A stretch of 54,874 nucleotides of DNA from Arcobacteraceae bacterium. Lineage in GTDB: Bacteria > Campylobacterota > Campylobacteria > Campylobacterales > Arcobacteraceae. Shown here in pieces: positions 1 to 54,874 of this stretch. The translations under genes were made by a program, and so were the position numbers. The stretch lies in assembly GCA_028687375.1 (NCBI GenBank), contig JAQUAG010000013.1, positions 1-54,874 on the forward strand, given 5' to 3'. How positions within the stretch are numbered: position 1 is the stretch's first letter; each line of letters begins with the position of its first letter. The notes under the pieces were generated by a model. That model ran no database searches. It was not told the origin of the DNA and saw nothing but the letters and a program-made list of their open reading frames with translations.

Positions 1-645
1 TATAGTGATGAGGTGATAGATGCTTATGAAGAGTATCTCAAAAATAGTTCACTTGAAGAGCTTTCGGTTTGGTTTGGGCTTAAAAATCAGCAAGAGTGCA
101 AACGATACAAAGAGTCCATTTTGGCTAAACCTACAAAAAAAGCGATAGAAAGATACACAGGTGTCGCTTTTGAGGCGATTGATTATCCAAGGCTTGATGC
201 AAAATCACAACAGTTTATAGATGAAAATGTGATGATTTATTCAAATCTATTTGGGGTCGTTCGTGCAAGTGATGCGATTCCTGAGTATAAATTTAAGCAG
301 GGAAATATTTTGCCCAATCTTAACACTGAAAAATACTATGCCAAACATCTCAAACCTTTTCTTGATGGGTATTTAGGTGATGAAGTGTTGGATTTGAGTG
401 CTGGGTATTATTTGAAGTTTTATAAGCCAATTGGTAATGTTATCACTTATAAATTTTTAAAAGGTGGTAAGGTTGTAAGCCATTTTGCAAAACACTATCG
501 TGGGGAACTTGTCAAACAAATAGCACTCCATAAAATAGGAAGTTTTGCTGAACTTATGAATTTTAAATTTGAAAATCTTTCACTTTTAGAGATGCAACAA
601 AAAGGGAATGTAAAGACTATTATCATGGAGATTACAGAAGAGTAA
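1..645 (+). CDS. yaaA: YaaA/UPF0246 family protein (5' partial)
   Basis: The frame is open from the first base of the window, so the gene begins outside it; the GTG at 13 is only the first internal start-like codon. The remaining 210 or so residues follow the YaaA (DUF328/UPF0246) pattern: a 'RYTGVAFEAIDYPRL' stretch near residue 48, then 'NLFGVVRASDAIPEYKF', a 'DLSAGYYLKFYKP' segment and a C-terminal 'SHFAKHYRGELVKQIA' block. In E. coli YaaA lowers intracellular iron and protects DNA during peroxide stress; that role here is carried over from the family. The stop lies directly before a hairpin shared with the convergent minus-strand gene. Confidence 0.85.
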   Translation, partial: YSDEVIDAYEEYLKNSSLEELSVWFGLKNQQECKRYKESILAKPTKKAIERYTGVAFEAIDYPRLDAKSQQFIDENVMIYSNLFGVVRASDAIPEYKFKQGNILPNLNTEKYYAKHLKPFLDGYLGDEVLDLSAGYYLKFYKPIGNVITYKFLKGGKVVSHFAKHYRGELVKQIALHKIGSFAELMNFKFENLSLLEMQQKGNVKTIIMEITEE

Positions 646-674
646 AAAAATAGCTTAGAATCTCTTCTAAGCTA
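644..674 (-). terminator. intrinsic terminator for the Cys/Met-rich gene
   Basis: A perfect 10-bp stem TAGCTTAGAA/TTCTAAGCTA (651-660 and 665-674) closes a TCTC loop. Read on the minus strand it is followed by seven T residues (650-644), the classical intrinsic terminator for the gene ending at 698. The T run overlaps the yaaA stop codon, so the hairpin also sits right behind yaaA. Confidence 0.75.
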
Positions 675-697
675 TAAAATTAGAAGAGAATATCTCC

Positions 698-1048
698 TTA
701 TTTTTTCGCAGGTGCTTGCATTGGGCATTTACCATCAACAGCACATTTTTCTTTCATTTTTGGAGTGCATTTTGTTTTCATTTTAGGATCACATTTAGCA
801 TTATTTGGACAACTCGCATTCATATCACATTTCATATTTTTAGATTTTCCCTGCATTGGCATATTAGATTTAGTATTGCTTGGGCAACCTTGTCCCATAT
901 TTGAATTAGCTTTCATCCCTTTTGGTTGCTCTTGCATTTGCCCACCACATTTACCTGGTGCACATTTCATCTCAGCTTGTGCAGAACTTAGAGCTCCAAA
1001 CATTAAAAACATTGCAACGATAAAACTTCTTAAAAGTTTATTTGTCAT
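698..1048 (-). CDS. exported Cys/Met/Lys-rich small protein, probable metal binder
   Basis: 116 residues. An N-terminal signal peptide (hydrophobic residues 9-24, cleavage likely after SSAQA) precedes a mature chain of about 90 residues with nine cysteines (29, 34, 55, 74, 80, 86, 94, 102, 108), about eleven methionines and many lysines. Cysteines recur in short units such as KCDPKMKTKC and TPKMKEKC. The composition suggests a periplasmic chelator of a soft metal such as copper, which is inference. APGKCGG near the mature N-terminus resembles the EGKCG motif of bufferin-type RiPP precursors, but no DUF692-like maturase is nearby. Monocistronic: its own -10-like TACAAT lies at 1082-1077 and a terminator at 674-644. 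Confidence 0.7.
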   Translation of the reverse strand: MTNKLLRSFIVAMFLMFGALSSAQAEMKCAPGKCGGQMQEQPKGMKANSNMGQGCPSNTKSNMPMQGKSKNMKCDMNASCPNNAKCDPKMKTKCTPKMKEKCAVDGKCPMQAPAKK

Positions 1049-1170
1049 CTTCTTTCCTTGTATTAAATTTGAAAGAATTGTATAACTTTAACCTATATCT
1101 TGACTTAAATAAAATAGTAATCCATCTGTAAACTAATTTTGCTAAAATCACAAAAAAATATGGAGTTCCT

Positions 1171-2619
1171 ATGCTAGATACAAGACGACATCTTAGGCTT
1201 TTTATCGATGAAGCTTACAAAGTTTCACTTAAATTTATTTTCACCGCTTTTACATTATCTTTTCTAATTGCTTTTTGTGTTGCTTTTATCCCAACTTACT
1301 CTATGAGTCATCAAGCTGTTTTGACATTTTTTATTCTCCTTTTTGCAGCAGGACTTTGGATAACTGAGGCTATTCCTGCTTTTGCTGTTTCACTTTTGGT
1401 TATTGCTTTAGAGATAGTTTTACTTGGATTTGATAATTTTGACTTTGCAAGTGGAAGTAAAGATTGGGAATATTATCTCTCTCCTTGGTCATCGCCACTT
1501 ATTTTCCTTTTTTTGGCTGGCTTTATTATGGCGGCAGCTGCTTCTAAAACAAAGCTTGATGTTTGGATAGCAAAAAAAGTTTTGATACTTGTTGGTGGAA
1601 AACCAAAAAATATTTTGACAGGTATCATAGCTATTACATTTTTTCTTTCAATGTTTGTATCAAATACTGCAACTGCAGTGATGATGATGACGATAGTTCT
1701 TCCACTTTTAGGGCAAATCAAAAAAGACAATCCTTTTAGTACAGCTATTCTTTTAGCTGTAGTAATTGGAGCAAACTTAGGGGGAATGGCTACAATTATA
1801 GGAACACCACCAAATGCGATTGCAGTTGGTGCTTTAGGAGATAATGCTCCTAGTTTTTTGGGTTGGATGATGTTAGCTTTGCCACCTGCACTTTTAGTAG
1901 TGGTAATTTTAAGATTTTTGATACTAAAACTTTACCCTTCAACGGAATCTTTTATTGATTTACAAACGATTCATGAAGTGGAGCATTTTGATGATTCTAC
2001 AAAACATTTTTCAAAACAACCAACAGTTCCTAGCTGGAAAAAACAAGTGACTATTGCTATTTTTTCCCTTACTGTTCTTTTATGGCTTACAACACCATTG
2101 CATCATATTCCAACGACAGTTGTCTCCCTTATTCCAATTATTGGATTTACATTGTTTGGGATAATTGATGCAGATGATATTACAAAAATAAGATGGGATG
2201 TTATTATTCTTATCATTGGTGGGCTTAGCCTTGGGCTTGGGGTATCAAAAACGGGACTTGATGTGTATATTGCTACTTTGATACCAACAGATGGGATGTC
2301 AGCACTTTGGATAATGCTTGTTTTTTCATATATTGTGGTTGTTATTTCAAATTTTATGAGTAACACAGCAGCTACAAATATTATGCTTCCGATTGTTATA
2401 GCAGTTGCAACGACGATTAGTGTAAGTGCAACTTCAATGGTGGCTATTGCTGTTGCTTTGAGTGCCTCTTTTGCTATGTGTTTGCCAGTATCAACTCCAC
2501 CAAATGCGATAGTCTATAGTAGCAATAAAGTAAAAAGTAAAGATTTTTTGATACTTGGGATAACGGTAGCTATTCTTGGACCAGTGATAACTGTGGGGTG
2601 GTTGTATCTGATTGGGTAA
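1171..2619 (+). CDS. DASS/SLC13 family divalent anion:Na+ symporter
   Basis: 482 residues, the usual size for the divalent anion:sodium symporter family (SLC13, citrate/dicarboxylate/sulfate transport), with about 11-12 hydrophobic segments. The paired family motifs are clear: SNTAT at 164-168 followed by GTPPNAIAVG at 211-220, and in the second half SNTAATNIMLP followed by STPPNAIVYS. These SNT and proline-containing hairpins bind sodium and substrate in known members. It probably imports succinate or related C4-dicarboxylates, or sulfate; sequence does not decide which. GGAG at 1162-1165 is spaced 5 nt from the ATG. It stands alone, divergent from the Cys/Met-rich gene. Confidence 0.85.
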   Translation: MLDTRRHLRLFIDEAYKVSLKFIFTAFTLSFLIAFCVAFIPTYSMSHQAVLTFFILLFAAGLWITEAIPAFAVSLLVIALEIVLLGFDNFDFASGSKDWEYYLSPWSSPLIFLFLAGFIMAAAASKTKLDVWIAKKVLILVGGKPKNILTGIIAITFFLSMFVSNTATAVMMMTIVLPLLGQIKKDNPFSTAILLAVVIGANLGGMATIIGTPPNAIAVGALGDNAPSFLGWMMLALPPALLVVVILRFLILKLYPSTESFIDLQTIHEVEHFDDSTKHFSKQPTVPSWKKQVTIAIFSLTVLLWLTTPLHHIPTTVVSLIPIIGFTLFGIIDADDITKIRWDVIILIIGGLSLGLGVSKTGLDVYIATLIPTDGMSALWIMLVFSYIVVVISNFMSNTAATNIMLPIVIAVATTISVSATSMVAIAVALSASFAMCLPVSTPPNAIVYSSNKVKSKDFLILGITVAILGPVITVGWLYLIG

Positions 2620-2682
2620 TGAGACTACCGTATAATCATAAAAATATGTAATTTTAATATCATAAAGATGTAATACTTTTGT

Positions 2683-2707
2683 AACTATTTGTGATAATAG
2701 TTATAAT
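2683..2707 (+). promoter_or_regulatory. hairpin and -10 box upstream of the PEGA operon
   Basis: In the 167-bp gap after the symporter an inverted repeat AACTATT/AATAGTT (2683-2689, 2696-2702) runs into a perfect TATAAT (2702-2707). The layout suggests a promoter whose -10 adjoins a possible operator. A second AT-rich -10-like sequence near 2759 is closer to the start codon, so the assignment is tentative. Confidence 0.35.
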
Positions 2708-2786
2708 AAAAGATTAAGTATTAGTTAAATATTATCTCAAACTTTATGCAAAATTTTGTATAAAAGATAAATTTCAAAGGAAAAAA

Positions 2787-3155
2787 ATGTTAAAAAAAGT
2801 TCTTATTGGATCAGTAGTTTCTGCTGGTATGATGTTTGGTAGTGCTACTATTATTAGTGGTTCATCTCAAAATGTATCGTTCAATAGTAAACCTGAAGGT
2901 GCAACTGTTATGGTAGATGGTGTTAAAATGTGTACAACTCCTTGTACGGTTACTTTACCAAAGTCTGGTAAAGAAAAATCAGTAACAATGTCAAAAGAAG
3001 GATATGAAACGAATACATTACCAATCGTAAGTTCTTATAATGGAGTTGCATTATTAAATATATTTTGGGATTTAAGTACTACAGATTTAATTACAGGTGC
3101 AGCATTTGAATATAAACCAAATAATTATTTTATGGAATTAAGACCAACGAAATAA
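2787..3155 (+). CDS. exported PEGA-domain protein
   Basis: 122 residues. A signal-peptide-like N-terminus (residues 1-25) is followed by a PEGA domain: VSFNSKPEGATVMVDG then CTTPCTVTLPKSGK, matching the PEGA signature. PEGA domains occur in surface and periplasmic proteins and probably mediate protein or wall contacts. First gene of an operon: its stop is 2 nt before the DUF3015-like gene, followed by the DUF4105 gene, so all three are probably an envelope unit. AAAGGA precedes the ATG at a good distance. Confidence 0.75.
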   Translation: MLKKVLIGSVVSAGMMFGSATIISGSSQNVSFNSKPEGATVMVDGVKMCTTPCTVTLPKSGKEKSVTMSKEGYETNTLPIVSSYNGVALLNIFWDLSTTDLITGAAFEYKPNNYFMELRPTK

Positions 3156-3157
3156 GT

Positions 3158-3463
3158 ATGAGATACAAAACAATCTTATTTTTCTGGTTGTTTTGTTATT
3201 CAATTACACAAGCTCAGTGCAATAATAACAATCAACAAATTTATAACTATACTTTTAATAATAGTGTAATTACATATATTCTAATTAACCATAATTTTTT
3301 ACTTTCAGATATTCAAGTAAAAAATGGTGACTATTTAGATAGTTTATTAACTCAATTAAATCTTCCAAATAATGATAAAACATTAAATTATTTAATTGAA
3401 TTAGTAAACTCCAGCAAAAATTCTTATGATTTTGCAATGGCTTTAACAAAGGATAAAAACTGA
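3158..3463 (+). CDS. DUF3015-like exported protein
   Basis: 101 residues with a signal peptide ending near TQAQC. The segment LLSDIQVKNGDYLDSLLTQL resembles the conserved DUF3015 pattern (a helix, then G-[ED]-x-L-[DE]-x-L); that family is commonly found beside DUF4105 genes. I rely on this short match plus position, so the family call is moderate. The molecular role is unknown. Its TGA stop (3461-3463) overlaps the proposed CTG start of the next gene in CTGA, implying translational coupling. Confidence 0.55.
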   Translation: MRYKTILFFWLFCYSITQAQCNNNNQQIYNYTFNNSVITYILINHNFLLSDIQVKNGDYLDSLLTQLNLPNNDKTLNYLIELVNSSKNSYDFAMALTKDKN

Positions 3464-5163
3464 GTTTTAGAATTCTATTTTTTCTCGTAATATTCTTTGG
3501 TTCATTAAATGGAAAAGAAACTATTGAAAATTTGTCACAAAATCCTCAATGGTTAGCATTACTTCATATTAATGAAAATAATATTTCTGAAATTAGTGAT
3601 AGTAATTTTTATATCTCAAAACAATCAAATCCAAAGATTGAACTAGAAACCTTACTTCAAGAAAAATCGTGTGAAAATATTTGTAAGTATCCTGCAAGAT
3701 ATAAATTTTTATCTGATAATCTTGATTTGAATATCTCTTTTAGTCACTGTGAAGATTTACAAACTTTTTTAAAAGATTCAAGAGGAGAAACAGCTAGTTT
3801 AGTATTTGCTTCCTCTTTTTTAGGTTCGCCAACCTCTTATTTTGGACATACTTTTATCAAAATAAATAAACCAAAAAATATCTATTTTTCTCAAACTTTA
3901 AGTTATGCTGCTGAAATGCCTCAAAATGTTGGATTTACAAATTTATTAGTTAAAGGGATTGGTGGTGGATTTACTGGTAAATATGTCGCTAGTCCCTATT
4001 TTAAACTTATTGAAGGTTACAATATAGTTGAACAACGAACACTTTATGAGTATGAACTTGATTTGACAAAGGATGAAATCGAAACAATGCTTTGGCATAG
4101 CTATGAGATGTTAAATACCAATATCCCTTATAAATTTTTTACTGAAAATTGTGCTTATGAGATTTTTTGGCTTTTGGATGTGGCAAGACCACATGGACAT
4201 TTACGAGAAAAACTAAAAGCTTATGTTATCCCATATGAAACGATAGAAACAGTCAAAAAAGAAAATATGGTTAAAAACTTCACAATAAGAGAGCCACTTA
4301 TCGAAAAACTCTATACTATCTATAACTCTTTGAATAGTGAAGAAAAAGAGTTTTTTACCACTTGGAAAGAGAGTGAAACAAAAGAAAAAGATTTGAATAA
4401 TACTCAATTTTCACAACAATCAAAAAATAAACTTTCCGAACTTATAAATGGGCATTATGATATTTTATTTAAAAAATTTCGTACAAGTAAGGCTGATTTT
4501 TATGATGTCAAAAAAATACCATTTCAACGAACGATTATAGATAAAAATGATGATTTTGAACCAAAGAAATCACATAAACTCTCTTTTGGAACAATCAAAA
4601 AAGATAATGAAAATGGACAAATACTAAATTTTAGACCAGTATTATTTGATAGATTTGAAGAGCGAGATAATAAATTAAGTGAAGCAACTTTGGAATTTTT
4701 AAATATTGGAGCAACAAAGTTTGATAATAACACAAAATTAGAAAACTTTGATATTGTCAAAATGGAATCACTTAATAAACGATTTGATTTTTATACTCCA
4801 ACTTCTTGGAGGTTTTATGCTGGAGCAAATAGAAGTTTTGAAACTGATAACTTGGAAGCTGTTTTGGAATTTGGGATGGGATTAACAAAAGGAAATGAGT
4901 TCATTTCTATGTATGGAATGGGGCAAGTTGCTTTCTATCCATTTATCACATCAGCGAACTTTCAAGCACTTGGAGGAGTAAGCTTTTGGCTTGATAAACT
5001 TCATCTAAACTTTGATTATAAAGAAACATTTAAAGATGGGATGAAGCCAAAAGATGAACAAAAGCTTTCACTTTTTTATCCTATCAATAAATCTTTTAGC
5101 CTCAAACTTTCAAATGAACTTAAACAAAAAGAACAACTTATATCTTTAGAATATAGATTTTAA
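3460..5163 (+). CDS. DUF4105 (Lnb N-terminal-domain) protein with beta-barrel-like C-terminus, probable CTG start
   Basis: 567 residues from the CTG at 3460. This start is preferred to the TTG at 3532 because the reading adds a typical signal peptide (SFRILFFLVIFFGSLNG), because AAAGGA (3448-3453) lies 6 nt upstream, and because CTGA overlaps the preceding stop. The DUF4105 domain, a papain/NlpC-like fold also found in the Bacteroides lipoprotein N-acyltransferase Lnb, is marked by SYFGHTF (His about 130) and FFTENCAYE (Cys about 231), the expected catalytic pair. The last 170 or so residues alternate like beta strands and end in YRF, as in outer-membrane barrels. Probable role: envelope lipid or peptide modification at the outer membrane; substrate unknown. 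Confidence 0.75.
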   Translation: MSFRILFFLVIFFGSLNGKETIENLSQNPQWLALLHINENNISEISDSNFYISKQSNPKIELETLLQEKSCENICKYPARYKFLSDNLDLNISFSHCEDLQTFLKDSRGETASLVFASSFLGSPTSYFGHTFIKINKPKNIYFSQTLSYAAEMPQNVGFTNLLVKGIGGGFTGKYVASPYFKLIEGYNIVEQRTLYEYELDLTKDEIETMLWHSYEMLNTNIPYKFFTENCAYEIFWLLDVARPHGHLREKLKAYVIPYETIETVKKENMVKNFTIREPLIEKLYTIYNSLNSEEKEFFTTWKESETKEKDLNNTQFSQQSKNKLSELINGHYDILFKKFRTSKADFYDVKKIPFQRTIIDKNDDFEPKKSHKLSFGTIKKDNENGQILNFRPVLFDRFEERDNKLSEATLEFLNIGATKFDNNTKLENFDIVKMESLNKRFDFYTPTSWRFYAGANRSFETDNLEAVLEFGMGLTKGNEFISMYGMGQVAFYPFITSANFQALGGVSFWLDKLHLNFDYKETFKDGMKPKDEQKLSLFYPINKSFSLKLSNELKQKEQLISLEYRF

Positions 5164-5167
5164 TATC

Positions 5168-5201
5168 TACACAAAGAGAATTAAATCTCTTCTTCTGTGT
5201 A
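5168..5201. terminator. weak hairpin between convergent genes
   Basis: TACACA/TGTGTA (5168-5173, 5196-5201) with an inner AGAGA/TCTCT (5175-5179, 5186-5190) forms an interrupted stem between the stops of the DUF4105 gene and the diguanylate cyclase. It could act as a shared terminator, but neither side has a long T run. Confidence 0.3.
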
Positions 5202-6890
5202 CATTTTATTCTCAAATCGCACTATTTTATTTCTTCCTGTCTCTTTTGCTTGATATAAAGCAACATCAGCAAATTTGATAGCTTGCCATACTCTTTGAGC
5301 ATCTTCTGGATAAAGTGCAATTCCGATACTGAGTGTTTTATTAAAAACTTTATCGTTTGCTTTAAAACTTTTTTTAGAAAACTCAACTTTAATAGAAGTT
5401 GCTATTTTTTCAATGATTTCATAATTTGAATTGAAAACGATAACTAAAAACTCTTCACCACCATATCTTATAGCTAAATCAGAACCTTTGATATTGTTTT
5501 GAAGAACTGCAGAAAGCTCTTTGATAACAGTGTCACCAACATCATGACCATAAGTATCATTGACTTGTTTGAAGAAATCTATATCTATCATCATTACAGA
5601 AAAATCTTTATCTTCTGGTAGATTAACCTCTACAAATTGATCTAAAAATCTTCTATTATAAAGTCCTGTAAGTCCATCTTTTAGTGATCTCTCTTCAAGT
5701 TTGTGCATTAAGAATTTTGCTTCAAGTACAGGTTCTGCTAACTCAAAATAATTTGAGATAATTGGCACCATCTCCTTGTATTTAAGGAGTTCCTCTTTAT
5801 TATTTGCATAGAGAAGAAGTGTCAGCGAATATTCAGGTGATATACTAAAAGGAAGGCATAGATATTCTCTTTTTTCCATATAGCAAGTTTTACAAATTTT
5901 ATGAAACTCTAATGAATTCACAACAAGACCTGTTCGATTTGCTCGACATTTTGTTAAATTTGTTTCATCAAAAATTGGGCTATGTTTCAAATCTTCACTC
6001 GATTCAACCACTACTCTTTTGTTTGTTTCTGTATGATTTTCAAAAAGAGCAAATGATTTAATCTCAAAAGTATTCGATAAAATATATGAGATTCTCTCAT
6101 AAATTTGCCCTTTTGAATCATCAAGTTCAATTGTTTTTTTAAATCTAAAAATCTCAGATAGATCATTGAGTCTTCTTGCAACTTTTCCAGCTTCATTTGA
6201 AAGTGAAGTTTCTACATGATAAGAGAAATCACCCCTATACGCTCGACTAATTCCATCTTCTAAATCATCAAATAGTTTGACATATGGTTTAATATAATGT
6301 CTAGCAACTAATACAGCGATAATTAAAAATAAAATCAAAATAGCGACAGTTTTAGCAATAGCTTCAATTCCTAATTGTCTTAAATCATTGATATTCATCT
6401 CCATAGTAATTGCACCTAAAACATCACCCTCTTGGTTTGCAATATGGCAAGTTAAACAGTTTGGATTTCCATATTTTGTAGCGATATATGGAATAGTAAC
6501 TCTTAATATAACTTCTGTAGGAGTTTCTTTAATAACAGTTTCAGATTTTCCTGTTTGGAGAACATTTTTTTCAATATCATCGTATTTATAGATATCAGTA
6601 GTCCCAACACCAAATTCTTCGATAAGCTTTTGTGATCGTATAACCCTTAAAGTGTCAACATTTTGATGTTTTTTCATATTTTCTAAAAATAAATCTCTTT
6701 TTTCCATAGTCCCCAAAACCATATGAGCAGTAAGACCATCTCGTACACTTTCAGCAATTGAATGTGCTTTATCAGTAGCTGTCATTTTTCCAAAATCTCT
6801 AAAATTAATCCAGACATTAAAAATGGTTGAGAAAGATAATGCACCAAGCATAACAACAACGATAAGCATAACTTTTTTATTTGTATTCAT
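5181..6890 (-). CDS. membrane diguanylate cyclase with periplasmic CxxCH sensor domain
   Basis: 569 residues from the ATG at 6890. The open frame reaches 6992 but the upstream part lacks an SD and spoils the membrane-anchor N-terminus. Order: TM helix (about 8-25); periplasmic domain with a single CLTCH (Cys145, Cys148, His149) ahead of GDVLGAITMEM, typical of DUF3365/Tll0287-like haem-c sensors; second TM (about 185-205); HAMP-like linker; GAF-like region with a Cys cluster (CKTCYMEKREYLC); GGDEF domain with RYGGEEF ending near residue 481. The GGEEF signature predicts c-di-GMP synthesis. No RxxD inhibitory site is present (KGSD there). It may sense redox state or a gas through haem, which is inference. 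Confidence 0.85.
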   Translation of the reverse strand: MNTNKKVMLIVVVMLGALSFSTIFNVWINFRDFGKMTATDKAHSIAESVRDGLTAHMVLGTMEKRDLFLENMKKHQNVDTLRVIRSQKLIEEFGVGTTDIYKYDDIEKNVLQTGKSETVIKETPTEVILRVTIPYIATKYGNPNCLTCHIANQEGDVLGAITMEMNINDLRQLGIEAIAKTVAILILFLIIAVLVARHYIKPYVKLFDDLEDGISRAYRGDFSYHVETSLSNEAGKVARRLNDLSEIFRFKKTIELDDSKGQIYERISYILSNTFEIKSFALFENHTETNKRVVVESSEDLKHSPIFDETNLTKCRANRTGLVVNSLEFHKICKTCYMEKREYLCLPFSISPEYSLTLLLYANNKEELLKYKEMVPIISNYFELAEPVLEAKFLMHKLEERSLKDGLTGLYNRRFLDQFVEVNLPEDKDFSVMMIDIDFFKQVNDTYGHDVGDTVIKELSAVLQNNIKGSDLAIRYGGEEFLVIVFNSNYEIIEKIATSIKVEFSKKSFKANDKVFNKTLSIGIALYPEDAQRVWQAIKFADVALYQAKETGRNKIVRFENKMYTEEEI

Positions 6891-6967
6891 ACTAATCCAA
6901 TATATTTTTTTAAGGGCAATATTGTACAAAAAAACTAGTAAAAAAATTGAATTAATTTTTAATTCGT

Positions 6968-6973
6968 TATAAT
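6968..6973 (+). promoter_or_regulatory. -10 box for serB
   Basis: A perfect TATAAT about 30 nt before the serB ATG in an AT-rich divergent gap. No convincing -35, which is normal for this group. Confidence 0.5.
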
Positions 6974-7002
6974 CACGAAATTTTAAAAACAAAAGGGTGA
7001 TG

Positions 7003-7623
7003 ATGAAATTAGCAGTATTTGATTTTGATAGTACACTTATGGATGGGGAAACGATAGATTTTTTAGCTGATGAGTTAGGACTTGGGGAACAAGTAGCGAA
7101 AATTACAGAGGAAGCTATGTCTGGAAGACTTGATTTTTTTGAAAGTTTGACTACAAGAGTAGCACTTTTAAAAGGGCTTCCATACCAAAAAGTACTTGAT
7201 ATTTGTGAGAATTTACCTTTGATGAATGGTGCAATTGAAACTGTTACTGAACTAAAAAAACAAGGCTACAAGGTGATTTGTTTTAGTGGTGGATTTAGAA
7301 CAGGGACGACACCAGCCAAATTTAAACTTGGACTTGATGCTGATTTTGCAAATATTTTACATCATAAAGATGGAGTTTTAAGTGGATTAGTTGGTGGAGA
7401 TATGATGTTTGATAGTAGCAAGGGAGATATGATACAAAGAGTTCAAGCACTTCTTGGAGCAACTGTAAAGAACACTTTAGTATGTGGAGATGGTGCAAAT
7501 GATCGAAGTATGTTCCCGTATGCTTCTAAAAAAATAGCTTTTTGTGGGAGAGAGATTCTTAAAAAAGAAGCGAATATTATCATTGATAAAAAAGATTTAA
7601 GAGAGATTCTGAACTATATTTAA
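7003..7623 (+). CDS. serB: phosphoserine phosphatase SerB
   Basis: 206 residues. Three consecutive start codons (GTG 6997, ATG 7000, ATG 7003) are possible; AAAAGGG at 6991-6997 gives sensible SD spacing only for 7003. HAD-family motifs: DFDSTLMDGET at the N-terminus (nucleophile Asp7 and Asp9), FSGGFRTG (motif II), and CGDGANDRSMF (motif IV). The enzyme removes the phosphate from O-phosphoserine, the last step of serine synthesis; serA for the first step lies at 31.5 kb. Monocistronic, convergent with the phosphoesterase gene. Confidence 0.9.
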   Translation: MKLAVFDFDSTLMDGETIDFLADELGLGEQVAKITEEAMSGRLDFFESLTTRVALLKGLPYQKVLDICENLPLMNGAIETVTELKKQGYKVICFSGGFRTGTTPAKFKLGLDADFANILHHKDGVLSGLVGGDMMFDSSKGDMIQRVQALLGATVKNTLVCGDGANDRSMFPYASKKIAFCGREILKKEANIIIDKKDLREILNYI

Positions 7624-7629
7624 TTTTTA

Positions 7630-7664
7630 AGATAACACCTATTGCCAAGTGATAAGTGTTATCT
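7630..7664. terminator. hairpin between serB and the phosphoesterase gene
   Basis: AGATAACAC (7630-7638) pairs perfectly with GTGTTATCT (7656-7664) around a 17-nt loop that contains the end of the minus-strand gene. T-rich sequence follows on the minus-strand side. Probably a shared terminator. Confidence 0.4.
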
Positions 7665-8760
7665 CTGCACTAGAACCAAGCCTCATTTTTGGTCCCCAAA
7701 ATCCTATTCCGCTATTGACATAAATCGCTTCATTTTTTGATATTTCATATAACCCTTTTAGATAAGGTTGTTGCAATTTTACAAGATAAGCAAATGGAAA
7801 AATTTGCCCGCCGTGTGTATGTCCACTTAAAATAAGGTTTGGTTTAAAATTTTCAAGTTTTTCGGTTTGTTTTGGTTGATGAGCCAACAGCAGTGTGGGA
7901 AGAGTTTTATCTATTTGACTTACAACTTTTGCAACATCAGGGGCAAACTCCTCTTTTCTATATCCAAAATAATCATACAATCCAGCGATATTGAATCTAT
8001 TTTCCTCTGCCCCAATGATAAGTGAGTTATTTTCAAGGACGATAATATTTAAAGTTTTAAGATAACTAATCGTATCTTCTAGCCCATGAAAATATTCGTG
8101 GTTTCCAACGATGTAAAATGTTCCAAATTTACTTTTTAGATTTTGAAGTGGTGATACACTTTCTTTTATTTGGTTTATTGGGGCATCTGTTAAATCACCA
8201 GTAATCACAATAAAGTCAACATCCAAAGAGTTGATAGTTTGTACAGTTTTCTTTACAAACTCTTCATCAATAAGTCCTCCAATATGCATATCACTTATTT
8301 GTACCAATCGATATGGTTTTCTAAAAAGATTTTGTGTTATTGTTATTGGTACAACTTGTGGCTCTTTTGAACCTTCATAGATTCCAGTTCCAAGATATGC
8401 ACCACCAAGTGCAACAACTGTAATATCACTTGTTTTTTTAATAAAAGCTCTTTTATTTTTATCAAATGGGATAAAGTGGATAAGAAAATGGACAAGTTCA
8501 TACAAAAGGGTAAGGACAAAAAAACAAAATCCAATCCCTAAAGAGAGGGAAAGAATAAAATAGAGCCAATTTGGGATATCAAGAAAATATCTTCCCCCTA
8601 AATAACCAAAAATTCCTATAAGATTAAGAATGGTAAGCCATTTTAAAATTTCAAGTGCTTTGTTTCCAAGATGCAATCTAACAGCAACTCTTTTGTAAAA
8701 ATAAAGATGTATTCCACCCATCACTAAAATCATAACAAGAGGAAAAACTATTTGTAACAT
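7639..8760 (-). CDS. membrane-anchored metallophosphoesterase (YkuE-like)
   Basis: 373 residues. Three to four TM segments occupy the first 135 or so residues. A calcineurin-like domain follows with the five family motifs: QISDMHIGG, VITGDLTDAP, VGNHEYFHG, LLLAHQP and LSGHTHGGQIFP. These residues bind a dinuclear metal centre. The arrangement matches YkuE-type phosphodiesterases acting on the outer side of the membrane, some on phospholipid precursors; the substrate is not evident. Upstream of it on the minus strand is a small conserved-looking gene 20 nt away, probably co-transcribed. Confidence 0.85.
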   Translation of the reverse strand: MLQIVFPLVMILVMGGIHLYFYKRVAVRLHLGNKALEILKWLTILNLIGIFGYLGGRYFLDIPNWLYFILSLSLGIGFCFFVLTLLYELVHFLIHFIPFDKNKRAFIKKTSDITVVALGGAYLGTGIYEGSKEPQVVPITITQNLFRKPYRLVQISDMHIGGLIDEEFVKKTVQTINSLDVDFIVITGDLTDAPINQIKESVSPLQNLKSKFGTFYIVGNHEYFHGLEDTISYLKTLNIIVLENNSLIIGAEENRFNIAGLYDYFGYRKEEFAPDVAKVVSQIDKTLPTLLLAHQPKQTEKLENFKPNLILSGHTHGGQIFPFAYLVKLQQPYLKGLYEISKNEAIYVNSGIGFWGPKMRLGSSAEITLITWQ

Positions 8761-8780
8761 TGTGATACCTTTAGAAATAT

Positions 8781-9017
8781 TTAAAGTTTAAATTCCAATT
8801 CCACTTTTTTAGCCTCTTCAATCCCTAAAAAAGTGATTGAATCATCTGTTAAAAACCCTAAGGCTTTTAGCTCTTTAATATATTGTTTCCCCTTTTTGAG
8901 GTCAAAAACTCTACTATTATCCATCATTTTTAGGATATCTTTAAAACTTTCATCTTCTTTCTTTTTGTAGATAGCTAGTAATAAAACTCTTAATTCAATA
9001 TTATCTTGAAACTCCAT
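8781..9017 (-). CDS. small hypothetical protein, possible winged-helix fold
   Basis: 78 residues from the ATG at 9017. The SD AAAAAGGAG is spaced correctly for this codon and too close to the ATG at 9023. Charged, helix-rich sequence; KKGKQYIKELKALGFLTDDSITFLGIEEAKKVE looks like the last helix and wing of a winged-helix domain. No family recognised. Probably co-transcribed with the downstream phosphoesterase. Confidence 0.55.
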   Translation of the reverse strand: MEFQDNIELRVLLLAIYKKKEDESFKDILKMMDNSRVFDLKKGKQYIKELKALGFLTDDSITFLGIEEAKKVELEFKL

Positions 9018-9070
9018 CTTCATTCTCCTTTTTAAATGTCCCATTTAAAAAGGGACCTACTGTTTAATGT

Positions 9071-9164
9071 TTACTTTTTACGACTTGAATAAATCAAGTC
9101 TAAAGTAACCTTGTGCTTGCACTCTCTTTCGAGAAATCCTAAAGGGAGAAATGAATTTCTCCTT
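9071..9164. other. structured intergenic region with two hairpins
   Basis: First hairpin: GACTTGA/TCAAGTC (9082-9088, 9094-9100) around ATAAA, extended by TTACTTT/AAAGTAA (9071-9077, 9102-9108). Second: GGAGAAAT/ATTTCTCC (9145-9152, 9155-9162), just past the stop of the MFS gene on the minus strand. The second may be its terminator; the role of the first is unknown. Confidence 0.45.
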
Positions 9165-9166
9165 GC

Positions 9167-10348
9167 CTATAATTTTAATATCACATTTTTATAATAAAAT
9201 GCCATTAAGATAAATATTAACCCTAAAATAATTGTAACAAATGAGAGTTCAAAATACAATGCCATGAAACCTATAAAAATTGTTGTTCCTGCATTGATAA
9301 GCATAAAAAACATCTCGTTATATGCTAAAACTCTCCCTAAATATTTTTGCTCAACTCTCTCTTGTAAAAGTGCATAGGTGTATGACCAAAGTGTTGTTGT
9401 CCAAAATCCTGTTAGGAAAAATCCAACTAATCCAAAATAAAAATCTTTTTGCACCACAGCCCAGATAATTATCCCCACACCTTGTAGTAAAAAGATATAA
9501 AATAATCTCTCTTTTGTAAGCCATTTACTAATGAGAAGTGGTCCAATCATCAAAGCAATAGATCTAGTTGCATTTGTAAATCCAATAGCAAGGGGAACAG
9601 CAATAATATATTTATAATGATAATCAGCTAACAGCGTTACAATAGTATCAAAAGAGGTAACCCCAATAGTCCCATGTAACAAAATCAGATGTAAAAGATG
9701 TTTATTTTCTTTTAGGTATCGTATTCCACTTTTTATAGAGTGCCATATCTTCTCATGGTGTAATTCATGTTGATAAATAAATGAACTATTTAAAAGACTC
9801 AAAAATGCTAAAATAAAAAACACACCATCTATGATAAAAGCTGTACTTGTTCCGTAAACATGTACGACAAATCCACCAAGTGCCATACCAGCTGTAAAAG
9901 TAAATGACCAAATCATAGAGTGTATCTCATTTACTTTACTTAAAATATTGGCATTTAAAATTTTTGGCATCAAGGTCATTTCAGTTGTAAAAAACATAGA
10001 AGATGCACTCATTCGTATAAAAATAAAGATAAGTAACATCCACATATCATTAATATTTTCAATCAATAAAAAACACATTGTCATACTAAATTCGGTTAAA
10101 ATCAAAATTCCCATCAGTTTTTTTGCATCAATTCTATCAATAATTGTACCACTAAAAGGGGAGAGTAAAATACCAGGGATAAAGTGCATAGCAACAACTA
10201 TTGAGATAAGTATTGGACTTGCTTTGAAATCAACCAACATACTATAAATGGCTACATTGGAAAACCAAGTTCCAAAATAAGCTAAAAATTGGATAGTTGT
10301 TAGTTTCCTTACAATTTGATAATTTGAAAAAAGTTCTTTATATGTCAA
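9167..10348 (-). CDS. MFS transporter
   Basis: 393 residues with about 12 hydrophobic segments and the MFS-like loop FSGTIIDRIDAKK between TM2 and TM3, resembling motif A. It looks like the multidrug-exporter branch with long 'MFS_3'-like spacing. Its ATG is 2 nt from the stop of the adaptor gene, so the two form one operon; this suggests the pair exports a compound into or across the periplasm. Substrate not predictable. Confidence 0.8.
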   Translation of the reverse strand: MTYKELFSNYQIVRKLTTIQFLAYFGTWFSNVAIYSMLVDFKASPILISIVVAMHFIPGILLSPFSGTIIDRIDAKKLMGILILTEFSMTMCFLLIENINDMWMLLIFIFIRMSASSMFFTTEMTLMPKILNANILSKVNEIHSMIWSFTFTAGMALGGFVVHVYGTSTAFIIDGVFFILAFLSLLNSSFIYQHELHHEKIWHSIKSGIRYLKENKHLLHLILLHGTIGVTSFDTIVTLLADYHYKYIIAVPLAIGFTNATRSIALMIGPLLISKWLTKERLFYIFLLQGVGIIIWAVVQKDFYFGLVGFFLTGFWTTTLWSYTYALLQERVEQKYLGRVLAYNEMFFMLINAGTTIFIGFMALYFELSFVTIILGLIFILMAFYYKNVILKL

Positions 10349-10350
10349 GT

Positions 10351-11058
10351 TTATTTAAACTCTACCTTTACAAGTTTGGAGAATGTTTTTGGATTTTTTA
10401 CAAGAATCTCTGCTTTGTATGATGAGATATTTTTTTCATCAGCTACTTTTGAAATTTTGCTGATTTTGAGATTTGTTTTTACTCCATCAAGATAGATTGT
10501 TTTCTTTTTAAAACTTTCTATTTCATTGATTGGTAAAAATACTTCTAATTTTCCACTACTTAAATCAAATCCTTTGTAAAGCAATCCACCAGCATTAACA
10601 AAATCCCCAACTTCAACTTCAATAGAGGAAAGGTAGATTTTATTTATTTTTATACTTTTTTTAGCGATATTATTTTTAAGATTTGCAACTTGCATCTCCA
10701 TATCTGCGATACTGCTACTCATATTTAAAATTTTGATTTGTTGTGCATCTTTATCTATTTTTGTTTTTGAAGATACTTTATTGTAACTATCAAGAATACC
10801 ACTTTCGATTGCATAAACCTCTTTTAGATTTGCTAGTTTTATTTTTGTTTGTTCAAGATTTACACTATCTAAAGCATTATCTAGTTGGATGATTCTTGCA
10901 CTATTTACAAACTTTTTCTCTAAAGATTTATCAACAGATACAACCTCACCACTTACTGCTGATTTTACTGCAAATGATTTGATTGGATTTACTGTACTGT
11001 AAAATTCTTGCCCAAAAGCTAAAGATGATAAAAGTAAAAAAGATAAAAGTTTATTCAT
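10351..11058 (-). CDS. periplasmic adaptor (HlyD/MFP-like)
   Basis: 235 residues. A signal peptide (MNKLLSFLLLSSLAFGQ) leads into a half biotinyl-lipoyl segment (KSAVSGEVVSVDKSLEKKFVNSARIIQLD), a coiled coil of about 80 residues (55-135), the second lipoyl half (SIEVEVGDFVNAGGLLYKGFD) and a beta-rich C-terminal domain. This is the membrane-fusion-protein layout, small and apparently soluble. It is upstream of and nearly overlaps the MFS transporter. No TolC gene is adjacent; one lies at 21-22 kb. Confidence 0.7.
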   Translation of the reverse strand: MNKLLSFLLLSSLAFGQEFYSTVNPIKSFAVKSAVSGEVVSVDKSLEKKFVNSARIIQLDNALDSVNLEQTKIKLANLKEVYAIESGILDSYNKVSSKTKIDKDAQQIKILNMSSSIADMEMQVANLKNNIAKKSIKINKIYLSSIEVEVGDFVNAGGLLYKGFDLSSGKLEVFLPINEIESFKKKTIYLDGVKTNLKISKISKVADEKNISSYKAEILVKNPKTFSKLVKVEFK

Positions 11059-11168
11059 TGTGTTTATTCCTATATAAAATTTTCGTATTTTAGCTAAATA
11101 ATCTCAAAGTAACTAAAAATGAAATACTAAATTTATTTCTATATTTTCGTGTAAAATGAAACATTTGC

Positions 11169-12956
11169 TTAACTATTGATAACCTCTAAAAATTGTTCCC
11201 CAAACGATTCAAACTTCTTCTCCCCAACACCATTAATAAGAAGCATAGCTTTTTTATCTGATGGTCTATGAAAAGCTAAAAGTTTGAGTGTTTTATCTCC
11301 AAAGATGATATATGGTGGGACTCCCATCTCATGAGCTAGTTCACCTCTTAATTGTCGAAGAGCTTGGAAAAGTGTTTCATCGTAGTTGATATCTTCCTCT
11401 TGTTTAATCTCTTTGTCTTTGATATTTATCTCTAATCTTGAGGATTTTATATCGATACTTTTCTCTTTTTTAAGCACCTTGATAGCATCATCGCTTAACA
11501 ATAAAACACTAAACTCCCCAATATGAATTATTTTGAGTTCTAAAAGTCTTTCAAGTATAACAAACCATATTTTCTTACTAATATCTTTTCCAATCCCATA
11601 CATCGACAAACTATCAGCCCCATTTGCAATAATCTTTTGCTCTTTTGAACCTCTTAAAATATCGACAATATAATTTTTCCCAAATCTCTGTTGTGTTTTG
11701 TATATTGCACTTAAAATCATCTGAGACTCAATTGTTATATCTTTTCTCTCATCATTTTTTTGAAGACAATTATCACATCTATTTCCACAAGCTTCCAAAC
11801 TATCATCGAAATATTCAGCTAGTTGTTGATGAAAACAGATTTCACTTGTGGCAAATTTATAGATTTTATCTATTTTCCCATCAAGGTGTATTTTGTACTC
11901 TTCATTTGCAATATCACTTAAAAATTGTTTGTGCATCACCATATCACTTGCATTGAAAAGCAAAAGAGTTTCACTATCTTCCCCATCTCTTCCAGCTCTT
12001 CCAATCTCTTGATAGTAGTTTTCTTGTGATTTTGGAAGGGAAAGGTGGGCTACAAATCGTATATCACTTTTATCTATCCCCATCCCAAAAGCGATGGTTG
12101 CCACCATAATATTGACATCATCATTGACAAAAGTTTTGAAATTTTCCTCTCGTATATTTTGAGCTAGACCCGCATGATAACAAAGTGATTTGTACCCCTC
12201 TTTATTAAGATAGTCACTTACCTCTTGTGCTTTTTTGCGTGAACCAACATAGATGATACCACTTTCATTTTTGTGTCTATGGAGAAAATTTTGAAGTTGT
12301 GCATAGCCATTTGCTATTCTTCTCTCCGCTGAAATAAAGATATTTTTACGAAATATTTTCCCTTTTAAAATAAGTGGGTTATCTAATCGAAGCTCTCTTA
12401 CTATATCAAGTGCTACATTATTGGTACTAGTTGCAGTAAATGCACAAATAGGAGTATTTGGAAAATTCTCTTTGAGCTTCCCTAAAGCTCTATAATCATC
12501 TCTAAATTCATGTCCCCATTGTGAGATACAGTGAGCTTCATCTATGACGAAAAAATTGATTTTAAGAGATTTTAGAAGTTGAATACTCCAAGGTGTATTG
12601 AGCCTTTCAGGGGAGAGATAGAGAAATTTTAAATTACCACTTTTAGCTCTTTGTACAATTTTATCTATTTCGATTGGCGTTTGTGCAGAAGATATCATCT
12701 CAGCACTTAAATTTTGAGCTTGAAGCGATGCTACTTGGTCTTGCATAAGGGCAATAAGAGGAGAAATAACGATACTTATTCCATCTTTTAGGAGAGTAGG
12801 GAGTTGAAATACAAGTGATTTTCCACCACCAGTTGGTAAAATCATCAAAAGGTCTTGGTTGTTTAAAATTGCATCAACCCCTTCCTCTTGCAAAACCCTA
12901 AAGTTGTTATGCCCAAAAGTATCTTTGAGAATTTTGTATTTTGAAATTTCACCCAT
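11169..12956 (-). CDS. recQ: ATP-dependent DNA helicase RecQ
   Basis: 595 residues. SF2 helicase core with Walker A TGGGKS (42-47), DEAH (139-142) followed by CISQWGHEFR, the RecQ aromatic-rich loop, ISPLIALMQDQV, and motif VI QEIGRAGRDG. The RQC region carries the zinc cluster CGNRCDNC and a winged helix. The C-terminal 70 residues form an HRDC domain (ALRQLRGELAHEMGVPPYII). RecQ unwinds DNA 3'-5' in recombination and fork repair. Complete; single gene. Confidence 0.93.
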   Translation of the reverse strand: MGEISKYKILKDTFGHNNFRVLQEEGVDAILNNQDLLMILPTGGGKSLVFQLPTLLKDGISIVISPLIALMQDQVASLQAQNLSAEMISSAQTPIEIDKIVQRAKSGNLKFLYLSPERLNTPWSIQLLKSLKINFFVIDEAHCISQWGHEFRDDYRALGKLKENFPNTPICAFTATSTNNVALDIVRELRLDNPLILKGKIFRKNIFISAERRIANGYAQLQNFLHRHKNESGIIYVGSRKKAQEVSDYLNKEGYKSLCYHAGLAQNIREENFKTFVNDDVNIMVATIAFGMGIDKSDIRFVAHLSLPKSQENYYQEIGRAGRDGEDSETLLLFNASDMVMHKQFLSDIANEEYKIHLDGKIDKIYKFATSEICFHQQLAEYFDDSLEACGNRCDNCLQKNDERKDITIESQMILSAIYKTQQRFGKNYIVDILRGSKEQKIIANGADSLSMYGIGKDISKKIWFVILERLLELKIIHIGEFSVLLLSDDAIKVLKKEKSIDIKSSRLEINIKDKEIKQEEDINYDETLFQALRQLRGELAHEMGVPPYIIFGDKTLKLLAFHRPSDKKAMLLINGVGEKKFESFGEQFLEVINS

Positions 12957-13047
12957 TATTGATTGTCCCTTTTTTTGTATAGGCTAAGTGTATCTAGAAT
13001 TTTTAAAGAAGTGAAAGAATATAACAAATTGACAGATAAATGGTTGA

Positions 13048-14313
13048 TTATTTTCTCATATTTGAAGCTAAGACAAAAGCACTTGCCCATGCCCAGTGTA
13101 AGTTATATCCACCACAAGCTCCATCAACATCAAGAACTTCTCCACAAAAATAGAGCCCTTTTTGTTTTTTTGATTCCATTGTTTTATTGTCAACTTCATC
13201 TACACTTACACCACCAGCAACCACTTCAGCACTATCAAATCCTTTTGAACCATCAATTGCTATCTTAATAGATTTAAGTGAATAAGTGATGCTTTGTAAA
13301 TCTTTTTTATCTATATCGTCGATAAGTTGTTTATGAGGGGCAAGTTTTATTTTTTTGTAGATAAAATCAATAAGTTTACTGTTGATTAAACTAAGGAGTA
13401 AAAACTCTTTTTTCTTTCCAGCTAGAAGTTTTTTCTTTTTTTCTAAAAGAGCAAGAAGTTTATTTTTATCCAAAGTTGGAAATATATCTACTGTGATATC
13501 CACTTTTTGAAAATTTAAAAGTGCCATATTTGCCTCACGGCTTAAGTCTAAAATACTATTTCCAGATACACCATAATTGGTAAATAAGATATCTGCTAAA
13601 ATTGTTTTTTGTGGTTTATTATCTATAAGAAGTGTCACATTTGCTTCACTTTTTACACCACTTAAAGTATAAATCTCTTTATCGTTTGATGTTAATTGGA
13701 CAAGTGAAGGAAATGGTTTGATGATAGTATGTCCAAATTTTTTAGCCAACTCATATCCACTGTTACTCCCTCCAAGCTTCTCCATAGCGATACTTCCAGT
13801 GGCTACGATAACTTTATCAAATTTGTAAGTTTTTTCATCAGAGAAAAGATGAGCTTTTTCTTTAAAATCTATATTTTCAATAGCACTATTAAACGAAAAA
13901 TCCACACCTAAAAATAGAGCTTCATTGTATAAAACATCTACAACACTTGAAGCTTGAAGTGATGCTGGATAAGTTTTACCATTTTCATTTGTGACTAGAT
14001 TAAGTCCCATCTCTTCACAAAATCTTACAAATTCTCTATATCCAAAATGTTCAATTGGATATTTTATAAAATTTGGATTTGATGAAAAAAAATGGTTCAA
14101 TCCTAAGTTTTGATTTGTGATATTACATTTTCCATTTCCAGTTGCTAGGAGTTTTTTCCCAGCTTTTGGATTTTTTTCAAAAATGGTGACTTTAAAATCT
14201 CTCTTTGCTAGGATTATTGAAGCCAAAAGCCCACTTGCACCCCCTCCTATGATAGCTATTGAAGGTTTCAAGTTATCATTTTGTTTCGACAAATTTTGTC
14301 CCTTCAAATCCAA
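13048..14313 (-). CDS. HI0933/YhiN-like FAD-dependent flavoprotein
   Basis: 421 residues. Rossmann FAD-binding motif IAIIGGGASGLLAS near residues 18-31, followed by EKNPKAGKKLLATGNGKCNITN, which is diagnostic for the HI0933 (BaiN/YhiN) family. The C-terminus carries GLYFCGEVLDVDGACGGYNLHWAWASA, the second FAD contact. Function in the family is poorly defined; some members reduce unsaturated acids. The ATG at 14313 lies 38 nt inside the upstream gene; a TTG at 14292 with an AAGGGA SD is an alternative start. Confidence 0.85.
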   Translation of the reverse strand: MDLKGQNLSKQNDNLKPSIAIIGGGASGLLASIILAKRDFKVTIFEKNPKAGKKLLATGNGKCNITNQNLGLNHFFSSNPNFIKYPIEHFGYREFVRFCEEMGLNLVTNENGKTYPASLQASSVVDVLYNEALFLGVDFSFNSAIENIDFKEKAHLFSDEKTYKFDKVIVATGSIAMEKLGGSNSGYELAKKFGHTIIKPFPSLVQLTSNDKEIYTLSGVKSEANVTLLIDNKPQKTILADILFTNYGVSGNSILDLSREANMALLNFQKVDITVDIFPTLDKNKLLALLEKKKKLLAGKKKEFLLLSLINSKLIDFIYKKIKLAPHKQLIDDIDKKDLQSITYSLKSIKIAIDGSKGFDSAEVVAGGVSVDEVDNKTMESKKQKGLYFCGEVLDVDGACGGYNLHWAWASAFVLASNMRK

Positions 14314-15607
14314 AAAGTTTTACAGGATAATTGACTTGATTTCCTTTAATTTCTATATTTTTAAAAAGTTTTTTATTATTTGTCATAAAGTATTCTAAAC
14401 CTAAAATTGTTGAATAATTGACCCAATTAAATAAAATATCATCTCCAAAAAATGATAGTAACTCCTCTAAATCTCTTGGAAGTAACTCTATAGAATTTGC
14501 TACAAAAAGGTTATCTCTATCTTCCCATTGTGTAAGGTTGAAAATTAGACTAGAGTAATTTAACTGTGTTGCAAATACCTCTTTTGGAACTACACTATTT
14601 CCTCTTAGAAGTGCCAAAACAATTGCACTTTTGACTATTGAAGTGTTTAAAATAACAGTTGAATTTTTGATTTTATTTGCTCTTGAAAAGAGGGGATTGT
14701 AGTTTGGATTTTTCCCAACAAGTTGAACTGATTTGAGGTTTGGGATATTAAGCGCTACAAGTTCCTCATGTAAACTTTTACTAATACCACTCTCATCATA
14801 AATCTCAACTATATTGGAAGAAGCTTTAGAAACAAAGAATTGAAATTGTTTCTTATAATCCATCCCACCAAAGATGTAGTTTGATTTTGGATTTGTTACA
14901 TTTGCAATATTTACAAGTGGTAGATAGATATCAAATTTAGAGATTTCTGGATAGCTATTTAAAGCCCACATACTATTGCTTGTCAAAAGTAAGATAACTT
15001 TTTTAATCTCTTTTTCTCTTAATGAATCTAAAATAGTTGTGATATTTTGTTTTGTTTCAATTTCAATATCAAAAACATCAAGTTGAAATTTTTGGTTTGA
15101 ATTTATTAGATGAGTGAGTGCTACGTTTGTTGCTTCAATTGAATATTTTCCAATTGTATTTGAAGCAAATACTAAAGCGATTGTTTCACTTTTAAGATTT
15201 TTCTTTGTTTGTTTCTCGTCAATGTGGAGAGGTTTATCTGGAATTATCTCATTTTTCTCTTTCTTTAGGGTATCAATAGTCTCTTTTTGTTTTTTAGCAG
15301 CTTCAAGCACTTCTACTTCAATATTTGATTTGTCTTCTATTTTTACAATTGGTTCAATTTTTTTCTCTTCAAATTTCACTTCCTCCTTTGGAGTAATTGT
15401 TTCAGATTTTTGAGGTTCTTTGATTATTATCTCCTCTTTTTTTTGTGGAGTTGTTGTTTCAGTTTGAGTTGTTTCTATTTTTACAGGTTCAGATAAGAAG
15501 ATTTTAGGCTCTTTTTTTTGGTTTAGAAAAACGTTAACTCCAAAAATTTCACTGCTAAAACTTAGCAATAAAATAACCCCTATAAAGAGATGTGAGATTT
15601 TGTTCAT
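14276..15607 (-). CDS. exported protein with charged linker and periplasmic-binding-like fold
   Basis: 443 residues. A signal peptide (1-24) is followed by a 115-residue linker rich in Lys, Glu, Thr and Pro. The C-terminal 300 residues begin ETIALVFASNTIGKYSIEATNVALTHL and alternate strands and helices like a type-I periplasmic binding protein. It resembles LpoA/LppC-like lipoprotein folds, but there is no lipobox. Sits between the UDG-like gene (4-nt overlap at 15604-15607) and yhiN, so probably part of the same operon. Function unknown. Confidence 0.6.
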   Translation of the reverse strand: MNKISHLFIGVILLLSFSSEIFGVNVFLNQKKEPKIFLSEPVKIETTQTETTTPQKKEEIIIKEPQKSETITPKEEVKFEEKKIEPIVKIEDKSNIEVEVLEAAKKQKETIDTLKKEKNEIIPDKPLHIDEKQTKKNLKSETIALVFASNTIGKYSIEATNVALTHLINSNQKFQLDVFDIEIETKQNITTILDSLREKEIKKVILLLTSNSMWALNSYPEISKFDIYLPLVNIANVTNPKSNYIFGGMDYKKQFQFFVSKASSNIVEIYDESGISKSLHEELVALNIPNLKSVQLVGKNPNYNPLFSRANKIKNSTVILNTSIVKSAIVLALLRGNSVVPKEVFATQLNYSSLIFNLTQWEDRDNLFVANSIELLPRDLEELLSFFGDDILFNWVNYSTILGLEYFMTNNKKLFKNIEIKGNQVNYPVKLFGFEGTKFVETK

Positions 15608-16227
15608 AATTGCTCCATGAGTATTTTTATTTTTTTGAGATCTTCAAAAGTCTCTTTTTTAAGGGAAGGATTTCGGAGAAGAAAACTAGGATGGTATATA
15701 GGAATACAAATTTTATCATAAAGTTTGGTAGTTGTCCCTCTTATATTTGATAAGTCACCCTTAAAATCGAAAAGATGATGATAGCTATCACCAAGAGTTA
15801 CTACTATTTTTGCTTTACTTGATTTGATTTGGTTTTCGATATACCCTTTGCATTTTTCTACAAAAGTATTTATTTGAAGATTTTTTTCACTTATATCACA
15901 TTTGATGATACTACAAAGATAGATATTTTGAATAGGAATTTGGAGTACATTTTCTAACATTTTTGAAAACATTTCAAAAGAAGATTCATCAAAAGAGGGG
16001 ACTGTTGTAAGAAACATCACTTCTGAATTCAAATTTCCAATACCAAAAACTCTGGTTTTAGATAATTTTGATGCATCACACAAAGTACAGTTTTGAAGTG
16101 TATCTTCACAATAAAAAAAATCTTTTTCTTTTTGTATTTTTAACTCAAAAGGCTCAATATATCTATATCCAAAGCTTTTTTGTAGGTAAAGATTATGGAG
16201 TATTTTATTTTGCTCTTCTTTGGTCAT
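15604..16227 (-). CDS. uracil-DNA glycosylase family 4-like protein with degenerate motif A
   Basis: 207 residues. Iron-sulfur cysteines in the type-4 pattern: Cys47, Cys50, Cys110 and Cys126. The C-terminal YHPSFLLRNPSLKKE matches the motif HPSxLLRxP. In family 4 the motif A is GEAPGxxE; here it reads LTTVPSFDE (73-81), so the usual glycine/proline/acid arrangement is changed. It may be a diverged family member with altered activity. First gene of a four-gene minus-strand run down to recQ; a TATAAT lies at 16265-16260. Confidence 0.7.
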   Translation of the reverse strand: MTKEEQNKILHNLYLQKSFGYRYIEPFELKIQKEKDFFYCEDTLQNCTLCDASKLSKTRVFGIGNLNSEVMFLTTVPSFDESSFEMFSKMLENVLQIPIQNIYLCSIIKCDISEKNLQINTFVEKCKGYIENQIKSSKAKIVVTLGDSYHHLFDFKGDLSNIRGTTTKLYDKICIPIYHPSFLLRNPSLKKETFEDLKKIKILMEQL

Positions 16228-16290
16228 TTTGTCCCTTTTTGTTTCCCAATGTTAAAAAAATTATACAAAAGCTATACTTTTTATCTTCTT

Positions 16291-16352
16291 TGTACAAATA
16301 ATTGGAACAAAAATATATAAAAGTATTGACAAGTGTTCCAAATAATTGTACA
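16291..16352. promoter_or_regulatory. long inverted-repeat operator over the promoter of the small HTH gene
   Basis: Two 19-bp arms, TGTACAAATAATTGGAACA (16291-16309) and TGTTCCAAATAATTGTACA (16334-16352), are inverted repeats matching at 17 of 19 positions, about four helical turns apart centre to centre. The right arm lies in the spacer and -10 of a near-consensus promoter. The HTH protein encoded 29 nt downstream is the obvious candidate ligand, by inference. Confidence 0.75.
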
Positions 16353-16354
16353 AT
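16326..16354 (+). promoter_or_regulatory. promoter of the small HTH gene
   Basis: TTGACA (16326-16331), 17-bp spacer, TACAAT (16349-16354). One of the strongest consensus promoters in the window; transcription would start near 16361, 20 nt before the ATG. Confidence 0.75.
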
Positions 16355-16380
16355 ACCACATAAAATTTAAAGGTTTGTCC

Positions 16381-16599
16381 ATGTCAGTATCAGCTCCAAG
16401 CTTACGAAAACTAGAAAATGATTTAGAAATAAATAAAACAACATTACATAATTGGAAGAAAAATCGTCCGAAATTGTATGAATTTATTATTGATTCTTAT
16501 AAAGATAAAGAGTTACTCAAAAAAAATTTAACTTACCTTGTTGAGCAACGAAAAAGTTTAGAAAATGAGATTATGCTTACTTCAGAAAGGGTGTTATAG
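16381..16599 (+). CDS. small HTH DNA-binding protein, probable autoregulated repressor
   Basis: 72 residues from the ATG at 16381. The frame is open to 16333, but that start lies upstream of the predicted transcription start. LRKLENDLEINKTTLHNWKKNRPKLYEFI reads as a helix-turn-helix resembling phage CI-type or Fis-like HTH, with a helical tail. A strong promoter overlapped by a 19-bp inverted repeat precedes it, fitting an autoregulator. Divergent from the UDG-like gene, which it could also control. Family not identified with certainty. Confidence 0.6.
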   Translation: MSVSAPSLRKLENDLEINKTTLHNWKKNRPKLYEFIIDSYKDKELLKKNLTYLVEQRKSLENEIMLTSERVL

Positions 16600-16612
16600 T
16601 AATTTTATATAG

Positions 16613-16669
16613 ACCCATGATGTTTTAAGATACCCATTAAATGCACAAAAATCTTAAAACATCATAGGT
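16613..16669. repeat. 15-bp perfect palindromic arms downstream of the HTH gene
   Basis: ATGATGTTTTAAGAT (16617-16631) and ATCTTAAAACATCAT (16651-16665) pair perfectly around a 19-nt loop, extended by ACC/GGT after one mismatch (16613-16669). No T run follows, so it is not a textbook terminator; it could be one half of a bidirectional terminator or a second protein site. Confidence 0.55.
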
Positions 16670-16747
16670 GTGTATAAAAATCTTTTCTCAAACTCTCACA
16701 ATTTTGATTTAATTAAAAAAAGTTTATTTTGTTATTGGGATGATGGA

Positions 16748-16801
16748 ATCTCATATTGTATTTTTAATATGAGATAAAAGAGGAGGGGGGAATTAATCCC
16801 C
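16748..16801 (-). terminator. hairpins downstream of the P-type ATPase gene
   Basis: A 10-bp stem ATCTCATATT/AATATGAGAT (16748-16757, 16766-16775) with an 8-nt loop and a GGGG/CCCC stem (16787-16790, 16798-16801) lie just after the ATPase stop on the minus strand. Either may terminate the ATPase operon. Confidence 0.45.
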
Positions 16802-16827
16802 ATTAGATGCAGATTTAGTAAAAATTT

Positions 16828-19503
16828 TTATCTTTTTGCTTCCATTTTTTTAAGTCTTAAATATTTATATGTTTCATGGAATACTAAAATTAATATTGGG
16901 AATGGAACCAATATCCATAAATCAGCAGCTGGTATATGAGCTGTATTAAATACTTTTTGTACAGCTGGCACATTTAAGAGTGTCCATATCCAAACACTTA
17001 CTGCACCAAAAGCAAAAAGCAATCCTTTATTTGAGTTCCAACTCAAAGTCCAAATATTAAAATCCCAACTTCTCATTGTCCACATATTTGCCATCTGACT
17101 AGTAATAGCACCCAAAAGTGTCATAGTCATAGCTTGTGCTTGAAATACTGGGTTTTGTAGATCCACCGTTCCATATTGCCAACCGTGAGCTAGAAGAAAA
17201 GTGATAAAGGCAAACATAGCAGCACTCGCTTCAATAACACCTATAAAGAAATATCCTCTTTTAAAAACTTCCCAATCAAGTATTTTTTCATCTCTAGCAA
17301 CTGGTGGTCGTTTCATAATATTTTTTTCTGGTTTTTCACTTCCAAGTGCAAGACCTGGTAGCATATCCGATCCTAAGTCAATCGAGAGGATTTGGATTAC
17401 AGAGAGAGGATTTGGTATTTTGAAGAAAAATGACATCACATAAGGGACAATCTCTGGTACATTTGATGAAAGAATATACGTTACGAATTTTTTAATATTA
17501 AAATATACTGTTCGACCTTCTTCAATTGCACTTACTATTGAGTTGAAATTATCATCTAGTAAAACCATATCACTAGCTTCTTTAGCAACATCTGTTCCAC
17601 TTCCCATAGCTATACCAATATCAGCTTTTTTTAGACTTGGGGCATCATTTACACCATCACCAGTCATAGCTATAACTTCACCATTGTTTTGTAAAGCTGA
17701 TGCAATTTTTAGTTTTTGGTTACTTGCCATTCTTGCAAAGATATAAGTTTTGTCTTTTACAACCTCTTGAAGTTCTTCATCGCTCATTTTTGCAACTTCA
17801 TCGCCAGTTAAAACTCCATCAAACCGAAGTCCAATCTCTCTTCCAATGGCAGCTGCTGTGTGAGCATTGTCCCCTGTAATCATAATAGTTCTAATCCCTG
17901 CACTATAACATTTCTCTAACGCTTCTTTCACTTCAGGACGAGCAATATCCATAATAGCTGTAAGTCCAAGAAGTGTTAAATTATCCTCTTCATCTTTATC
18001 ATTTATTGCAATTGCTAAAACTCTAAAAGCACGATTTTCAAAACTTAAAAGTTCATTTTGCATCTTCTCTTTTGTAACATCATCAAACTCTTTGATTCCA
18101 TCACTATCTTGATAATGAGTTACTTTAGTAAATATTACTTCTGGAGCACCTTTTACAAGCAATACTTCTTTTCCCTCAAGTTTTACAAATGTTGACATCA
18201 TTTTTCTATCACTACTAAAAGGATTTTCTTTGATTTTTTCAAAATCAGGTTTGATATTACATTTTTTTGCGGCAGCTACAAGGGCAAGTTCAGTTGGGTC
18301 ACCCACAACTTTGTCATCTTCAATTGTAGCTCTTGAGTTAAACCATACTGTTTTTAAAAGATTTTCTAAGTGTGTCTGTGAAGTGTTTGTTTGATTGGTA
18401 AAAGTAAATTCACCAACTGCACTATATCCCCCACCACTAATTTCAACTCGTTCACCACTTGTAAGAAATATCTCTTTTAACGTCATCTCATTTTTTGTTA
18501 AAGTTCCTGTTTTATCTGTACAAATCGTACTTACACTTCCAAGTGTTTGAACAGAAGCTAGATTTTTAATAAGGGCATTTTTTTTAGCCATCCTTTGCGA
18601 TGCTAAAGACAATGACAATGTAATAGTTGGTAATAATCCCTCAGGTACATTTGCTACTATGAGTGAAAGTGCAAAAATAGCTGCTATGAGTGGACCTTTT
18701 CCTGAAAAATATCCCAAAAAGAAAAATGCAACACCAGCGACAAGAGCTAAAATAGTAAGTATTTTAGTCATTTTTTGAATCTCTTTTTCTAGTGGAGTGA
18801 GCCCTTTTTGAATATTTCCTGTAAGTGTAGCAATTTTACCAAACTCAGTTGCCATACCAATTGCTACAACGACTGCTTCCCCACTTCCATTGACTACACT
18901 TGTCCCTGCATAAACCATATTTTTAGCTTCGATACTTCTTTGTACTTTTGAAGTTGTTAGTTCTCTTCTACTTGGTTTTGATTCTCCATCAAGTGAAGAG
19001 GTGTTGATATACAATTCATTTGCTTCAATAAGTACAGCATCAGCAGCAATTTTATCTCCCTCTTCAAGTATGATAATATCTCCAGGGACTAAATTACTTG
19101 CATCTATTTGCTGGATTTTCCCATCTCTTTTTACTTTAATTATTGTTGGCATAAGTTTAAGAAGAGCATCCATCGCTTTATCAGCTTTAAAATTTTGCCA
19201 AAATGTAAATGTTGCATTGATAAGTGTAGCCCCAAATATTGCATATCCTAAGATATCGTTTCCCTCATTTGGTTGATAATAATCAGCAATAAATGCTAAT
19301 ATACCAGCAACTTCAAGTAAGATTGGGAAAAACTCAATAAATTGTTTAAAAAACTCTTTTACATAATTTTTTTTCTTTTTTTGTTCAATTAGATTTAACC
19401 CAAATTCCTCTTGTCTTTTTATTGCATCAGCTGATGACAATCCACCGTCTGATGTTCTAAAACCTTGAAATAAAAGTTCTTTCGTTAATTCAAAAGGTTT
19501 CAT
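16828..19503 (-). CDS. P2-type cation ATPase resembling Na,K-ATPase alpha subunit (P2C-like)
   Basis: 891 residues, complete. N-terminal cation-ATPase domain; SLDGES (170-175) actuator; phosphorylation site CTDKTGT with Asp330; hinge TGDGVNDAPSLKKADIG (614-630); ten TM helices. TM4 reads VANVPEGLLPT (283-293), as in Na,K- and H,K-ATPases, rather than the IPEGLPA form of Ca pumps. TM5-6 reads SSNVPEIVPY then IDLGSDMLPG, so Ser680, Asn681, Glu684, Asp709 and Asp713 line up with Na,K-ATPase ion ligands. Transport of Na+ or K+, not Ca2+, is the inference. The start overlaps the upstream UspA gene by 4 nt. Confidence 0.85.
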   Translation of the reverse strand: MKPFELTKELLFQGFRTSDGGLSSADAIKRQEEFGLNLIEQKKKKNYVKEFFKQFIEFFPILLEVAGILAFIADYYQPNEGNDILGYAIFGATLINATFTFWQNFKADKAMDALLKLMPTIIKVKRDGKIQQIDASNLVPGDIIILEEGDKIAADAVLIEANELYINTSSLDGESKPSRRELTTSKVQRSIEAKNMVYAGTSVVNGSGEAVVVAIGMATEFGKIATLTGNIQKGLTPLEKEIQKMTKILTILALVAGVAFFFLGYFSGKGPLIAAIFALSLIVANVPEGLLPTITLSLSLASQRMAKKNALIKNLASVQTLGSVSTICTDKTGTLTKNEMTLKEIFLTSGERVEISGGGYSAVGEFTFTNQTNTSQTHLENLLKTVWFNSRATIEDDKVVGDPTELALVAAAKKCNIKPDFEKIKENPFSSDRKMMSTFVKLEGKEVLLVKGAPEVIFTKVTHYQDSDGIKEFDDVTKEKMQNELLSFENRAFRVLAIAINDKDEEDNLTLLGLTAIMDIARPEVKEALEKCYSAGIRTIMITGDNAHTAAAIGREIGLRFDGVLTGDEVAKMSDEELQEVVKDKTYIFARMASNQKLKIASALQNNGEVIAMTGDGVNDAPSLKKADIGIAMGSGTDVAKEASDMVLLDDNFNSIVSAIEEGRTVYFNIKKFVTYILSSNVPEIVPYVMSFFFKIPNPLSVIQILSIDLGSDMLPGLALGSEKPEKNIMKRPPVARDEKILDWEVFKRGYFFIGVIEASAAMFAFITFLLAHGWQYGTVDLQNPVFQAQAMTMTLLGAITSQMANMWTMRSWDFNIWTLSWNSNKGLLFAFGAVSVWIWTLLNVPAVQKVFNTAHIPAADLWILVPFPILILVFHETYKYLRLKKMEAKR

Positions 19504-20306
19504 AGTTCATCCTTAAATGGGATAAAATAGATTGTATTGATCATTGGTTTGTCAAATAAAATATCAATAGGGTGTTTCCAAAAAAATTCTTTTTCATGAT
19601 GCCCACCCATAATAATCAAATCATAGCCATGTTTTGCTATATGGGCTTGAACTGTTTCATCTTCAGTAAAAGCATAATCATGTTTTATAGCAAATTTGAA
19701 ATTCATCATTTTTGCAACTCTTAAATAATGTCTTAGATTAAATATTACACTTTGAAGTTTTGTCTTGATATTTTCAATTGTTACTGAAGCCATATTCATT
19801 TTAGATATTTTATCTACAGAATAGATCTCAGCTTTTGCACTGTAGGCTAATGAAAATGTTGAGAATAAAGTAAATTTTTTAACTGAAAGTTTTGAAGCTC
19901 TTATTGGCATAACTATTTTATCTACACTATAAGCTCTTCCAATTTTTACAACTTTAACAACTGCAATATCAACTTTAATCTTTTTCTTTAAAATCTCAGT
20001 TAAAAATGATTTATCGTATATCGATTTATTTTGCATTGTTGAACAAAATAACATATCAATATCTTTAGCTTCAATGTATTGTTTTAATTGTAAAAGATTT
20101 TCAAAAATAAGAAAATTATTTTCTATCTCATAAGAGTTACTTAAATCTTGTATATCTTTTAGGCTATTTTCTACATCATATGGATCTTCTTGATCTATAA
20201 CATATGCTAAAGTAAAACTTAGATTTAATTGTTTTGCATACTCTAGAGCGTATATTGCTGTTGTATGAGAAGTTAAAGAGCCATTGACTAAAGTTATTGT
20301 TTTCAT
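19500..20306 (-). CDS. tandem UspA-like universal stress protein
   Basis: 268 residues, read as two Usp-fold halves: strands at MKTITLVNGS and VDKIVMPIRASKLSVKKF start each half, and the C-terminal HGYDLIIMGGHHEKEFFW resembles the Usp G-2x-G-9x-G nucleotide loop, of which MGGHH is the first part. The gene is first in an operon and overlaps the ATPase start by 4 nt (ATGA at 19503-19500), strong evidence for coupling. A Usp could gate the pump according to ATP or stress; that is inference. Confidence 0.75.
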   Translation of the reverse strand: MKTITLVNGSLTSHTTAIYALEYAKQLNLSFTLAYVIDQEDPYDVENSLKDIQDLSNSYEIENNFLIFENLLQLKQYIEAKDIDMLFCSTMQNKSIYDKSFLTEILKKKIKVDIAVVKVVKIGRAYSVDKIVMPIRASKLSVKKFTLFSTFSLAYSAKAEIYSVDKISKMNMASVTIENIKTKLQSVIFNLRHYLRVAKMMNFKFAIKHDYAFTEDETVQAHIAKHGYDLIIMGGHHEKEFFWKHPIDILFDKPMINTIYFIPFKDEL

Positions 20307-20428
20307 GAGAAATCCTTAGCTATTTTCGTGATTGTACTCTTTTTGATTTGATAATGATATTAGAATTCTCATTTTCTTTGTATGACTTCAATTATTGTAT
20401 TTGCTAACATAATAAAGTTTCTATTGGT

Positions 20429-20434
20429 TATAAT
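20429..20434 (+). promoter_or_regulatory. -10 box of the thioredoxin/TolC/adaptor operon
   Basis: A perfect TATAAT 30 nt upstream of the thioredoxin ATG; AAAAAGGAAAA provides the SD. No clear -35. Confidence 0.5.
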
Positions 20435-20464
20435 TTTTTCAAATAAAACAAAAAGGAAAACAAG

Positions 20465-20965
20465 ATGTTAAAATTGATACTTTCGGTACTTTTATTTGCA
20501 AATATTTTATTTGCACAAAGTAGTAGTGATTTTTTTGATTTCTCTTCAGACAATTTAAAAGAGGATTTACAAACAGCCAAAGAGGAGGGGAAAAAGGGAA
20601 TTTTTATCTTTTTTGGAATGGATGATTGCCCATTTTGTCACAAAATGAAGATGAATGTTTTAAATAAACCAGAGGTTATTAAATTTTACAAAAAGAACTT
20701 TTTGAGTTTTGAAATCGATGTCAATGGAAATATAGAAACTCATAATTTTGATGGAAAAGCGATTAGCCATAAAAATTTTGCCAATAAACATCAAGTAAGA
20801 GCAACACCAGCTTTAATCTTTTTTGACCTTGATGGAAATAAAATTTTTACACGACCAGGGTATTCAAATCTTGAAGAATTTATGTTGCTTGGGGATTTTA
20901 TAGCAACAAAAAAATATAAAACTGACAACTTTGTCAAATATAAAAGAGAGATGTTAAGCAAATAG
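20465..20965 (+). CDS. periplasmic thioredoxin-fold protein
   Basis: 166 residues with a signal peptide (1-18) and a thioredoxin fold: GIFIFFGMDDCPFCHKMKMNV carries the CPFC redox pair, and VRATPALIFFD the cis-proline. It resembles SoxW/DsbD-gamma-like periplasmic reductases. It starts an operon with an outer-membrane TolC-family gene directly at the next base and an adaptor. The redox role in this operon is not clear; it may reduce a disulfide or haem-binding site in the envelope. Confidence 0.8.
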   Translation: MLKLILSVLLFANILFAQSSSDFFDFSSDNLKEDLQTAKEEGKKGIFIFFGMDDCPFCHKMKMNVLNKPEVIKFYKKNFLSFEIDVNGNIETHNFDGKAISHKNFANKHQVRATPALIFFDLDGNKIFTRPGYSNLEEFMLLGDFIATKKYKTDNFVKYKREMLSK

Positions 20966-22225
20966 ATGAAAACAACACTATTTTATAAATTTATTTTATT
21001 GGGTTCTTTGGGGCTCTCTTTGGTAGCTAGTGATGATGAAAATTATCTTACCCTAGAAAGGGTGATTGAACTATCAAAAACTAACCATTTTGAACAAAAA
21101 GAGATTTTGGAAGATATTAATCTTGAAGAGTTAAACTTAAAAAAACTCAAAAATAGTTTTTATCCAGAGCTCTATTTTGATGGGCAACTTGGAAGAGAAA
21201 GAAATCTTGAAAAAGTTGAAAATGATACTTTTGGATATATTGTTTGGAAAAATAAACTTTATGATAGTAATGATGGGCTAGAGGAAGATAGTTTCAAACA
21301 AAACAAAAAAAATAAAGATTTTTTACTCAAACTCTCACAAGAGGAGAGAAAAATATCTGTAATGAAAACTTTTTTTGATACAAATTTAGCTTCATTATAC
21401 CATCAATATCTCCTTGAACAACTAGCAATGGATGCAATTTATCATAATCGTGCAAAAGATTTTTATCCTACAGGGAGAATCTCTGATGTTGAAGTTTTAG
21501 AGAAAGAGACAAATATGCTTTTGGCATCTGCTAAAAATTTTAATGCTGAGGAGAGTATCTATAATAACAAGTCACGACTTGCCACTCTTTTAGATATGGA
21601 TGTAAAAAAACTTCCAGAGATTCAAAGACCAAAGTTAAAATCATATTTAGAAAGAGAGATTCCACAAAATAGTAAACTTTTAGAACTTGCTATCAAAAAT
21701 GATTTAAAGTTACAACAACTAACTGATAAATTGGAATATCTTAATCGTAAAGCAAAAGCTTTAAAAGGAAATTTTGATTTTCAAGTTGGAACAATTGCTA
21801 TGATTGGAAATGAGCCTCAAAAAACACTTGAAGATGAAAATAATAGATGGGAAGCAAGGGTAACTTTACGAGTACCTCTTTATGATAAAGAAAAAAATGT
21901 AAATGAGATTCAAAAAGTTCAAATAGAAAGAAATAAAGTGCAAGTAAGTATCGACAAATATAAATCTGAACTCTCTCAAAAGATTGATGAAATTGTTTCA
22001 AAACTCACTTACTTAGGGAAATTGAATAAAGCGTATAAAACACAGTTTGATTATAGAAATCTTTATTTAGAAAAGTCAAGAACTGCTTATGAACTTGATC
22101 GTCAAAGTGATTTAGGGGATGCTATGGTACAGCTTTCTAAAGCTGAATATGAACTAGAAAAAAATCGTTATGAATATGTCATAACTTATGAAACATTGAA
22201 TTTAATAGTAGGGGAAACATTATGA
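20966..22225 (+). CDS. TolC-family outer membrane protein
   Basis: 419 residues. Signal peptide (1-22), then the TolC-family repeat of long helices with YLTLERVIELSKTNH and NSFYPELYFDGQLG typical of the first repeat. Heptad-rich coiled coils dominate 70-400. The start codon adjoins the thioredoxin stop and the end overlaps the adaptor by 4 nt (ATGA at 22222-22225). Acts as an outer-membrane channel of an exporter whose inner-membrane pump is not in this operon. Confidence 0.8.
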   Translation: MKTTLFYKFILLGSLGLSLVASDDENYLTLERVIELSKTNHFEQKEILEDINLEELNLKKLKNSFYPELYFDGQLGRERNLEKVENDTFGYIVWKNKLYDSNDGLEEDSFKQNKKNKDFLLKLSQEERKISVMKTFFDTNLASLYHQYLLEQLAMDAIYHNRAKDFYPTGRISDVEVLEKETNMLLASAKNFNAEESIYNNKSRLATLLDMDVKKLPEIQRPKLKSYLEREIPQNSKLLELAIKNDLKLQQLTDKLEYLNRKAKALKGNFDFQVGTIAMIGNEPQKTLEDENNRWEARVTLRVPLYDKEKNVNEIQKVQIERNKVQVSIDKYKSELSQKIDEIVSKLTYLGKLNKAYKTQFDYRNLYLEKSRTAYELDRQSDLGDAMVQLSKAEYELEKNRYEYVITYETLNLIVGETL

Positions 22226-22716
22226 AAAAAATACCATTTATAGTAGCAAGTGTGGTGTGTGCTACAACATTTTCTTTTGGAGAGGTTCTTGAGATTTACC
22301 CCCAAATAGCAGGGGAGATAGTCTCTCAAGCAAAACAAAACCAAAGCTTTAAAAAAGGGGATGTTTTAGTCTCTTTTGATGCTAGACAAATTGAACTGAA
22401 AATTACCCAATTTGAAGGTGTAGTGAAGCTTAAAAAAACACTTTTAGATGATGCTTTAAAGATTTTAAATGAAAATACAACCCTTTATGAAAGTACAGTT
22501 GCTGCAAAAAGAGATGTTGATATGGCTCAACTTGAGTACGATAAAGCAAAATCTTTATACGATATAGAAGTGGCTAATTTAGAGTACTACAAATTAGAAA
22601 AAGAGAAATACACTATAAAAGCACCTTTTGCTGGAGTTGTAAAAGATGTCCCAAATCATCTTAATGTAACAAACCTTAATCAACCAAAAGTTCTTTTGGT
22701 AATAGAGAGTAAATAA
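22222..22716 (+). CDS. short periplasmic adaptor (HlyD/MFP-like)
   Basis: 164 residues, about half the size of usual MFPs. Signal peptide (1-20), first lipoyl half YPQIAGEIVSQAKQNQSFKKGDVLVSFD, a coiled coil (about 60-130), and the second lipoyl half YTIKAPFAGVVKDVPNHLNVT. The beta-barrel and membrane-proximal domains are missing, so it ends soon after the lipoyl fold. Last gene of the thioredoxin/TolC operon. No pump gene follows; the next genes are on the other strand. Confidence 0.7.
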   Translation: MKKIPFIVASVVCATTFSFGEVLEIYPQIAGEIVSQAKQNQSFKKGDVLVSFDARQIELKITQFEGVVKLKKTLLDDALKILNENTTLYESTVAAKRDVDMAQLEYDKAKSLYDIEVANLEYYKLEKEKYTIKAPFAGVVKDVPNHLNVTNLNQPKVLLVIESK

Positions 22717-22717
22717 C

Positions 22718-23098
22718 CTATTTTTCTGTCACCAAAGATAAATTTGAGAGGTTATTGAATTGTAAAATATCAAGAAGTTCGACAACTTTTTGGTATGGAA
22801 CAGATTTATCAATCTTAACTGTTATAGCCTCTTGTTTATTTGCAATTACTTCAAGTTTCTCTTGCAGTTTAAGAAAATCAATCTTTTCACCATTATAAGC
22901 GATGTTATTTTGATTTAGCTCGATTGATACCATAGTTTTATTTACCATTGTAGAAGATTTTGCCCCTTGCGGAAGGGTGAGGTTGAGTGCAAAATTCTCT
23001 TTTTTAAAAGATGAACTTACTATAAAAAAGATGATTAAGATAAACACCACATCGATAAGTGGAGTCAAATCAAGTGTGAGGGGTTCTCTTCTTTTCAT
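22718..23098 (-). CDS. exbD: ExbD/TolR-family biopolymer transport protein
   Basis: 126 residues. LTPLIDVVFILIIFFIVSSSF is the single TM helix with its conserved Asp (LIDVVF), which forms the proton path with ExbB. A periplasmic domain follows. Overlaps exbB by 4 nt, last gene of tonB-exbB-exbD. The complex uses proton motive force to energise TonB-dependent outer-membrane receptors, which are not in this window. Confidence 0.88.
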   Translation of the reverse strand: MKRREPLTLDLTPLIDVVFILIIFFIVSSSFKKENFALNLTLPQGAKSSTMVNKTMVSIELNQNNIAYNGEKIDFLKLQEKLEVIANKQEAITVKIDKSVPYQKVVELLDILQFNNLSNLSLVTEK

Positions 23099-23586
23099 AA
23101 TTTACTAAGCACTTCACTCTTTAAAGTTATCTCCATATTGTCTAGTGTACCTATAAAGTAATTATAAAAAATATAGTGAGGGATTGAGACAATAAGTCCA
23201 ACAATAGTGGTAATAAGTGCTAAAGAGATACCACCTGAAAAATTCATAGGATCGTCAAGTCCCACTTTACTAATCACATCAAATGATGTAAATATCCCTA
23301 AAACTGTCCCAAGAAGTCCAAGAAGTGGCGATATTGTTGCTATTATTTTAATGGTATTAAGACCAAATTCTAATTTTTTAATCTCTTGTTGGATTATCAT
23401 CTCAAGTAGATCTTCGTGGTTGTTTTTTATTTTTGCAAAAATTACATTTATTGTTGTTTGGATATCTTTTTTGAAATTGTAAAGATTAAAAAGTTCCATA
23501 AAAATAATTGTAAACCCTACAATATTAAGAGCGATAAGTATATAAACTATCATCCCACCTTTTTCTAAAAATTGTAATATATCCAT
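23095..23586 (-). CDS. exbB: ExbB/TolQ-family proton channel protein
   Basis: 163 residues, the compact epsilonproteobacterial form. Three TM helices; the conserved ISPLLGLLGTVLGIFTSF segment (TM2) and ISLALITTIVGLIVSIPHY (TM3) match MotA/TolQ/ExbB. Between tonB and exbD. Confidence 0.88.
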   Translation of the reverse strand: MDILQFLEKGGMIVYILIALNIVGFTIIFMELFNLYNFKKDIQTTINVIFAKIKNNHEDLLEMIIQQEIKKLEFGLNTIKIIATISPLLGLLGTVLGIFTSFDVISKVGLDDPMNFSGGISLALITTIVGLIVSIPHYIFYNYFIGTLDNMEITLKSEVLSKL

Positions 23587-23602
23587 AATTTATTTTCCTT
23601 GT

Positions 23603-24352
23603 TTAAATGAGTTCGTATTTTACATAAATTCTAATAATTGTTGGCTTGTCAGGGCGAGGATAATCCCTATAAGCTTGATTGATTGTTTCAACTGAATTAT
23701 CATCTAATATATAGTATTTTGAACTTTTAATAATTTTTGGTTCTGTTATTTTTCCGTTTGGATGGAGGATGAACTCTACGACATTTATCCCGCTTTGTTT
23801 TGCTTGAACAGCGATATAGGGATAGATAAGAAATCTTTGGGTGATTTTTCCTATATCTTTGAGGTTTTTGATAAGATAAACTTTTGTTTCTTCTGGGAAG
23901 CTATCAAAATCATCTTTATAAAGCTCCAGATAGCTTTTGGTAATTTTATCGATATTTTCTTCTATTTTTTTGCTTTCAGGTGCTTTTATCTCTTGTATTG
24001 GCTCTTTTGCTATTGGCTTTGACATTGTCTTTTCTACAACTTTAGGTTGATCTTTTTGAACTATTTTAGGAGGTAATTCAAAAGTTTTTACCTCTTTTGG
24101 AAGCTCTATAATTTTTGGTGTATTTTGTGGTGGAGTGATTTTTTCTTTAAAAATCTCTTTGATTGGTTTATCTCTTTGAATCTTTTTTGGAGTTTCTATT
24201 TGTTTATTTGGAAGAAGTTTTACATAGTTGATATGAGTTTTAGAAAGTTTTTGATTTTCTACTGTTGGTGCATCTTTTTTGTGATAGGTTAAATAAAAAA
24301 ATGTAGCTAAATGAAGTGCGACGGATATAAATAAAGCTACTAATATCCTCAT
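23603..24352 (-). CDS. tonB: TonB energy-transducing protein
   Basis: 249 residues. N-terminal TM helix (2-21) with His14 in the position of the conserved TonB His (ALHLATFF), a Lys/Pro/Glu-rich spanning region of about 110 residues and a C-terminal TonB domain (SGINVVEFILHPNGKITEPKIIKSS). First gene of the operon. Confidence 0.85.
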   Translation of the reverse strand: MRILVALFISVALHLATFFYLTYHKKDAPTVENQKLSKTHINYVKLLPNKQIETPKKIQRDKPIKEIFKEKITPPQNTPKIIELPKEVKTFELPPKIVQKDQPKVVEKTMSKPIAKEPIQEIKAPESKKIEENIDKITKSYLELYKDDFDSFPEETKVYLIKNLKDIGKITQRFLIYPYIAVQAKQSGINVVEFILHPNGKITEPKIIKSSKYYILDDNSVETINQAYRDYPRPDKPTIIRIYVKYELI

Positions 24353-24376
24353 AATCGCACTTTTAAAAACTATAAG

Positions 24377-24730
<354 letters not shown>

Positions 24731-24737
24731 TTAAAAA

Positions 24738-25913
24738 TTAAAATGCTCGTTTAAATTCTGGGTATGCTTCCACACCACATTCATTGACATCAAGTCCCTC
24801 AAGTTCTACATCATGTTTTGCTCTAAGAGGTATGATTTTATTGAGTACAAATAATACAACATAACTACTTACAAAAGCAAAAATTCCAATAACAACAACC
24901 CCTTTTAGTTGGTCTAAAAAAAGTTTATCTGTAAATATTCCAACAGCTAAAGTTCCCCAAATACCATTTACAAGATGAACTGACAATGCACCTACTGGAT
25001 CATCAAGTTGAAATTTATCAAAAAATGGAACAGCAAAAACAACTAAAACTCCACCAATTGCACCAACAATAATTGGTTGATAAATATTGTAAAGATCAGG
25101 TCCAGCGGTAATTGCTACAAGTCCACCTAAAGCACCATTTAAAATCATAGTGATATCCAGTTTTTTATATTTTAAAAGCATCAATCCACCAGCTACAATA
25201 GCACCTATAAGTCCAGCTGTATTTGTATTCAATATTGTAAGAGCAACAGCATCAGCTCCCTCTTTAGAAGCAATGTTTCCAACACTTCCCCCATTAAATC
25301 CAAACCAACCAATCCAAAGTAAAAATGCACCAAGTGTAAGAAGTGGGATATTTGAAGCAGGAATAACTCTTACGATTCCTTCTTTTGTGTATCTTCCTTT
25401 TCTAGCACCTATGATAAAAATAGCTGCTAGTAGTGCCCAACCACCTGTTGAGTGAATAACTGTGCTTCCAGCTAAATCGTACATATTAAGGTCAAAGATA
25501 GTATCTTTTAACATATCACTTCCCCAAGTCCAATTGACAATTAAAGGGTAAACGATACTAGCCATGATTACCGTAAAAAATGTCAATGGGATAATTTTAG
25601 CTCTCTCACTTACCCCTCCACTCATAATATTGACAACTTTTCCAACAAATGCCATTTGGAAAAGAAGTGCCGCCCATTTGCTCATCGTTTCACTTCCAAA
25701 ATCACCAAATGCAATATGATATCCAATAAGTAAAAACCCCATCGATGCAAAAGCATAAATCATAGTGTTCATGGTTAAGACAGCTGTAACATTTTTTGTT
25801 CGAACAATTCCAGCTTCAAGCATCGCAAATCCTGGAACCATAAAAATAATCAACACAAATGAGAATAATACATACAGTGTATTGATTATATAAGCGACAT
25901 TTTCATCCATCAA
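24738..25913 (-). CDS. amtB: ammonium transporter AmtB
   Basis: 391 residues, 11 TM segments. The twin histidines lie in VIHSTGGWALLAA and SVHLVNGIWGTLAVG, and MLEAGIVRTKNV plus GWFGFNGGS are standard Amt signatures. Conducts ammonium into the cell; gated by GlnK encoded just downstream. A perfect -10 TATAAT sits 29 nt upstream, separating it from the PAS gene. Confidence 0.93.
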   Translation of the reverse strand: MMDENVAYIINTLYVLFSFVLIIFMVPGFAMLEAGIVRTKNVTAVLTMNTMIYAFASMGFLLIGYHIAFGDFGSETMSKWAALLFQMAFVGKVVNIMSGGVSERAKIIPLTFFTVIMASIVYPLIVNWTWGSDMLKDTIFDLNMYDLAGSTVIHSTGGWALLAAIFIIGARKGRYTKEGIVRVIPASNIPLLTLGAFLLWIGWFGFNGGSVGNIASKEGADAVALTILNTNTAGLIGAIVAGGLMLLKYKKLDITMILNGALGGLVAITAGPDLYNIYQPIIVGAIGGVLVVFAVPFFDKFQLDDPVGALSVHLVNGIWGTLAVGIFTDKLFLDQLKGVVVIGIFAFVSSYVVLFVLNKIIPLRAKHDVELEGLDVNECGVEAYPEFKRAF

Positions 25914-25941
25914 ATTCTCCTTAATTTAACTAAATTCTATT

Positions 25942-25947
25942 ATTATA
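25942..25947 (-). promoter_or_regulatory. -10 box for amtB-glnK
   Basis: TATAAT on the minus strand (25947 to 25942), transcription expected near 25935. I saw no sigma-54 -24/-12 (GG-N10-GC) pair here. Confidence 0.5.
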
Positions 25948-25988
25948 GTCTTTTTAAGAAGGATTTTAAGATTTAAAATGGTTATTTT

Positions 25989-26675
25989 TTATACAATTAA
26001 TGGAAGTTCAACTTTAATTATTTGATTTTTATGGGAAAGATTTATAATTCCATTTCTATTTATATGCGTTGTAAGTGGTGTAAATCTAAGCTTTTCATTT
26101 GCTATGAAATCAATAGAGATAATTTTATATTTTTTAGTATTTATCACCTCATATTCACCTGTTTTTATTGAAACTTTGAGAGTGATTTTATTTTGATCTT
26201 TAAGTTGCTCGAAAACATTATTGATACAAAGTAAAAAATCGTTTACATTGAGTTTAATTAAAGGGATAGAAACATCATAAATCTCCTCAATAATAAGATT
26301 GCACCCAAGGAGCGTTGTACTTTTTGAAAGCTCAATAAGTGTAAAAATATTTGTCTCTTTGAGATTATTATCATCAAGTTTTGTTAACTTAGAGCTATTT
26401 ACCTCTTTATAAAGTCTTAAAATAATCTCATCATCACTAATATAACCAACTAATATCGCATAAAATGATTGTTTTTCATAAGTGATATTTATAAATTCTC
26501 TTTTAAATCCAAAAGTTTTACTCGCATATGAAACAGTTAAATCAAAAAGTTCTTTTGCAGAAGCAAAATTGAGTAAAAATTCAGCTTCCTTATTGAAGTT
26601 TTTTATCTTTCCATCTCCATCAAAAAGGATAAAAGGGTTTAAATCGTATTCTAGTACCTCTTCATATATTGTCAT
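25989..26675 (-). CDS. PAS-domain protein with degenerate kinase-like region
   Basis: 228 residues. The N-terminal 90 residues look like a PAS domain (NPFILFDGDGKIKNFNKEAEFLLNF). The rest has the spacing of a histidine kinase dimerisation/ATPase region, but no phospho-accepting His-Glu motif and no N or G boxes that would bind ATP. Probably a signal-input partner of the adjoining NtrC-like protein. Its start overlaps that gene's stop by one base (TAATG), so the two are translationally coupled. Function by position only. Confidence 0.55.
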   Translation of the reverse strand: MTIYEEVLEYDLNPFILFDGDGKIKNFNKEAEFLLNFASAKELFDLTVSYASKTFGFKREFINITYEKQSFYAILVGYISDDEIILRLYKEVNSSKLTKLDDNNLKETNIFTLIELSKSTTLLGCNLIIEEIYDVSIPLIKLNVNDFLLCINNVFEQLKDQNKITLKVSIKTGEYEVINTKKYKIISIDFIANEKLRFTPLTTHINRNGIINLSHKNQIIKVELPLIV

Positions 26676-27415
26676 TATAGTTCTCCAAAATATTGGTGGA
26701 TTTTTTTTCGTAAAGTGATTCTATTGATTTCCAATTTATCAGCCATTTGCAGTTGTGATTTATAGATTTTTTTTGCTGCTTTTAAAAGTGGAATTTCAAA
26801 AATCTCTATCAAATCTCGATATGTTTCACCATTTTCTAGTTTTTTAGTAAGATAGTTTTCCATTGTTTGTAACATATCTTTTGTATTTATTGATTGCAAA
26901 AGGAGTGATTTATAAATTGATTGTTTAAGTGTGATACCATTTTCACTTAGATCAATCTCCATATTTTTGATAGGAACTTGCGTGTTATAGATACTCATCG
27001 CTTGTTTTTTATATATCTCAATAATCTCTTCTAAATCTTCCGGTCGCTCTTTAAGTGGTGGAATCTCTATTTTGATGGCAAAATATTGGTTTAATTTATC
27101 ATTTTTATCATTATTTGTTCCCACAACTTTGATATTTTTAAGATGTTTAAAAAACTCTTCAATATTGATAATAGTATTTATATTTTCAACTATAATTGAT
27201 TCATATAAAGCTAAATCTATCTGTTTTTCTATAATCAATTTTTCTAATTCACCACCACCTATTAGTAAAGCATTTGGAAGTATCTCTCTTGCTAAAAGTT
27301 TTTTCCCAACACCATTTTGTCCATAAATAAGTGTATTAATAGGTAAATCAGCTGAAAGTTTTGCTGACTTTAATATTTGTTGTGATATTTGCGATGTCGC
27401 TATAAATTTTTCCAT
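26675..27415 (-). CDS. degenerate NtrC-like AAA+/Fis-HTH regulator
   Basis: 246 residues, shorter than sigma-54 activators (about 450). It has a weak Walker A (GQNGVGKK), a Walker-B-like segment with the aspartate lost (ESIIVENI), PPLKERPEDLEEI and a C-terminal Fis HTH (LQMADKLEINRITLRKKI). The GAFTGA loop that contacts sigma-54 and a receiver domain are absent. It is therefore unlikely to activate sigma-54 and more likely binds DNA as a simple regulator. Coupled (TAATG) to both the molybdoprotein gene and the PAS gene. Confidence 0.65.
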   Translation of the reverse strand: MEKFIATSQISQQILKSAKLSADLPINTLIYGQNGVGKKLLAREILPNALLIGGGELEKLIIEKQIDLALYESIIVENINTIINIEEFFKHLKNIKVVGTNNDKNDKLNQYFAIKIEIPPLKERPEDLEEIIEIYKKQAMSIYNTQVPIKNMEIDLSENGITLKQSIYKSLLLQSINTKDMLQTMENYLTKKLENGETYRDLIEIFEIPLLKAAKKIYKSQLQMADKLEINRITLRKKIHQYFGEL

Positions 27416-29697
27416 TAAACCTCTTTTGCTATAAATATTTTTGCTCTATATTTCAACTCTTTTAGAGCTTCACTTGTTATATGGTATTCATCTCCGAAAG
27501 GGAGTTGTTTACCACCAAGTTTTCCATAAAAAATAAATTGATCTTTTGGAGTAGATAATCTCTTTGTATAAAAATCATCACTTGTATTAAATCTGTATTT
27601 TGTTTCAGAAGTAGAAATAATAGGCCATTTTTCGTAAAAATCACTTGAATATTGAGAAAATGTGGCTAAATCGTATCCATTTCCAGCTCCAAATAAGCGA
27701 AGTTCCTCAAAAAGATACTTTTGTATAAAAAATTTATACCCATGAAACAATTTTCCATTTTCTCCAAAAAGTGATCTTTTATCACTTTTAACTTCACTAT
27801 TAAGTATATTTGAATCATAAAACTCTTCGCTGGAGAGAGGATATCTTTTTGATTTTAAGTTTGCAAATAAAACTTCAAAGAGTGTAGTTTCTTTTGTATA
27901 CTTAAATGATGAAAGATTTTCTAAAACATTTTTTAATCCAAAAGTGTTATCAATTTTACTATTTCCCCAAACTTCTTTGAGTTTAAATCTTTTAGAAAAT
28001 TCAACAATTTGCCAAAGCTCACTCATACTCTCTCCATAAGGTTCGATATGTTGTTTTCCTAGTGTTATCTCCCTTTGTGAATTCTCATATCCAATATGTT
28101 TTTCAAAGTGATTTGCTGTAGGTAAAACAAGATCAACTTCAAGGGAAAAATCATCAAAATAAGGATTTGAATAGACTATAAAGCTATCTTTTACATCATT
28201 CAAATAATCACTATAAGTAGTAAGTTCTCCACTATTACACCCTAAAATCCATAAAAAATTTGTCGTTTTATCATTAAACTTTTTAAGAGTTGCAAAAATA
28301 TTTTCAGTTGCTATACTATTGAGAGTATTTTCTGGTAAATTCCAAATAGATTCTGTTTTTTCTCTATGTTGTTTATATTTTGTAAACATTCCACAAGGGA
28401 GTCTTTGAGAACTATTTGCACTGTTTAAAGAGGTTGTTGCGGAAAGTTTTTGACTATGAAGATATAAAATACCACAACCAATTTTTCCAAAATTATTTGA
28501 TAATAGATGTAAAGAGTGGAGGAGAATATTTACCTTTAGAGATATTGAATCTTTTTTTGAATCAAGATAACAAAGAACTTTTGTGTTATTTTTCGTATAA
28601 GCATTTTTTATAAGAGCTAGTTTAAATTTGAATTGGGAAATATCTTCTTCCGTTATTTTAATTTTATCTATTACAAAATCAAGTGTAAATTTTTGAAAAT
28701 ATTTTTTATATGTATTAAAAGAGATTTCCCATTGAAGCAATTTATCATCATTTATGAGTATTTCATTATCAAAAGTGGCAAATACAACTCTATTTTGTAA
28801 GAAATAAAGATCTTCATCTTGAATATTTTGAAGTGTTTGATTGATCAAATAATTCAATAAAAATATTTCACTATCAGGTTTTATTTGAAAATTTATATCT
28901 GCATTATCAATTTTTTGATTTTCATTTGTGATGATATTTATAAATGAAAATTGTTCATTTTTTTTGTATTTTTCCCTTAAAACTTTTGAATAAAGAATTT
29001 GAAAGTCTTCTGTAAAATTGATATTAAAAGAGAGAAAAACATCACATTGCGAAATATCATCAAAAGTTCCATTTGAACCATCTATTCCAAAAGTTTGGAT
29101 AAGTCCAAAGGCATTTCTTTCCACTTCATAATTGATATTTCCTATATTATTTGAACGAAAACCACCTTTGAATAGTTTAGCAAGAGCATAAGATTCGTAT
29201 ATAGACAATGATTCACTAACAATAGTTCCAACTCCATCTATACCATTTTTTTTGAGAGATTGTTTACTTTTTTGTTCCATAATATCAAAAGCTTTTTCCC
29301 AAGAAATAGGGGTTAGAATACCATTTTTATCATATTTTTCATTTGTCATCTTTAAAAGTGGTGTTTCTATTCTTGGGATATATGAATCATACTTAAAATG
29401 TAATTGAGAAATCTTTTGACAAAGTTCACCTTGATTTACAAGTGATTTTTTATCTCCTTCTATTGTATTAATAGAGATTAAGCCATTGTCATCTTGCTTA
29501 TTAACTATTAAATGGCAACCAATACTACAAAGAGGACATATAGATTTATTAGAAAAGTAAGTTATTTTCTTCAAATCTTTTTTCTCATCTTTTGAAGTAG
29601 ATTGCTCCTTTGTAGGTAGATTTGTTGCAAAAAGATATGTTGTAGGTAATGTGGAAAAAAACAATGTTTGTTTTATAAAATTTCTTCTGTTAATCAT
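27415..29697 (-). CDS. NapA-like molybdopterin oxidoreductase lacking the Mo-ligand Cys
   Basis: 760 residues, against about 920 for epsilonproteobacterial NapA. Tat signal NRRNFIK (3-9). The 4Fe-4S cysteines are intact: Cys54, Cys57, Cys61, Cys93. KLFKGGFRSNNI (175-185) and TFGIDGSNGTFDDI align with NapA. In NapA the Mo-ligand lies in NARHCMAS; the aligned stretch here is NINYEVER, placing Glu191 where Cys should be. It may be a catalytically altered or sensory paralogue. No NapB/G/H partners follow; the downstream regulator and PAS genes are coupled to it. Confidence 0.75.
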   Translation of the reverse strand: MINRRNFIKQTLFFSTLPTTYLFATNLPTKEQSTSKDEKKDLKKITYFSNKSICPLCSIGCHLIVNKQDDNGLISINTIEGDKKSLVNQGELCQKISQLHFKYDSYIPRIETPLLKMTNEKYDKNGILTPISWEKAFDIMEQKSKQSLKKNGIDGVGTIVSESLSIYESYALAKLFKGGFRSNNIGNINYEVERNAFGLIQTFGIDGSNGTFDDISQCDVFLSFNINFTEDFQILYSKVLREKYKKNEQFSFINIITNENQKIDNADINFQIKPDSEIFLLNYLINQTLQNIQDEDLYFLQNRVVFATFDNEILINDDKLLQWEISFNTYKKYFQKFTLDFVIDKIKITEEDISQFKFKLALIKNAYTKNNTKVLCYLDSKKDSISLKVNILLHSLHLLSNNFGKIGCGILYLHSQKLSATTSLNSANSSQRLPCGMFTKYKQHREKTESIWNLPENTLNSIATENIFATLKKFNDKTTNFLWILGCNSGELTTYSDYLNDVKDSFIVYSNPYFDDFSLEVDLVLPTANHFEKHIGYENSQREITLGKQHIEPYGESMSELWQIVEFSKRFKLKEVWGNSKIDNTFGLKNVLENLSSFKYTKETTLFEVLFANLKSKRYPLSSEEFYDSNILNSEVKSDKRSLFGENGKLFHGYKFFIQKYLFEELRLFGAGNGYDLATFSQYSSDFYEKWPIISTSETKYRFNTSDDFYTKRLSTPKDQFIFYGKLGGKQLPFGDEYHITSEALKELKYRAKIFIAKEV

Positions 29698-29704
29698 AGT
29701 TTAG

Positions 29705-29732
29705 ATTATAGCAATTAAGAACTTTAGTTAAA
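29705..29732 (-). promoter_or_regulatory. promoter of the molybdoprotein operon, probable leaderless start
   Basis: TTTAAC (29732-29727), 16 bp, TATAAT (29710-29705), then only 7 nt to the ATG at 29697. Transcription would begin at or next to the start codon, and no SD precedes it. Confidence 0.5.
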
Positions 29733-29796
29733 GGGAAATTTTCAAAAAATATTTTGTTTTGTATAAAATAACAATAAAATTTAAGGCTAACTAAGG

Positions 29797-29802
29797 TACA
29801 AT
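29797..29802 (+). promoter_or_regulatory. -10 box for rpsA
   Basis: TACAAT 36 nt upstream of the rpsA ATG. It has an AT-rich upstream region but no -35. Confidence 0.4.
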
Positions 29803-29837
29803 CTTCCACAAAATTATATACAAGGGTAGGCAAGTTG

Positions 29838-31502
29838 ATGAAAAAATTTCAAGAATTTGAATTAGCTGAAGACGAGAACTTCGCAGAATTATTTGAGGAG
29901 AGTGAAAAACAAACAGAAACAAACACAATTGTTGATGGTGTTATCGTTGAGATGAACGATGAAAGTTTATTGGTAGATGTTGGGCAAAAAAGTGAAGGTA
30001 AATTATACATTTCTGAGATTACTGTAAATGGTAAAGTTGCTTATAAAGTTGGTGATACAATCAAAGTTATGATCACAAGCTCAAGAGGTGAAAGACCTTC
30101 TATTTCACATAAAAAAGTTTTACAAAGATTAAAATTTGATGAATTTTTTGATAAATATGGTGAAGATCCAGAAAATGTTATTGTTGAGGGGATTATCACT
30201 TCAATTAAACCAAGAGCTGGTTTCATAGTAGAAAATGTAGATGGTTTAGAATTCTTTATGCCAATGGCACAAGGTTATATCAAAGCAATCGGTGCAATTG
30301 GTAAAAAAATCAAAGCAGTTGTATTAAAAGCGAAAAAAGATTCAAATAGCATAGTTATTTCAAGAAAAAAACTAATTGAAGATTTCCAAAAAAATAAAGA
30401 TGAGCAAATAGCTAAACTTATGGGTTCAACTGAAATTAAAGAGGGAATTGTTAAAAAAATTACAAGTTACGGAATGTTTGTAGATATGGGTGGAATTGAT
30501 GGTCTTGTAAACTATAATGAAATTTCATACAAAGGTCCAGTAAATCCTTCTCAATACTATAAAGAAGGTGATAAAGTTGAAGTTATTGTAAAAGCTTACG
30601 ACAAAGAAAAAGGTCACCTTTCATTATCAATTAAAGATGCTATGCCAAATCCTTGGGAAGAGATAAGAGAACAACTTGAAATGGGTGATACAATCACTGT
30701 AACTGTTTCAAACTTTGAAACTTATGGAGCATTTGTTGATCTTGGAAATGATATCGAAGGGTTATTGCATATCTCTGAAATTTCATGGAATAAAAATGTA
30801 AAAAATCCAAAAGATTATTTAAACATTGGTGATGAAATCAATGTTGAAGTTATCGATCTTGATTGTGATAAAAGAAAATTAAGAGTAAGTCTTAAATCTT
30901 TACAGCCAAAACCATTCAAAAAATTCCTTGAAGAACATAAAGCAGGGGATTTATTAAAAGGTACAGTTGCTACTATTACTGAATTTGGAGCATTTATCTC
31001 TATTGGTGAAGTTGATGGATTATTACATAATGAAGAAGCTAGTTGGGAACCAAATGTAAAATGTAAAGACATTTTCAAAAAAGGTGATGTTGTTGAAGTT
31101 AAAATTATTAAAATTGATAGAGAAAAAGAGAATATCTCTTTAAGTATCAAAGCATTAAGTGAATCACCTGCTGATAAATTTGCTTCTCAATATGCAAATG
31201 GAGATATTATAAAATCAACAATTAAAGATATCAAAGATTTTGGTGTTTTTGTTAAATTAGAAAATAATCTTGATGGACTTATTAGAAAAGAAGATTTATT
31301 AACTGTAAGTGAAGAAAATCCAGAATTACAAATTGGTGATGAAGTTGAAGCAGTTGTTGTAAATATTGACAAACAAAATAACAGAGTAAGACTTTCTATG
31401 AAAAGATTAGAATCTCAAAAAAATAGAGAAGTTTTAAAATCAGTTAGTGATGATAGTGCAATGACTTTAGGTGATGCATTAGCTGGACAATTAAGAAAAT
31501 AA
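29838..31502 (+). CDS. rpsA: 30S ribosomal protein S1
   Basis: 554 residues with six S1/OB repeats, visible as recurring G-x-V-x(n)-F-G-x-F-[VI]-x-[LI]-x(2)-[VI]-[DE]-G-L-[LV] segments (for example YGMFVDMGGIDGLV, YGAFVDLGNDIEGLL, FGAFISIGEVDGLL, FGVFVKLENNLDGLI). The ATG at 29838 is chosen over the TTG at 29835 because TAGG at 29827-29830 gives good SD spacing. S1 brings mRNA to the small subunit. Followed by serA after 20 nt. Confidence 0.93.
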   Translation: MKKFQEFELAEDENFAELFEESEKQTETNTIVDGVIVEMNDESLLVDVGQKSEGKLYISEITVNGKVAYKVGDTIKVMITSSRGERPSISHKKVLQRLKFDEFFDKYGEDPENVIVEGIITSIKPRAGFIVENVDGLEFFMPMAQGYIKAIGAIGKKIKAVVLKAKKDSNSIVISRKKLIEDFQKNKDEQIAKLMGSTEIKEGIVKKITSYGMFVDMGGIDGLVNYNEISYKGPVNPSQYYKEGDKVEVIVKAYDKEKGHLSLSIKDAMPNPWEEIREQLEMGDTITVTVSNFETYGAFVDLGNDIEGLLHISEISWNKNVKNPKDYLNIGDEINVEVIDLDCDKRKLRVSLKSLQPKPFKKFLEEHKAGDLLKGTVATITEFGAFISIGEVDGLLHNEEASWEPNVKCKDIFKKGDVVEVKIIKIDREKENISLSIKALSESPADKFASQYANGDIIKSTIKDIKDFGVFVKLENNLDGLIRKEDLLTVSEENPELQIGDEVEAVVVNIDKQNNRVRLSMKRLESQKNREVLKSVSDDSAMTLGDALAGQLRK

Positions 31503-31522
31503 TCGGATAAATTGGAGAAATT

Positions 31523-33112
31523 ATGAGTAGCAAACCTACAATTGTAGTATGTGATCATATCCACGAAAGTGGATTAGAGATACTTAAAAATACTGATGAT
31601 ATAAATTATGTTTTTGCAGCAGATATAGATAAAGTAGCTTTACTTGATGTGATAAAAGATGCACAAGTAGCAATTACAAGAAGTTCAACTGATGTTGATG
31701 AAGCTTTTTTAAATGCTGCAGTGAATCTAAAAGCAGTAGTTAGGGCTGGAGTTGGTGTAGATAATGTAGATATTAATGGTTGTAGTCAAAGAGGGATAAT
31801 CTCTATGAATGTCCCTACAGCTAATACTATTGCTGCTACTGAGCTTACTATGACTCATATCTTATCATGTTTACGAAAAATGCCTTATGCTCATGCACAA
31901 CTTAAAGATCAAAGAGTTTGGAAAAGAGAAGATTGGTATGGTCAAGAATTGTACGGAAAAAGAGTTGGAGTTATTGGATTTGGAAATATTGGACATCGTG
32001 TAGCTTTAAGATGTAAATCTTTTGAATGTGAAGTTGTAACTTATGACCCATATATTGCACCAAAAAAAGCACTTGATTTAGGAATTGAATATACAACTAA
32101 TTTCGATGATATTTTGGCTTGTGATATTATTACTATCCATACACCAAAAAATTCTGAAACTGTTAATATGATAACTCAAAAAGAGATTGATAAGATGAAA
32201 GATGGTGTTATTTTGATCAATTGTGCAAGAGGTGGATTGTATAATGAAGATGATTTATATAACAATTTAAAATCTGGCAAAATTTTTATGGCTGGTATTG
32301 ATGTATTTAACAAAGAACCAGCTACGAGTAATAAACTTTTGGATTTAGATAATATCATTGTAACGGCACATCTTGGAGCAAATACAGTTGAATCTCAATA
32401 TAAAATTGCAACACAAGCTGCTGAAAATGCGATTGAAGCTGCAAGAGGTATTGGGTATCCACACGCTTTAAATCTTCCAATTGATGAGACAAAAATCCCA
32501 TCTTTTGTAAAACCATATCTTGAACTTACTCAAAAAATGGCATTTACAATTGCACAAATGGACAAATCAGCAATTGTGTCGATTAAAGTTGAAGCTGAAG
32601 GTGAAATTGCAAGTTATTTAGAAAGTTTAACAACTTTTGCAACAGTTGGGGCATTAACACCTTCAATTGGATTAGAAAAAATAAATTATGTCAATGCAAC
32701 ATTTGTAGCACATGAAAAAAATATAACTTTAGAAACTTTGGAAAATCCAAATAATAGTGTGTATAAAAATAAAGTAACTATCAAAGTAGAAACAGGAAAT
32801 GGTATTAATAAAATTAGTGGAACTATATTTGATGAAGATGTTCAAAGAATAGTAGATATTAATGATTACATTGTTGATGTTATCCCTGATGGGAAAATGA
32901 TATTATTTAAAAACTCTGATGTTCCTGGTGTTATTGGGGATGTTGGAAAAATTTTAGGTGATAATAATATCAATATTGCAGACTTTAGACTTGGAAGAAA
33001 TAAAAAAGGTGCTTTAGCTGTAATTATTGTTGATGATAATATTAATGAAACAATTTTAGAAAAACTAAGAAATTTACCAGCTGCAAAAGCTGTTTATTTT
33101 GTAAATATGTAA
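31523..33112 (+). CDS. serA: D-3-phosphoglycerate dehydrogenase
   Basis: 529 residues, the long form. [13 protein letters not shown] is the NAD site, [14 protein letters not shown] and the [10 protein letters not shown] segment carry catalytic Arg and His, and after an intervening domain a C-terminal ACT domain ([28 protein letters not shown]) senses serine. First step of serine synthesis. It probably shares an mRNA with rpsA and efp. Confidence 0.93.
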
Positions 33113-33134
33113 TTATAATAAGAGGAGAGTAATT

Positions 33135-33695
33135 ATGGCAATTGGTATGAGTGAATTAAAAAAAGGTTTAAAAATAGAAGTTGATGGAATTCCATATAGA
33201 ATTACAGAATATCAACATGTTAAACCAGGAAAAGGTGCTGCATTTGTAAGATGTAAAATCAAAAATTTCATCAATGGTAAAACTATTGAGAAAACTTTCC
33301 ATGCAGGTGATAAATGTGAAGTGCCTGATTTACAACCAAAAACAATGCAATTTTTGTATGATGATGGTGAAATGCTACAATTTATGGATAACGAAACTTA
33401 TGAGCAAATTGCACTTACTTATGATCAAGTTGGTGAAACTGCAAAATGGATTTTAGATGGTATGAATGTTGATATGATGTTTTTCAAAGGTGAAGCAATC
33501 ACTGTTGAAGCACCAATGTTCGTAGAACTTAAAATCGTTGATACTCCACCAAATTTCAAAGGTGATTCACAAGGTGGTAAAAAACCTGCAACTTTAGAAA
33601 GTGGTGCTGTTGTTCAAATCCCTTTCCATATCGTTGAAGGTGATGTTATCAAATGTGATACAAGAACTGGAGAATATTTAGAAAAAGTTAAATAA
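33135..33695 (+). CDS. efp: elongation factor P
   Basis: 186 residues, three OB-like domains. The tip loop KPGKGAAF carries Lys33, the residue modified by EpmA-type enzymes in other bacteria. EF-P relieves ribosome stalling at consecutive prolines. No modifying enzyme is in the window. AGAGGAGAG gives a strong SD. Ends at a clear terminator. Confidence 0.93.
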
Positions 33696-33711
33696 CTTTT
33701 TCTTTTTTAAT

Positions 33712-33740
33712 AAGTCAAGTTTTTTAGCTTGACTTTTTTT
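33712..33740 (+). terminator. intrinsic terminator after efp
   Basis: AAGTCAAG (33712-33719) pairs with CTTGACTT (33728-33735) around an 8-nt loop, running into a T-rich tail (33734-33740). Ends the rpsA-serA-efp unit. Confidence 0.85.
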
Positions 33741-33825
33741 ATTTTATTTGAGGTTTTTTACTTTAAATAATAGCTTTTTTTACTCAAATTTCAATACTAA
33801 TCTCTTATCTTTATACTCAAAACTA

Positions 33826-33854
33826 TTGACATCAAACATAGATTTCTATATAAT
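33826..33854 (+). promoter_or_regulatory. groES promoter
   Basis: TTGACA (33826-33831), 17-bp spacer, TATAAT (33849-33854): full consensus, transcription near the CIRCE element. Confidence 0.9.
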
Positions 33855-33855
33855 T

Positions 33856-33882
33856 CTAGCACTCAAATATATTGAGTGCTAA
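33856..33882 (+). promoter_or_regulatory. CIRCE operator (HrcA site)
   Basis: CTAGCACTC, 9-nt spacer, GAGTGCTAA (33856-33864, 33874-33882), one base from the TTAGCACTC-N9-GAGTGCTAA consensus. It starts right after the -10 and so overlaps the transcription start, where HrcA repression would act. Confidence 0.92.
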
Positions 33883-33916
33883 TTAAAATACTAAAAAATA
33901 TAAAAAAGGGGTCAAA

Positions 33917-34186
33917 ATGAACTTTAAACCATTTGGAAACAGAATACTAGCAAAAATTCCAGAGGAAAAAACACAAACACAAAGTGGTATTTTTTTACCA
34001 GATAATGCTTCAAAAGAGAAACCAACACAAGCAGAAGTTGTTGCAATTAGTGCAACTACAGAAAATATAAATATTGGTGATACAGTTGTATATGCAAAAT
34101 ATGCTGGAACAGCTTTAACACTTGATGATGTTGATTATTTGGTACTTGATACTGAGAAAGATATTTTAGGCGTAATAGCAAAATAA
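33917..34186 (+). CDS. groES: co-chaperonin GroES
   Basis: 89 residues. Beta-barrel with mobile loop EKTQTQSGIFLPDNASKEKP that contacts GroEL, followed by EVVAISA. Under a CIRCE/HrcA-type promoter. The gap to groEL is 182 bp, unusually long, and contains several hairpins. Confidence 0.92.
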   Translation: MNFKPFGNRILAKIPEEKTQTQSGIFLPDNASKEKPTQAEVVAISATTENINIGDTVVYAKYAGTALTLDDVDYLVLDTEKDILGVIAK

Positions 34187-34227
34187 TTTGTAAATAATAA
34201 TTAAGAATTTTAGAGATGGAAATTAAA

Positions 34228-34346
34228 CACAATCTTCTGATTGTGCTTTAGGATTGATTTTGTGAAGAACTTGTTCTTTACAAAATGAAACGAAAAACGA
34301 AGTGAAGGTTCCCTTCATTTTTTGCTTCGCAACAGCGAGCTACGAT
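34228..34346 (+). other. structured intergenic leader between groES and groEL
   Basis: Three hairpins: CACAATC/GATTGTG (34228-34234, 34239-34245); TTTTGTGAAGAAC/GTTCTTTACAAAA (34258-34270, 34273-34285, one G-T pair); AAGTGAAGG/CCTTCATTT (34300-34308, 34312-34320). The last is followed by a locally GC-richer stretch ending GCGAGCTACG. They could tune the groES:groEL ratio or form an RNA element. Confidence 0.5.
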
Positions 34347-34359
34347 GAAATAAAATTAA

Positions 34360-36006
<1,647 letters not shown>

Positions 36007-36010
36007 AACT

Positions 36011-36075
36011 GGAACTTCTTAGTTCCCCTTTTCACTTTAACACTTCAAGGAATATCGATTTTATTGGTATTCCTT
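36011..36075 (+). terminator. hairpins after groEL
   Basis: GGAACT/AGTTCC (36011-36016, 36021-36026) around TCTT, and AAGGAATA/TATTCCTT (36047-36054, 36068-36075), both followed by T-rich sequence. Either could end the groESL mRNA. Confidence 0.5.
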
Positions 36076-36144
36076 TCTTAATTTTAATCTAAACTTAAGA
36101 ATTGTTCGTTAAAATCAATTAACTTTATAACCCAAGGTTTCCCC

Positions 36145-37143
36145 ATGAAAATTTTTACTCTAACTTTTTTACTGTTTTTTACCTTTTCAACTACCCTTTT
36201 TGGAAAAACTAATTCTTCTACATATAATATTGTAGGAAAAGATGCAGATTCTGTTATTATCAAAGATCTTTCAAAAAACACAATGATTTACAAAAAAGAT
36301 GAAAATAAAGTCTTAAGACCAGCAAGTTTAACTAAGATTATGACTTGTATGCTTGCTATTGAAAGTGGAAAAATGAATAAGGTAGTAACAATCACAAAGC
36401 CAATGACGCAAGTTGAGCCTACAAAACTTGACCTAAAAGTTGGGGATCAAGTAAAACTTAGAGATTTAGTTCATGCTGCTTTGATTAAATCAGCAAATGA
36501 TGCTGCCTTTGCTATTGCTTACTATTTAGGAAATAATGATAAAGAAAAATTTATCGCTATGATGAATAAAAAAGCAAAAAGACTTGGGATGAGAAAGACA
36601 AACTTTGTAAATCCTGCAGGATTTGATGAAAGTAAACATAAGTCAACTGCGAAAGATTTGATGAAACTTGCAGAATATGCTATTAAAAATAAAACTTTTA
36701 ATTCAATTGTAAAACTGAATCACTACAGTTTTAATACACTCAATACAAATAAAAAATTCTCAGTTTATACAAGCAATAAGCTACAAAGAGAAAATAAATA
36801 TGTTGTTGGATTGAAAACAGGATATACAAGTGGGGCAGGTGCTTGTTTGATTGCAAGAGCAAAAAAAGATAAAAAAGATATTTTACTTGTGATGCTTAAT
36901 GCTGATAATAGATGGAAAAATGCAAAATATGCAGTTGCAGAAGCTATAAAAACTACGAAAGAAAGTGGTCAAAAAAGAAAAATTGCTTTCAACAAATCTG
37001 TAAAACATAATAGTAAAACAAAATTAGCTTTTAATAAAATAGCAAAACAAAATAAAAATAAAATAGCTTCAAACAAATCTAATAAAAATAGTAAAGTAAA
37101 AGTTGCTTTAAATAGCAATAACGATAAAAAAGATAAATCTTAA
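36145..37143 (+). CDS. D-alanyl-D-alanine carboxypeptidase (penicillin-binding protein, S11)
   Basis: 332 residues. Signal peptide (1-20). Serine peptidase motifs: SLTK (Ser61-Lys64), SAN (116-118) and KTG (224-226). It trims the stem pentapeptide of peptidoglycan. The last 55 residues are a Lys/Asn/Ser-rich tail with repeats of the type (A)FNKxxKxN, replacing the usual C-terminal domain and amphipathic anchor. Its stop lies next to the decayed end of the integron. Confidence 0.88.
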   Translation: MKIFTLTFLLFFTFSTTLFGKTNSSTYNIVGKDADSVIIKDLSKNTMIYKKDENKVLRPASLTKIMTCMLAIESGKMNKVVTITKPMTQVEPTKLDLKVGDQVKLRDLVHAALIKSANDAAFAIAYYLGNNDKEKFIAMMNKKAKRLGMRKTNFVNPAGFDESKHKSTAKDLMKLAEYAIKNKTFNSIVKLNHYSFNTLNTNKKFSVYTSNKLQRENKYVVGLKTGYTSGAGACLIARAKKDKKDILLVMLNADNRWKNAKYAVAEAIKTTKESGQKRKIAFNKSVKHNSKTKLAFNKIAKQNKNKIASNKSNKNSKVKVALNSNNDKKDKS

Positions 37144-37175
37144 ACTAACGTCAGTGTAGTGCTCAAAATTCTAAT

Positions 37176-37214
37176 TTAATTATTTGTATCATCAGTCCAA
37201 TTGATATTTACCAT
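37176..37214 (-). pseudogene. truncated RelE/ParE-like toxin start
   Basis: ATG at 37214 overlaps the antitoxin-like stop (ATGGTAA). The 12 codons read MVNINWTDDTNN, like the first strand of RelE/ParE toxins (I-x-W-T-x-x-A), then a stop. Too short to be certain; support is the position behind an antitoxin-like ORF and the prevalence of such pairs in integrons. Confidence 0.35.
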
Positions 37215-37291
37215 TGTTTGATTCTATGTTCCATCTCTTTGCTTGAAATAGTTTTACCATTTTTAGAATCTTCTAAACCCTTTTTTATCAT
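37208..37291 (-). pseudogene. antitoxin C-terminus-like fragment
   Basis: 27 codons reading MIKKGLEDSKNGKTISSKEM and then EHRIKQW. The G-x-x-D-x-x-x-G-[KR]-x-[IV]-S-x-x-[EQ] pattern followed by a terminal RI..W is typical of the C-terminal helix of small antitoxins. The N-terminal DNA-binding part is missing, and an in-frame stop of the YodC gene lies just upstream. Probably the remnant of a toxin-antitoxin cassette. Confidence 0.4.
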
Positions 37292-37300
37292 TAAATAAAA

Positions 37301-37459
37301 CTATTCAACAATTTTTAGTGTGATTAATAAAAATGTATCTCTTTCAACTTTTTTATTGTCAAACCAAATACAAGTTGCCGAATCATTATCAATTTCTTCA
37401 ATTGTCATGACTTCACCACCACATTTTAATTGAACTGTATCTCCAGCATTAAAACTCAT
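37301..37459 (-). CDS. YodC/DUF2158-family small protein (integron cassette)
   Basis: 52 residues: an SH3-like barrel, beginning MSFNAGDTVQLKCGGEVMTI and ending with a WFDNKKVERDTF motif. This matches the DUF2158/YodC family, in which G-D-x-V-x-L-K-S-G-G and T-V-x-x-I are conserved, and which is common in integron cassettes. Short ORF preceded by AAAGGTTAGAAA as a weak SD. Its cassette starts at attC position 37544; the matching attC at the far end cannot be found. Function unknown. Confidence 0.75.
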   Translation of the reverse strand: MSFNAGDTVQLKCGGEVMTIEEIDNDSATCIWFDNKKVERDTFLLITLKIVE

Positions 37460-37538
37460 TTTCTAACCTTTATTTAAATTTACCATTTTACTTTCATAAA
37501 TAGGCATATTCAAGTTTCCAGATGATGTGGCTTCTTGA

Positions 37539-37606
37539 ATATAACGTTGGAAATGAGCCGATGAATTGCCCGCAGGTAATTTATTGGCTACACTGATTTG
37601 TTATAT
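37539..37606 (-). other. integron attC site (attC-0)
   Basis: On the plus strand it runs from ATATAAC (37539-37545) to GTTATAT (37600-37606), mutually complementary outer boxes. Inner stem AGCCGATGAATT/AATTTATTGGCT (37556-37567, 37578-37589) has ten Watson-Crick pairs and two G-T pairs. Loop GCCCGCAGGT. It closes the HNH cassette, whose stop codon directly adjoins it. Confidence 0.85.
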
Positions 37607-37969
37607 TTACATCAGAACTTTATTTTGATGACACAGTTTTAAATCATGTTCAGATAAAGATATTGAATCCTTCAGCCTGGTTTTCATGGCTTCTCTAAGT
37701 TCTTTGTCAATATCTTCGAAAGTAAGTTTCAAATGATTTTTATCTATCCAAATATGGAGCAGTAGTACTTGTTTCATTGATTCCATCATTAAATCAGTTA
37801 TATTTTCATAGTCGTTTGTTTTTTGAACTTCGATGTATTCATTTTTGCTATAAAATGTACCATTGCTATAACTTGAAATCAATTTACTTTTTCCAAATTC
37901 TAAAGAGTTTTCTTGTACGTACTCATTTAATTTGTAAATACTCAAAAGATCCTCTTCTGCCTCTATCAA
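37607..37969 (-). pseudogene. C-terminal part of the frameshifted HNH cassette gene
   Basis: 120 codons from a weak TTG, but the same frame is open upstream without any ATG and runs, through IKGHTYYQAIYNDG, into the run of A residues that ends the HNH gene. Adding one A to the run at 38011-38014 would fuse it to the HNH protein as a 362-residue product. I read it as the detached C-terminal part, not a separate gene. Helix-rich and charged; no family recognised. Ends one base before attC-0. Confidence 0.6.
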
Positions 37970-38007
37970 TCCATCATTATAAATTGCTTGATAGTAAGTG
38001 TGCCCTT

Positions 38008-38694
38008 TTATTTTGTTGTAATTATTGGAGTGAGTACTCTTTGTAAACCTTCTTGGTTCAAATCAACTCTAAATATAAACTGGTCATTTTTATAGACAAA
38101 GTATTTCTTTTTAAAAAATGGAAAACCCATTCTCCGAGAAGTTAAACCTTCAAATGACGTATTAATAAAAGAACAATTATTTATTATAAGGCCAAAAGCA
38201 CTTGGAGTCATTTGAAACGAAAAATTTTGTACTCCTAAAAAATTTATTCGTTGTTCATCACTATTAGAGCGTGCAATATGTAGCATTCTGTCATATTGAC
38301 CTATTCTTTTTTTTATATGAAATTTAGGTAATACATTGGCTTTATTCTTATCATGAACGAAATACATGAGCCATAGTCCAATCCTGACTTTATCGAACCA
38401 ATCAAGTATCAATGACATTTCGGAAGAGTTTATTTTTTCACCTATTAATATCCTTTCCATAATAGGTTTAGTTTCTGCTTCCAGTTTTGCAAAATCTGTG
38501 TTACATGTCTCACATGCAGGCAGTGTGAATTGATTAATTGAAAATTTTTTTATAGTACCATCTTGATTTAAACCGACAAGGATATCTCGATTAGGATCTC
38601 CTGTCATCTTAATTAACCATTTTGGTATGACATGCTCTTTATTTTTATTTTTTGGTTTTTCTCCACAAAATACACAAAATTTATTTTTAGACAA
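38008..38694 (-). CDS. zinc-finger HNH-like nuclease (integron cassette), probably frameshifted
   Basis: 228 residues from a TTG at 38694 (AAAGGA 5 nt upstream). CVFCG (Cys7, Cys10), EHVIPKWL (Glu20-His21) and PACETCN (Cys61, Cys64, Asn65) give the treble-clef layout of HNH-like endonucleases. The middle is Trp/aromatic-rich. The C-terminus ends in TTK at a run of four A residues; one extra A would continue into the next reading frame. Possible DNA-damaging or defence protein; activity not testable by sequence. Confidence 0.65.
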   Translation of the reverse strand: MSKNKFCVFCGEKPKNKNKEHVIPKWLIKMTGDPNRDILVGLNQDGTIKKFSINQFTLPACETCNTDFAKLEAETKPIMERILIGEKINSSEMSLILDWFDKVRIGLWLMYFVHDKNKANVLPKFHIKKRIGQYDRMLHIARSNSDEQRINFLGVQNFSFQMTPSAFGLIINNCSFINTSFEGLTSRRMGFPFFKKKYFVYKNDQFIFRVDLNQEGLQRVLTPIITTK

Positions 38695-38756
38695 GTCTTT
38701 CCTTTAACTCATAATTTAATTGTTCAGTTCATCATGTTAATACTATAAGTGAATAT

Positions 38757-38825
38757 ATATAACGTTTGACTTGAGAAATAGTTGCGCCGCAGGGTCAACT
38801 ATTTCTCTCCAAGGTTTTGTTAGAT
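38757..38825 (-). other. integron attC site (attC-1)
   Basis: Plus strand from ATATAAC (38757-38763) to GTTAGAT (38819-38825), the latter fitting GTTRRRY. Inner stem GAGAAATAGTTG/CAACTATTTCTC (38773-38784, 38796-38807) is perfect over 12 bp, loop CGCCGCAGGGT. Closes the PIN cassette and precedes the HNH cassette. Confidence 0.9.
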
Positions 38826-38849
38826 TATTTCTTATAAATCATGTATACC

Positions 38850-39677
38850 TTAAAAAAACTTTTCCCATAATGGTTCAATTCTAGTGCCGATAATAGCTTT
38901 ACCAATATTATCTAATCCTCTAACCATTACATATAATCCAGCTAATATCTGCAATCCTTCTTTTGGACCCAAAGTGGAATAATTAAATAATGGAAAGAAT
39001 ACATATGATGACATAATTACACCAGCAAAAAACTCAAATACTCCATATGATAATCTAAACTTTTCTCTAAACCAAAAAAGTATAATCCCTACAATAGGTA
39101 ATGCTACTAGTGTTCCCCAAACTGTTATTGTTGATATGATAATATTTAAATAAAAATAAATTAAATTACCTAATATTGACGCAAAAATCCCAAGGAAAAA
39201 ACTTATAAATAATTGTTTTTTTTGAGATGATACAATTTTATTTGCAGAATTTTTAACTTCTTCATTAATTGTTTCATTATCAGACTCATCTAAAAATACT
39301 TTACCAGTGATAGTTTTTACACCATTCTTTTTTAAAACTTTTGCAAATTTCAAATCATCAGTAACAACAATAGGAACATTAGTTTTTGATTCTTCTAGTG
39401 CTATATATAAAGTGTCTATATCACTATCACTTAATTTATAATTAGATTTATCTAATTCTGATATATTTTTTGTGGGATTTTTAGGAGCATGAATAATTTT
39501 GATTCCATTATCTATAAAACTTGATACAAATTTGAAAATATCTGGCATTTTAGTTTTTGGGCCAAACATATAAAGTTCATCCATTACAGATTTAGGTATA
39601 ACCATTTCTCTACTTTCTATTCTAGAAAGAATTTGTGGATATTGAATTAAAATATTTGTATCAATTATATATATCAT
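38850..39677 (-). CDS. PIN-domain protein with C-terminal membrane domain (integron cassette)
   Basis: 275 residues. The N-terminal 130 residues form a PIN nuclease: DTNILIQYP (Asp6), MDELYMF (Glu34), SDSDIDTLYIA (Asp84-88) and VVTDDLKFAK (Asp107/108), so the acidic metal site looks complete. A linker of about 25 residues leads to four hydrophobic segments (about 156-179, 183-203, 212-230, 240-253). A membrane-tethered RNase or toxin is the inference. It is alone in its cassette; SD AAGGA lies 5 nt before the ATG. Confidence 0.75.
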   Translation of the reverse strand: MIYIIDTNILIQYPQILSRIESREMVIPKSVMDELYMFGPKTKMPDIFKFVSSFIDNGIKIIHAPKNPTKNISELDKSNYKLSDSDIDTLYIALEESKTNVPIVVTDDLKFAKVLKKNGVKTITGKVFLDESDNETINEEVKNSANKIVSSQKKQLFISFFLGIFASILGNLIYFYLNIIISTITVWGTLVALPIVGIILFWFREKFRLSYGVFEFFAGVIMSSYVFFPLFNYSTLGPKEGLQILAGLYVMVRGLDNIGKAIIGTRIEPLWEKFF

Positions 39678-39701
39678 TTCGTTCCTTGGTAAATATTATT
39701 A

Positions 39702-39774
39702 ATCTAACGACTGACTTGAGAAATAGTTTGCCAGTTAGGGTAATAAACTATTTCTCTCCTAGGTTTTGTTAGCT
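39702..39774 (-). other. integron attC site (attC-2)
   Basis: Plus strand from ATCTAAC (39702-39708, fitting RYYYAAC) to GTTAGCT (39768-39774). Inner stem GAGAAATAGTTT/AAACTATTTCTC (39718-39729, 39745-39756) is perfect over 12 bp with loop GCCAGTTAGGGTAAT. Arms nearly identical to attC-1, so these two belong to one attC lineage. Closes the nuclease-ATPase cassette. Confidence 0.9.
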
Positions 39775-39777
39775 ATA

Positions 39778-40953
39778 TTAACTTGTAATGACTTCTATAA
39801 CTTTAGAGTCAAACCAACTTTCAACCATTTCTTTATGATATTTATTTTGAAGTATTATTTTAAGTTTTTTTCCAGAAGGTAGTCTCTTTACAATTTCATC
39901 AAGATATGCATATAAAGAACTTATCATAAAACTTTGTCTAGATATATGTAAACTATAAACTAAACATTCATCATGAAATATAAAAGTGGATGCAGCTGTT
40001 TGTGCTTCAATTCTTCCCATAAAAATAAAATCTTCAAATGAAATCATACACTTGTCTGGTTTAATTCGAACAATAGGGTTATTAAAATTTAGAGTTATTA
40101 TATTTTTACTATTTGTTCCATCATATTCATATATTGTAGACATTTCTTGTTTATATTGATCTAAAAAGTATTTAATATATTTTAAACCTTGCATGGATGT
40201 GTTTGTCTGCATACTTTCTGACTTTAAAATCTGATCAAAATATTTACCATTCTCTTTAATAATAATTCTATTAGAATAAATTTCCACTTCAAGTTTTTTA
40301 GCTTCACCATGCCTATATGCATTAGAGGAAATTTCTAATACAAAATCTCTAACCTCATGTCTAAAGTTATTATCAAGTTCACATTTAATATCATCTACTT
40401 CAAATAATGAAGCTATTTTTTGTTCATGATCATGACTTAAAGGGAGAATTAGATTTAGAGAAGATGATGTTCTGTGTAAGTTTGGAGAAATAAAACTTTC
40501 AGGATAATATTTTCTTAAAAGTGTGGGATAATTTTGAATTTCTTCAGATATATCTGACCAATCCCAAGTTGAGACAGAAAATAACCCTGCATTCATATTT
40601 TCAGTATTAACTGTTCTTGTAAATGCTTGGACATTTACATCTCTTTTTCCTGTAGTTGCTAAAATAAATTTACTGATTTTAGGTTGAAATGAAGTAGCTT
40701 TTAATACTTCATCTCGTAATTCATTTTCAGTCAAATTTCTATCAAGATATGTATCTTTTCCTTTACATTGGATTCCAATTAGTTTACTTGTTCCTGAACG
40801 GTGATCATAACCATATATATCAATACCATTTTGAGCTTGTCCTCTTCTAGCATGCATTTTTGTTTCAGAATCTGATAATAATTCACTCCATAAACCATGA
40901 CAAAGCTGTTCAAATTCATCCCAATTACTTGGGGGTAAGAGTTGTTTTGTCAT
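39778..40953 (-). CDS. PD-(D/E)XK nuclease fused to GHKL ATPase (first integron cassette)
   Basis: 391 residues from the ATG at 40953, where AAAAGGA lies 6 nt upstream; the longer frame to 40998 would cross the attI junction. Residues 1-130: Mrr-like nuclease with Glu14, GIDIYGYD (Asp45) and GIQCKGK (Gln62-Cys-Lys64). Residues 195-295: GHKL ATPase, N-box EISSNAYRHG (Glu207, Asn211), ENG (234-236) and SMQGLKYI (253-260). The last 90 residues are unassigned. The combination suggests ATP-gated DNA cleavage, as in phage-defence proteins; inference only. Confidence 0.7.
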   Translation of the reverse strand: MTKQLLPPSNWDEFEQLCHGLWSELLSDSETKMHARRGQAQNGIDIYGYDHRSGTSKLIGIQCKGKDTYLDRNLTENELRDEVLKATSFQPKISKFILATTGKRDVNVQAFTRTVNTENMNAGLFSVSTWDWSDISEEIQNYPTLLRKYYPESFISPNLHRTSSSLNLILPLSHDHEQKIASLFEVDDIKCELDNNFRHEVRDFVLEISSNAYRHGEAKKLEVEIYSNRIIIKENGKYFDQILKSESMQTNTSMQGLKYIKYFLDQYKQEMSTIYEYDGTNSKNIITLNFNNPIVRIKPDKCMISFEDFIFMGRIEAQTAASTFIFHDECLVYSLHISRQSFMISSLYAYLDEIVKRLPSGKKLKIILQNKYHKEMVESWFDSKVIEVITS

Positions 40954-40980
40954 TTTTATTCCTTTTATAGTCTCATTAGT

Positions 40981-40987
40981 AGCTAAC
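40981..40987 (-). other. attI/first-cassette recombination junction
   Basis: AGCTAAC on the plus strand (GTTAGCT on minus). It is identical to the R'' box of attC-2 (AGCTAAC read on the minus strand, 39774-39768), which identifies it as the 5' end of the first cassette, with the crossover between 40986 and 40987. Confidence 0.8.
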
Positions 40988-41003
40988 TCTTTAATCAACC
41001 TAC

Positions 41004-41031
41004 ATTATATATAAACCACCCTGAAAATCAA
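41004..41031 (-). promoter_or_regulatory. candidate Pc promoter of the cassette array
   Basis: TTGATT (41031-41026), 16 bp, TATAAT (41009-41004) on the minus strand. Transcription would start near 40997, 10 bp before the first cassette, where Pc is expected. Confidence 0.6.
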
Positions 41032-41071
41032 CAAATAGCATATATAAAATATGTCGTATATCAAAACAACG

Positions 41072-41250
41072 AAAAATGCCTTAAATAAGGTGTTTTTAGA
41101 TATTTAACTATAAAAAATATTGCAAATTGCCATATTTTTTAGATTAATTTTAAGTTTATGATATAGTTTTTATGTATGTTTATTACCGATATTTAGATGA
41201 TAATAGTACATCATGTATGTATATTACGGTAATATCGTAATAAACCTACA
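41072..41250. other. repeat-rich intI promoter region
   Basis: The 290 bp between the junction and intI hold no gene. There is an interrupted hairpin AAAAATGCCTT...AAGGTGTTTTT (41072-41097) and a long inverted repeat whose left arm (41173-41193, TGTATGTTTATTACCGATATT) recurs inverted at 41231-41250 with a few differences. These sit where integrase repressor or LexA-type sites would be, but the motif is not a known LexA box. Confidence 0.45.
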
Positions 41251-41277
41251 TTTTGTTAAATTTATTGGAGGTATATT

Positions 41278-41364
41278 GTGGGTAAAAAATTATTGGATAT
41301 TATGAAAGATAAAATTAGATTTAAACACTATAGCATAAGCACAGAAAAAACTTATGTACATTGA
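41278..41364 (+). pseudogene. intI: integron integrase (intI) N-terminal remnant
   Basis: GGAGG (41267-41271) 6 nt before a GTG starts a 28-codon reading frame. LLDIMKDKIRFKHYSISTEK followed by TYVH matches the IntI N-terminus ([24 protein letters not shown] in IntI1). The next codon is TGA where TGG (Trp) is expected, and after it no integrase sequence is found: the ArsC/Spx-like gene ends 32 nt downstream. The catalytic domain is gone. The strong SD and orientation opposite to the cassettes are as in intact integrons. Confidence 0.85.
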
Positions 41365-41384
41365 AAAAGATATGGGTAAATTGG

Positions 41385-41412
41385 AAAAAGAGTTTTTACA
41401 AAAACTCTTTTT
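41385..41412 (-). terminator. terminator at the ArsC/Spx-like gene end
   Basis: AAAAAGAGTTTTT (41385-41397) and AAAAACTCTTTTT (41400-41412), a perfect 13-bp stem that includes the stop codon of the minus-strand gene. Ends tgt-gatC-arsC and also faces the intI remnant. Confidence 0.65.
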
Positions 41413-41740
41413 TGTAAACCTCTTCATCATATGCACAAAGCACTTTATCATTTTTGTATTCGATAACTGGTCGTTTAAAAAGCATATTATCTTTTTTGAG
41501 CCACTCTAGTTTTCCACTATCATCAAGATTGAGTTCTTTTAGACCTAGTTGTTTGTATTTTGTCCCTTTGTTATTAAAAAGTAAATTCACATCAACTTTT
41601 GAAGCAAAATAATCAACCATAGAATCTTCAAGGGGTTCTTTCCTAAAATCTATAAATTCATAAGAAAGATTATTTTTTTCACAAAACTTCATAGCATTTT
41701 TAACGCTACCACAAGTTTTTATCCCATATATTTTCATCAT
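41396..41740 (-). CDS. ArsC/Spx-family thioredoxin-fold protein
   Basis: 114 residues. YGIKTCGSVKNAMKFCE has the single N-terminal Cys and CGSV arrangement of the ArsC/Spx/YffB family, and FKRPVIEYKNDK is the conserved C-terminal part with the reductase Arg. Could be a YffB-like reductase rather than arsenate reductase; no ars genes are near. Follows gatC by 12 nt in a tgt-gatC operon. Confidence 0.8.
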   Translation of the reverse strand: MMKIYGIKTCGSVKNAMKFCEKNNLSYEFIDFRKEPLEDSMVDYFASKVDVNLLFNNKGTKYKQLGLKELNLDDSGKLEWLKKDNMLFKRPVIEYKNDKVLCAYDEEVYKKEFL

Positions 41741-41752
41741 AAAATAAATTCC

Positions 41753-42043
41753 TTACTCGATGATTTGAGGAACGATAAAGTAGTTATCTTCACTTTTAGC
41801 TGAATGGCTCATAATATGTTTTGCCAAAGCTTCATCAGCATTTACTACATCTTCTCTCATCGGTTGCCCACCACTAATAGTTGTAAATGTAGCATCAACT
41901 CCACTTACATCAATCTCATTGAGATTTTCAACAAAGTTTACAATATCAGCTAAGTCACTTCTAAGATGCTCTCTTTTTGATTCATCAATCTCTAATGATG
42001 AAAGTTTTGCTAGTTTATCTATTGTTTTATCGTCTATTTTCAT
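41753..42043 (-). CDS. gatC: aspartyl/glutamyl-tRNA amidotransferase subunit C
   Basis: 96 residues, complete. KLAKLSSLEIDESKREHLRSDLADIVNFVENLNEIDVSGVD is the GatC signature. Part of the GatCAB complex that converts Glu-tRNA(Gln)/Asp-tRNA(Asn). Two nt after tgt. Confidence 0.92.
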   Translation of the reverse strand: MKIDDKTIDKLAKLSSLEIDESKREHLRSDLADIVNFVENLNEIDVSGVDATFTTISGGQPMREDVVNADEALAKHIMSHSAKSEDNYFIVPQIIE

Positions 42044-42045
42044 AT

Positions 42046-43194
<1,149 letters not shown>

Positions 43195-43420
43195 TTATAG
43201 TCTATTTTATAAGGCTAGAATGATACTCAAAAAGGGCTTATTATCTAGTGAATGATGAGTTGATAGTATTTTTTAAACGATTAAGCCTTTAAGAAAGAAT
43301 TGTAGATATAGTAAGAAAGATAATCTTTTTAAATACTACTTTTGGTAGTTTCTTGATTTTAGAATTAATAAATTATAAGATAAATAATGTTACTGTATTT
43401 ATATTTTAAAAGGAAAATAA

Positions 43421-44179
43421 ATGGAAATATCATCAATAAATAGTTATGGAGCTATTTCATCATCGCAAACTTCAACAACGCAAAGTGTTAATAGTAATTC
43501 ATTTGATACGTATTTAAAGAATCAAACTCAAGAAACAATAGCAACTACTACAAAAAAAGAGACTTTCAAAGTAGTAGCTTTTCTAGATAAATATGATAGT
43601 TTCTCATCCTTGTCATCAACTGATGAAAAAATATTTAGAGAAATTTTAGCTGATGATAAATATACAATGGAGGAGATGCAAAGTTTAGATTATGAACAAG
43701 TGAAAAAGTTTGGAAACTTTTTAGACTCTTCCCTTTATGGTTCTGGTGTTTCAGCCTACGAAATTCCTCTTGCAAAATGTACAGATTTGAAAGCTGGTGC
43801 AATGTTACACGCTGTAAAAATAACTGATAATGAGGAATTTAATAAGGCTTTATTCCAAACAGTTCAGACTATAGATGATCAAATGGAGATGATGAATTTT
43901 TTTAGTAGATTATCTGATAGTTTAGGTTGGAATGATAAAACATGTTTAATTCCAGAAAGAGATGACCCTGAACTTAGAAAAGATTCTACAAATGAAGACT
44001 GGGAAATAAAAAGTTATAAAAGATTTATAGAAGCTAATATAAAAGAACTGAATGAACTTTTGAGAAATCCTATTATTGATAATGAAGAGAAAGAGTCATA
44101 TCGAACATTATTAAATGACTTTTTAATTCTTCAACAAAATCATGATGAAGTAAAAAATAAAGCTAGATATACTTATTAG
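43421..44179 (+). CDS. hypothetical protein with low-complexity N-terminus
   Basis: 252 residues, no signal peptide and no TM. The first 45 residues are Ser/Thr/Gln/Asn-rich (MEISSINSYGAISSSQTSTT), as seen in flagellar rod/hook-associated and type III export-linked proteins of this phylum. The remainder is acidic and helical. No family recognised. Preceded by AAAAGGA at a good distance, behind a 238-bp gap without an obvious gene. Its stop is 1 nt from the tsaB stop of the convergent strand. Confidence 0.6.
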   Translation: MEISSINSYGAISSSQTSTTQSVNSNSFDTYLKNQTQETIATTTKKETFKVVAFLDKYDSFSSLSSTDEKIFREILADDKYTMEEMQSLDYEQVKKFGNFLDSSLYGSGVSAYEIPLAKCTDLKAGAMLHAVKITDNEEFNKALFQTVQTIDDQMEMMNFFSRLSDSLGWNDKTCLIPERDDPELRKDSTNEDWEIKSYKRFIEANIKELNELLRNPIIDNEEKESYRTLLNDFLILQQNHDEVKNKARYTY

Positions 44180-44180
44180 T

Positions 44181-44642
44181 TTAATAAACAGCTGGGAGTT
44201 GATAGTTCGGAAGTGTATCTTTAAAACAAAGTGAATAGTCGATTTTTTCTGGAAGTTTAAAGCTATTTACCTTTTCATCATCTTCTAAAAATCTCATTTT
44301 TATCTCACTATCACTATCTAAATAAAAGTATTTTTGTCCTAAAGCTTTGATGGGAGAGTTTCCATTTGTGTCAAACCCACTAATTGCTAAAAATGGAATA
44401 TCTAGTGTAATTGAGAGAGTTTTTAGAAAAATATAAGCTATTTTGATAGACATATAACTGCCTGGTCCATTAACATAAATAATCTCATCTAATGTATGGT
44501 TTTTTAAAATAGTATCAATAGTATGAGGTAATATATCACTTGTTTTTCCATCACATTGAAAAGTTTCTTCTAACGTATCATCTTTATAAATTCCTATTAA
44601 AATAGGATTAGCAATAGAGATTATAAAGAGTGTTGTTTTCAT
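44181..44642 (-). CDS. tsaB: TsaB-like tRNA t6A biosynthesis protein (short)
   Basis: 153 residues, shorter than usual TsaB (about 220-230). VNGPGSYMSIKIAYIFLKTLSI matches the TsaB/YgjD-family GPGSFTGLR motif and HTIDTILKNHTLDEI the conserved helix. In E. coli TsaB is an essential scaffold for TsaD in t6A formation. Follows lpxC by 12 nt. Confidence 0.75.
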   Translation of the reverse strand: MKTTLFIISIANPILIGIYKDDTLEETFQCDGKTSDILPHTIDTILKNHTLDEIIYVNGPGSYMSIKIAYIFLKTLSITLDIPFLAISGFDTNGNSPIKALGQKYFYLDSDSEIKMRFLEDDEKVNSFKLPEKIDYSLCFKDTLPNYQLPAVY

Positions 44643-44654
44643 TTGTTATAAACT

Positions 44655-45566
44655 CTATTTTACTTTATTTGTAGCATATGCCATTTGAAGATTTTTTGCT
44701 TCACTTGTTTTAGTTGCTACTTCAAGGTCAATAATCTCATAGTTTGCTGGATCTTCTAAGAGTTTTTTTGTAAGTAAATGATTCAAATGATGACTTCCAG
44801 CAACTGCTTGATATTCACCAATCATTGTATATCCTAAAAGACACATATCTCCAATTGCATCAAGAATTTTATGTCTTACAAACTCATCATCATATCTTAG
44901 CCCATCAGGATTTAGAATTTTTTGATCATCTAAAACGATAGCATTTTCCAAGCTTCCACCAAGTGCAAGTCCTATACTTCTTAAATATTGTACTTCATGT
45001 AAAAATCCAAAAGTTCGTGCACGACTAATATTTTCTTTGTAATCTTCGATAGAATAATCAAATCTAAAATGTTGCTCTCCAATGACTGGATGTTCAAAAT
45101 TGATAGAAAAATCATAGATGATATGATTTGAGGGTTTAAGTTTTACAATTTTATTTCCAACTTCAACTGATACCTCTTTTTTCACCCTTAAAGCTTTTTT
45201 AGGTGCATCAAGTTCTTTGATACCAACTTCATCAATAAGCATACAATAGCCACTACTACTTCCATCAAGGATAGGTATTTCATCATTATCAAGAACAATT
45301 CTAAGGTTATCTATTCCATAAGCATAAATAGCAGATAGTAAATGCTCAATAGTTGAGATAACAACACCATTTTTTCCAATAACTGTTGCCATTTTTGTAT
45401 CAACAACATTTTCAGGAGTTAAAGGGATTGTAACCCCTGCATCATTTCTATAAAAAATAATGCCACTATTAGCTTCAAGTGGTTCTAAAACCATTTTGAT
45501 AGGGACTCCTTTATGAAGTCCAATACCAACTATCTCGACACTTTTTTTAATTGTTCTTTGCTTCAT
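44655..45566 (-). CDS. lpxC: UDP-3-O-acyl-N-acetylglucosamine deacetylase
   Basis: 303 residues. QRTIKKSVEIVGIGLHKG at the start; zinc ligands in IEHLLSA (His near 78), and RHKILDAIGD (His near 232, Asp near 236); HHLNHLL near 261 supplies the catalytic His. Commits lipid A synthesis. Between tsaB and an M23 peptidase. Confidence 0.94.
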   Translation of the reverse strand: MKQRTIKKSVEIVGIGLHKGVPIKMVLEPLEANSGIIFYRNDAGVTIPLTPENVVDTKMATVIGKNGVVISTIEHLLSAIYAYGIDNLRIVLDNDEIPILDGSSSGYCMLIDEVGIKELDAPKKALRVKKEVSVEVGNKIVKLKPSNHIIYDFSINFEHPVIGEQHFRFDYSIEDYKENISRARTFGFLHEVQYLRSIGLALGGSLENAIVLDDQKILNPDGLRYDDEFVRHKILDAIGDMCLLGYTMIGEYQAVAGSHHLNHLLTKKLLEDPANYEIIDLEVATKTSEAKNLQMAYATNKVK

Positions 45567-45614
45567 TTTTCAACCTTACTCTGCTTCATCTTCGTTATTT
45601 TCGTCTTATTAACT

Positions 45615-47003
45615 TTAGTTCATCATCGCTTTACTAGAAGTAAGTATATCTGTTATTCTTGTTTTTATCCAGTTTGGATCCATCCACTCTATTGGATTTA
45701 CCTCAATTCCTTGTACTAATACACCAAAATGTAAGTGATCTCCTAGCACAGCCCCTGTTATACCTGTTGTTGCTATTTTTTGATTTACTGTTACTTTTTC
45801 ACCAACATTTGTAAATTGACTTGTAGTATGTGCATAAATAGTAGCGATTCCAAGACCATGATTTACAATGATTGAATTTCCATAAATTCCTAAATAATCT
45901 TTAAATATAACATCCCCACCATTTGAAATAGTGATATTATCATGTGCAACACTTGCCCAGTCAAGTCCTAAATGCCAAGCTTCATCTATCATTGTGTCAT
46001 TTAGATAATAGTGTCTTCTCTCTCCAAATCCAGCAGCTGTACTTGAACCTTGAAGTCTTGAAAATGCATTGATATTAAAGTCACTAAAACTCTCTTTTGG
46101 AAGATTTGTCATACATACTTTTTTAATTGTTGCGATATTCTCAGCTCTTAAAGTTCTATTTTGTTTTACAAATCTTGCTGTTAAATCAGCAGGAACTTCC
46201 TCATTCATTTTCTCTAGAACATTTGTACTTACTGTTTCTATAAAACTTTGAGGGATGTTTAGATTAGAATTTTTAACAGCAAAATCTTGGATATAAAGTG
46301 GAACTTTTGCTATAGATTTATTTCCTGCTTTATCAGTTGCTACTAGATTTACCCCTTTAAAATCTTCAAATGGAATACTGATATCCCAAGCGATAATCGC
46401 TGCATAATAGTTTGGTTTGTAAAATGGTATAAGTGTAAAATTTACTGTATCGTTAAAAGTGATATAAGCATTGTCAAGATTATCATCTGCAACTTTTACC
46501 ACAACTAAAGCACTTCCACCTCTTGCAATATATCTACTGTTATTTAAAACAATCGTTTCTGGTGCTTTTGTATCGATTGCAATGTTATAAATAATTTCAG
46601 TTGTATTTCCACTTAAAAATACCCATTTACTATCATCAACTGCTTCGATTTTAATTTTGATAGCTTTCCCTTTATAAAGAGTCTCAAATTTTGGAGGAGC
46701 AACTTTGAGACTTAATTTTGGTGTTTTTTCACTAAGAACTTTTTCATCTAAAATTTGTTCACCCTTATCATCTATAAAAGTAACTTTATAAGATGTAAGA
46801 TTACTATTGTCACTCAGTTCAATCACAAGAGGTTCTCTCATATTCCAAGAACTATTTTGTTTCAGTTTTATTACAGGAGAAACTCTTTCAAATTGCGGTG
46901 AAAAGAATATAAAAGCAAATAGCAAACCTACCACAATAACTAAAGCTGGAATTAATAACTTCCCACCTTTTCCCCCTCGTCCATCTCTAAAATTTCTTTC
47001 CAT
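45615..47003 (-). CDS. M23-family peptidoglycan endopeptidase, membrane anchored
   Basis: 462 residues from ATG 47003, which AAGGATGAAA serves as SD (ATG at 47009 would be too close to it). One TM helix (about 14-33), a 270-residue beta-rich extracytoplasmic region and a C-terminal M23 domain with HLGLD (His-x-x-x-Asp zinc ligands) and HLHFGV. Probably cleaves D,D crosslinks, as the shape-determining Csd proteins do in Helicobacter. Start overlaps the DHH gene by 17 nt. Confidence 0.85.
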   Translation of the reverse strand: MERNFRDGRGGKGGKLLIPALVIVVGLLFAFIFFSPQFERVSPVIKLKQNSSWNMREPLVIELSDNSNLTSYKVTFIDDKGEQILDEKVLSEKTPKLSLKVAPPKFETLYKGKAIKIKIEAVDDSKWVFLSGNTTEIIYNIAIDTKAPETIVLNNSRYIARGGSALVVVKVADDNLDNAYITFNDTVNFTLIPFYKPNYYAAIIAWDISIPFEDFKGVNLVATDKAGNKSIAKVPLYIQDFAVKNSNLNIPQSFIETVSTNVLEKMNEEVPADLTARFVKQNRTLRAENIATIKKVCMTNLPKESFSDFNINAFSRLQGSSTAAGFGERRHYYLNDTMIDEAWHLGLDWASVAHDNITISNGGDVIFKDYLGIYGNSIIVNHGLGIATIYAHTTSQFTNVGEKVTVNQKIATTGITGAVLGDHLHFGVLVQGIEVNPIEWMDPNWIKTRITDILTSSKAMMN

Positions 47004-47946
47004 TTTCATCCTTTATAAAGTTTAATATTTCTTGTTTTGCTTCCGAAACATCATCTGTTTCAATCGTGCAACCAGCTGCCATTATATGACCACCACCATT
47101 AAAATTTGCAGCTATTTTTGATACATCTATACCATTTTTACTTCGTAGTGATACTCTTGTTTTCCCATTTGTTGGGCGAAGTAATATAGCAATATGTACT
47201 ATGGATATAGAAAGTACCATATTAACAGCATCTTCCACATCTCGATAATCTGCACCAGTTGTTTTTAACCATTCTGGAACTACATAAATAGTTCCAACTT
47301 CCCCTTCAAAATGAAGTTCCAAACTATTTAAAACCAAAGGTAAAAGTCTAAATTTTGCTAAAGATTCTCTTCTTGTAAGCATATCAGCTACTGTTGAAGG
47401 ATTTGCTCCGCAATTGCAAAGATGATGTGCAATAGCAAAAGTCTCTCCATCAACTCTAGGTGTACTAAATCGTATGCTATCATCATAAATCCCAGTATAG
47501 AGGCAAGTTGCTGTATTTGGTGATATTTTTAAATCATTTTGTTTAAAAAATTGATACAAAACTTCAGCTGTACTTGACTTACTATCATCTACTAAATTGA
47601 TATCTCCAAAGCTATCATTTGATGCATGATGGTCAATATTAATAATTTTAACATCCTCTTTTATCTCAATTGCTGGTCTTTTGTTATCTCCGCAATCAAC
47701 ATAAATAACCAAATCATAAAATTCTGGTAGTTTATTTGTGATATGAGAAAACCTACTTAAATAATCAAGATTTTTTGGAAGTGCATCCATTTTATTAAAA
47801 ACTTTATGCTTTATTTTATTTTCAAACATAAAATTGCTAAGAGCCAATCCACACGAAAGTGTATCAGCATCTGGATTTATATGGGTTAAGATGAGTATAT
47901 AATGGGAACTTTTTATAAGTTCTAAAGACTCTTTATAAACTGACAT
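46987..47946 (-). CDS. DHH-family phosphoesterase (NrnA-like)
   Basis: 319 residues. DHH motifs: THINPDADTLSCG, VDCGDNKRP, DHHASND, and the DHHA1 domain GGGHIMAAGCTI at the end. NrnA-type enzymes degrade nanoRNAs and pAp; some act on c-di-AMP products. Coupled to the M23 gene. Between nadC and the peptidase. Confidence 0.85.
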   Translation of the reverse strand: MSVYKESLELIKSSHYILILTHINPDADTLSCGLALSNFMFENKIKHKVFNKMDALPKNLDYLSRFSHITNKLPEFYDLVIYVDCGDNKRPAIEIKEDVKIINIDHHASNDSFGDINLVDDSKSSTAEVLYQFFKQNDLKISPNTATCLYTGIYDDSIRFSTPRVDGETFAIAHHLCNCGANPSTVADMLTRRESLAKFRLLPLVLNSLELHFEGEVGTIYVVPEWLKTTGADYRDVEDAVNMVLSISIVHIAILLRPTNGKTRVSLRSKNGIDVSKIAANFNGGGHIMAAGCTIETDDVSEAKQEILNFIKDENGKKF

Positions 47947-47966
47947 ATCTATTTCGTATCCATTTT

Positions 47967-48791
47967 TTAGTCAAATTTCATTGAAAAATCAAGCCAAGTT
48001 GCTTGATGTATGATTGAACCACTACTTATTGCATTGACCCCACTATTTATGTACCCTGTAATAGTTTCAGCTGTTATATTTCCACTTGCTTCTAAAAGTA
48101 CATGAGGATAATTCGCATCTCTATAATCAGCTACAACTCTTATTTGAACAGGTGTCATATTATCACACATAATAATATCTCCACCAGCATCCATAGCTTC
48201 TTGCACCTGCTCAAATGTTTCACACTCTATCTCAATTTTTGTTACCCAAGAGATTCTTTTTCTTGCAATCTTTACAAATTCTTTGAGGTCAGTTATTGTT
48301 TTAAGGTGCGTATCTTTGAGCATCAAACAATCATCAAGTCCAAGTCTATGATTAATAGCTCCACCAACACGACTTGCATATTTTTCAAAATCTCTAAGCC
48401 CTGGTCTTGTTTTTCTTGTATCAAGTAAAACAACATTACTTCCTTCAAGAAGTTTTGCATATATTGAGGCATTTGTCGCTATTCCACTTGCATGTTGTAA
48501 AATATTTAAAAAAGTTCTTTCACTACTTAAAAGGATTGAAGCTTTCCCTTCAAGTTCAGCAATAATATCACCTCTTTTAACTGTATCACCATCTTGAAGT
48601 TTAAAAATACAATCAAATTTTTCAGTTCTAGCTAATACTTTTGCATACTTTACACCAGCTAAAATTCCATCATCTTTTGCAATTACTCGTGCAGTAAATC
48701 TCCCCTTTGGAGCGATATCAAAAAACAGATCGCCTCTACCATTATCTTCTAAAATTGCATTTTTTACAAATTTTCTAATATTTATTGCCAT
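47967..48791 (-). CDS. nadC: nicotinate-nucleotide pyrophosphorylase (carboxylating)
   Basis: 274 residues. LLDTRKTRPGLRDFEKYA, GGAINHRLGL and QEAMDAGGDIIMCDNM are conserved in NadC; catalyses quinolinate plus PRPP to NaMN. Adjacent to nadA (23 nt), which makes quinolinate. Confidence 0.93.
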   Translation of the reverse strand: MAINIRKFVKNAILEDNGRGDLFFDIAPKGRFTARVIAKDDGILAGVKYAKVLARTEKFDCIFKLQDGDTVKRGDIIAELEGKASILLSSERTFLNILQHASGIATNASIYAKLLEGSNVVLLDTRKTRPGLRDFEKYASRVGGAINHRLGLDDCLMLKDTHLKTITDLKEFVKIARKRISWVTKIEIECETFEQVQEAMDAGGDIIMCDNMTPVQIRVVADYRDANYPHVLLEASGNITAETITGYINSGVNAISSGSIIHQATWLDFSMKFD

Positions 48792-48814
48792 TAAGTTTTA
48801 TTTCCTTTAACTTT

Positions 48815-49807
48815 TTAAACTTCAAACATTCGCTCTAAAGCTATTCTTGCATATTTTACAGTATCATCAGATACAAAAATTTCATTTTCAAATTTTCCAT
48901 TTTTGATTGAAAGAAGTGCATTGTATAAATCTTCCACTGTTGTTTCATTCATTGTTGGACATTCTGGTTTTGTTGAGCTTAAAACATAAGTATTTTTTTC
49001 TCTTAAACGGTTTACCATATTGTATTCAGTTCCAACAACTACTTTTTGGTTGATATCTAAATCTTGGGTAATATATTTGATAAGTTGTGAAGTGCTTCCA
49101 ACAAAGTCAGCTTTGTCAACAACAGCTGGATCACATTCTGGATGAACAGCAACTATAATATCAGGATATTTTTCTCGAAAAAAGTCCACATCTTGTGGAG
49201 TGAAAAGTTGATGTACTGAACAAAATCCATTGAAACAGATAATATCTGCATTTTTCACATCTTCAATAGTATCAATTCCCACAACAGCTGATTGAAGACC
49301 TATTTGTTTTGCAAAGTTTTGCCCCAAACATCTATCAGGGACAAAAAATATTTTCTTTCCACTTTCAAGACCTTTATTGATAATTTTAAAAGCATTTGCA
49401 CTTGTACAAACATACCCACCCATTTTTCCTACAGCTGCTTTAACAGCTGCACTTGAGTTGATGTAAGTGATTGGCAAAATATCATCATTTGATATCCCTG
49501 CATCATTTAAAATTTTTAAATTTGCATCATAATAATCAACATCAATCATTTTAGCCATTGCACAACAAGCAATTTTTGGCATTAAAACTCTTTTATTGGG
49601 AGCCAAAACTTTTACACTTTCCCCCATAAAACCAACACCACAAAAAATAATATTTTCACTTGATGTTACAATCGCTTTTTTTGCTAACTCTAAACTATCT
49701 CCAACAATATCTGCTAACTCAAAAACTTCATCTTTTTGATAGAAATGTGCCACAATAGTGACATCAAGCTCTTTTTTTAGTTTTAAAATCTCTTCTTTAA
49801 AATTCAT
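48815..49807 (-). CDS. nadA: quinolinate synthase NadA
   Basis: 330 residues. CCAMAKMID, YVCTSANAF and EMVHPECDP-like VHPECDP with STSQLI give the 4Fe-4S cysteines and iminoaspartate/DHAP-binding residues. First step of NAD synthesis (with nadB, absent here). A TATAAT at 49835-49830 is its likely -10. Confidence 0.94.
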   Translation of the reverse strand: MNFKEEILKLKKELDVTIVAHFYQKDEVFELADIVGDSLELAKKAIVTSSENIIFCGVGFMGESVKVLAPNKRVLMPKIACCAMAKMIDVDYYDANLKILNDAGISNDDILPITYINSSAAVKAAVGKMGGYVCTSANAFKIINKGLESGKKIFFVPDRCLGQNFAKQIGLQSAVVGIDTIEDVKNADIICFNGFCSVHQLFTPQDVDFFREKYPDIIVAVHPECDPAVVDKADFVGSTSQLIKYITQDLDINQKVVVGTEYNMVNRLREKNTYVLSSTKPECPTMNETTVEDLYNALLSIKNGKFENEIFVSDDTVKYARIALERMFEV

Positions 49808-49829
49808 AATATAGTATTGCCTTTTTTAA

Positions 49830-50043
49830 ATTATAGATATAAATATAACTAAATATAGTTAATGACTGACTGAGTTAAAAATAGACCATCTATTAAGCTA
49901 AGGAATATCTATGAAATAGCTACGCTTTCTTTATCAATTTTTTGATATTATCTACTATTATTTTTTAATAAACATTATATGAATTTCTTAATAATTGTTT
50001 GATAACCTATATAATACAAGATTTTGCTATCACTTGATACAAT
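49830..50043. promoter_or_regulatory. divergent promoter region between nadA and ruvB
   Basis: 263 bp without a gene. TATAAT on the minus strand at 49835-49830 serves nadA. For ruvB there are TATAAT at 50010-50015 and TACAAT at 50038-50043 on the plus strand. No operator seen. Confidence 0.4.
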
Positions 50044-50070
50044 AAAATAAATTAGTTTAAAGGATGTTTT

Positions 50071-51093
50071 TTGGAAAGACTTGTTGAAGTTGAGAAAGTT
50101 TCATTTGAAGATACTAGCACTGAAAATGTATTAAGACCTAGTATTTGGGATGAATATATTGGACAAGAAAAAATCAAAAAAAATCTCCAAGTTTTTATCG
50201 AAGCTTGTAAAATACGAAATGATGTTCTTGACCATATTTTATTATTTGGTCCTCCAGGGCTTGGAAAAACAACGTTAAGTCATATTATTGCAAATCAAAT
50301 GGGGGCAAATATAAAAGTAACAGCAGCTCCAACTATTGAAAAAGCTGGGGATTTAGCTGCGATTGTTACTAACCTTAGTGAAGGTGATATCTTGTTTATT
50401 GATGAGATTCATAGATTAAGTCCTGCAATTGAAGAGATACTTTATCCTGCAATGGAAGATTACCGTTTAGATATTATTATTGGAAGTGGACCAGCAGCAC
50501 AAACTGTACAGATAGACTTACCAAAGTTTACACTTATTGGTGCAACGACCCGAGCTGGGATGATAAGTAACCCTTTACGAGATAGATTTGGTATGCATTT
50601 TAGGATGAACTTTTATAGTGATGAGGAACTTTCTAAAATTATCACAATAGCTGCAACAAAACTAGGGAAACCAACAAAAGATAACGCAAGTTTTGAGATT
50701 GCACGAAGAAGTAGGGGGACACCTCGGGTTGCTTTACGGCTTCTTAAGAGAGTGCGAGATTTTGCGGAGGTAAATAATGAAGATGTGATAACATTTGAAA
50801 GATGCCAATATGCTTTGGATGAACTAGGGGTTAATGATAAAGGGTTTGATGAGATGGATTTACGCCTTCTTGAATTGCTTATTTCAAATAGAGGAAGACC
50901 AATGGGACTTTCAACCATTGGAGCAGCTTTAAGTGAAGATGAGGGGACATTGGAAGAAGCGATTGAACCATATTTGTTAGCAAATGGTTATATCGAGCGA
51001 ACAGCAAGAGGAAGAATTGCAAGTGTTAAATCGTATGAACTATTCAGATTAACACCACCAAATACAGAACTAAATAAAACATTATTTGATTAA
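50071..51093 (+). CDS. ruvB: Holliday junction branch migration helicase RuvB
   Basis: 340 residues from a TTG start, with AAAGGA 6 nt upstream. ARLIPLRP-like [18 protein letters not shown], Walker [11 protein letters not shown], Walker B FIDEIHRL, sensor I IGATTRAG, and C-terminal winged helix. Works with RuvA/C, not in the window. Followed by the REC-PAS gene after 11 nt. Confidence 0.93.
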
Positions 51094-51104
51094 GGAAAAA
51101 TATA

Positions 51105-51950
51105 ATGGCTACATTTGATATATCAGAACTAAGAACAATGACAATACTTTATGTTGAAGATGAAGCAACATTAAGAAAACAAGAGACTAAAATTTATACT
51201 AAGGTATTTAAAGAGGTTTTTGAAGCTGAAGATGGTGTGGAAGCAATTGAGATATTTAAAAATAATAAAGATAAAATAGACATCATTATAACAGATATCA
51301 ATATGCCAAATATGTCTGGTCTTGATTTAGCAAGAGAGGTTAGAAAAATCTCTGATGTTCCTATCATCATCACAACAGCATATACAAATACAGAATATAT
51401 GCTTGAATCTTTAGATCTTGGAATCAAAAAGTTTATCAATAAACCTGTTACAATCAATAGAATTATTCAAGATATTGAAAAAGTAGTTGTTCAATCAAGA
51501 AAAGAAAAGAATGTAAAAGATATTGCAAAAACTCTTATTGTAAAAACAAAAAATGATACAAAAGAGTTGAATGAATTATTAATTATAAATAAAGAGTTAG
51601 AGAAAAATCTCAATTATTACAAACAATTAGCAGATACTTATATAGCAACTATGGTAGTAAATAAAAATGGGGAGATTTTAGAAGTTTCAAGTAAGCTAAG
51701 TGAAGTTTTAGGCTATACTGAATCTGAACTTATGGGTGAAAATATCTCTATCTTAAAAGAAAATAATTCAGGTATTTCTATTCAAAAAGAGATGCTTGAA
51801 GCTATCCATAAAAAGACAACTATAGATTCAGAGCATATTTTTGGAAGTAAAGAGGGAAAACCTCTAAAATTTAAGACAAAAATGGTACTTTTTTATGGCG
51901 ATGATTTACTTATTGCTGGATATAACTTTTATCTGGAATTGATACATTAA
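51105..51950 (+). CDS. response regulator with REC and PAS domains
   Basis: 281 residues. REC domain 1-130: VEDEATLR (acidic pair), IITDINMPNMSG (phospho-Asp), TTAYTN and NKPVT (Lys). A coiled-coil linker (about 135-175) leads to a PAS domain (VVNKNGEILEVSSKLSEVLGYTESELMGENIS). No DNA-binding, GGDEF or kinase output, so it probably acts by protein contacts, for example chemotaxis. It ends 4 nt inside pdxA on the other strand. Confidence 0.85.
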   Translation: MATFDISELRTMTILYVEDEATLRKQETKIYTKVFKEVFEAEDGVEAIEIFKNNKDKIDIIITDINMPNMSGLDLAREVRKISDVPIIITTAYTNTEYMLESLDLGIKKFINKPVTINRIIQDIEKVVVQSRKEKNVKDIAKTLIVKTKNDTKELNELLIINKELEKNLNYYKQLADTYIATMVVNKNGEILEVSSKLSEVLGYTESELMGENISILKENNSGISIQKEMLEAIHKKTTIDSEHIFGSKEGKPLKFKTKMVLFYGDDLLIAGYNFYLELIH

Positions 51951-52873
51951 ATACCAGCAGTTAGTTTTTTTATCGCATTGAGATAGCTGAGATTTGAGAG
52001 GTTATTCCCCCTTTTATAAGCTTTGTCAAATGCTGTACCATGGTCAACTGAAGTTCGTTTGATAGGAAGGTTAAGTGAAACATTTATCCCCTCTTCAAAA
52101 TAAAGAGCTTTGAGAGGTGCTAGCCCTTGGTCGTGATACATAGCGATAAAATACTTAAAGTTTTTTCTTGCATCTTTTGTAAAAATAGTATCTGGGACAA
52201 ACGGTCCATAAAATATCTCTTTCCCTAATTTTTTGTTTATTTTATTGATAGCTTTTGTTATCTCTTTCTCTTCATCTCCTAAAACACCATTATCTCCAGC
52301 ATGAGGGTTCAGTCCTAAAACTGCTACTTTTTGTGGAGTTTCAGATTGATAAAAATCATCAAAAAATTGGTAGAGTTTCTCTTTTTTTATCTTTTTAGCA
52401 ACCTCTTTGAGGGGAATATGTTCTGTAAAAAGTGCGACAAACATCTTCTGGCATCCAAGCATCATAATCGCTTCTGTTTTAAAAATATCACGAAGCATAT
52501 CTGTATGTCCTACATAGTTTATCCCAGCTTTTTTCCAAGACTCTTTATTTATAGGGAGTGTACAAACACCATCGGCTTTCCCTTTTTTTACCAAACTAAT
52601 GGCATTTAAAAATGAAAGATAACTAAAAATTCCAGATTTTTTAGAAACTTTACCAGCCTTGATTGGAAAATCACTATAGGTTGAAAAGAGTGTAAAATCA
52701 TCTGGTATGGGAAACTTTAAAAGCTCACTAGCCCTTTTTAAAAGAGGTTCATTGATACAATAGATTGGGTTGCATAATTCTTTTACAAGATGATGATTTC
52801 TTAAAGCAAGTTCAATTCCAATTCCATTGATATCGCCTACTGAAATAGCGATAGTTTTTTTCTTTTCATTCAT
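51947..52873 (-). CDS. pdxA: 4-hydroxythreonine-4-phosphate dehydrogenase PdxA
   Basis: 308 residues. ISVGDINGIGIELALR, the metal-binding GHTDML, GLNPHAGDNGVLGDEE and MYHDQGLAPLKAL; the second enzyme of the DXP-dependent pyridoxal phosphate route. Overlaps pdxJ by 4 nt. Confidence 0.93.
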   Translation of the reverse strand: MNEKKKTIAISVGDINGIGIELALRNHHLVKELCNPIYCINEPLLKRASELLKFPIPDDFTLFSTYSDFPIKAGKVSKKSGIFSYLSFLNAISLVKKGKADGVCTLPINKESWKKAGINYVGHTDMLRDIFKTEAIMMLGCQKMFVALFTEHIPLKEVAKKIKKEKLYQFFDDFYQSETPQKVAVLGLNPHAGDNGVLGDEEKEITKAINKINKKLGKEIFYGPFVPDTIFTKDARKNFKYFIAMYHDQGLAPLKALYFEEGINVSLNLPIKRTSVDHGTAFDKAYKRGNNLSNLSYLNAIKKLTAGI

Positions 52874-53649
52874 TGAACTAACTCTTTCATATCGCTAATT
52901 GCTTGGAAAAGTCCAGTAAATACACTTCGTGCTACGATACTTTGCCCGATATTAAGCTCAATAATCTCAGGAATTTCAGATATTAAGGTTACATTTTGGT
53001 AGTTAAGCCCATGCCCAGCAGCCACTTTTAAGTCTAAATTTACAGCTAACCTAGCACTACTTGCTATCTCATATACACTTTGAGTTAGTTTTTGTGAAAG
53101 TTCATTTCGTGATAGTTCAAGTTCTTTAATGGAGTGATGAGTTTTAGCTAACCCACTATAAAGCATCGCATAGATATTGGCAAAAGTTCCTGTGTGAAGC
53201 TCCACCCATTCCACTTCAAGCTCTTTTGAAAGCTCTATCATCTCAAAAGTTGGATCTATAAAAAGGGAAACTTCTATCTCATTTTGATGTAGCTTTTGGA
53301 CAACTTTTTTGATTTGTTCAAAATTATTTTTAAGATCAAGCCCCCCTTCTGTTGTCACTTCAGCTCTATTTTCTGGCACAAGTGTCACACGATGAGGTTT
53401 CAACTCACAAGCAATTTGCACCATCTCATCGCCGATACTACATTCCAAATTGACAGGAAGTTGTGAAAGATGGATGATATTTTTTGCATCATTATCGTGG
53501 ATATGTCGTCTATCTTCCCTTAAATGGATAGTGATTTGATTTGCACCTGCAAGTTTGCAGACAGGAAGAGCGTCGAGTGGATTTGGGTCATTTATTTTTC
53601 TAGCTTCTCTTAGCACAGCGATATGGTCAATATTTACACCTAGTAACAT
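52870..53649 (-). CDS. pdxJ: pyridoxine 5'-phosphate synthase PdxJ
   Basis: 259 residues. GVNIDHIAVLREARK, HLREDRRHIHDND and AAGHGLNYQN are the active-site loops. Joins 1-deoxyxylulose-5-phosphate to the PdxA product. First gene of pdxJ-pdxA. Confidence 0.94.
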   Translation of the reverse strand: MLLGVNIDHIAVLREARKINDPNPLDALPVCKLAGANQITIHLREDRRHIHDNDAKNIIHLSQLPVNLECSIGDEMVQIACELKPHRVTLVPENRAEVTTEGGLDLKNNFEQIKKVVQKLHQNEIEVSLFIDPTFEMIELSKELEVEWVELHTGTFANIYAMLYSGLAKTHHSIKELELSRNELSQKLTQSVYEIASSARLAVNLDLKVAAGHGLNYQNVTLISEIPEIIELNIGQSIVARSVFTGLFQAISDMKELVQ

Positions 53650-53787
53650 AGTTGAGTCCTTGTTGTTTGATTTCTTATTTTAGCTAAATGTTGATTAAGT
53701 GGGGGCAAATGGGATTATTCTAAGTTTAATTGAAAATCTAAAATGAGTATTTTATCAATCCCAGTATGTTTATTTATACTATTTTAC

Positions 53788-53845
53788 AAACTGCTGGTTT
53801 AATTAAAAATGAAGTTTATCGTTGTTATCATTAGACCACTAGTTT
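53788..53845. promoter_or_regulatory. inverted pair of 13-bp motifs upstream of the RND adaptor
   Basis: AAACTGCTGGTTT (53788-53800) recurs inverted as AGACCACTAGTTT (53833-53845; 10 of 13 match). Placed 20-80 nt before the adaptor start, it resembles a pair of TetR-type repressor sites; the repressor is not seen in the window. Confidence 0.4.
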
Positions 53846-53865
53846 AAATAAATAAGGAAGTGATA

Positions 53866-54874
53866 GTGAAATATATCCAACACATTAAAATTTGCTCTAT
53901 TGTATTAAGTATATTGATATTCAATGGATGTGAAAATCCTAAAGAAAATTACAGTTCATCAGATATATCTAAAGAGCCACCTTTAAGAGTTAGTGCATAT
54001 GAAGTTAAATTGAATAATATTCCAGCTTCTATGGAATATCCAGCAAAAATAAAAAGTATTCAGCAAGTAAATGTTGTAGCAAGAATTAATGGAATTTTAG
54101 AAAAGAAAAATTTTAATGAGGGTACTTTTGTACGAGAAGGGCAAATTTTATACCAAATTGATTCAACAAGATATAAAGCATCAATGCAAGAGGCACAAGC
54201 TGATGTAGAAATGAAAACAGCTATATTAAAACAAGCAAAAAGGGAATGGGAAAGAGTAAAAATACTTTTTGAACAAGATTCAGTATCACAAAAAGAAAGA
54301 GATACAGTTTTAAGCACTTATGAAACTGCACAAGCATCATTAAAAGCGTCAGAGGCAAATTTAAAGAAAGCACAAATTGATTTTGATTATACAAAAATCA
54401 AAGCACCTATTTCTGGATTTACAAGTTTAAATAAACAAGATGTAGGAAGTTATGTCGGTTCTACTAATGAATCTATGATTCTTACAACGATTACTCAAAT
54501 AAATCCGATTTATGTTGAATTTTCATTACCTGATATTGAATTACTAAAAAAACGATTTATGATAAATAATAGTTCTCAAACTAAATTGCAAGTATCTATA
54601 ATTTTTTCAGATGGTTCAGTTTATGAAGAGAAAGGTACTTTAGATTTTATTGATAGTTTTATAGATGAGGAAACTTCAACTGTAAAAGCAAGAGCAATAT
54701 TTGTAAATAAAAAAAGGGATTTAATACCTGGTTTATTTGTTAAAATAAGAATTGATGGTCTGATATATAAAAATGCTATAAGTATTCCACAAACTTCACT
54801 TCTTCAAGATGCAACAGGAACATTTGTTTATATAGCAAAAGATAACCAAGCTGTAAGAACACCAGTTAAAATAG
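53866..54874 (+). CDS. RND efflux periplasmic adaptor lipoprotein (3' partial)
   Basis: At least 336 residues, open to the end of the window. GTG start with AAGGAAG 5 nt upstream. Lipobox near residue 23 (LIFNGC, Cys23 acylated). Lipoyl half (ASMEYPAKIKSIQQVNVVARINGIL), coiled coil (about 105-165), second half (YTKIKAPISGFTSLNKQDVG), beta-barrel. AcrA/MexA/CmeA family. The pump and channel genes probably follow outside the window. Confidence 0.85.
   Translation, partial: MKYIQHIKICSIVLSILIFNGCENPKENYSSSDISKEPPLRVSAYEVKLNNIPASMEYPAKIKSIQQVNVVARINGILEKKNFNEGTFVREGQILYQIDSTRYKASMQEAQADVEMKTAILKQAKREWERVKILFEQDSVSQKERDTVLSTYETAQASLKASEANLKKAQIDFDYTKIKAPISGFTSLNKQDVGSYVGSTNESMILTTITQINPIYVEFSLPDIELLKKRFMINNSSQTKLQVSIIFSDGSVYEEKGTLDFIDSFIDEETSTVKARAIFVNKKRDLIPGLFVKIRIDGLIYKNAISIPQTSLLQDATGTFVYIAKDNQAVRTPVKI

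Follow-up and report, generated by a model that had tools for sequence, protein, structure and literature searches.

At the head of a nitrogen-control gene cluster, one Arcobacteraceae genome carries a gene resembling that of the nitrate reductase NapA, and the locus raises the question of what the product of this gene is for. The window, the whole stretch of 54,874 nucleotides analyzed here (contig JAQUAG010000013.1, positions 1 to 54,874; genome G000), contains the features listed below. The names of two neighbors, which we take to be amtB and glnK, come from the preliminary description of this DNA and from recognition rather than from a family scan.

27415–29697, reverse strand: gene for the NapA-like predicted pseudoenzyme, 760 aa, with NapA-fold domains I–III and without the C-terminal domain IV
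29626–29697, reverse strand: Tat-like N-terminus, in which RRNFI is the twin-arginine motif and precedes a hydrophobic stretch, with no match to TIGR01409
29413–29538, reverse strand: [4Fe-4S] motif C54-x2-C57-x3-C61-x31-C93-x-K95, kept in 5/5 orthologues
29125–29127, reverse strand: codon for Glu191, aligned with the Mo-ligand Cys of NapA
26675–27415, reverse strand: gene for an NtrC-like AAA+/Fis protein, 246 aa, with Walker A and a Fis-type HTH, without GAFTGA and Walker B DE
25989–26675, reverse strand: gene for a regulator-like "PAS" protein of 228 aa that has neither an H box nor ATP-binding boxes and may be a degenerate relative of NtrB
24738–25913, reverse strand: presumed amtB, ammonium transporter gene (context)
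24377–24715, reverse strand: presumed glnK, PII protein gene (context)

The NapA ancestry of the window protein is not a chance resemblance, given its score with the NapA model NF010055 and the existence of four further orthologues. With this model (cut-off 904 bits), the NapA of the same genome scored 1435 bits, and the copies of genomes G002, G000, and G003 scored 684, 433, and 347 bits, respectively. A second NapA model, TIGR01706 (cut-off 930.55 bits), gave 407 bits for the window protein and 1350 bits for the NapA of the same genome. The predicted structure (mean pLDDT 65.9, poor in its last part) matched E. coli NapA with a Z-score of 31.0 over 571 residues. Descent from NapA is clear, and domains I–III of the fold, the Fe-S motif, the twin-arginine motif, and segments of campylobacterial NapA are shared. 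Unlike NapA, the window protein scores far under the curated cut-offs and lacks the Mo-ligand Cys, the Moco motifs, domain IV, a PF01568 match, and adjoining nap partners; the N-terminal [4Fe-4S] motif is present.

In the alignment, T202-F203-G204 of the window protein coincides with the TFG of NapA, which places Glu191 at the Mo-ligand Cys, as the preliminary description had reported. This residue was found in 4 of the 5 copies without gaps and in 5/5 in the MAFFT alignment; the copy of G002 has Ser in the ungapped alignment and acquires Glu only with compensating gaps. Judged by these alignments, a conserved Glu at the ligand position is established for four copies only. Of the NapA-invariant columns, only 8 show the same replacement residue across the five copies; the column that changed from Cys to Glu belongs to a set of 24 for which this is true of the four short copies alone. 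An active molybdoenzyme with Glu as a new Mo ligand and a different substrate would agree with the recurrence of Glu and with the retained Fe-S site and C-x-K motif. Carboxylate (Asp) Mo ligands occur in NarG-type enzymes and provide a precedent. However, the cofactor-contact motifs and domain IV are lost, a fifth conserved Cys is absent, and no redox partner adjoins the gene, so that such an enzyme is highly improbable.

The erosion of the cofactor site extends well beyond the ligand. Within WTMGxNQHTRGxW, none of the 11 invariant positions is left in four orthologues, and 3/11 are left in that of G002 (alignment, counted by eye). The motifs DPNARHCMASAV and LTGQPSACGTAR are also eroded in the alignment. 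The cofactor-binding C-terminal domain IV is missing in three (G000, G003, and G006) of the four copies that are complete in that region; PF01568 was found in the copy of G002 only (28.0 bits, cut-off 26.8), and scans of the G000 and G003 copies gave no match to this family. With the Moco motifs eroded and domain IV gone, the site around Glu191 is no longer intact, and the residue is more than an exchanged ligand. The earlier interpretation is supported insofar as nitrate-reductase chemistry appears to be lost, and is not supported as a mere substitution of the ligand; Glu as a true Mo ligand was rejected as the leading idea. The preliminary description did not mention the larger change, in which the Moco motifs and the C-terminal domain disappeared. 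A Cys elsewhere near the Mo site, named there as a refuting observation, was sought as well, and its taking over Mo ligation was rejected, only the four Fe-S cysteines being common to all five orthologues. In the copy of G001, a Cys immediately precedes the Glu.

The four Fe-S cysteines, said earlier to remain, are retained in the same pattern in 5/5 orthologues, together with the C-x-K lysine and the twin-arginine motif. The C-x-K lysine of NapA probably links the Fe-S cluster and the pterin. Its retention in 5/5 copies would suit residual cofactor binding, a counter-point to a Moco-free protein. The reported Tat signal was borne out in part: the twin-arginine motif RRNFI is present, but the three copies scanned gave no match to the NCBIfam model TIGR01409, which genuine NapA matches. 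The "Tat signal" is therefore a twin-arginine motif only. R109 and E532 are also invariant among the orthologues and may correspond to the salt bridge described in the accessible part of PMC5123574, an equivalence suggested by position and not by alignment.

Loss of Moco with retention of an Fe-S cluster has precedents. NuoG contains a domain of the Mo/W-bisPGD family that has lost Moco and kept the Fe-S cluster at the FS0 position (accessible part of PMC5123574), and the catalytic-subunit relatives QrcB and ActB are without the Mo cofactor (accessible part of PMC6303296), as would be the window protein. The features of such Moco-free relatives, namely the family fold, a lost Moco site, and a kept FS0-type motif, are all found in the window protein at the level of sequence and model. 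In contrast to these proteins, it is derived from NapA and stands alone: NuoG is a complex I subunit of another lineage, and QrcB and ActB occur in large membrane complexes with partner subunits. Low scores were obtained with the NuoG model TIGR01973 (70.9 bits, cut-off 470) and the QrcB model NF041783 (19.4 bits, cut-off 440). Redox chemistry at the [4Fe-4S] cluster without Moco, as proposed for the Salmonella Psr proteins in the accessible text of the preprint PMC12636705, would find a precedent there and an intact cluster motif in 5/5 copies. However, according to the same text, the Psr proteins are derived from DmsA, keep the full fold and a Ser ligand, have B and C subunits, and probably still load Moco, whereas no partner subunits were found at the window locus; an Fe-S-only catalyst is thus quite unlikely. 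Taken together, the NapA relative is very probably a Moco-free pseudoenzyme.

The gene was found in 5/8 genomes of one Arcobacter-type genus and in 0/96 other genomes of the family (5/104 in all); an order-wide draw gave 2/398 genomes. The occurrence threshold for the family and the order (E<=1e-92) leaves out genuine NapA, whose best match was at 3.8e-90, by a small margin, and strongly diverged independent cases would therefore escape. In the genome collection, 14 loci were found, of which four (L105, L106, L107, and L114) are the same orthologues by name, and the remaining ten match at 30–31%, like NapA. None was found in the viral contigs searched. All five copies form one clade with support of 100/100, and the placement of this clade among the NapA lineages is unsure owing to long branches. 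The gene of G002 is followed, starting one base past its stop codon, by an ORF of 54 aa that resembles the N-terminus of NapB (45% over 42 aa); this ORF was counted in favor of a nap origin.

The orthologues are about half identical to one another, and p3/p2, taken as a measure of constraint, is 1.35–2.26 over all 10 pairs of copies. A decaying relic without function would be consistent with this fast evolution and low p3/p2, with the stepwise truncation (the G002 copy is long and the others are short), and with the absence of the gene from 3/8 congeners, which makes it dispensable and possibly on its way out. However, no copy contains stop codons, whereas neutral simulation (40% divergence, 200 runs) gave a mean of 51 and a minimum of 31, and the Fe-S cysteines, the twin arginines, and many other positions are invariant. 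The gene is fast-evolving yet without stop codons and is maintained; a relic is unlikely, and the protein appears to be a former enzyme retained for a different job.

The neighboring genes could indicate that job. The junctions between the NapA relative and the AAA+/Fis gene and between the latter and the 228-aa gene both read TAATG in the window, in agreement with the coupling reported earlier, and at the former junction the genes overlap by 4 bases in G003 and by a short stretch in G006. Electron-transfer partners, already noted as lacking, do not adjoin the gene at the window locus; a complete nap cluster with an intact NapA lies elsewhere in the same genome (G000:C19, L089). The scan for promoter-like and terminator-like sites gave 28 vs 33.5 expected and 1 vs 1.2 expected, respectively.

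The neighbor pair is similar to NtrB/NtrC in the matches of one member to NtrC-type AAA+ and the Fis HTH and in a weak match of a 228-aa homologue to NtrB, and differs in lacking a receiver, GAFTGA, Walker B DE, the H box, and the D.G.G box. The AAA+/Fis protein scored 31.8 bits with the NtrC model TIGR01818 (cut-off 558.6), and the reported absence of GAFTGA holds in all homologues (0/25, even allowing 2 mismatches). The coupled 228-aa ORF is real, but its "PAS" label is weak: a Pfam scan of the window protein gave no family at E<=1, and one homologue matched PAS below the cut-off (E=0.007, 16.8 bits vs 22.6). Another homologue matched NtrB/NR(II) at E=0.0018. The H box and the D.G.G box were not found, a PDB profile search with the family gave nothing below E 0.39, and the predicted structure (mean pLDDT 42) was set aside. 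The 228-aa protein is possibly a degenerate NtrB-like protein.

The surroundings are those of nitrogen control, as first described: in 24/30 loci, the AAA+/Fis gene and amtB, glnK, or GlnD are no more than 1.5 kb apart, mostly without the NapA relative. AAA+/Fis and PAS are each present in 49/60 relatives. The view of this pair as dedicated partners of the NapA relative was therefore rejected, the pair being widespread and mostly without it. A sensor or regulatory role of the NapA relative, as first proposed, is possible, but an input from it to the nitrogen regulators that responds to redox state or nitrate is rather doubtful. The coupling in the window, G003, and G006 speaks for it, as do the real molybdoenzyme genes that adjoin AAA+/Fis in G028 (nap, L096) and in G023 (Nas/Fdh-like enzyme, L119). 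Against it stand the wide occurrence of the pair without the NapA relative and the copy of G002, which does not adjoin the pair. Additionally, the kept twin-arginine motif makes a periplasmic location probable and the regulators are cytoplasmic, so that no direct contact would be possible.

The best reading is a pseudoenzyme added to a nitrogen-control locus. A duplicated napA has probably turned into an exported protein with an Fe-S cluster and an empty pocket that does not reduce nitrate. In the sequence, the Mo-ligand Cys is gone, as are the main motifs for molybdopterin contact and the C-terminal domain that binds the cofactor, while the Fe-S cysteines, the C-x-K lysine, the twin-arginine motif, and domains I–III are retained. 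Its product would fold around the [4Fe-4S] cluster, with the cofactor pocket empty as in NuoG. Less surely, it might bind partners or transfer electrons, for example by retaining Nap partners, NapB among them, or by modulating Nap; any particular partner-binding role is only tentatively proposed. Its expression might be tied to nitrogen status, because the gene is the first one ahead of AAA+/Fis-PAS-amtB-glnK. It seems fairly unlikely that the NapA relative, as a periplasmic protein with the [4Fe-4S] cluster alone and no Moco, signals the redox or nitrate state to the conserved Campylobacterota nitrogen-control locus or tunes Nap under the control of that locus; if it did, a nitrate reductase would have been recruited as a regulator.

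In the literature searched, neither a NapA pseudoenzyme nor an Arcobacter paralogue of this kind was found to be described. The known losses of Moco or the cofactor (NuoG, PMC5123574; QrcB and ActB, PMC6303296) are, in the accessible parts of these papers, all in large respiratory complexes, and a loss derived from NapA would be a separate case beside them. The copy of G002, which still has domain IV in degenerate form and a remnant resembling NapB, would represent an intermediate, and the long, truncated, and absent states inside one genus would make the steps of Moco loss traceable. Also of interest is the minimal NtrC-like regulator at this locus, which is linked with amtB, glnK, and GlnD genes throughout the order. 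For metagenomes, the locus implies that NapA-family matches may count non-enzymes as nitrate reductases.

In the window, the NapA-like gene, which encodes a relative of nitrate reductases, is the first of three consecutive ORFs:

27415-29697, minus strand: NapA-like ORF, 760 aa, first of the three
26675-27415, minus strand: AAA+/Fis ORF, 246 aa, second of the three
25989-26675, minus strand: PAS-like ORF, 228 aa, third of the three; amtB and glnK come next

By sequence inspection, TAATG was found at both junctions among these ORFs. Genes that we take to be exbB, exbD, and a TonB-like gene follow glnK (22718-24352), as they also do in two other genomes of the genus (G005 and G006).

The product of the NapA-like gene is most economically read as a NapA pseudoenzyme that has lost the molybdenum cofactor (Moco) while keeping the fold and the Fe-S site. 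NapA models span nearly all of the protein, yet with only 433 and 407 bits, less than half of their cut-offs. The Pfam scan detected the molybdopterin oxidoreductase and Fe4S4 domains and did not find the C-terminal dinucleotide-binding domain. Periplasmic nitrate reductases are the top relatives among solved structures. The AlphaFold2 model (12 sequences), built without cofactor and informative on the fold only, has a mean pLDDT of 65.9 with a poor final part, and matches Escherichia coli NapA with Z 31.0 and rmsd 3.3 over 571 residues. An intact napA (1435 bits) is also present in the same genome, within a nap cluster on a different contig (L089). In this cluster, a gene for a small stand-alone PAS protein (L089:4400-4867; PAS_3, 61 bits) lies directly after the NapD-like gene; such a gene also closes the nap clusters of L095 and L123, and the arrangement occurs in several genomes of the genus.

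Copies of the NapA-like gene were compared in the window's genome (G000) and in four congeneric genomes (G001, G002, G003, and G006). In an alignment of 37 NapA sequences, 333 columns are invariant in 36 or more; of these, 133 are kept in G000, 115 in G003, 99 in G001 (incomplete, as its contig stops within the gene), 111 in G006, and 175 in G002. This erosion is uneven along the protein, as seen when bins of the invariant-column alignment are summed by region. NapA positions 401-480 include the WTMGxNQHTRGxW and LTGQPSACGTAR stretches, which we take to be cofactor contacts from the structures of NapA and formate dehydrogenase; here 12, 14, 12, 12, and 20 of 45 columns are kept in G000, G003, G001, G006, and G002, respectively. 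The corresponding numbers are 22, 18, 19, 20, and 27 of 34 for positions 561-640 and 0, 0, 0 (contig end), 0, and 19 of 47 for positions 841-960. All five copies have the four cysteines of the Fe-S site, the lysine of the C-x-K motif, and RR-x-F. The replacement of the Mo-ligand Cys by Glu, highlighted in the preliminary description, is real, Glu191 being aligned with the NapA Cys, but it is one among many losses. Without gaps, Glu occupies this position in four copies; in G002 the residue is Ser, or Glu once compensating gaps are allowed. No fifth Cys common to the five orthologues was found. In alignment A4, R109 and E532 do not vary among the copies or the NapA sequences and, by position, may be equivalent to the salt bridge that PMC5123574 describes as conserved in the family, including the Moco-free NuoG.

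Similar losses of Moco are described, with the fold and Fe-S site kept in NuoG (PMC5123574) and the fold kept in QrcB and ActB (PMC6303296). An alternative explanation, that the protein is an Fe-S-only catalyst, has a precedent in a preprint (PMC12636705).

The pseudoenzyme gene is, on sequence comparison, still under selection, though relaxed. Between G000 and G003, third-position differences outnumber second-position ones by a factor of 1.72 for the NapA-like gene, 4.95 for AAA+/Fis, 6.29 for the PAS-like gene, and 8.78 for amtB; the ranges of this ratio over all pairs are 1.35-2.26, 2.45-7.81, 2.41-6.29, and 6.48-15.30, respectively. No copy of the NapA-like gene contains an internal stop, while neutral simulation at 40% divergence (200 runs) gave a mean of 51 stops and a minimum of 31.

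The NapA-like gene was found in 5 of the 8 genomes of the genus, in none of the 96 remaining genomes of the family (E<=1e-92), and in 2 of 398 genomes of an even order-wide sample, both from this genus. By name, the carriers are Arcobacter-type MAGs, with one under a Helicobacter pylori title. The MAG contig titled Helicobacter pylori PMSS1 (L105, CAMCYD010000100.1) groups with the Arcobacter-type genus, and its title looks wrong. The five copies group on long branches as a single clade of the NapA tree (support 100/100), and the exact attachment of this clade is unsure. The G002 copy (871 aa) retains a degenerate domain IV, the C-terminal cofactor-binding domain (PF01568, 28.0 bits). One base past its stop codon begins a 54-aa ORF (L088:353-517, minus strand) with a lipobox-like FFVAC, unrecognized by NCBIfam and 45% identical over 42 aa to the N-terminus of NapB from a relative, G028 (E 1.3e-4 against a set of only three NapB sequences). 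This ORF is possibly a NapB remnant; together with the degenerate domain IV, it points to an origin of the NapA-like gene from a duplicated nap cluster that was later pared down.

The adjoining gene is presumably rpsA in G000, G003, G001, and G002 and presumably MobA-like in G006. The order NapA-like, AAA+/Fis, PAS-like, amtB, glnK is found in G000, G003, and G006; in G002 the regulator pair (AAA+/Fis and PAS-like) is on another contig, and the congeners G005 and G007 have the pair with amtB-glnK and lack the NapA-like gene. Relatives of AAA+/Fis were found in 49 of 60 genomes, as were those of the PAS-like protein. In 24 of the best 30 loci of AAA+/Fis relatives, counting the window's own, at least one of amtB, glnK, and a GlnD-like gene lies no more than 1.5 kb away; the other six (L040, L041, L055, L061, L062, and L063) have none of these within that distance. 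In G028 (L096:6528-14628), AAA+/Fis has amtB-glnK on one side and a napA-led cluster on the other, hinting that this family may control nap; in another relative, G023 (L119:3941-9370), it is flanked by a GlnD gene on one side and, on the other, by the gene of a Nas/Fdh-like molybdoenzyme whose Cys is intact. Walker A is conserved in 25 of 25 family members, and GAFTGA and the Walker B DE in none of the 25, so activation of sigma-54 is unlikely. From its context, the most likely role of the AAA+/Fis protein is DNA binding in nitrogen control. Neither an H box nor a D.G.G box was found in 21 members of the 228-aa PAS-like family. Outside this genus group, an rpoD-like gene, its sigma-70 identity supported by domain scan, adjoins the gene of this family in 8 of 8 loci (L077-L084).

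The NapA-like protein could possibly be a sensor feeding these regulators, but the signal would then have to cross the membrane, and in most genomes the regulators manage without this protein. We favor, for the NapA-derived pseudoenzyme, a periplasmic role in partner binding or electron transfer, with expression that would track nitrogen status.

Follow-up and report, generated by a model that had tools for sequence, protein, structure and literature searches.

In the VapKSC system, three genes encode a STAS-GHKL kinase, a separate STAS antitoxin and the PIN RNase VapC. The kinase is proposed to be activated by ssDNA and to phosphorylate the STAS antitoxin, upon which the PIN nuclease is released, and the system protects against phage Bas42; CapK/CapS provides a second precedent of a GHKL kinase paired with a STAS (PMC13373217). 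The GHKL-Shedu protein VcSduA, which acts against phage, combines GHKL ATPase and PD-(D/E)XK nuclease in one chain: its paraMORC-type GHKL domain is N-terminal, its DUF4263 nuclease is C-terminal, no STAS has been reported and the GHKL domain has been suggested to act as an ATP-gated, non-kinase clamp (PMC12137116).

The window analysed here (contig JAQUAG010000013.1 of an Arcobacteraceae bacterium, 54,874 nucleotides in full) encodes on its minus strand a protein of 391 amino acids, P0001 (39778..40953), in which a nuclease, a GHKL and a probable STAS-like domain follow one another. As we read it, P0001 would be like VapKSC in that a kinase-like GHKL domain, a STAS and a nuclease act together against phage with the GHKL-STAS pair as the switch. 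However, unlike VapKSC, it is one chain with the order nuclease-GHKL-STAS-like, and has neither a PIN domain nor a second STAS. Instead of a three-gene operon, a single ORF is present between an intI remnant and an attC, and the nuclease is Mrr-like. VapK-like kinases of the host's relatives give weak scores with the GHKL profile of the P0001 family. These relatives (genomes G030, G041, G074 and G040) carry conserved GHKL-DUF4325-PIN loci of the VapKSC layout (L049-L052). The domain order of P0001 is opposite to that of VcSduA, and no match was found between P0001 and the SduA/DUF4263 models, which sets it apart from Shedu. The presence of a GHKL domain with an N-box, a short ATP lid and a probable STAS partner is also reminiscent of the anti-sigma kinases and their antagonists, SpoIIAB/SpoIIAA and RsbW/RsbV, but P0001 differs from these in being fused with a nuclease in one chain and, as far as is known, in having no sigma factor. 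On balance, we favour the reading of P0001 as a defence protein that works alone and as a single chain, with its nuclease restrained by a GHKL-STAS core serving as sensor and switch.

The P0001 gene starts with an ATG at 40953, ends with a stop codon at 39778-39780, is preceded by a ribosome-binding site (AAAGGAA) 6-7 nt 5' of the ATG and is the sole ORF in its cassette. The cassette is closed by an attC (39702..39773, minus strand) with a 12-bp stem GAGAAATAGTTT and a GTTAGAT core. The attC of the next cassette (38757..38823, minus strand; z -4.1) has nearly the same stem, and a third attC-like palindrome, read by eye, with a different stem (AGCCGATGAATT / AATTTATTGGCT) is located at 37541..37606 (minus strand). 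On the other side of the gene, the intI remnant (41279..41395, plus strand) consists of ~28 codons MGKKLLDIMKDKIRFKHYSISTEKTYVH followed by a stop and then by a large internal deletion. At the DNA level, 83 nt of it align with 78% identity (E=8e-14) to the first part of the intact intI of a congeneric genome, which scores 405.8 bits to TIGR02249 and has the first codons MGKKLLDILRDKIRFKHYSIRTEQVYVG; a phmmer search of the fragment against the PDB gave no match. Alignment with the intact integron of the congener also delimits the former attI/promoter region, which lies between the intI remnant and the first cassette (41041..41278, unstranded), and positions 41111-41186 of the window are 73% identical to that integron over 76 nt (E=4e-5). 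Because both the start of intI and the DNA upstream of it match the intact integron of the congener, P0001 is, as judged from sequence, the attI-proximal cassette of an integron whose integrase is dead (a truncated pseudogene). A single ORF with its attC, in an array beginning at the attI/intI remnant, is the organization of an integron gene cassette. When the exact attC stem was sought with its loop fixed at 19 nt, a weak search because loops vary, none was returned from the rest of the genome.

The original prediction had placed P0001 first after the Pc promoter, where expression would be highest. P0001 does occupy the cassette position next to the intI remnant, but that integrase gene is a pseudogene and promoter-like hexamers between the remnant and P0001 are at chance level (6 observed against 4.5 expected from shuffles), so that the argument for highest expression gains no support. 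The pseudogene also invites the view that P0001 is itself a decayed, non-functional cassette protein within a dead integron, with which the replacement of Asp by Glu in its G1 box and the lack of a near-identical homologue in any collection searched would agree. We consider this very improbable in view of the intact 391-aa frame with its ribosome-binding site, the retained nuclease catalytic residues and N-box, and the intact attC. Phage-defence genes are known to be stored in integron cassettes, according to literature cited in PMC12444791. As defence libraries in integrons are already established, the cassette location of P0001 adds plausibility and not novelty to a role in defence.

The cassette array is rich in nucleases. 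The next cassette (38850-39677, minus strand) encodes a 275-aa PIN_4-domain protein (PIN E=6.7e-7, no PADLOC match) with hydrophobic stretches resembling transmembrane helices, possibly a membrane-tethered RNase, and the product of the cassette after it (38008-38694, minus strand) has 228 aa and, at its N-terminus, weak similarity to HNH_5.

The N-terminal domain of P0001 (residues 1-155; 40489..40953, minus strand) is very probably a PD-(D/E)XK nuclease effector of the Mrr/LmuA-like type. Pfam Mrr_cat aligns with residues 10-109 at 19.7 bits, just below the 21-bit cut-off, and PHROG 8991 matches the N-terminus with E=2e-29. Alignment of nine N-terminal domains reveals that G38, Q41, G43, D45, G60, Q62, C63 and K64 are invariant, and a motif conserved to this extent is not due to chance. 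Among the nuclease residues named earlier, D45 and Q62-x-K64 (Q62-C-K64) are as described, whereas position 14, taken for Glu, holds Phe, and E15, in an F-E-x-L-C motif, is the conserved acidic residue.

Relatives of this domain, at ~27-39% identity, are the N-termini of nSTAND/TPR defence-type proteins. It starts ~1000-1300-aa nSTAND NTPase proteins in Janthinobacterium and Enterobacter, and TPR plus PIN-TPR-GreABC proteins of the same length in Qipengyuania and Allorhizobium, and is also present in ~310-aa plasmid proteins without known function. In the host's own family, the domain has relatives in ~1430-aa proteins; these match PADLOC PDC-M54A and, across the nuclease domain, PADLOC LmuA (E=1e-4 to 1e-6). 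Because the domain recurs in nSTAND, TPR-GreABC-PIN and LmuA-matching proteins, we regard the P0001 nuclease, on the strength of its sequence relatives, as a shuffled effector of the defence type. A related N-terminal PD-(D/E)XK effector is found in Lamassu LmuA and in Avs; unlike these, P0001 has neither an SMC-like LmuB nor a STAND NTPase, and its sensor part is GHKL-STAS-like. No SMC-like LmuB partner is present near P0001, as the neighbouring cassettes encode just the PIN-TM and HNH-like proteins. The Mrr_cat-like N-terminus would also suit a restriction enzyme of the modification-dependent kind (type IV, Mrr-like), with a GHKL-CTD part that does no more than bind DNA. However, the core is also joined to a nucleosidase (in P0004, described below), which would have no obvious use for DNA targeting, and we find this explanation the least credible of those considered.

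The middle domain (residues ~190-292; 40078..40386, minus strand) is almost certainly a GHKL ATPase domain of the histidine-kinase/anti-sigma-kinase type, with a short ATP lid. Its N-box is intact (E207-x3-N211-x3-H215-G216), in agreement with the ExxxNAxxH motif proposed before, N211 included, and E207, N211 and H215 are invariant across all four proteins found to carry the core (P0001 to P0004). The glycine boxes that had also been proposed are present as traces of G1 and G2 and are partly degenerate: in the G1 box (E234-N-G236-K-Y-F239) Asp is replaced by Glu, and G256 alone is retained in the G2 box. Among the core carriers, G1 reads DNG/DDG in P0002/P0003 and ENG/ETG in P0001 and P0004. 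ATP binding could be weakened in P0001 because of these changes in G1 and G2. A three-sequence core profile matches ordinary histidine-kinase ATPase domains and HATPase_c_2 proteins (E 1e-4 to 1e-7), including a stand-alone HATPase_c_2 protein whose gene adjoins a STAS gene. No match to HisKA was found in P0001, which argues that its GHKL domain is not that of an ordinary histidine kinase. The conserved motifs and profile matches bear out the original prediction of an Mrr-like PD-(D/E)XK nuclease and a GHKL ATPase in one cassette protein.

The C-terminal domain (CTD, residues ~293-391; 39781..40077, minus strand) had been left unassigned, and no model of Pfam, NCBIfam or PADLOC matches it. Our comparisons with hhalign and Foldseek suggest that it is quite likely STAS-like. 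The proteins on which SpoIIAB-type GHKL kinases act have the STAS fold, and this fold is typically phosphorylated by GHKL kinases. With a probable STAS-like third domain, the reading of P0001 shifts from a nuclease with an ATPase to a nuclease with a kinase-like ATPase and a substrate-like domain. Against a profile of 24 STAS sequences, hhalign, aligning 87-93 columns, gave P=0.0016 for the alignment of the four CTDs and P=0.0007 when P0001 was taken by itself, values that were not pre-registered, the STAS hypothesis having been formed after viewing the data. None of 200 column-shuffled STAS profiles reached the score (maximum 15.5 against 22.1), and the controls gave P 0.4 with the reversed profile and 0.38-0.55 with response regulators. 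Taken singly, the CTDs of P0004, P0002 and P0003 gave P values of 0.014, 0.12 and 0.15, respectively. Membership of the CTD in DUF4325 (VapS-like STAS) is not claimed, the hhalign match being out of register with P 0.095.

Single-sequence AlphaFold2 modelling of the full-length protein resulted in a mean pLDDT of 37. The model of the CTD alone has an overall pLDDT of 52; it is poor in the first half but reaches 67-74 across most of residues 350-389, and its elements follow in the order strand-helix-strand-helix-strand. Foldseek search of this model against the PDB returned mostly STAS anti-anti-sigma factors in its best 13 rows (RsfB, TM1442, SpoIIAA and others), with a best probability of 0.87, E values of 0.13-0.15 and no match with E <= 0.001. 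In VIA-align, Z did not exceed 6.3 and the best rows were not STAS; STAS chains appear at Z ~4 amid many unrelated rows, which would mean little alone. The STAS fold is supported but not proven. S345/S346 are located where the predicted second helix begins and are aligned with the phosphoacceptor D-S/T-G position of STAS. The corresponding residues are Y-T in P0002, S-H in P0003 and S-S in P0004, so that a Ser or Thr is present within one column of the phosphoacceptor position in each of the four carriers. The cores are only ~20-25% identical, and C302 (~40048-40050) and C330 (~39964-39966) are invariant in all four, which may reflect a disulphide or a metal site. Leave-one-out tests with the CTD alone among the four carriers gave P 0.013-0.24, mostly not significant, and the equivalence of the CTDs thus rests on their co-linearity with the GHKL domain.

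These features bear on the main rival explanation, in which the GHKL domain has no kinase activity and serves as an ATP-gated clamp or a dimerisation module, the CTD is a platform for binding a ligand or partner, and release of the nuclease is purely conformational. VcSduA, which also has a GHKL domain and a PD-(D/E)XK nuclease in one chain, requires both activities for defence (PMC12137116), the Ser/Thr position does not occupy strictly one column across the four carriers, and the G1 and G2 boxes of P0001 are degenerate, all of which would fit a clamp. However, the paraMORC-type GHKL domain of VcSduA differs in type and position from that of P0001, and in P0001 the GHKL domain is followed by a domain that resembles the usual substrates of GHKL kinases. 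We therefore consider a clamp unlikely, though it deserves the most attention among the alternatives. By analogy, a phospho-switch formed by the GHKL and STAS-like domains of P0001 is put forward tentatively.

The GHKL-CTD core was found in three further proteins, each with another N-terminal effector. P0002 (QIG70391) is from Rhizobium phage RHph_N28_2, where its gene adjoins the terminase on the opposite strand as a phage moron. Its core matches that of P0001 over residues 194-367 (tblastn E=7e-6), and its N-terminus is an HNH domain similar to the HNH effectors of CBASS (E=9e-11 to 1.6e-10). P0003 (genome G036) and P0004 (genome G094) were found with profiles that excluded the respective target and ran through GHKL into the CTD. 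The core of P0003 was detected with E=1.1e-7, and its N-terminus is a PD-(D/E)XK nuclease (LmuA E=3.5e-21, Avs2 E=2e-8). The match of P0004 covers GHKL and most of the CTD (E=4e-6), and its N-terminus is a PNP/MTA-SAH-nucleosidase that matches PNP_UDP_1 and the PN-superfamily effector of CBASS, and also weakly resembles the N-terminal part of a NACHT protein. A PD-T4-6-like kinase gene (E=5e-54) precedes the P0004 gene by ~210 bp, and a PDC-S26 match is nearby.

The architecture is uncommon, as had been supposed: no core carrier beyond P0002, P0003 and P0004 was found in ~590 genomes of the host's phylum, presumably the Campylobacterota, or in 72,556 plasmid records and 50,697 phage records. 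Searches of the plasmids by tblastn with the cores of P0001, P0002 and P0004 found no further carriers, no relatives emerged when genome and viral contigs were scanned with degenerate patterns built from P0001, P0002, P0003 and from alignments of the core, and phmmer found no match of P0001 in the PDB. The nine aligned N-terminal domains are too divergent to yield a pattern of this kind. The core is either rare or diverged past the reach of the search tools used. A match in G235 and most matches from the order and phylum look like ordinary histidine kinases and were not accepted as family members; proteins from Streptomyces, Acidovorax, Rhizobium and P2-EC46 that share the HNH domain of P0002 are without the GHKL core.

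All four effectors appear by their matches to be of types that other defence systems use, and it is typical of defence proteins to exchange effectors while their core is conserved. P0001 itself has no NCBIfam or above-cut-off Pfam match, and the PADLOC search that the original prediction had proposed returned no model for it. The suggestion that P0001 may be a phage-defence protein gains indirect support from the swapping of effectors around the conserved core, and we consider a defence role likely, supported although not proven. HNH endonuclease and PNP superfamily effectors are also types of CBASS, and recur in P0002 and P0004. Unlike CBASS, however, the GHKL-core proteins have no cyclase and no SAVED domain, and PADLOC, run on four cassette ORFs of the window, returned no match, so that no CD-NTase gene was found next to the effector. 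A related possibility is a dormancy or stress module of the toxin-antitoxin kind that answers DNA damage and not phage as such. Toxin-antitoxin modules are often found in integron cassettes (PMC3710099), and ssDNA from repair activates CapK (PMC13373217). But P0001 is a single-gene cassette with no antitoxin gene adjacent, its family draws on an effector set common to CBASS, Lamassu and Avs, and one member (P0002) is carried by a phage, which makes such a module rather improbable.

For the favoured reading of P0001 as a defence protein under GHKL-STAS control, we infer the trigger, the phosphotransfer, the target DNA and the outcome for the cell as follows. The C-terminal GHKL-STAS core would keep the N-terminal DNA nuclease inactive. 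Phage infection or DNA damage would trigger the GHKL domain, in cis or within a dimer, and the triggered GHKL domain would act on the STAS-like domain at S345/S346, either phosphorylating it or causing it to re-dock. The freed nuclease would then cut DNA and halt the infection, probably at the expense of the cell. Extended to the other carriers, it is conceivable, though we would not rely on it, that they form an undescribed single-chain immune family in which a fused GHKL kinase-STAS substrate core controls interchangeable N-terminal effectors by phosphorylation. Its effectors might comprise two PD-(D/E)XK nucleases, an HNH and a nucleosidase; phosphorylation might be intramolecular or intra-dimer, so that a single polypeptide would accommodate all of partner switching.

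What is new here is the GHKL-STAS-like core together with effector swapping. Two recent lines of work would come together in one small protein, the first on kinase-STAS switches by which immune operons or nucleases are controlled, the second on the defence libraries of integrons. If true, the GHKL-STAS core is a sensor module absent from the defence library searched (PADLOC) and, carrying effectors common to CBASS, Lamassu and Avs, could be used to find further systems. Because P0001 is a single chain of 391 aa, restraint of a nuclease by a GHKL-STAS switch is directly testable with point mutants.

The effectors of the other carriers and their surroundings show further associations. A PD-T4-6-like Ser/Thr kinase is encoded directly upstream of P0004 (L117:5274-6815, plus strand), and the presence of IS21-like and resolvase-like genes around this locus gives it the appearance of a mobile defence-like patch. 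The HNH domain of P0002 is fused to several unrelated C-termini (L043:3995-5176, L047:488-1594, L048:3992-5173 and L044:4001-5548), among them, in Streptomyces, an ABC-type ATPase, and is also found in the 'lysogenic conversion protein' of P2-EC46. On Streptomyces plasmids (H71-H73, H77), the LmuA-type nuclease of P0003 is fused to Ser/Thr protein kinases, an unusual pairing of effector and sensor.
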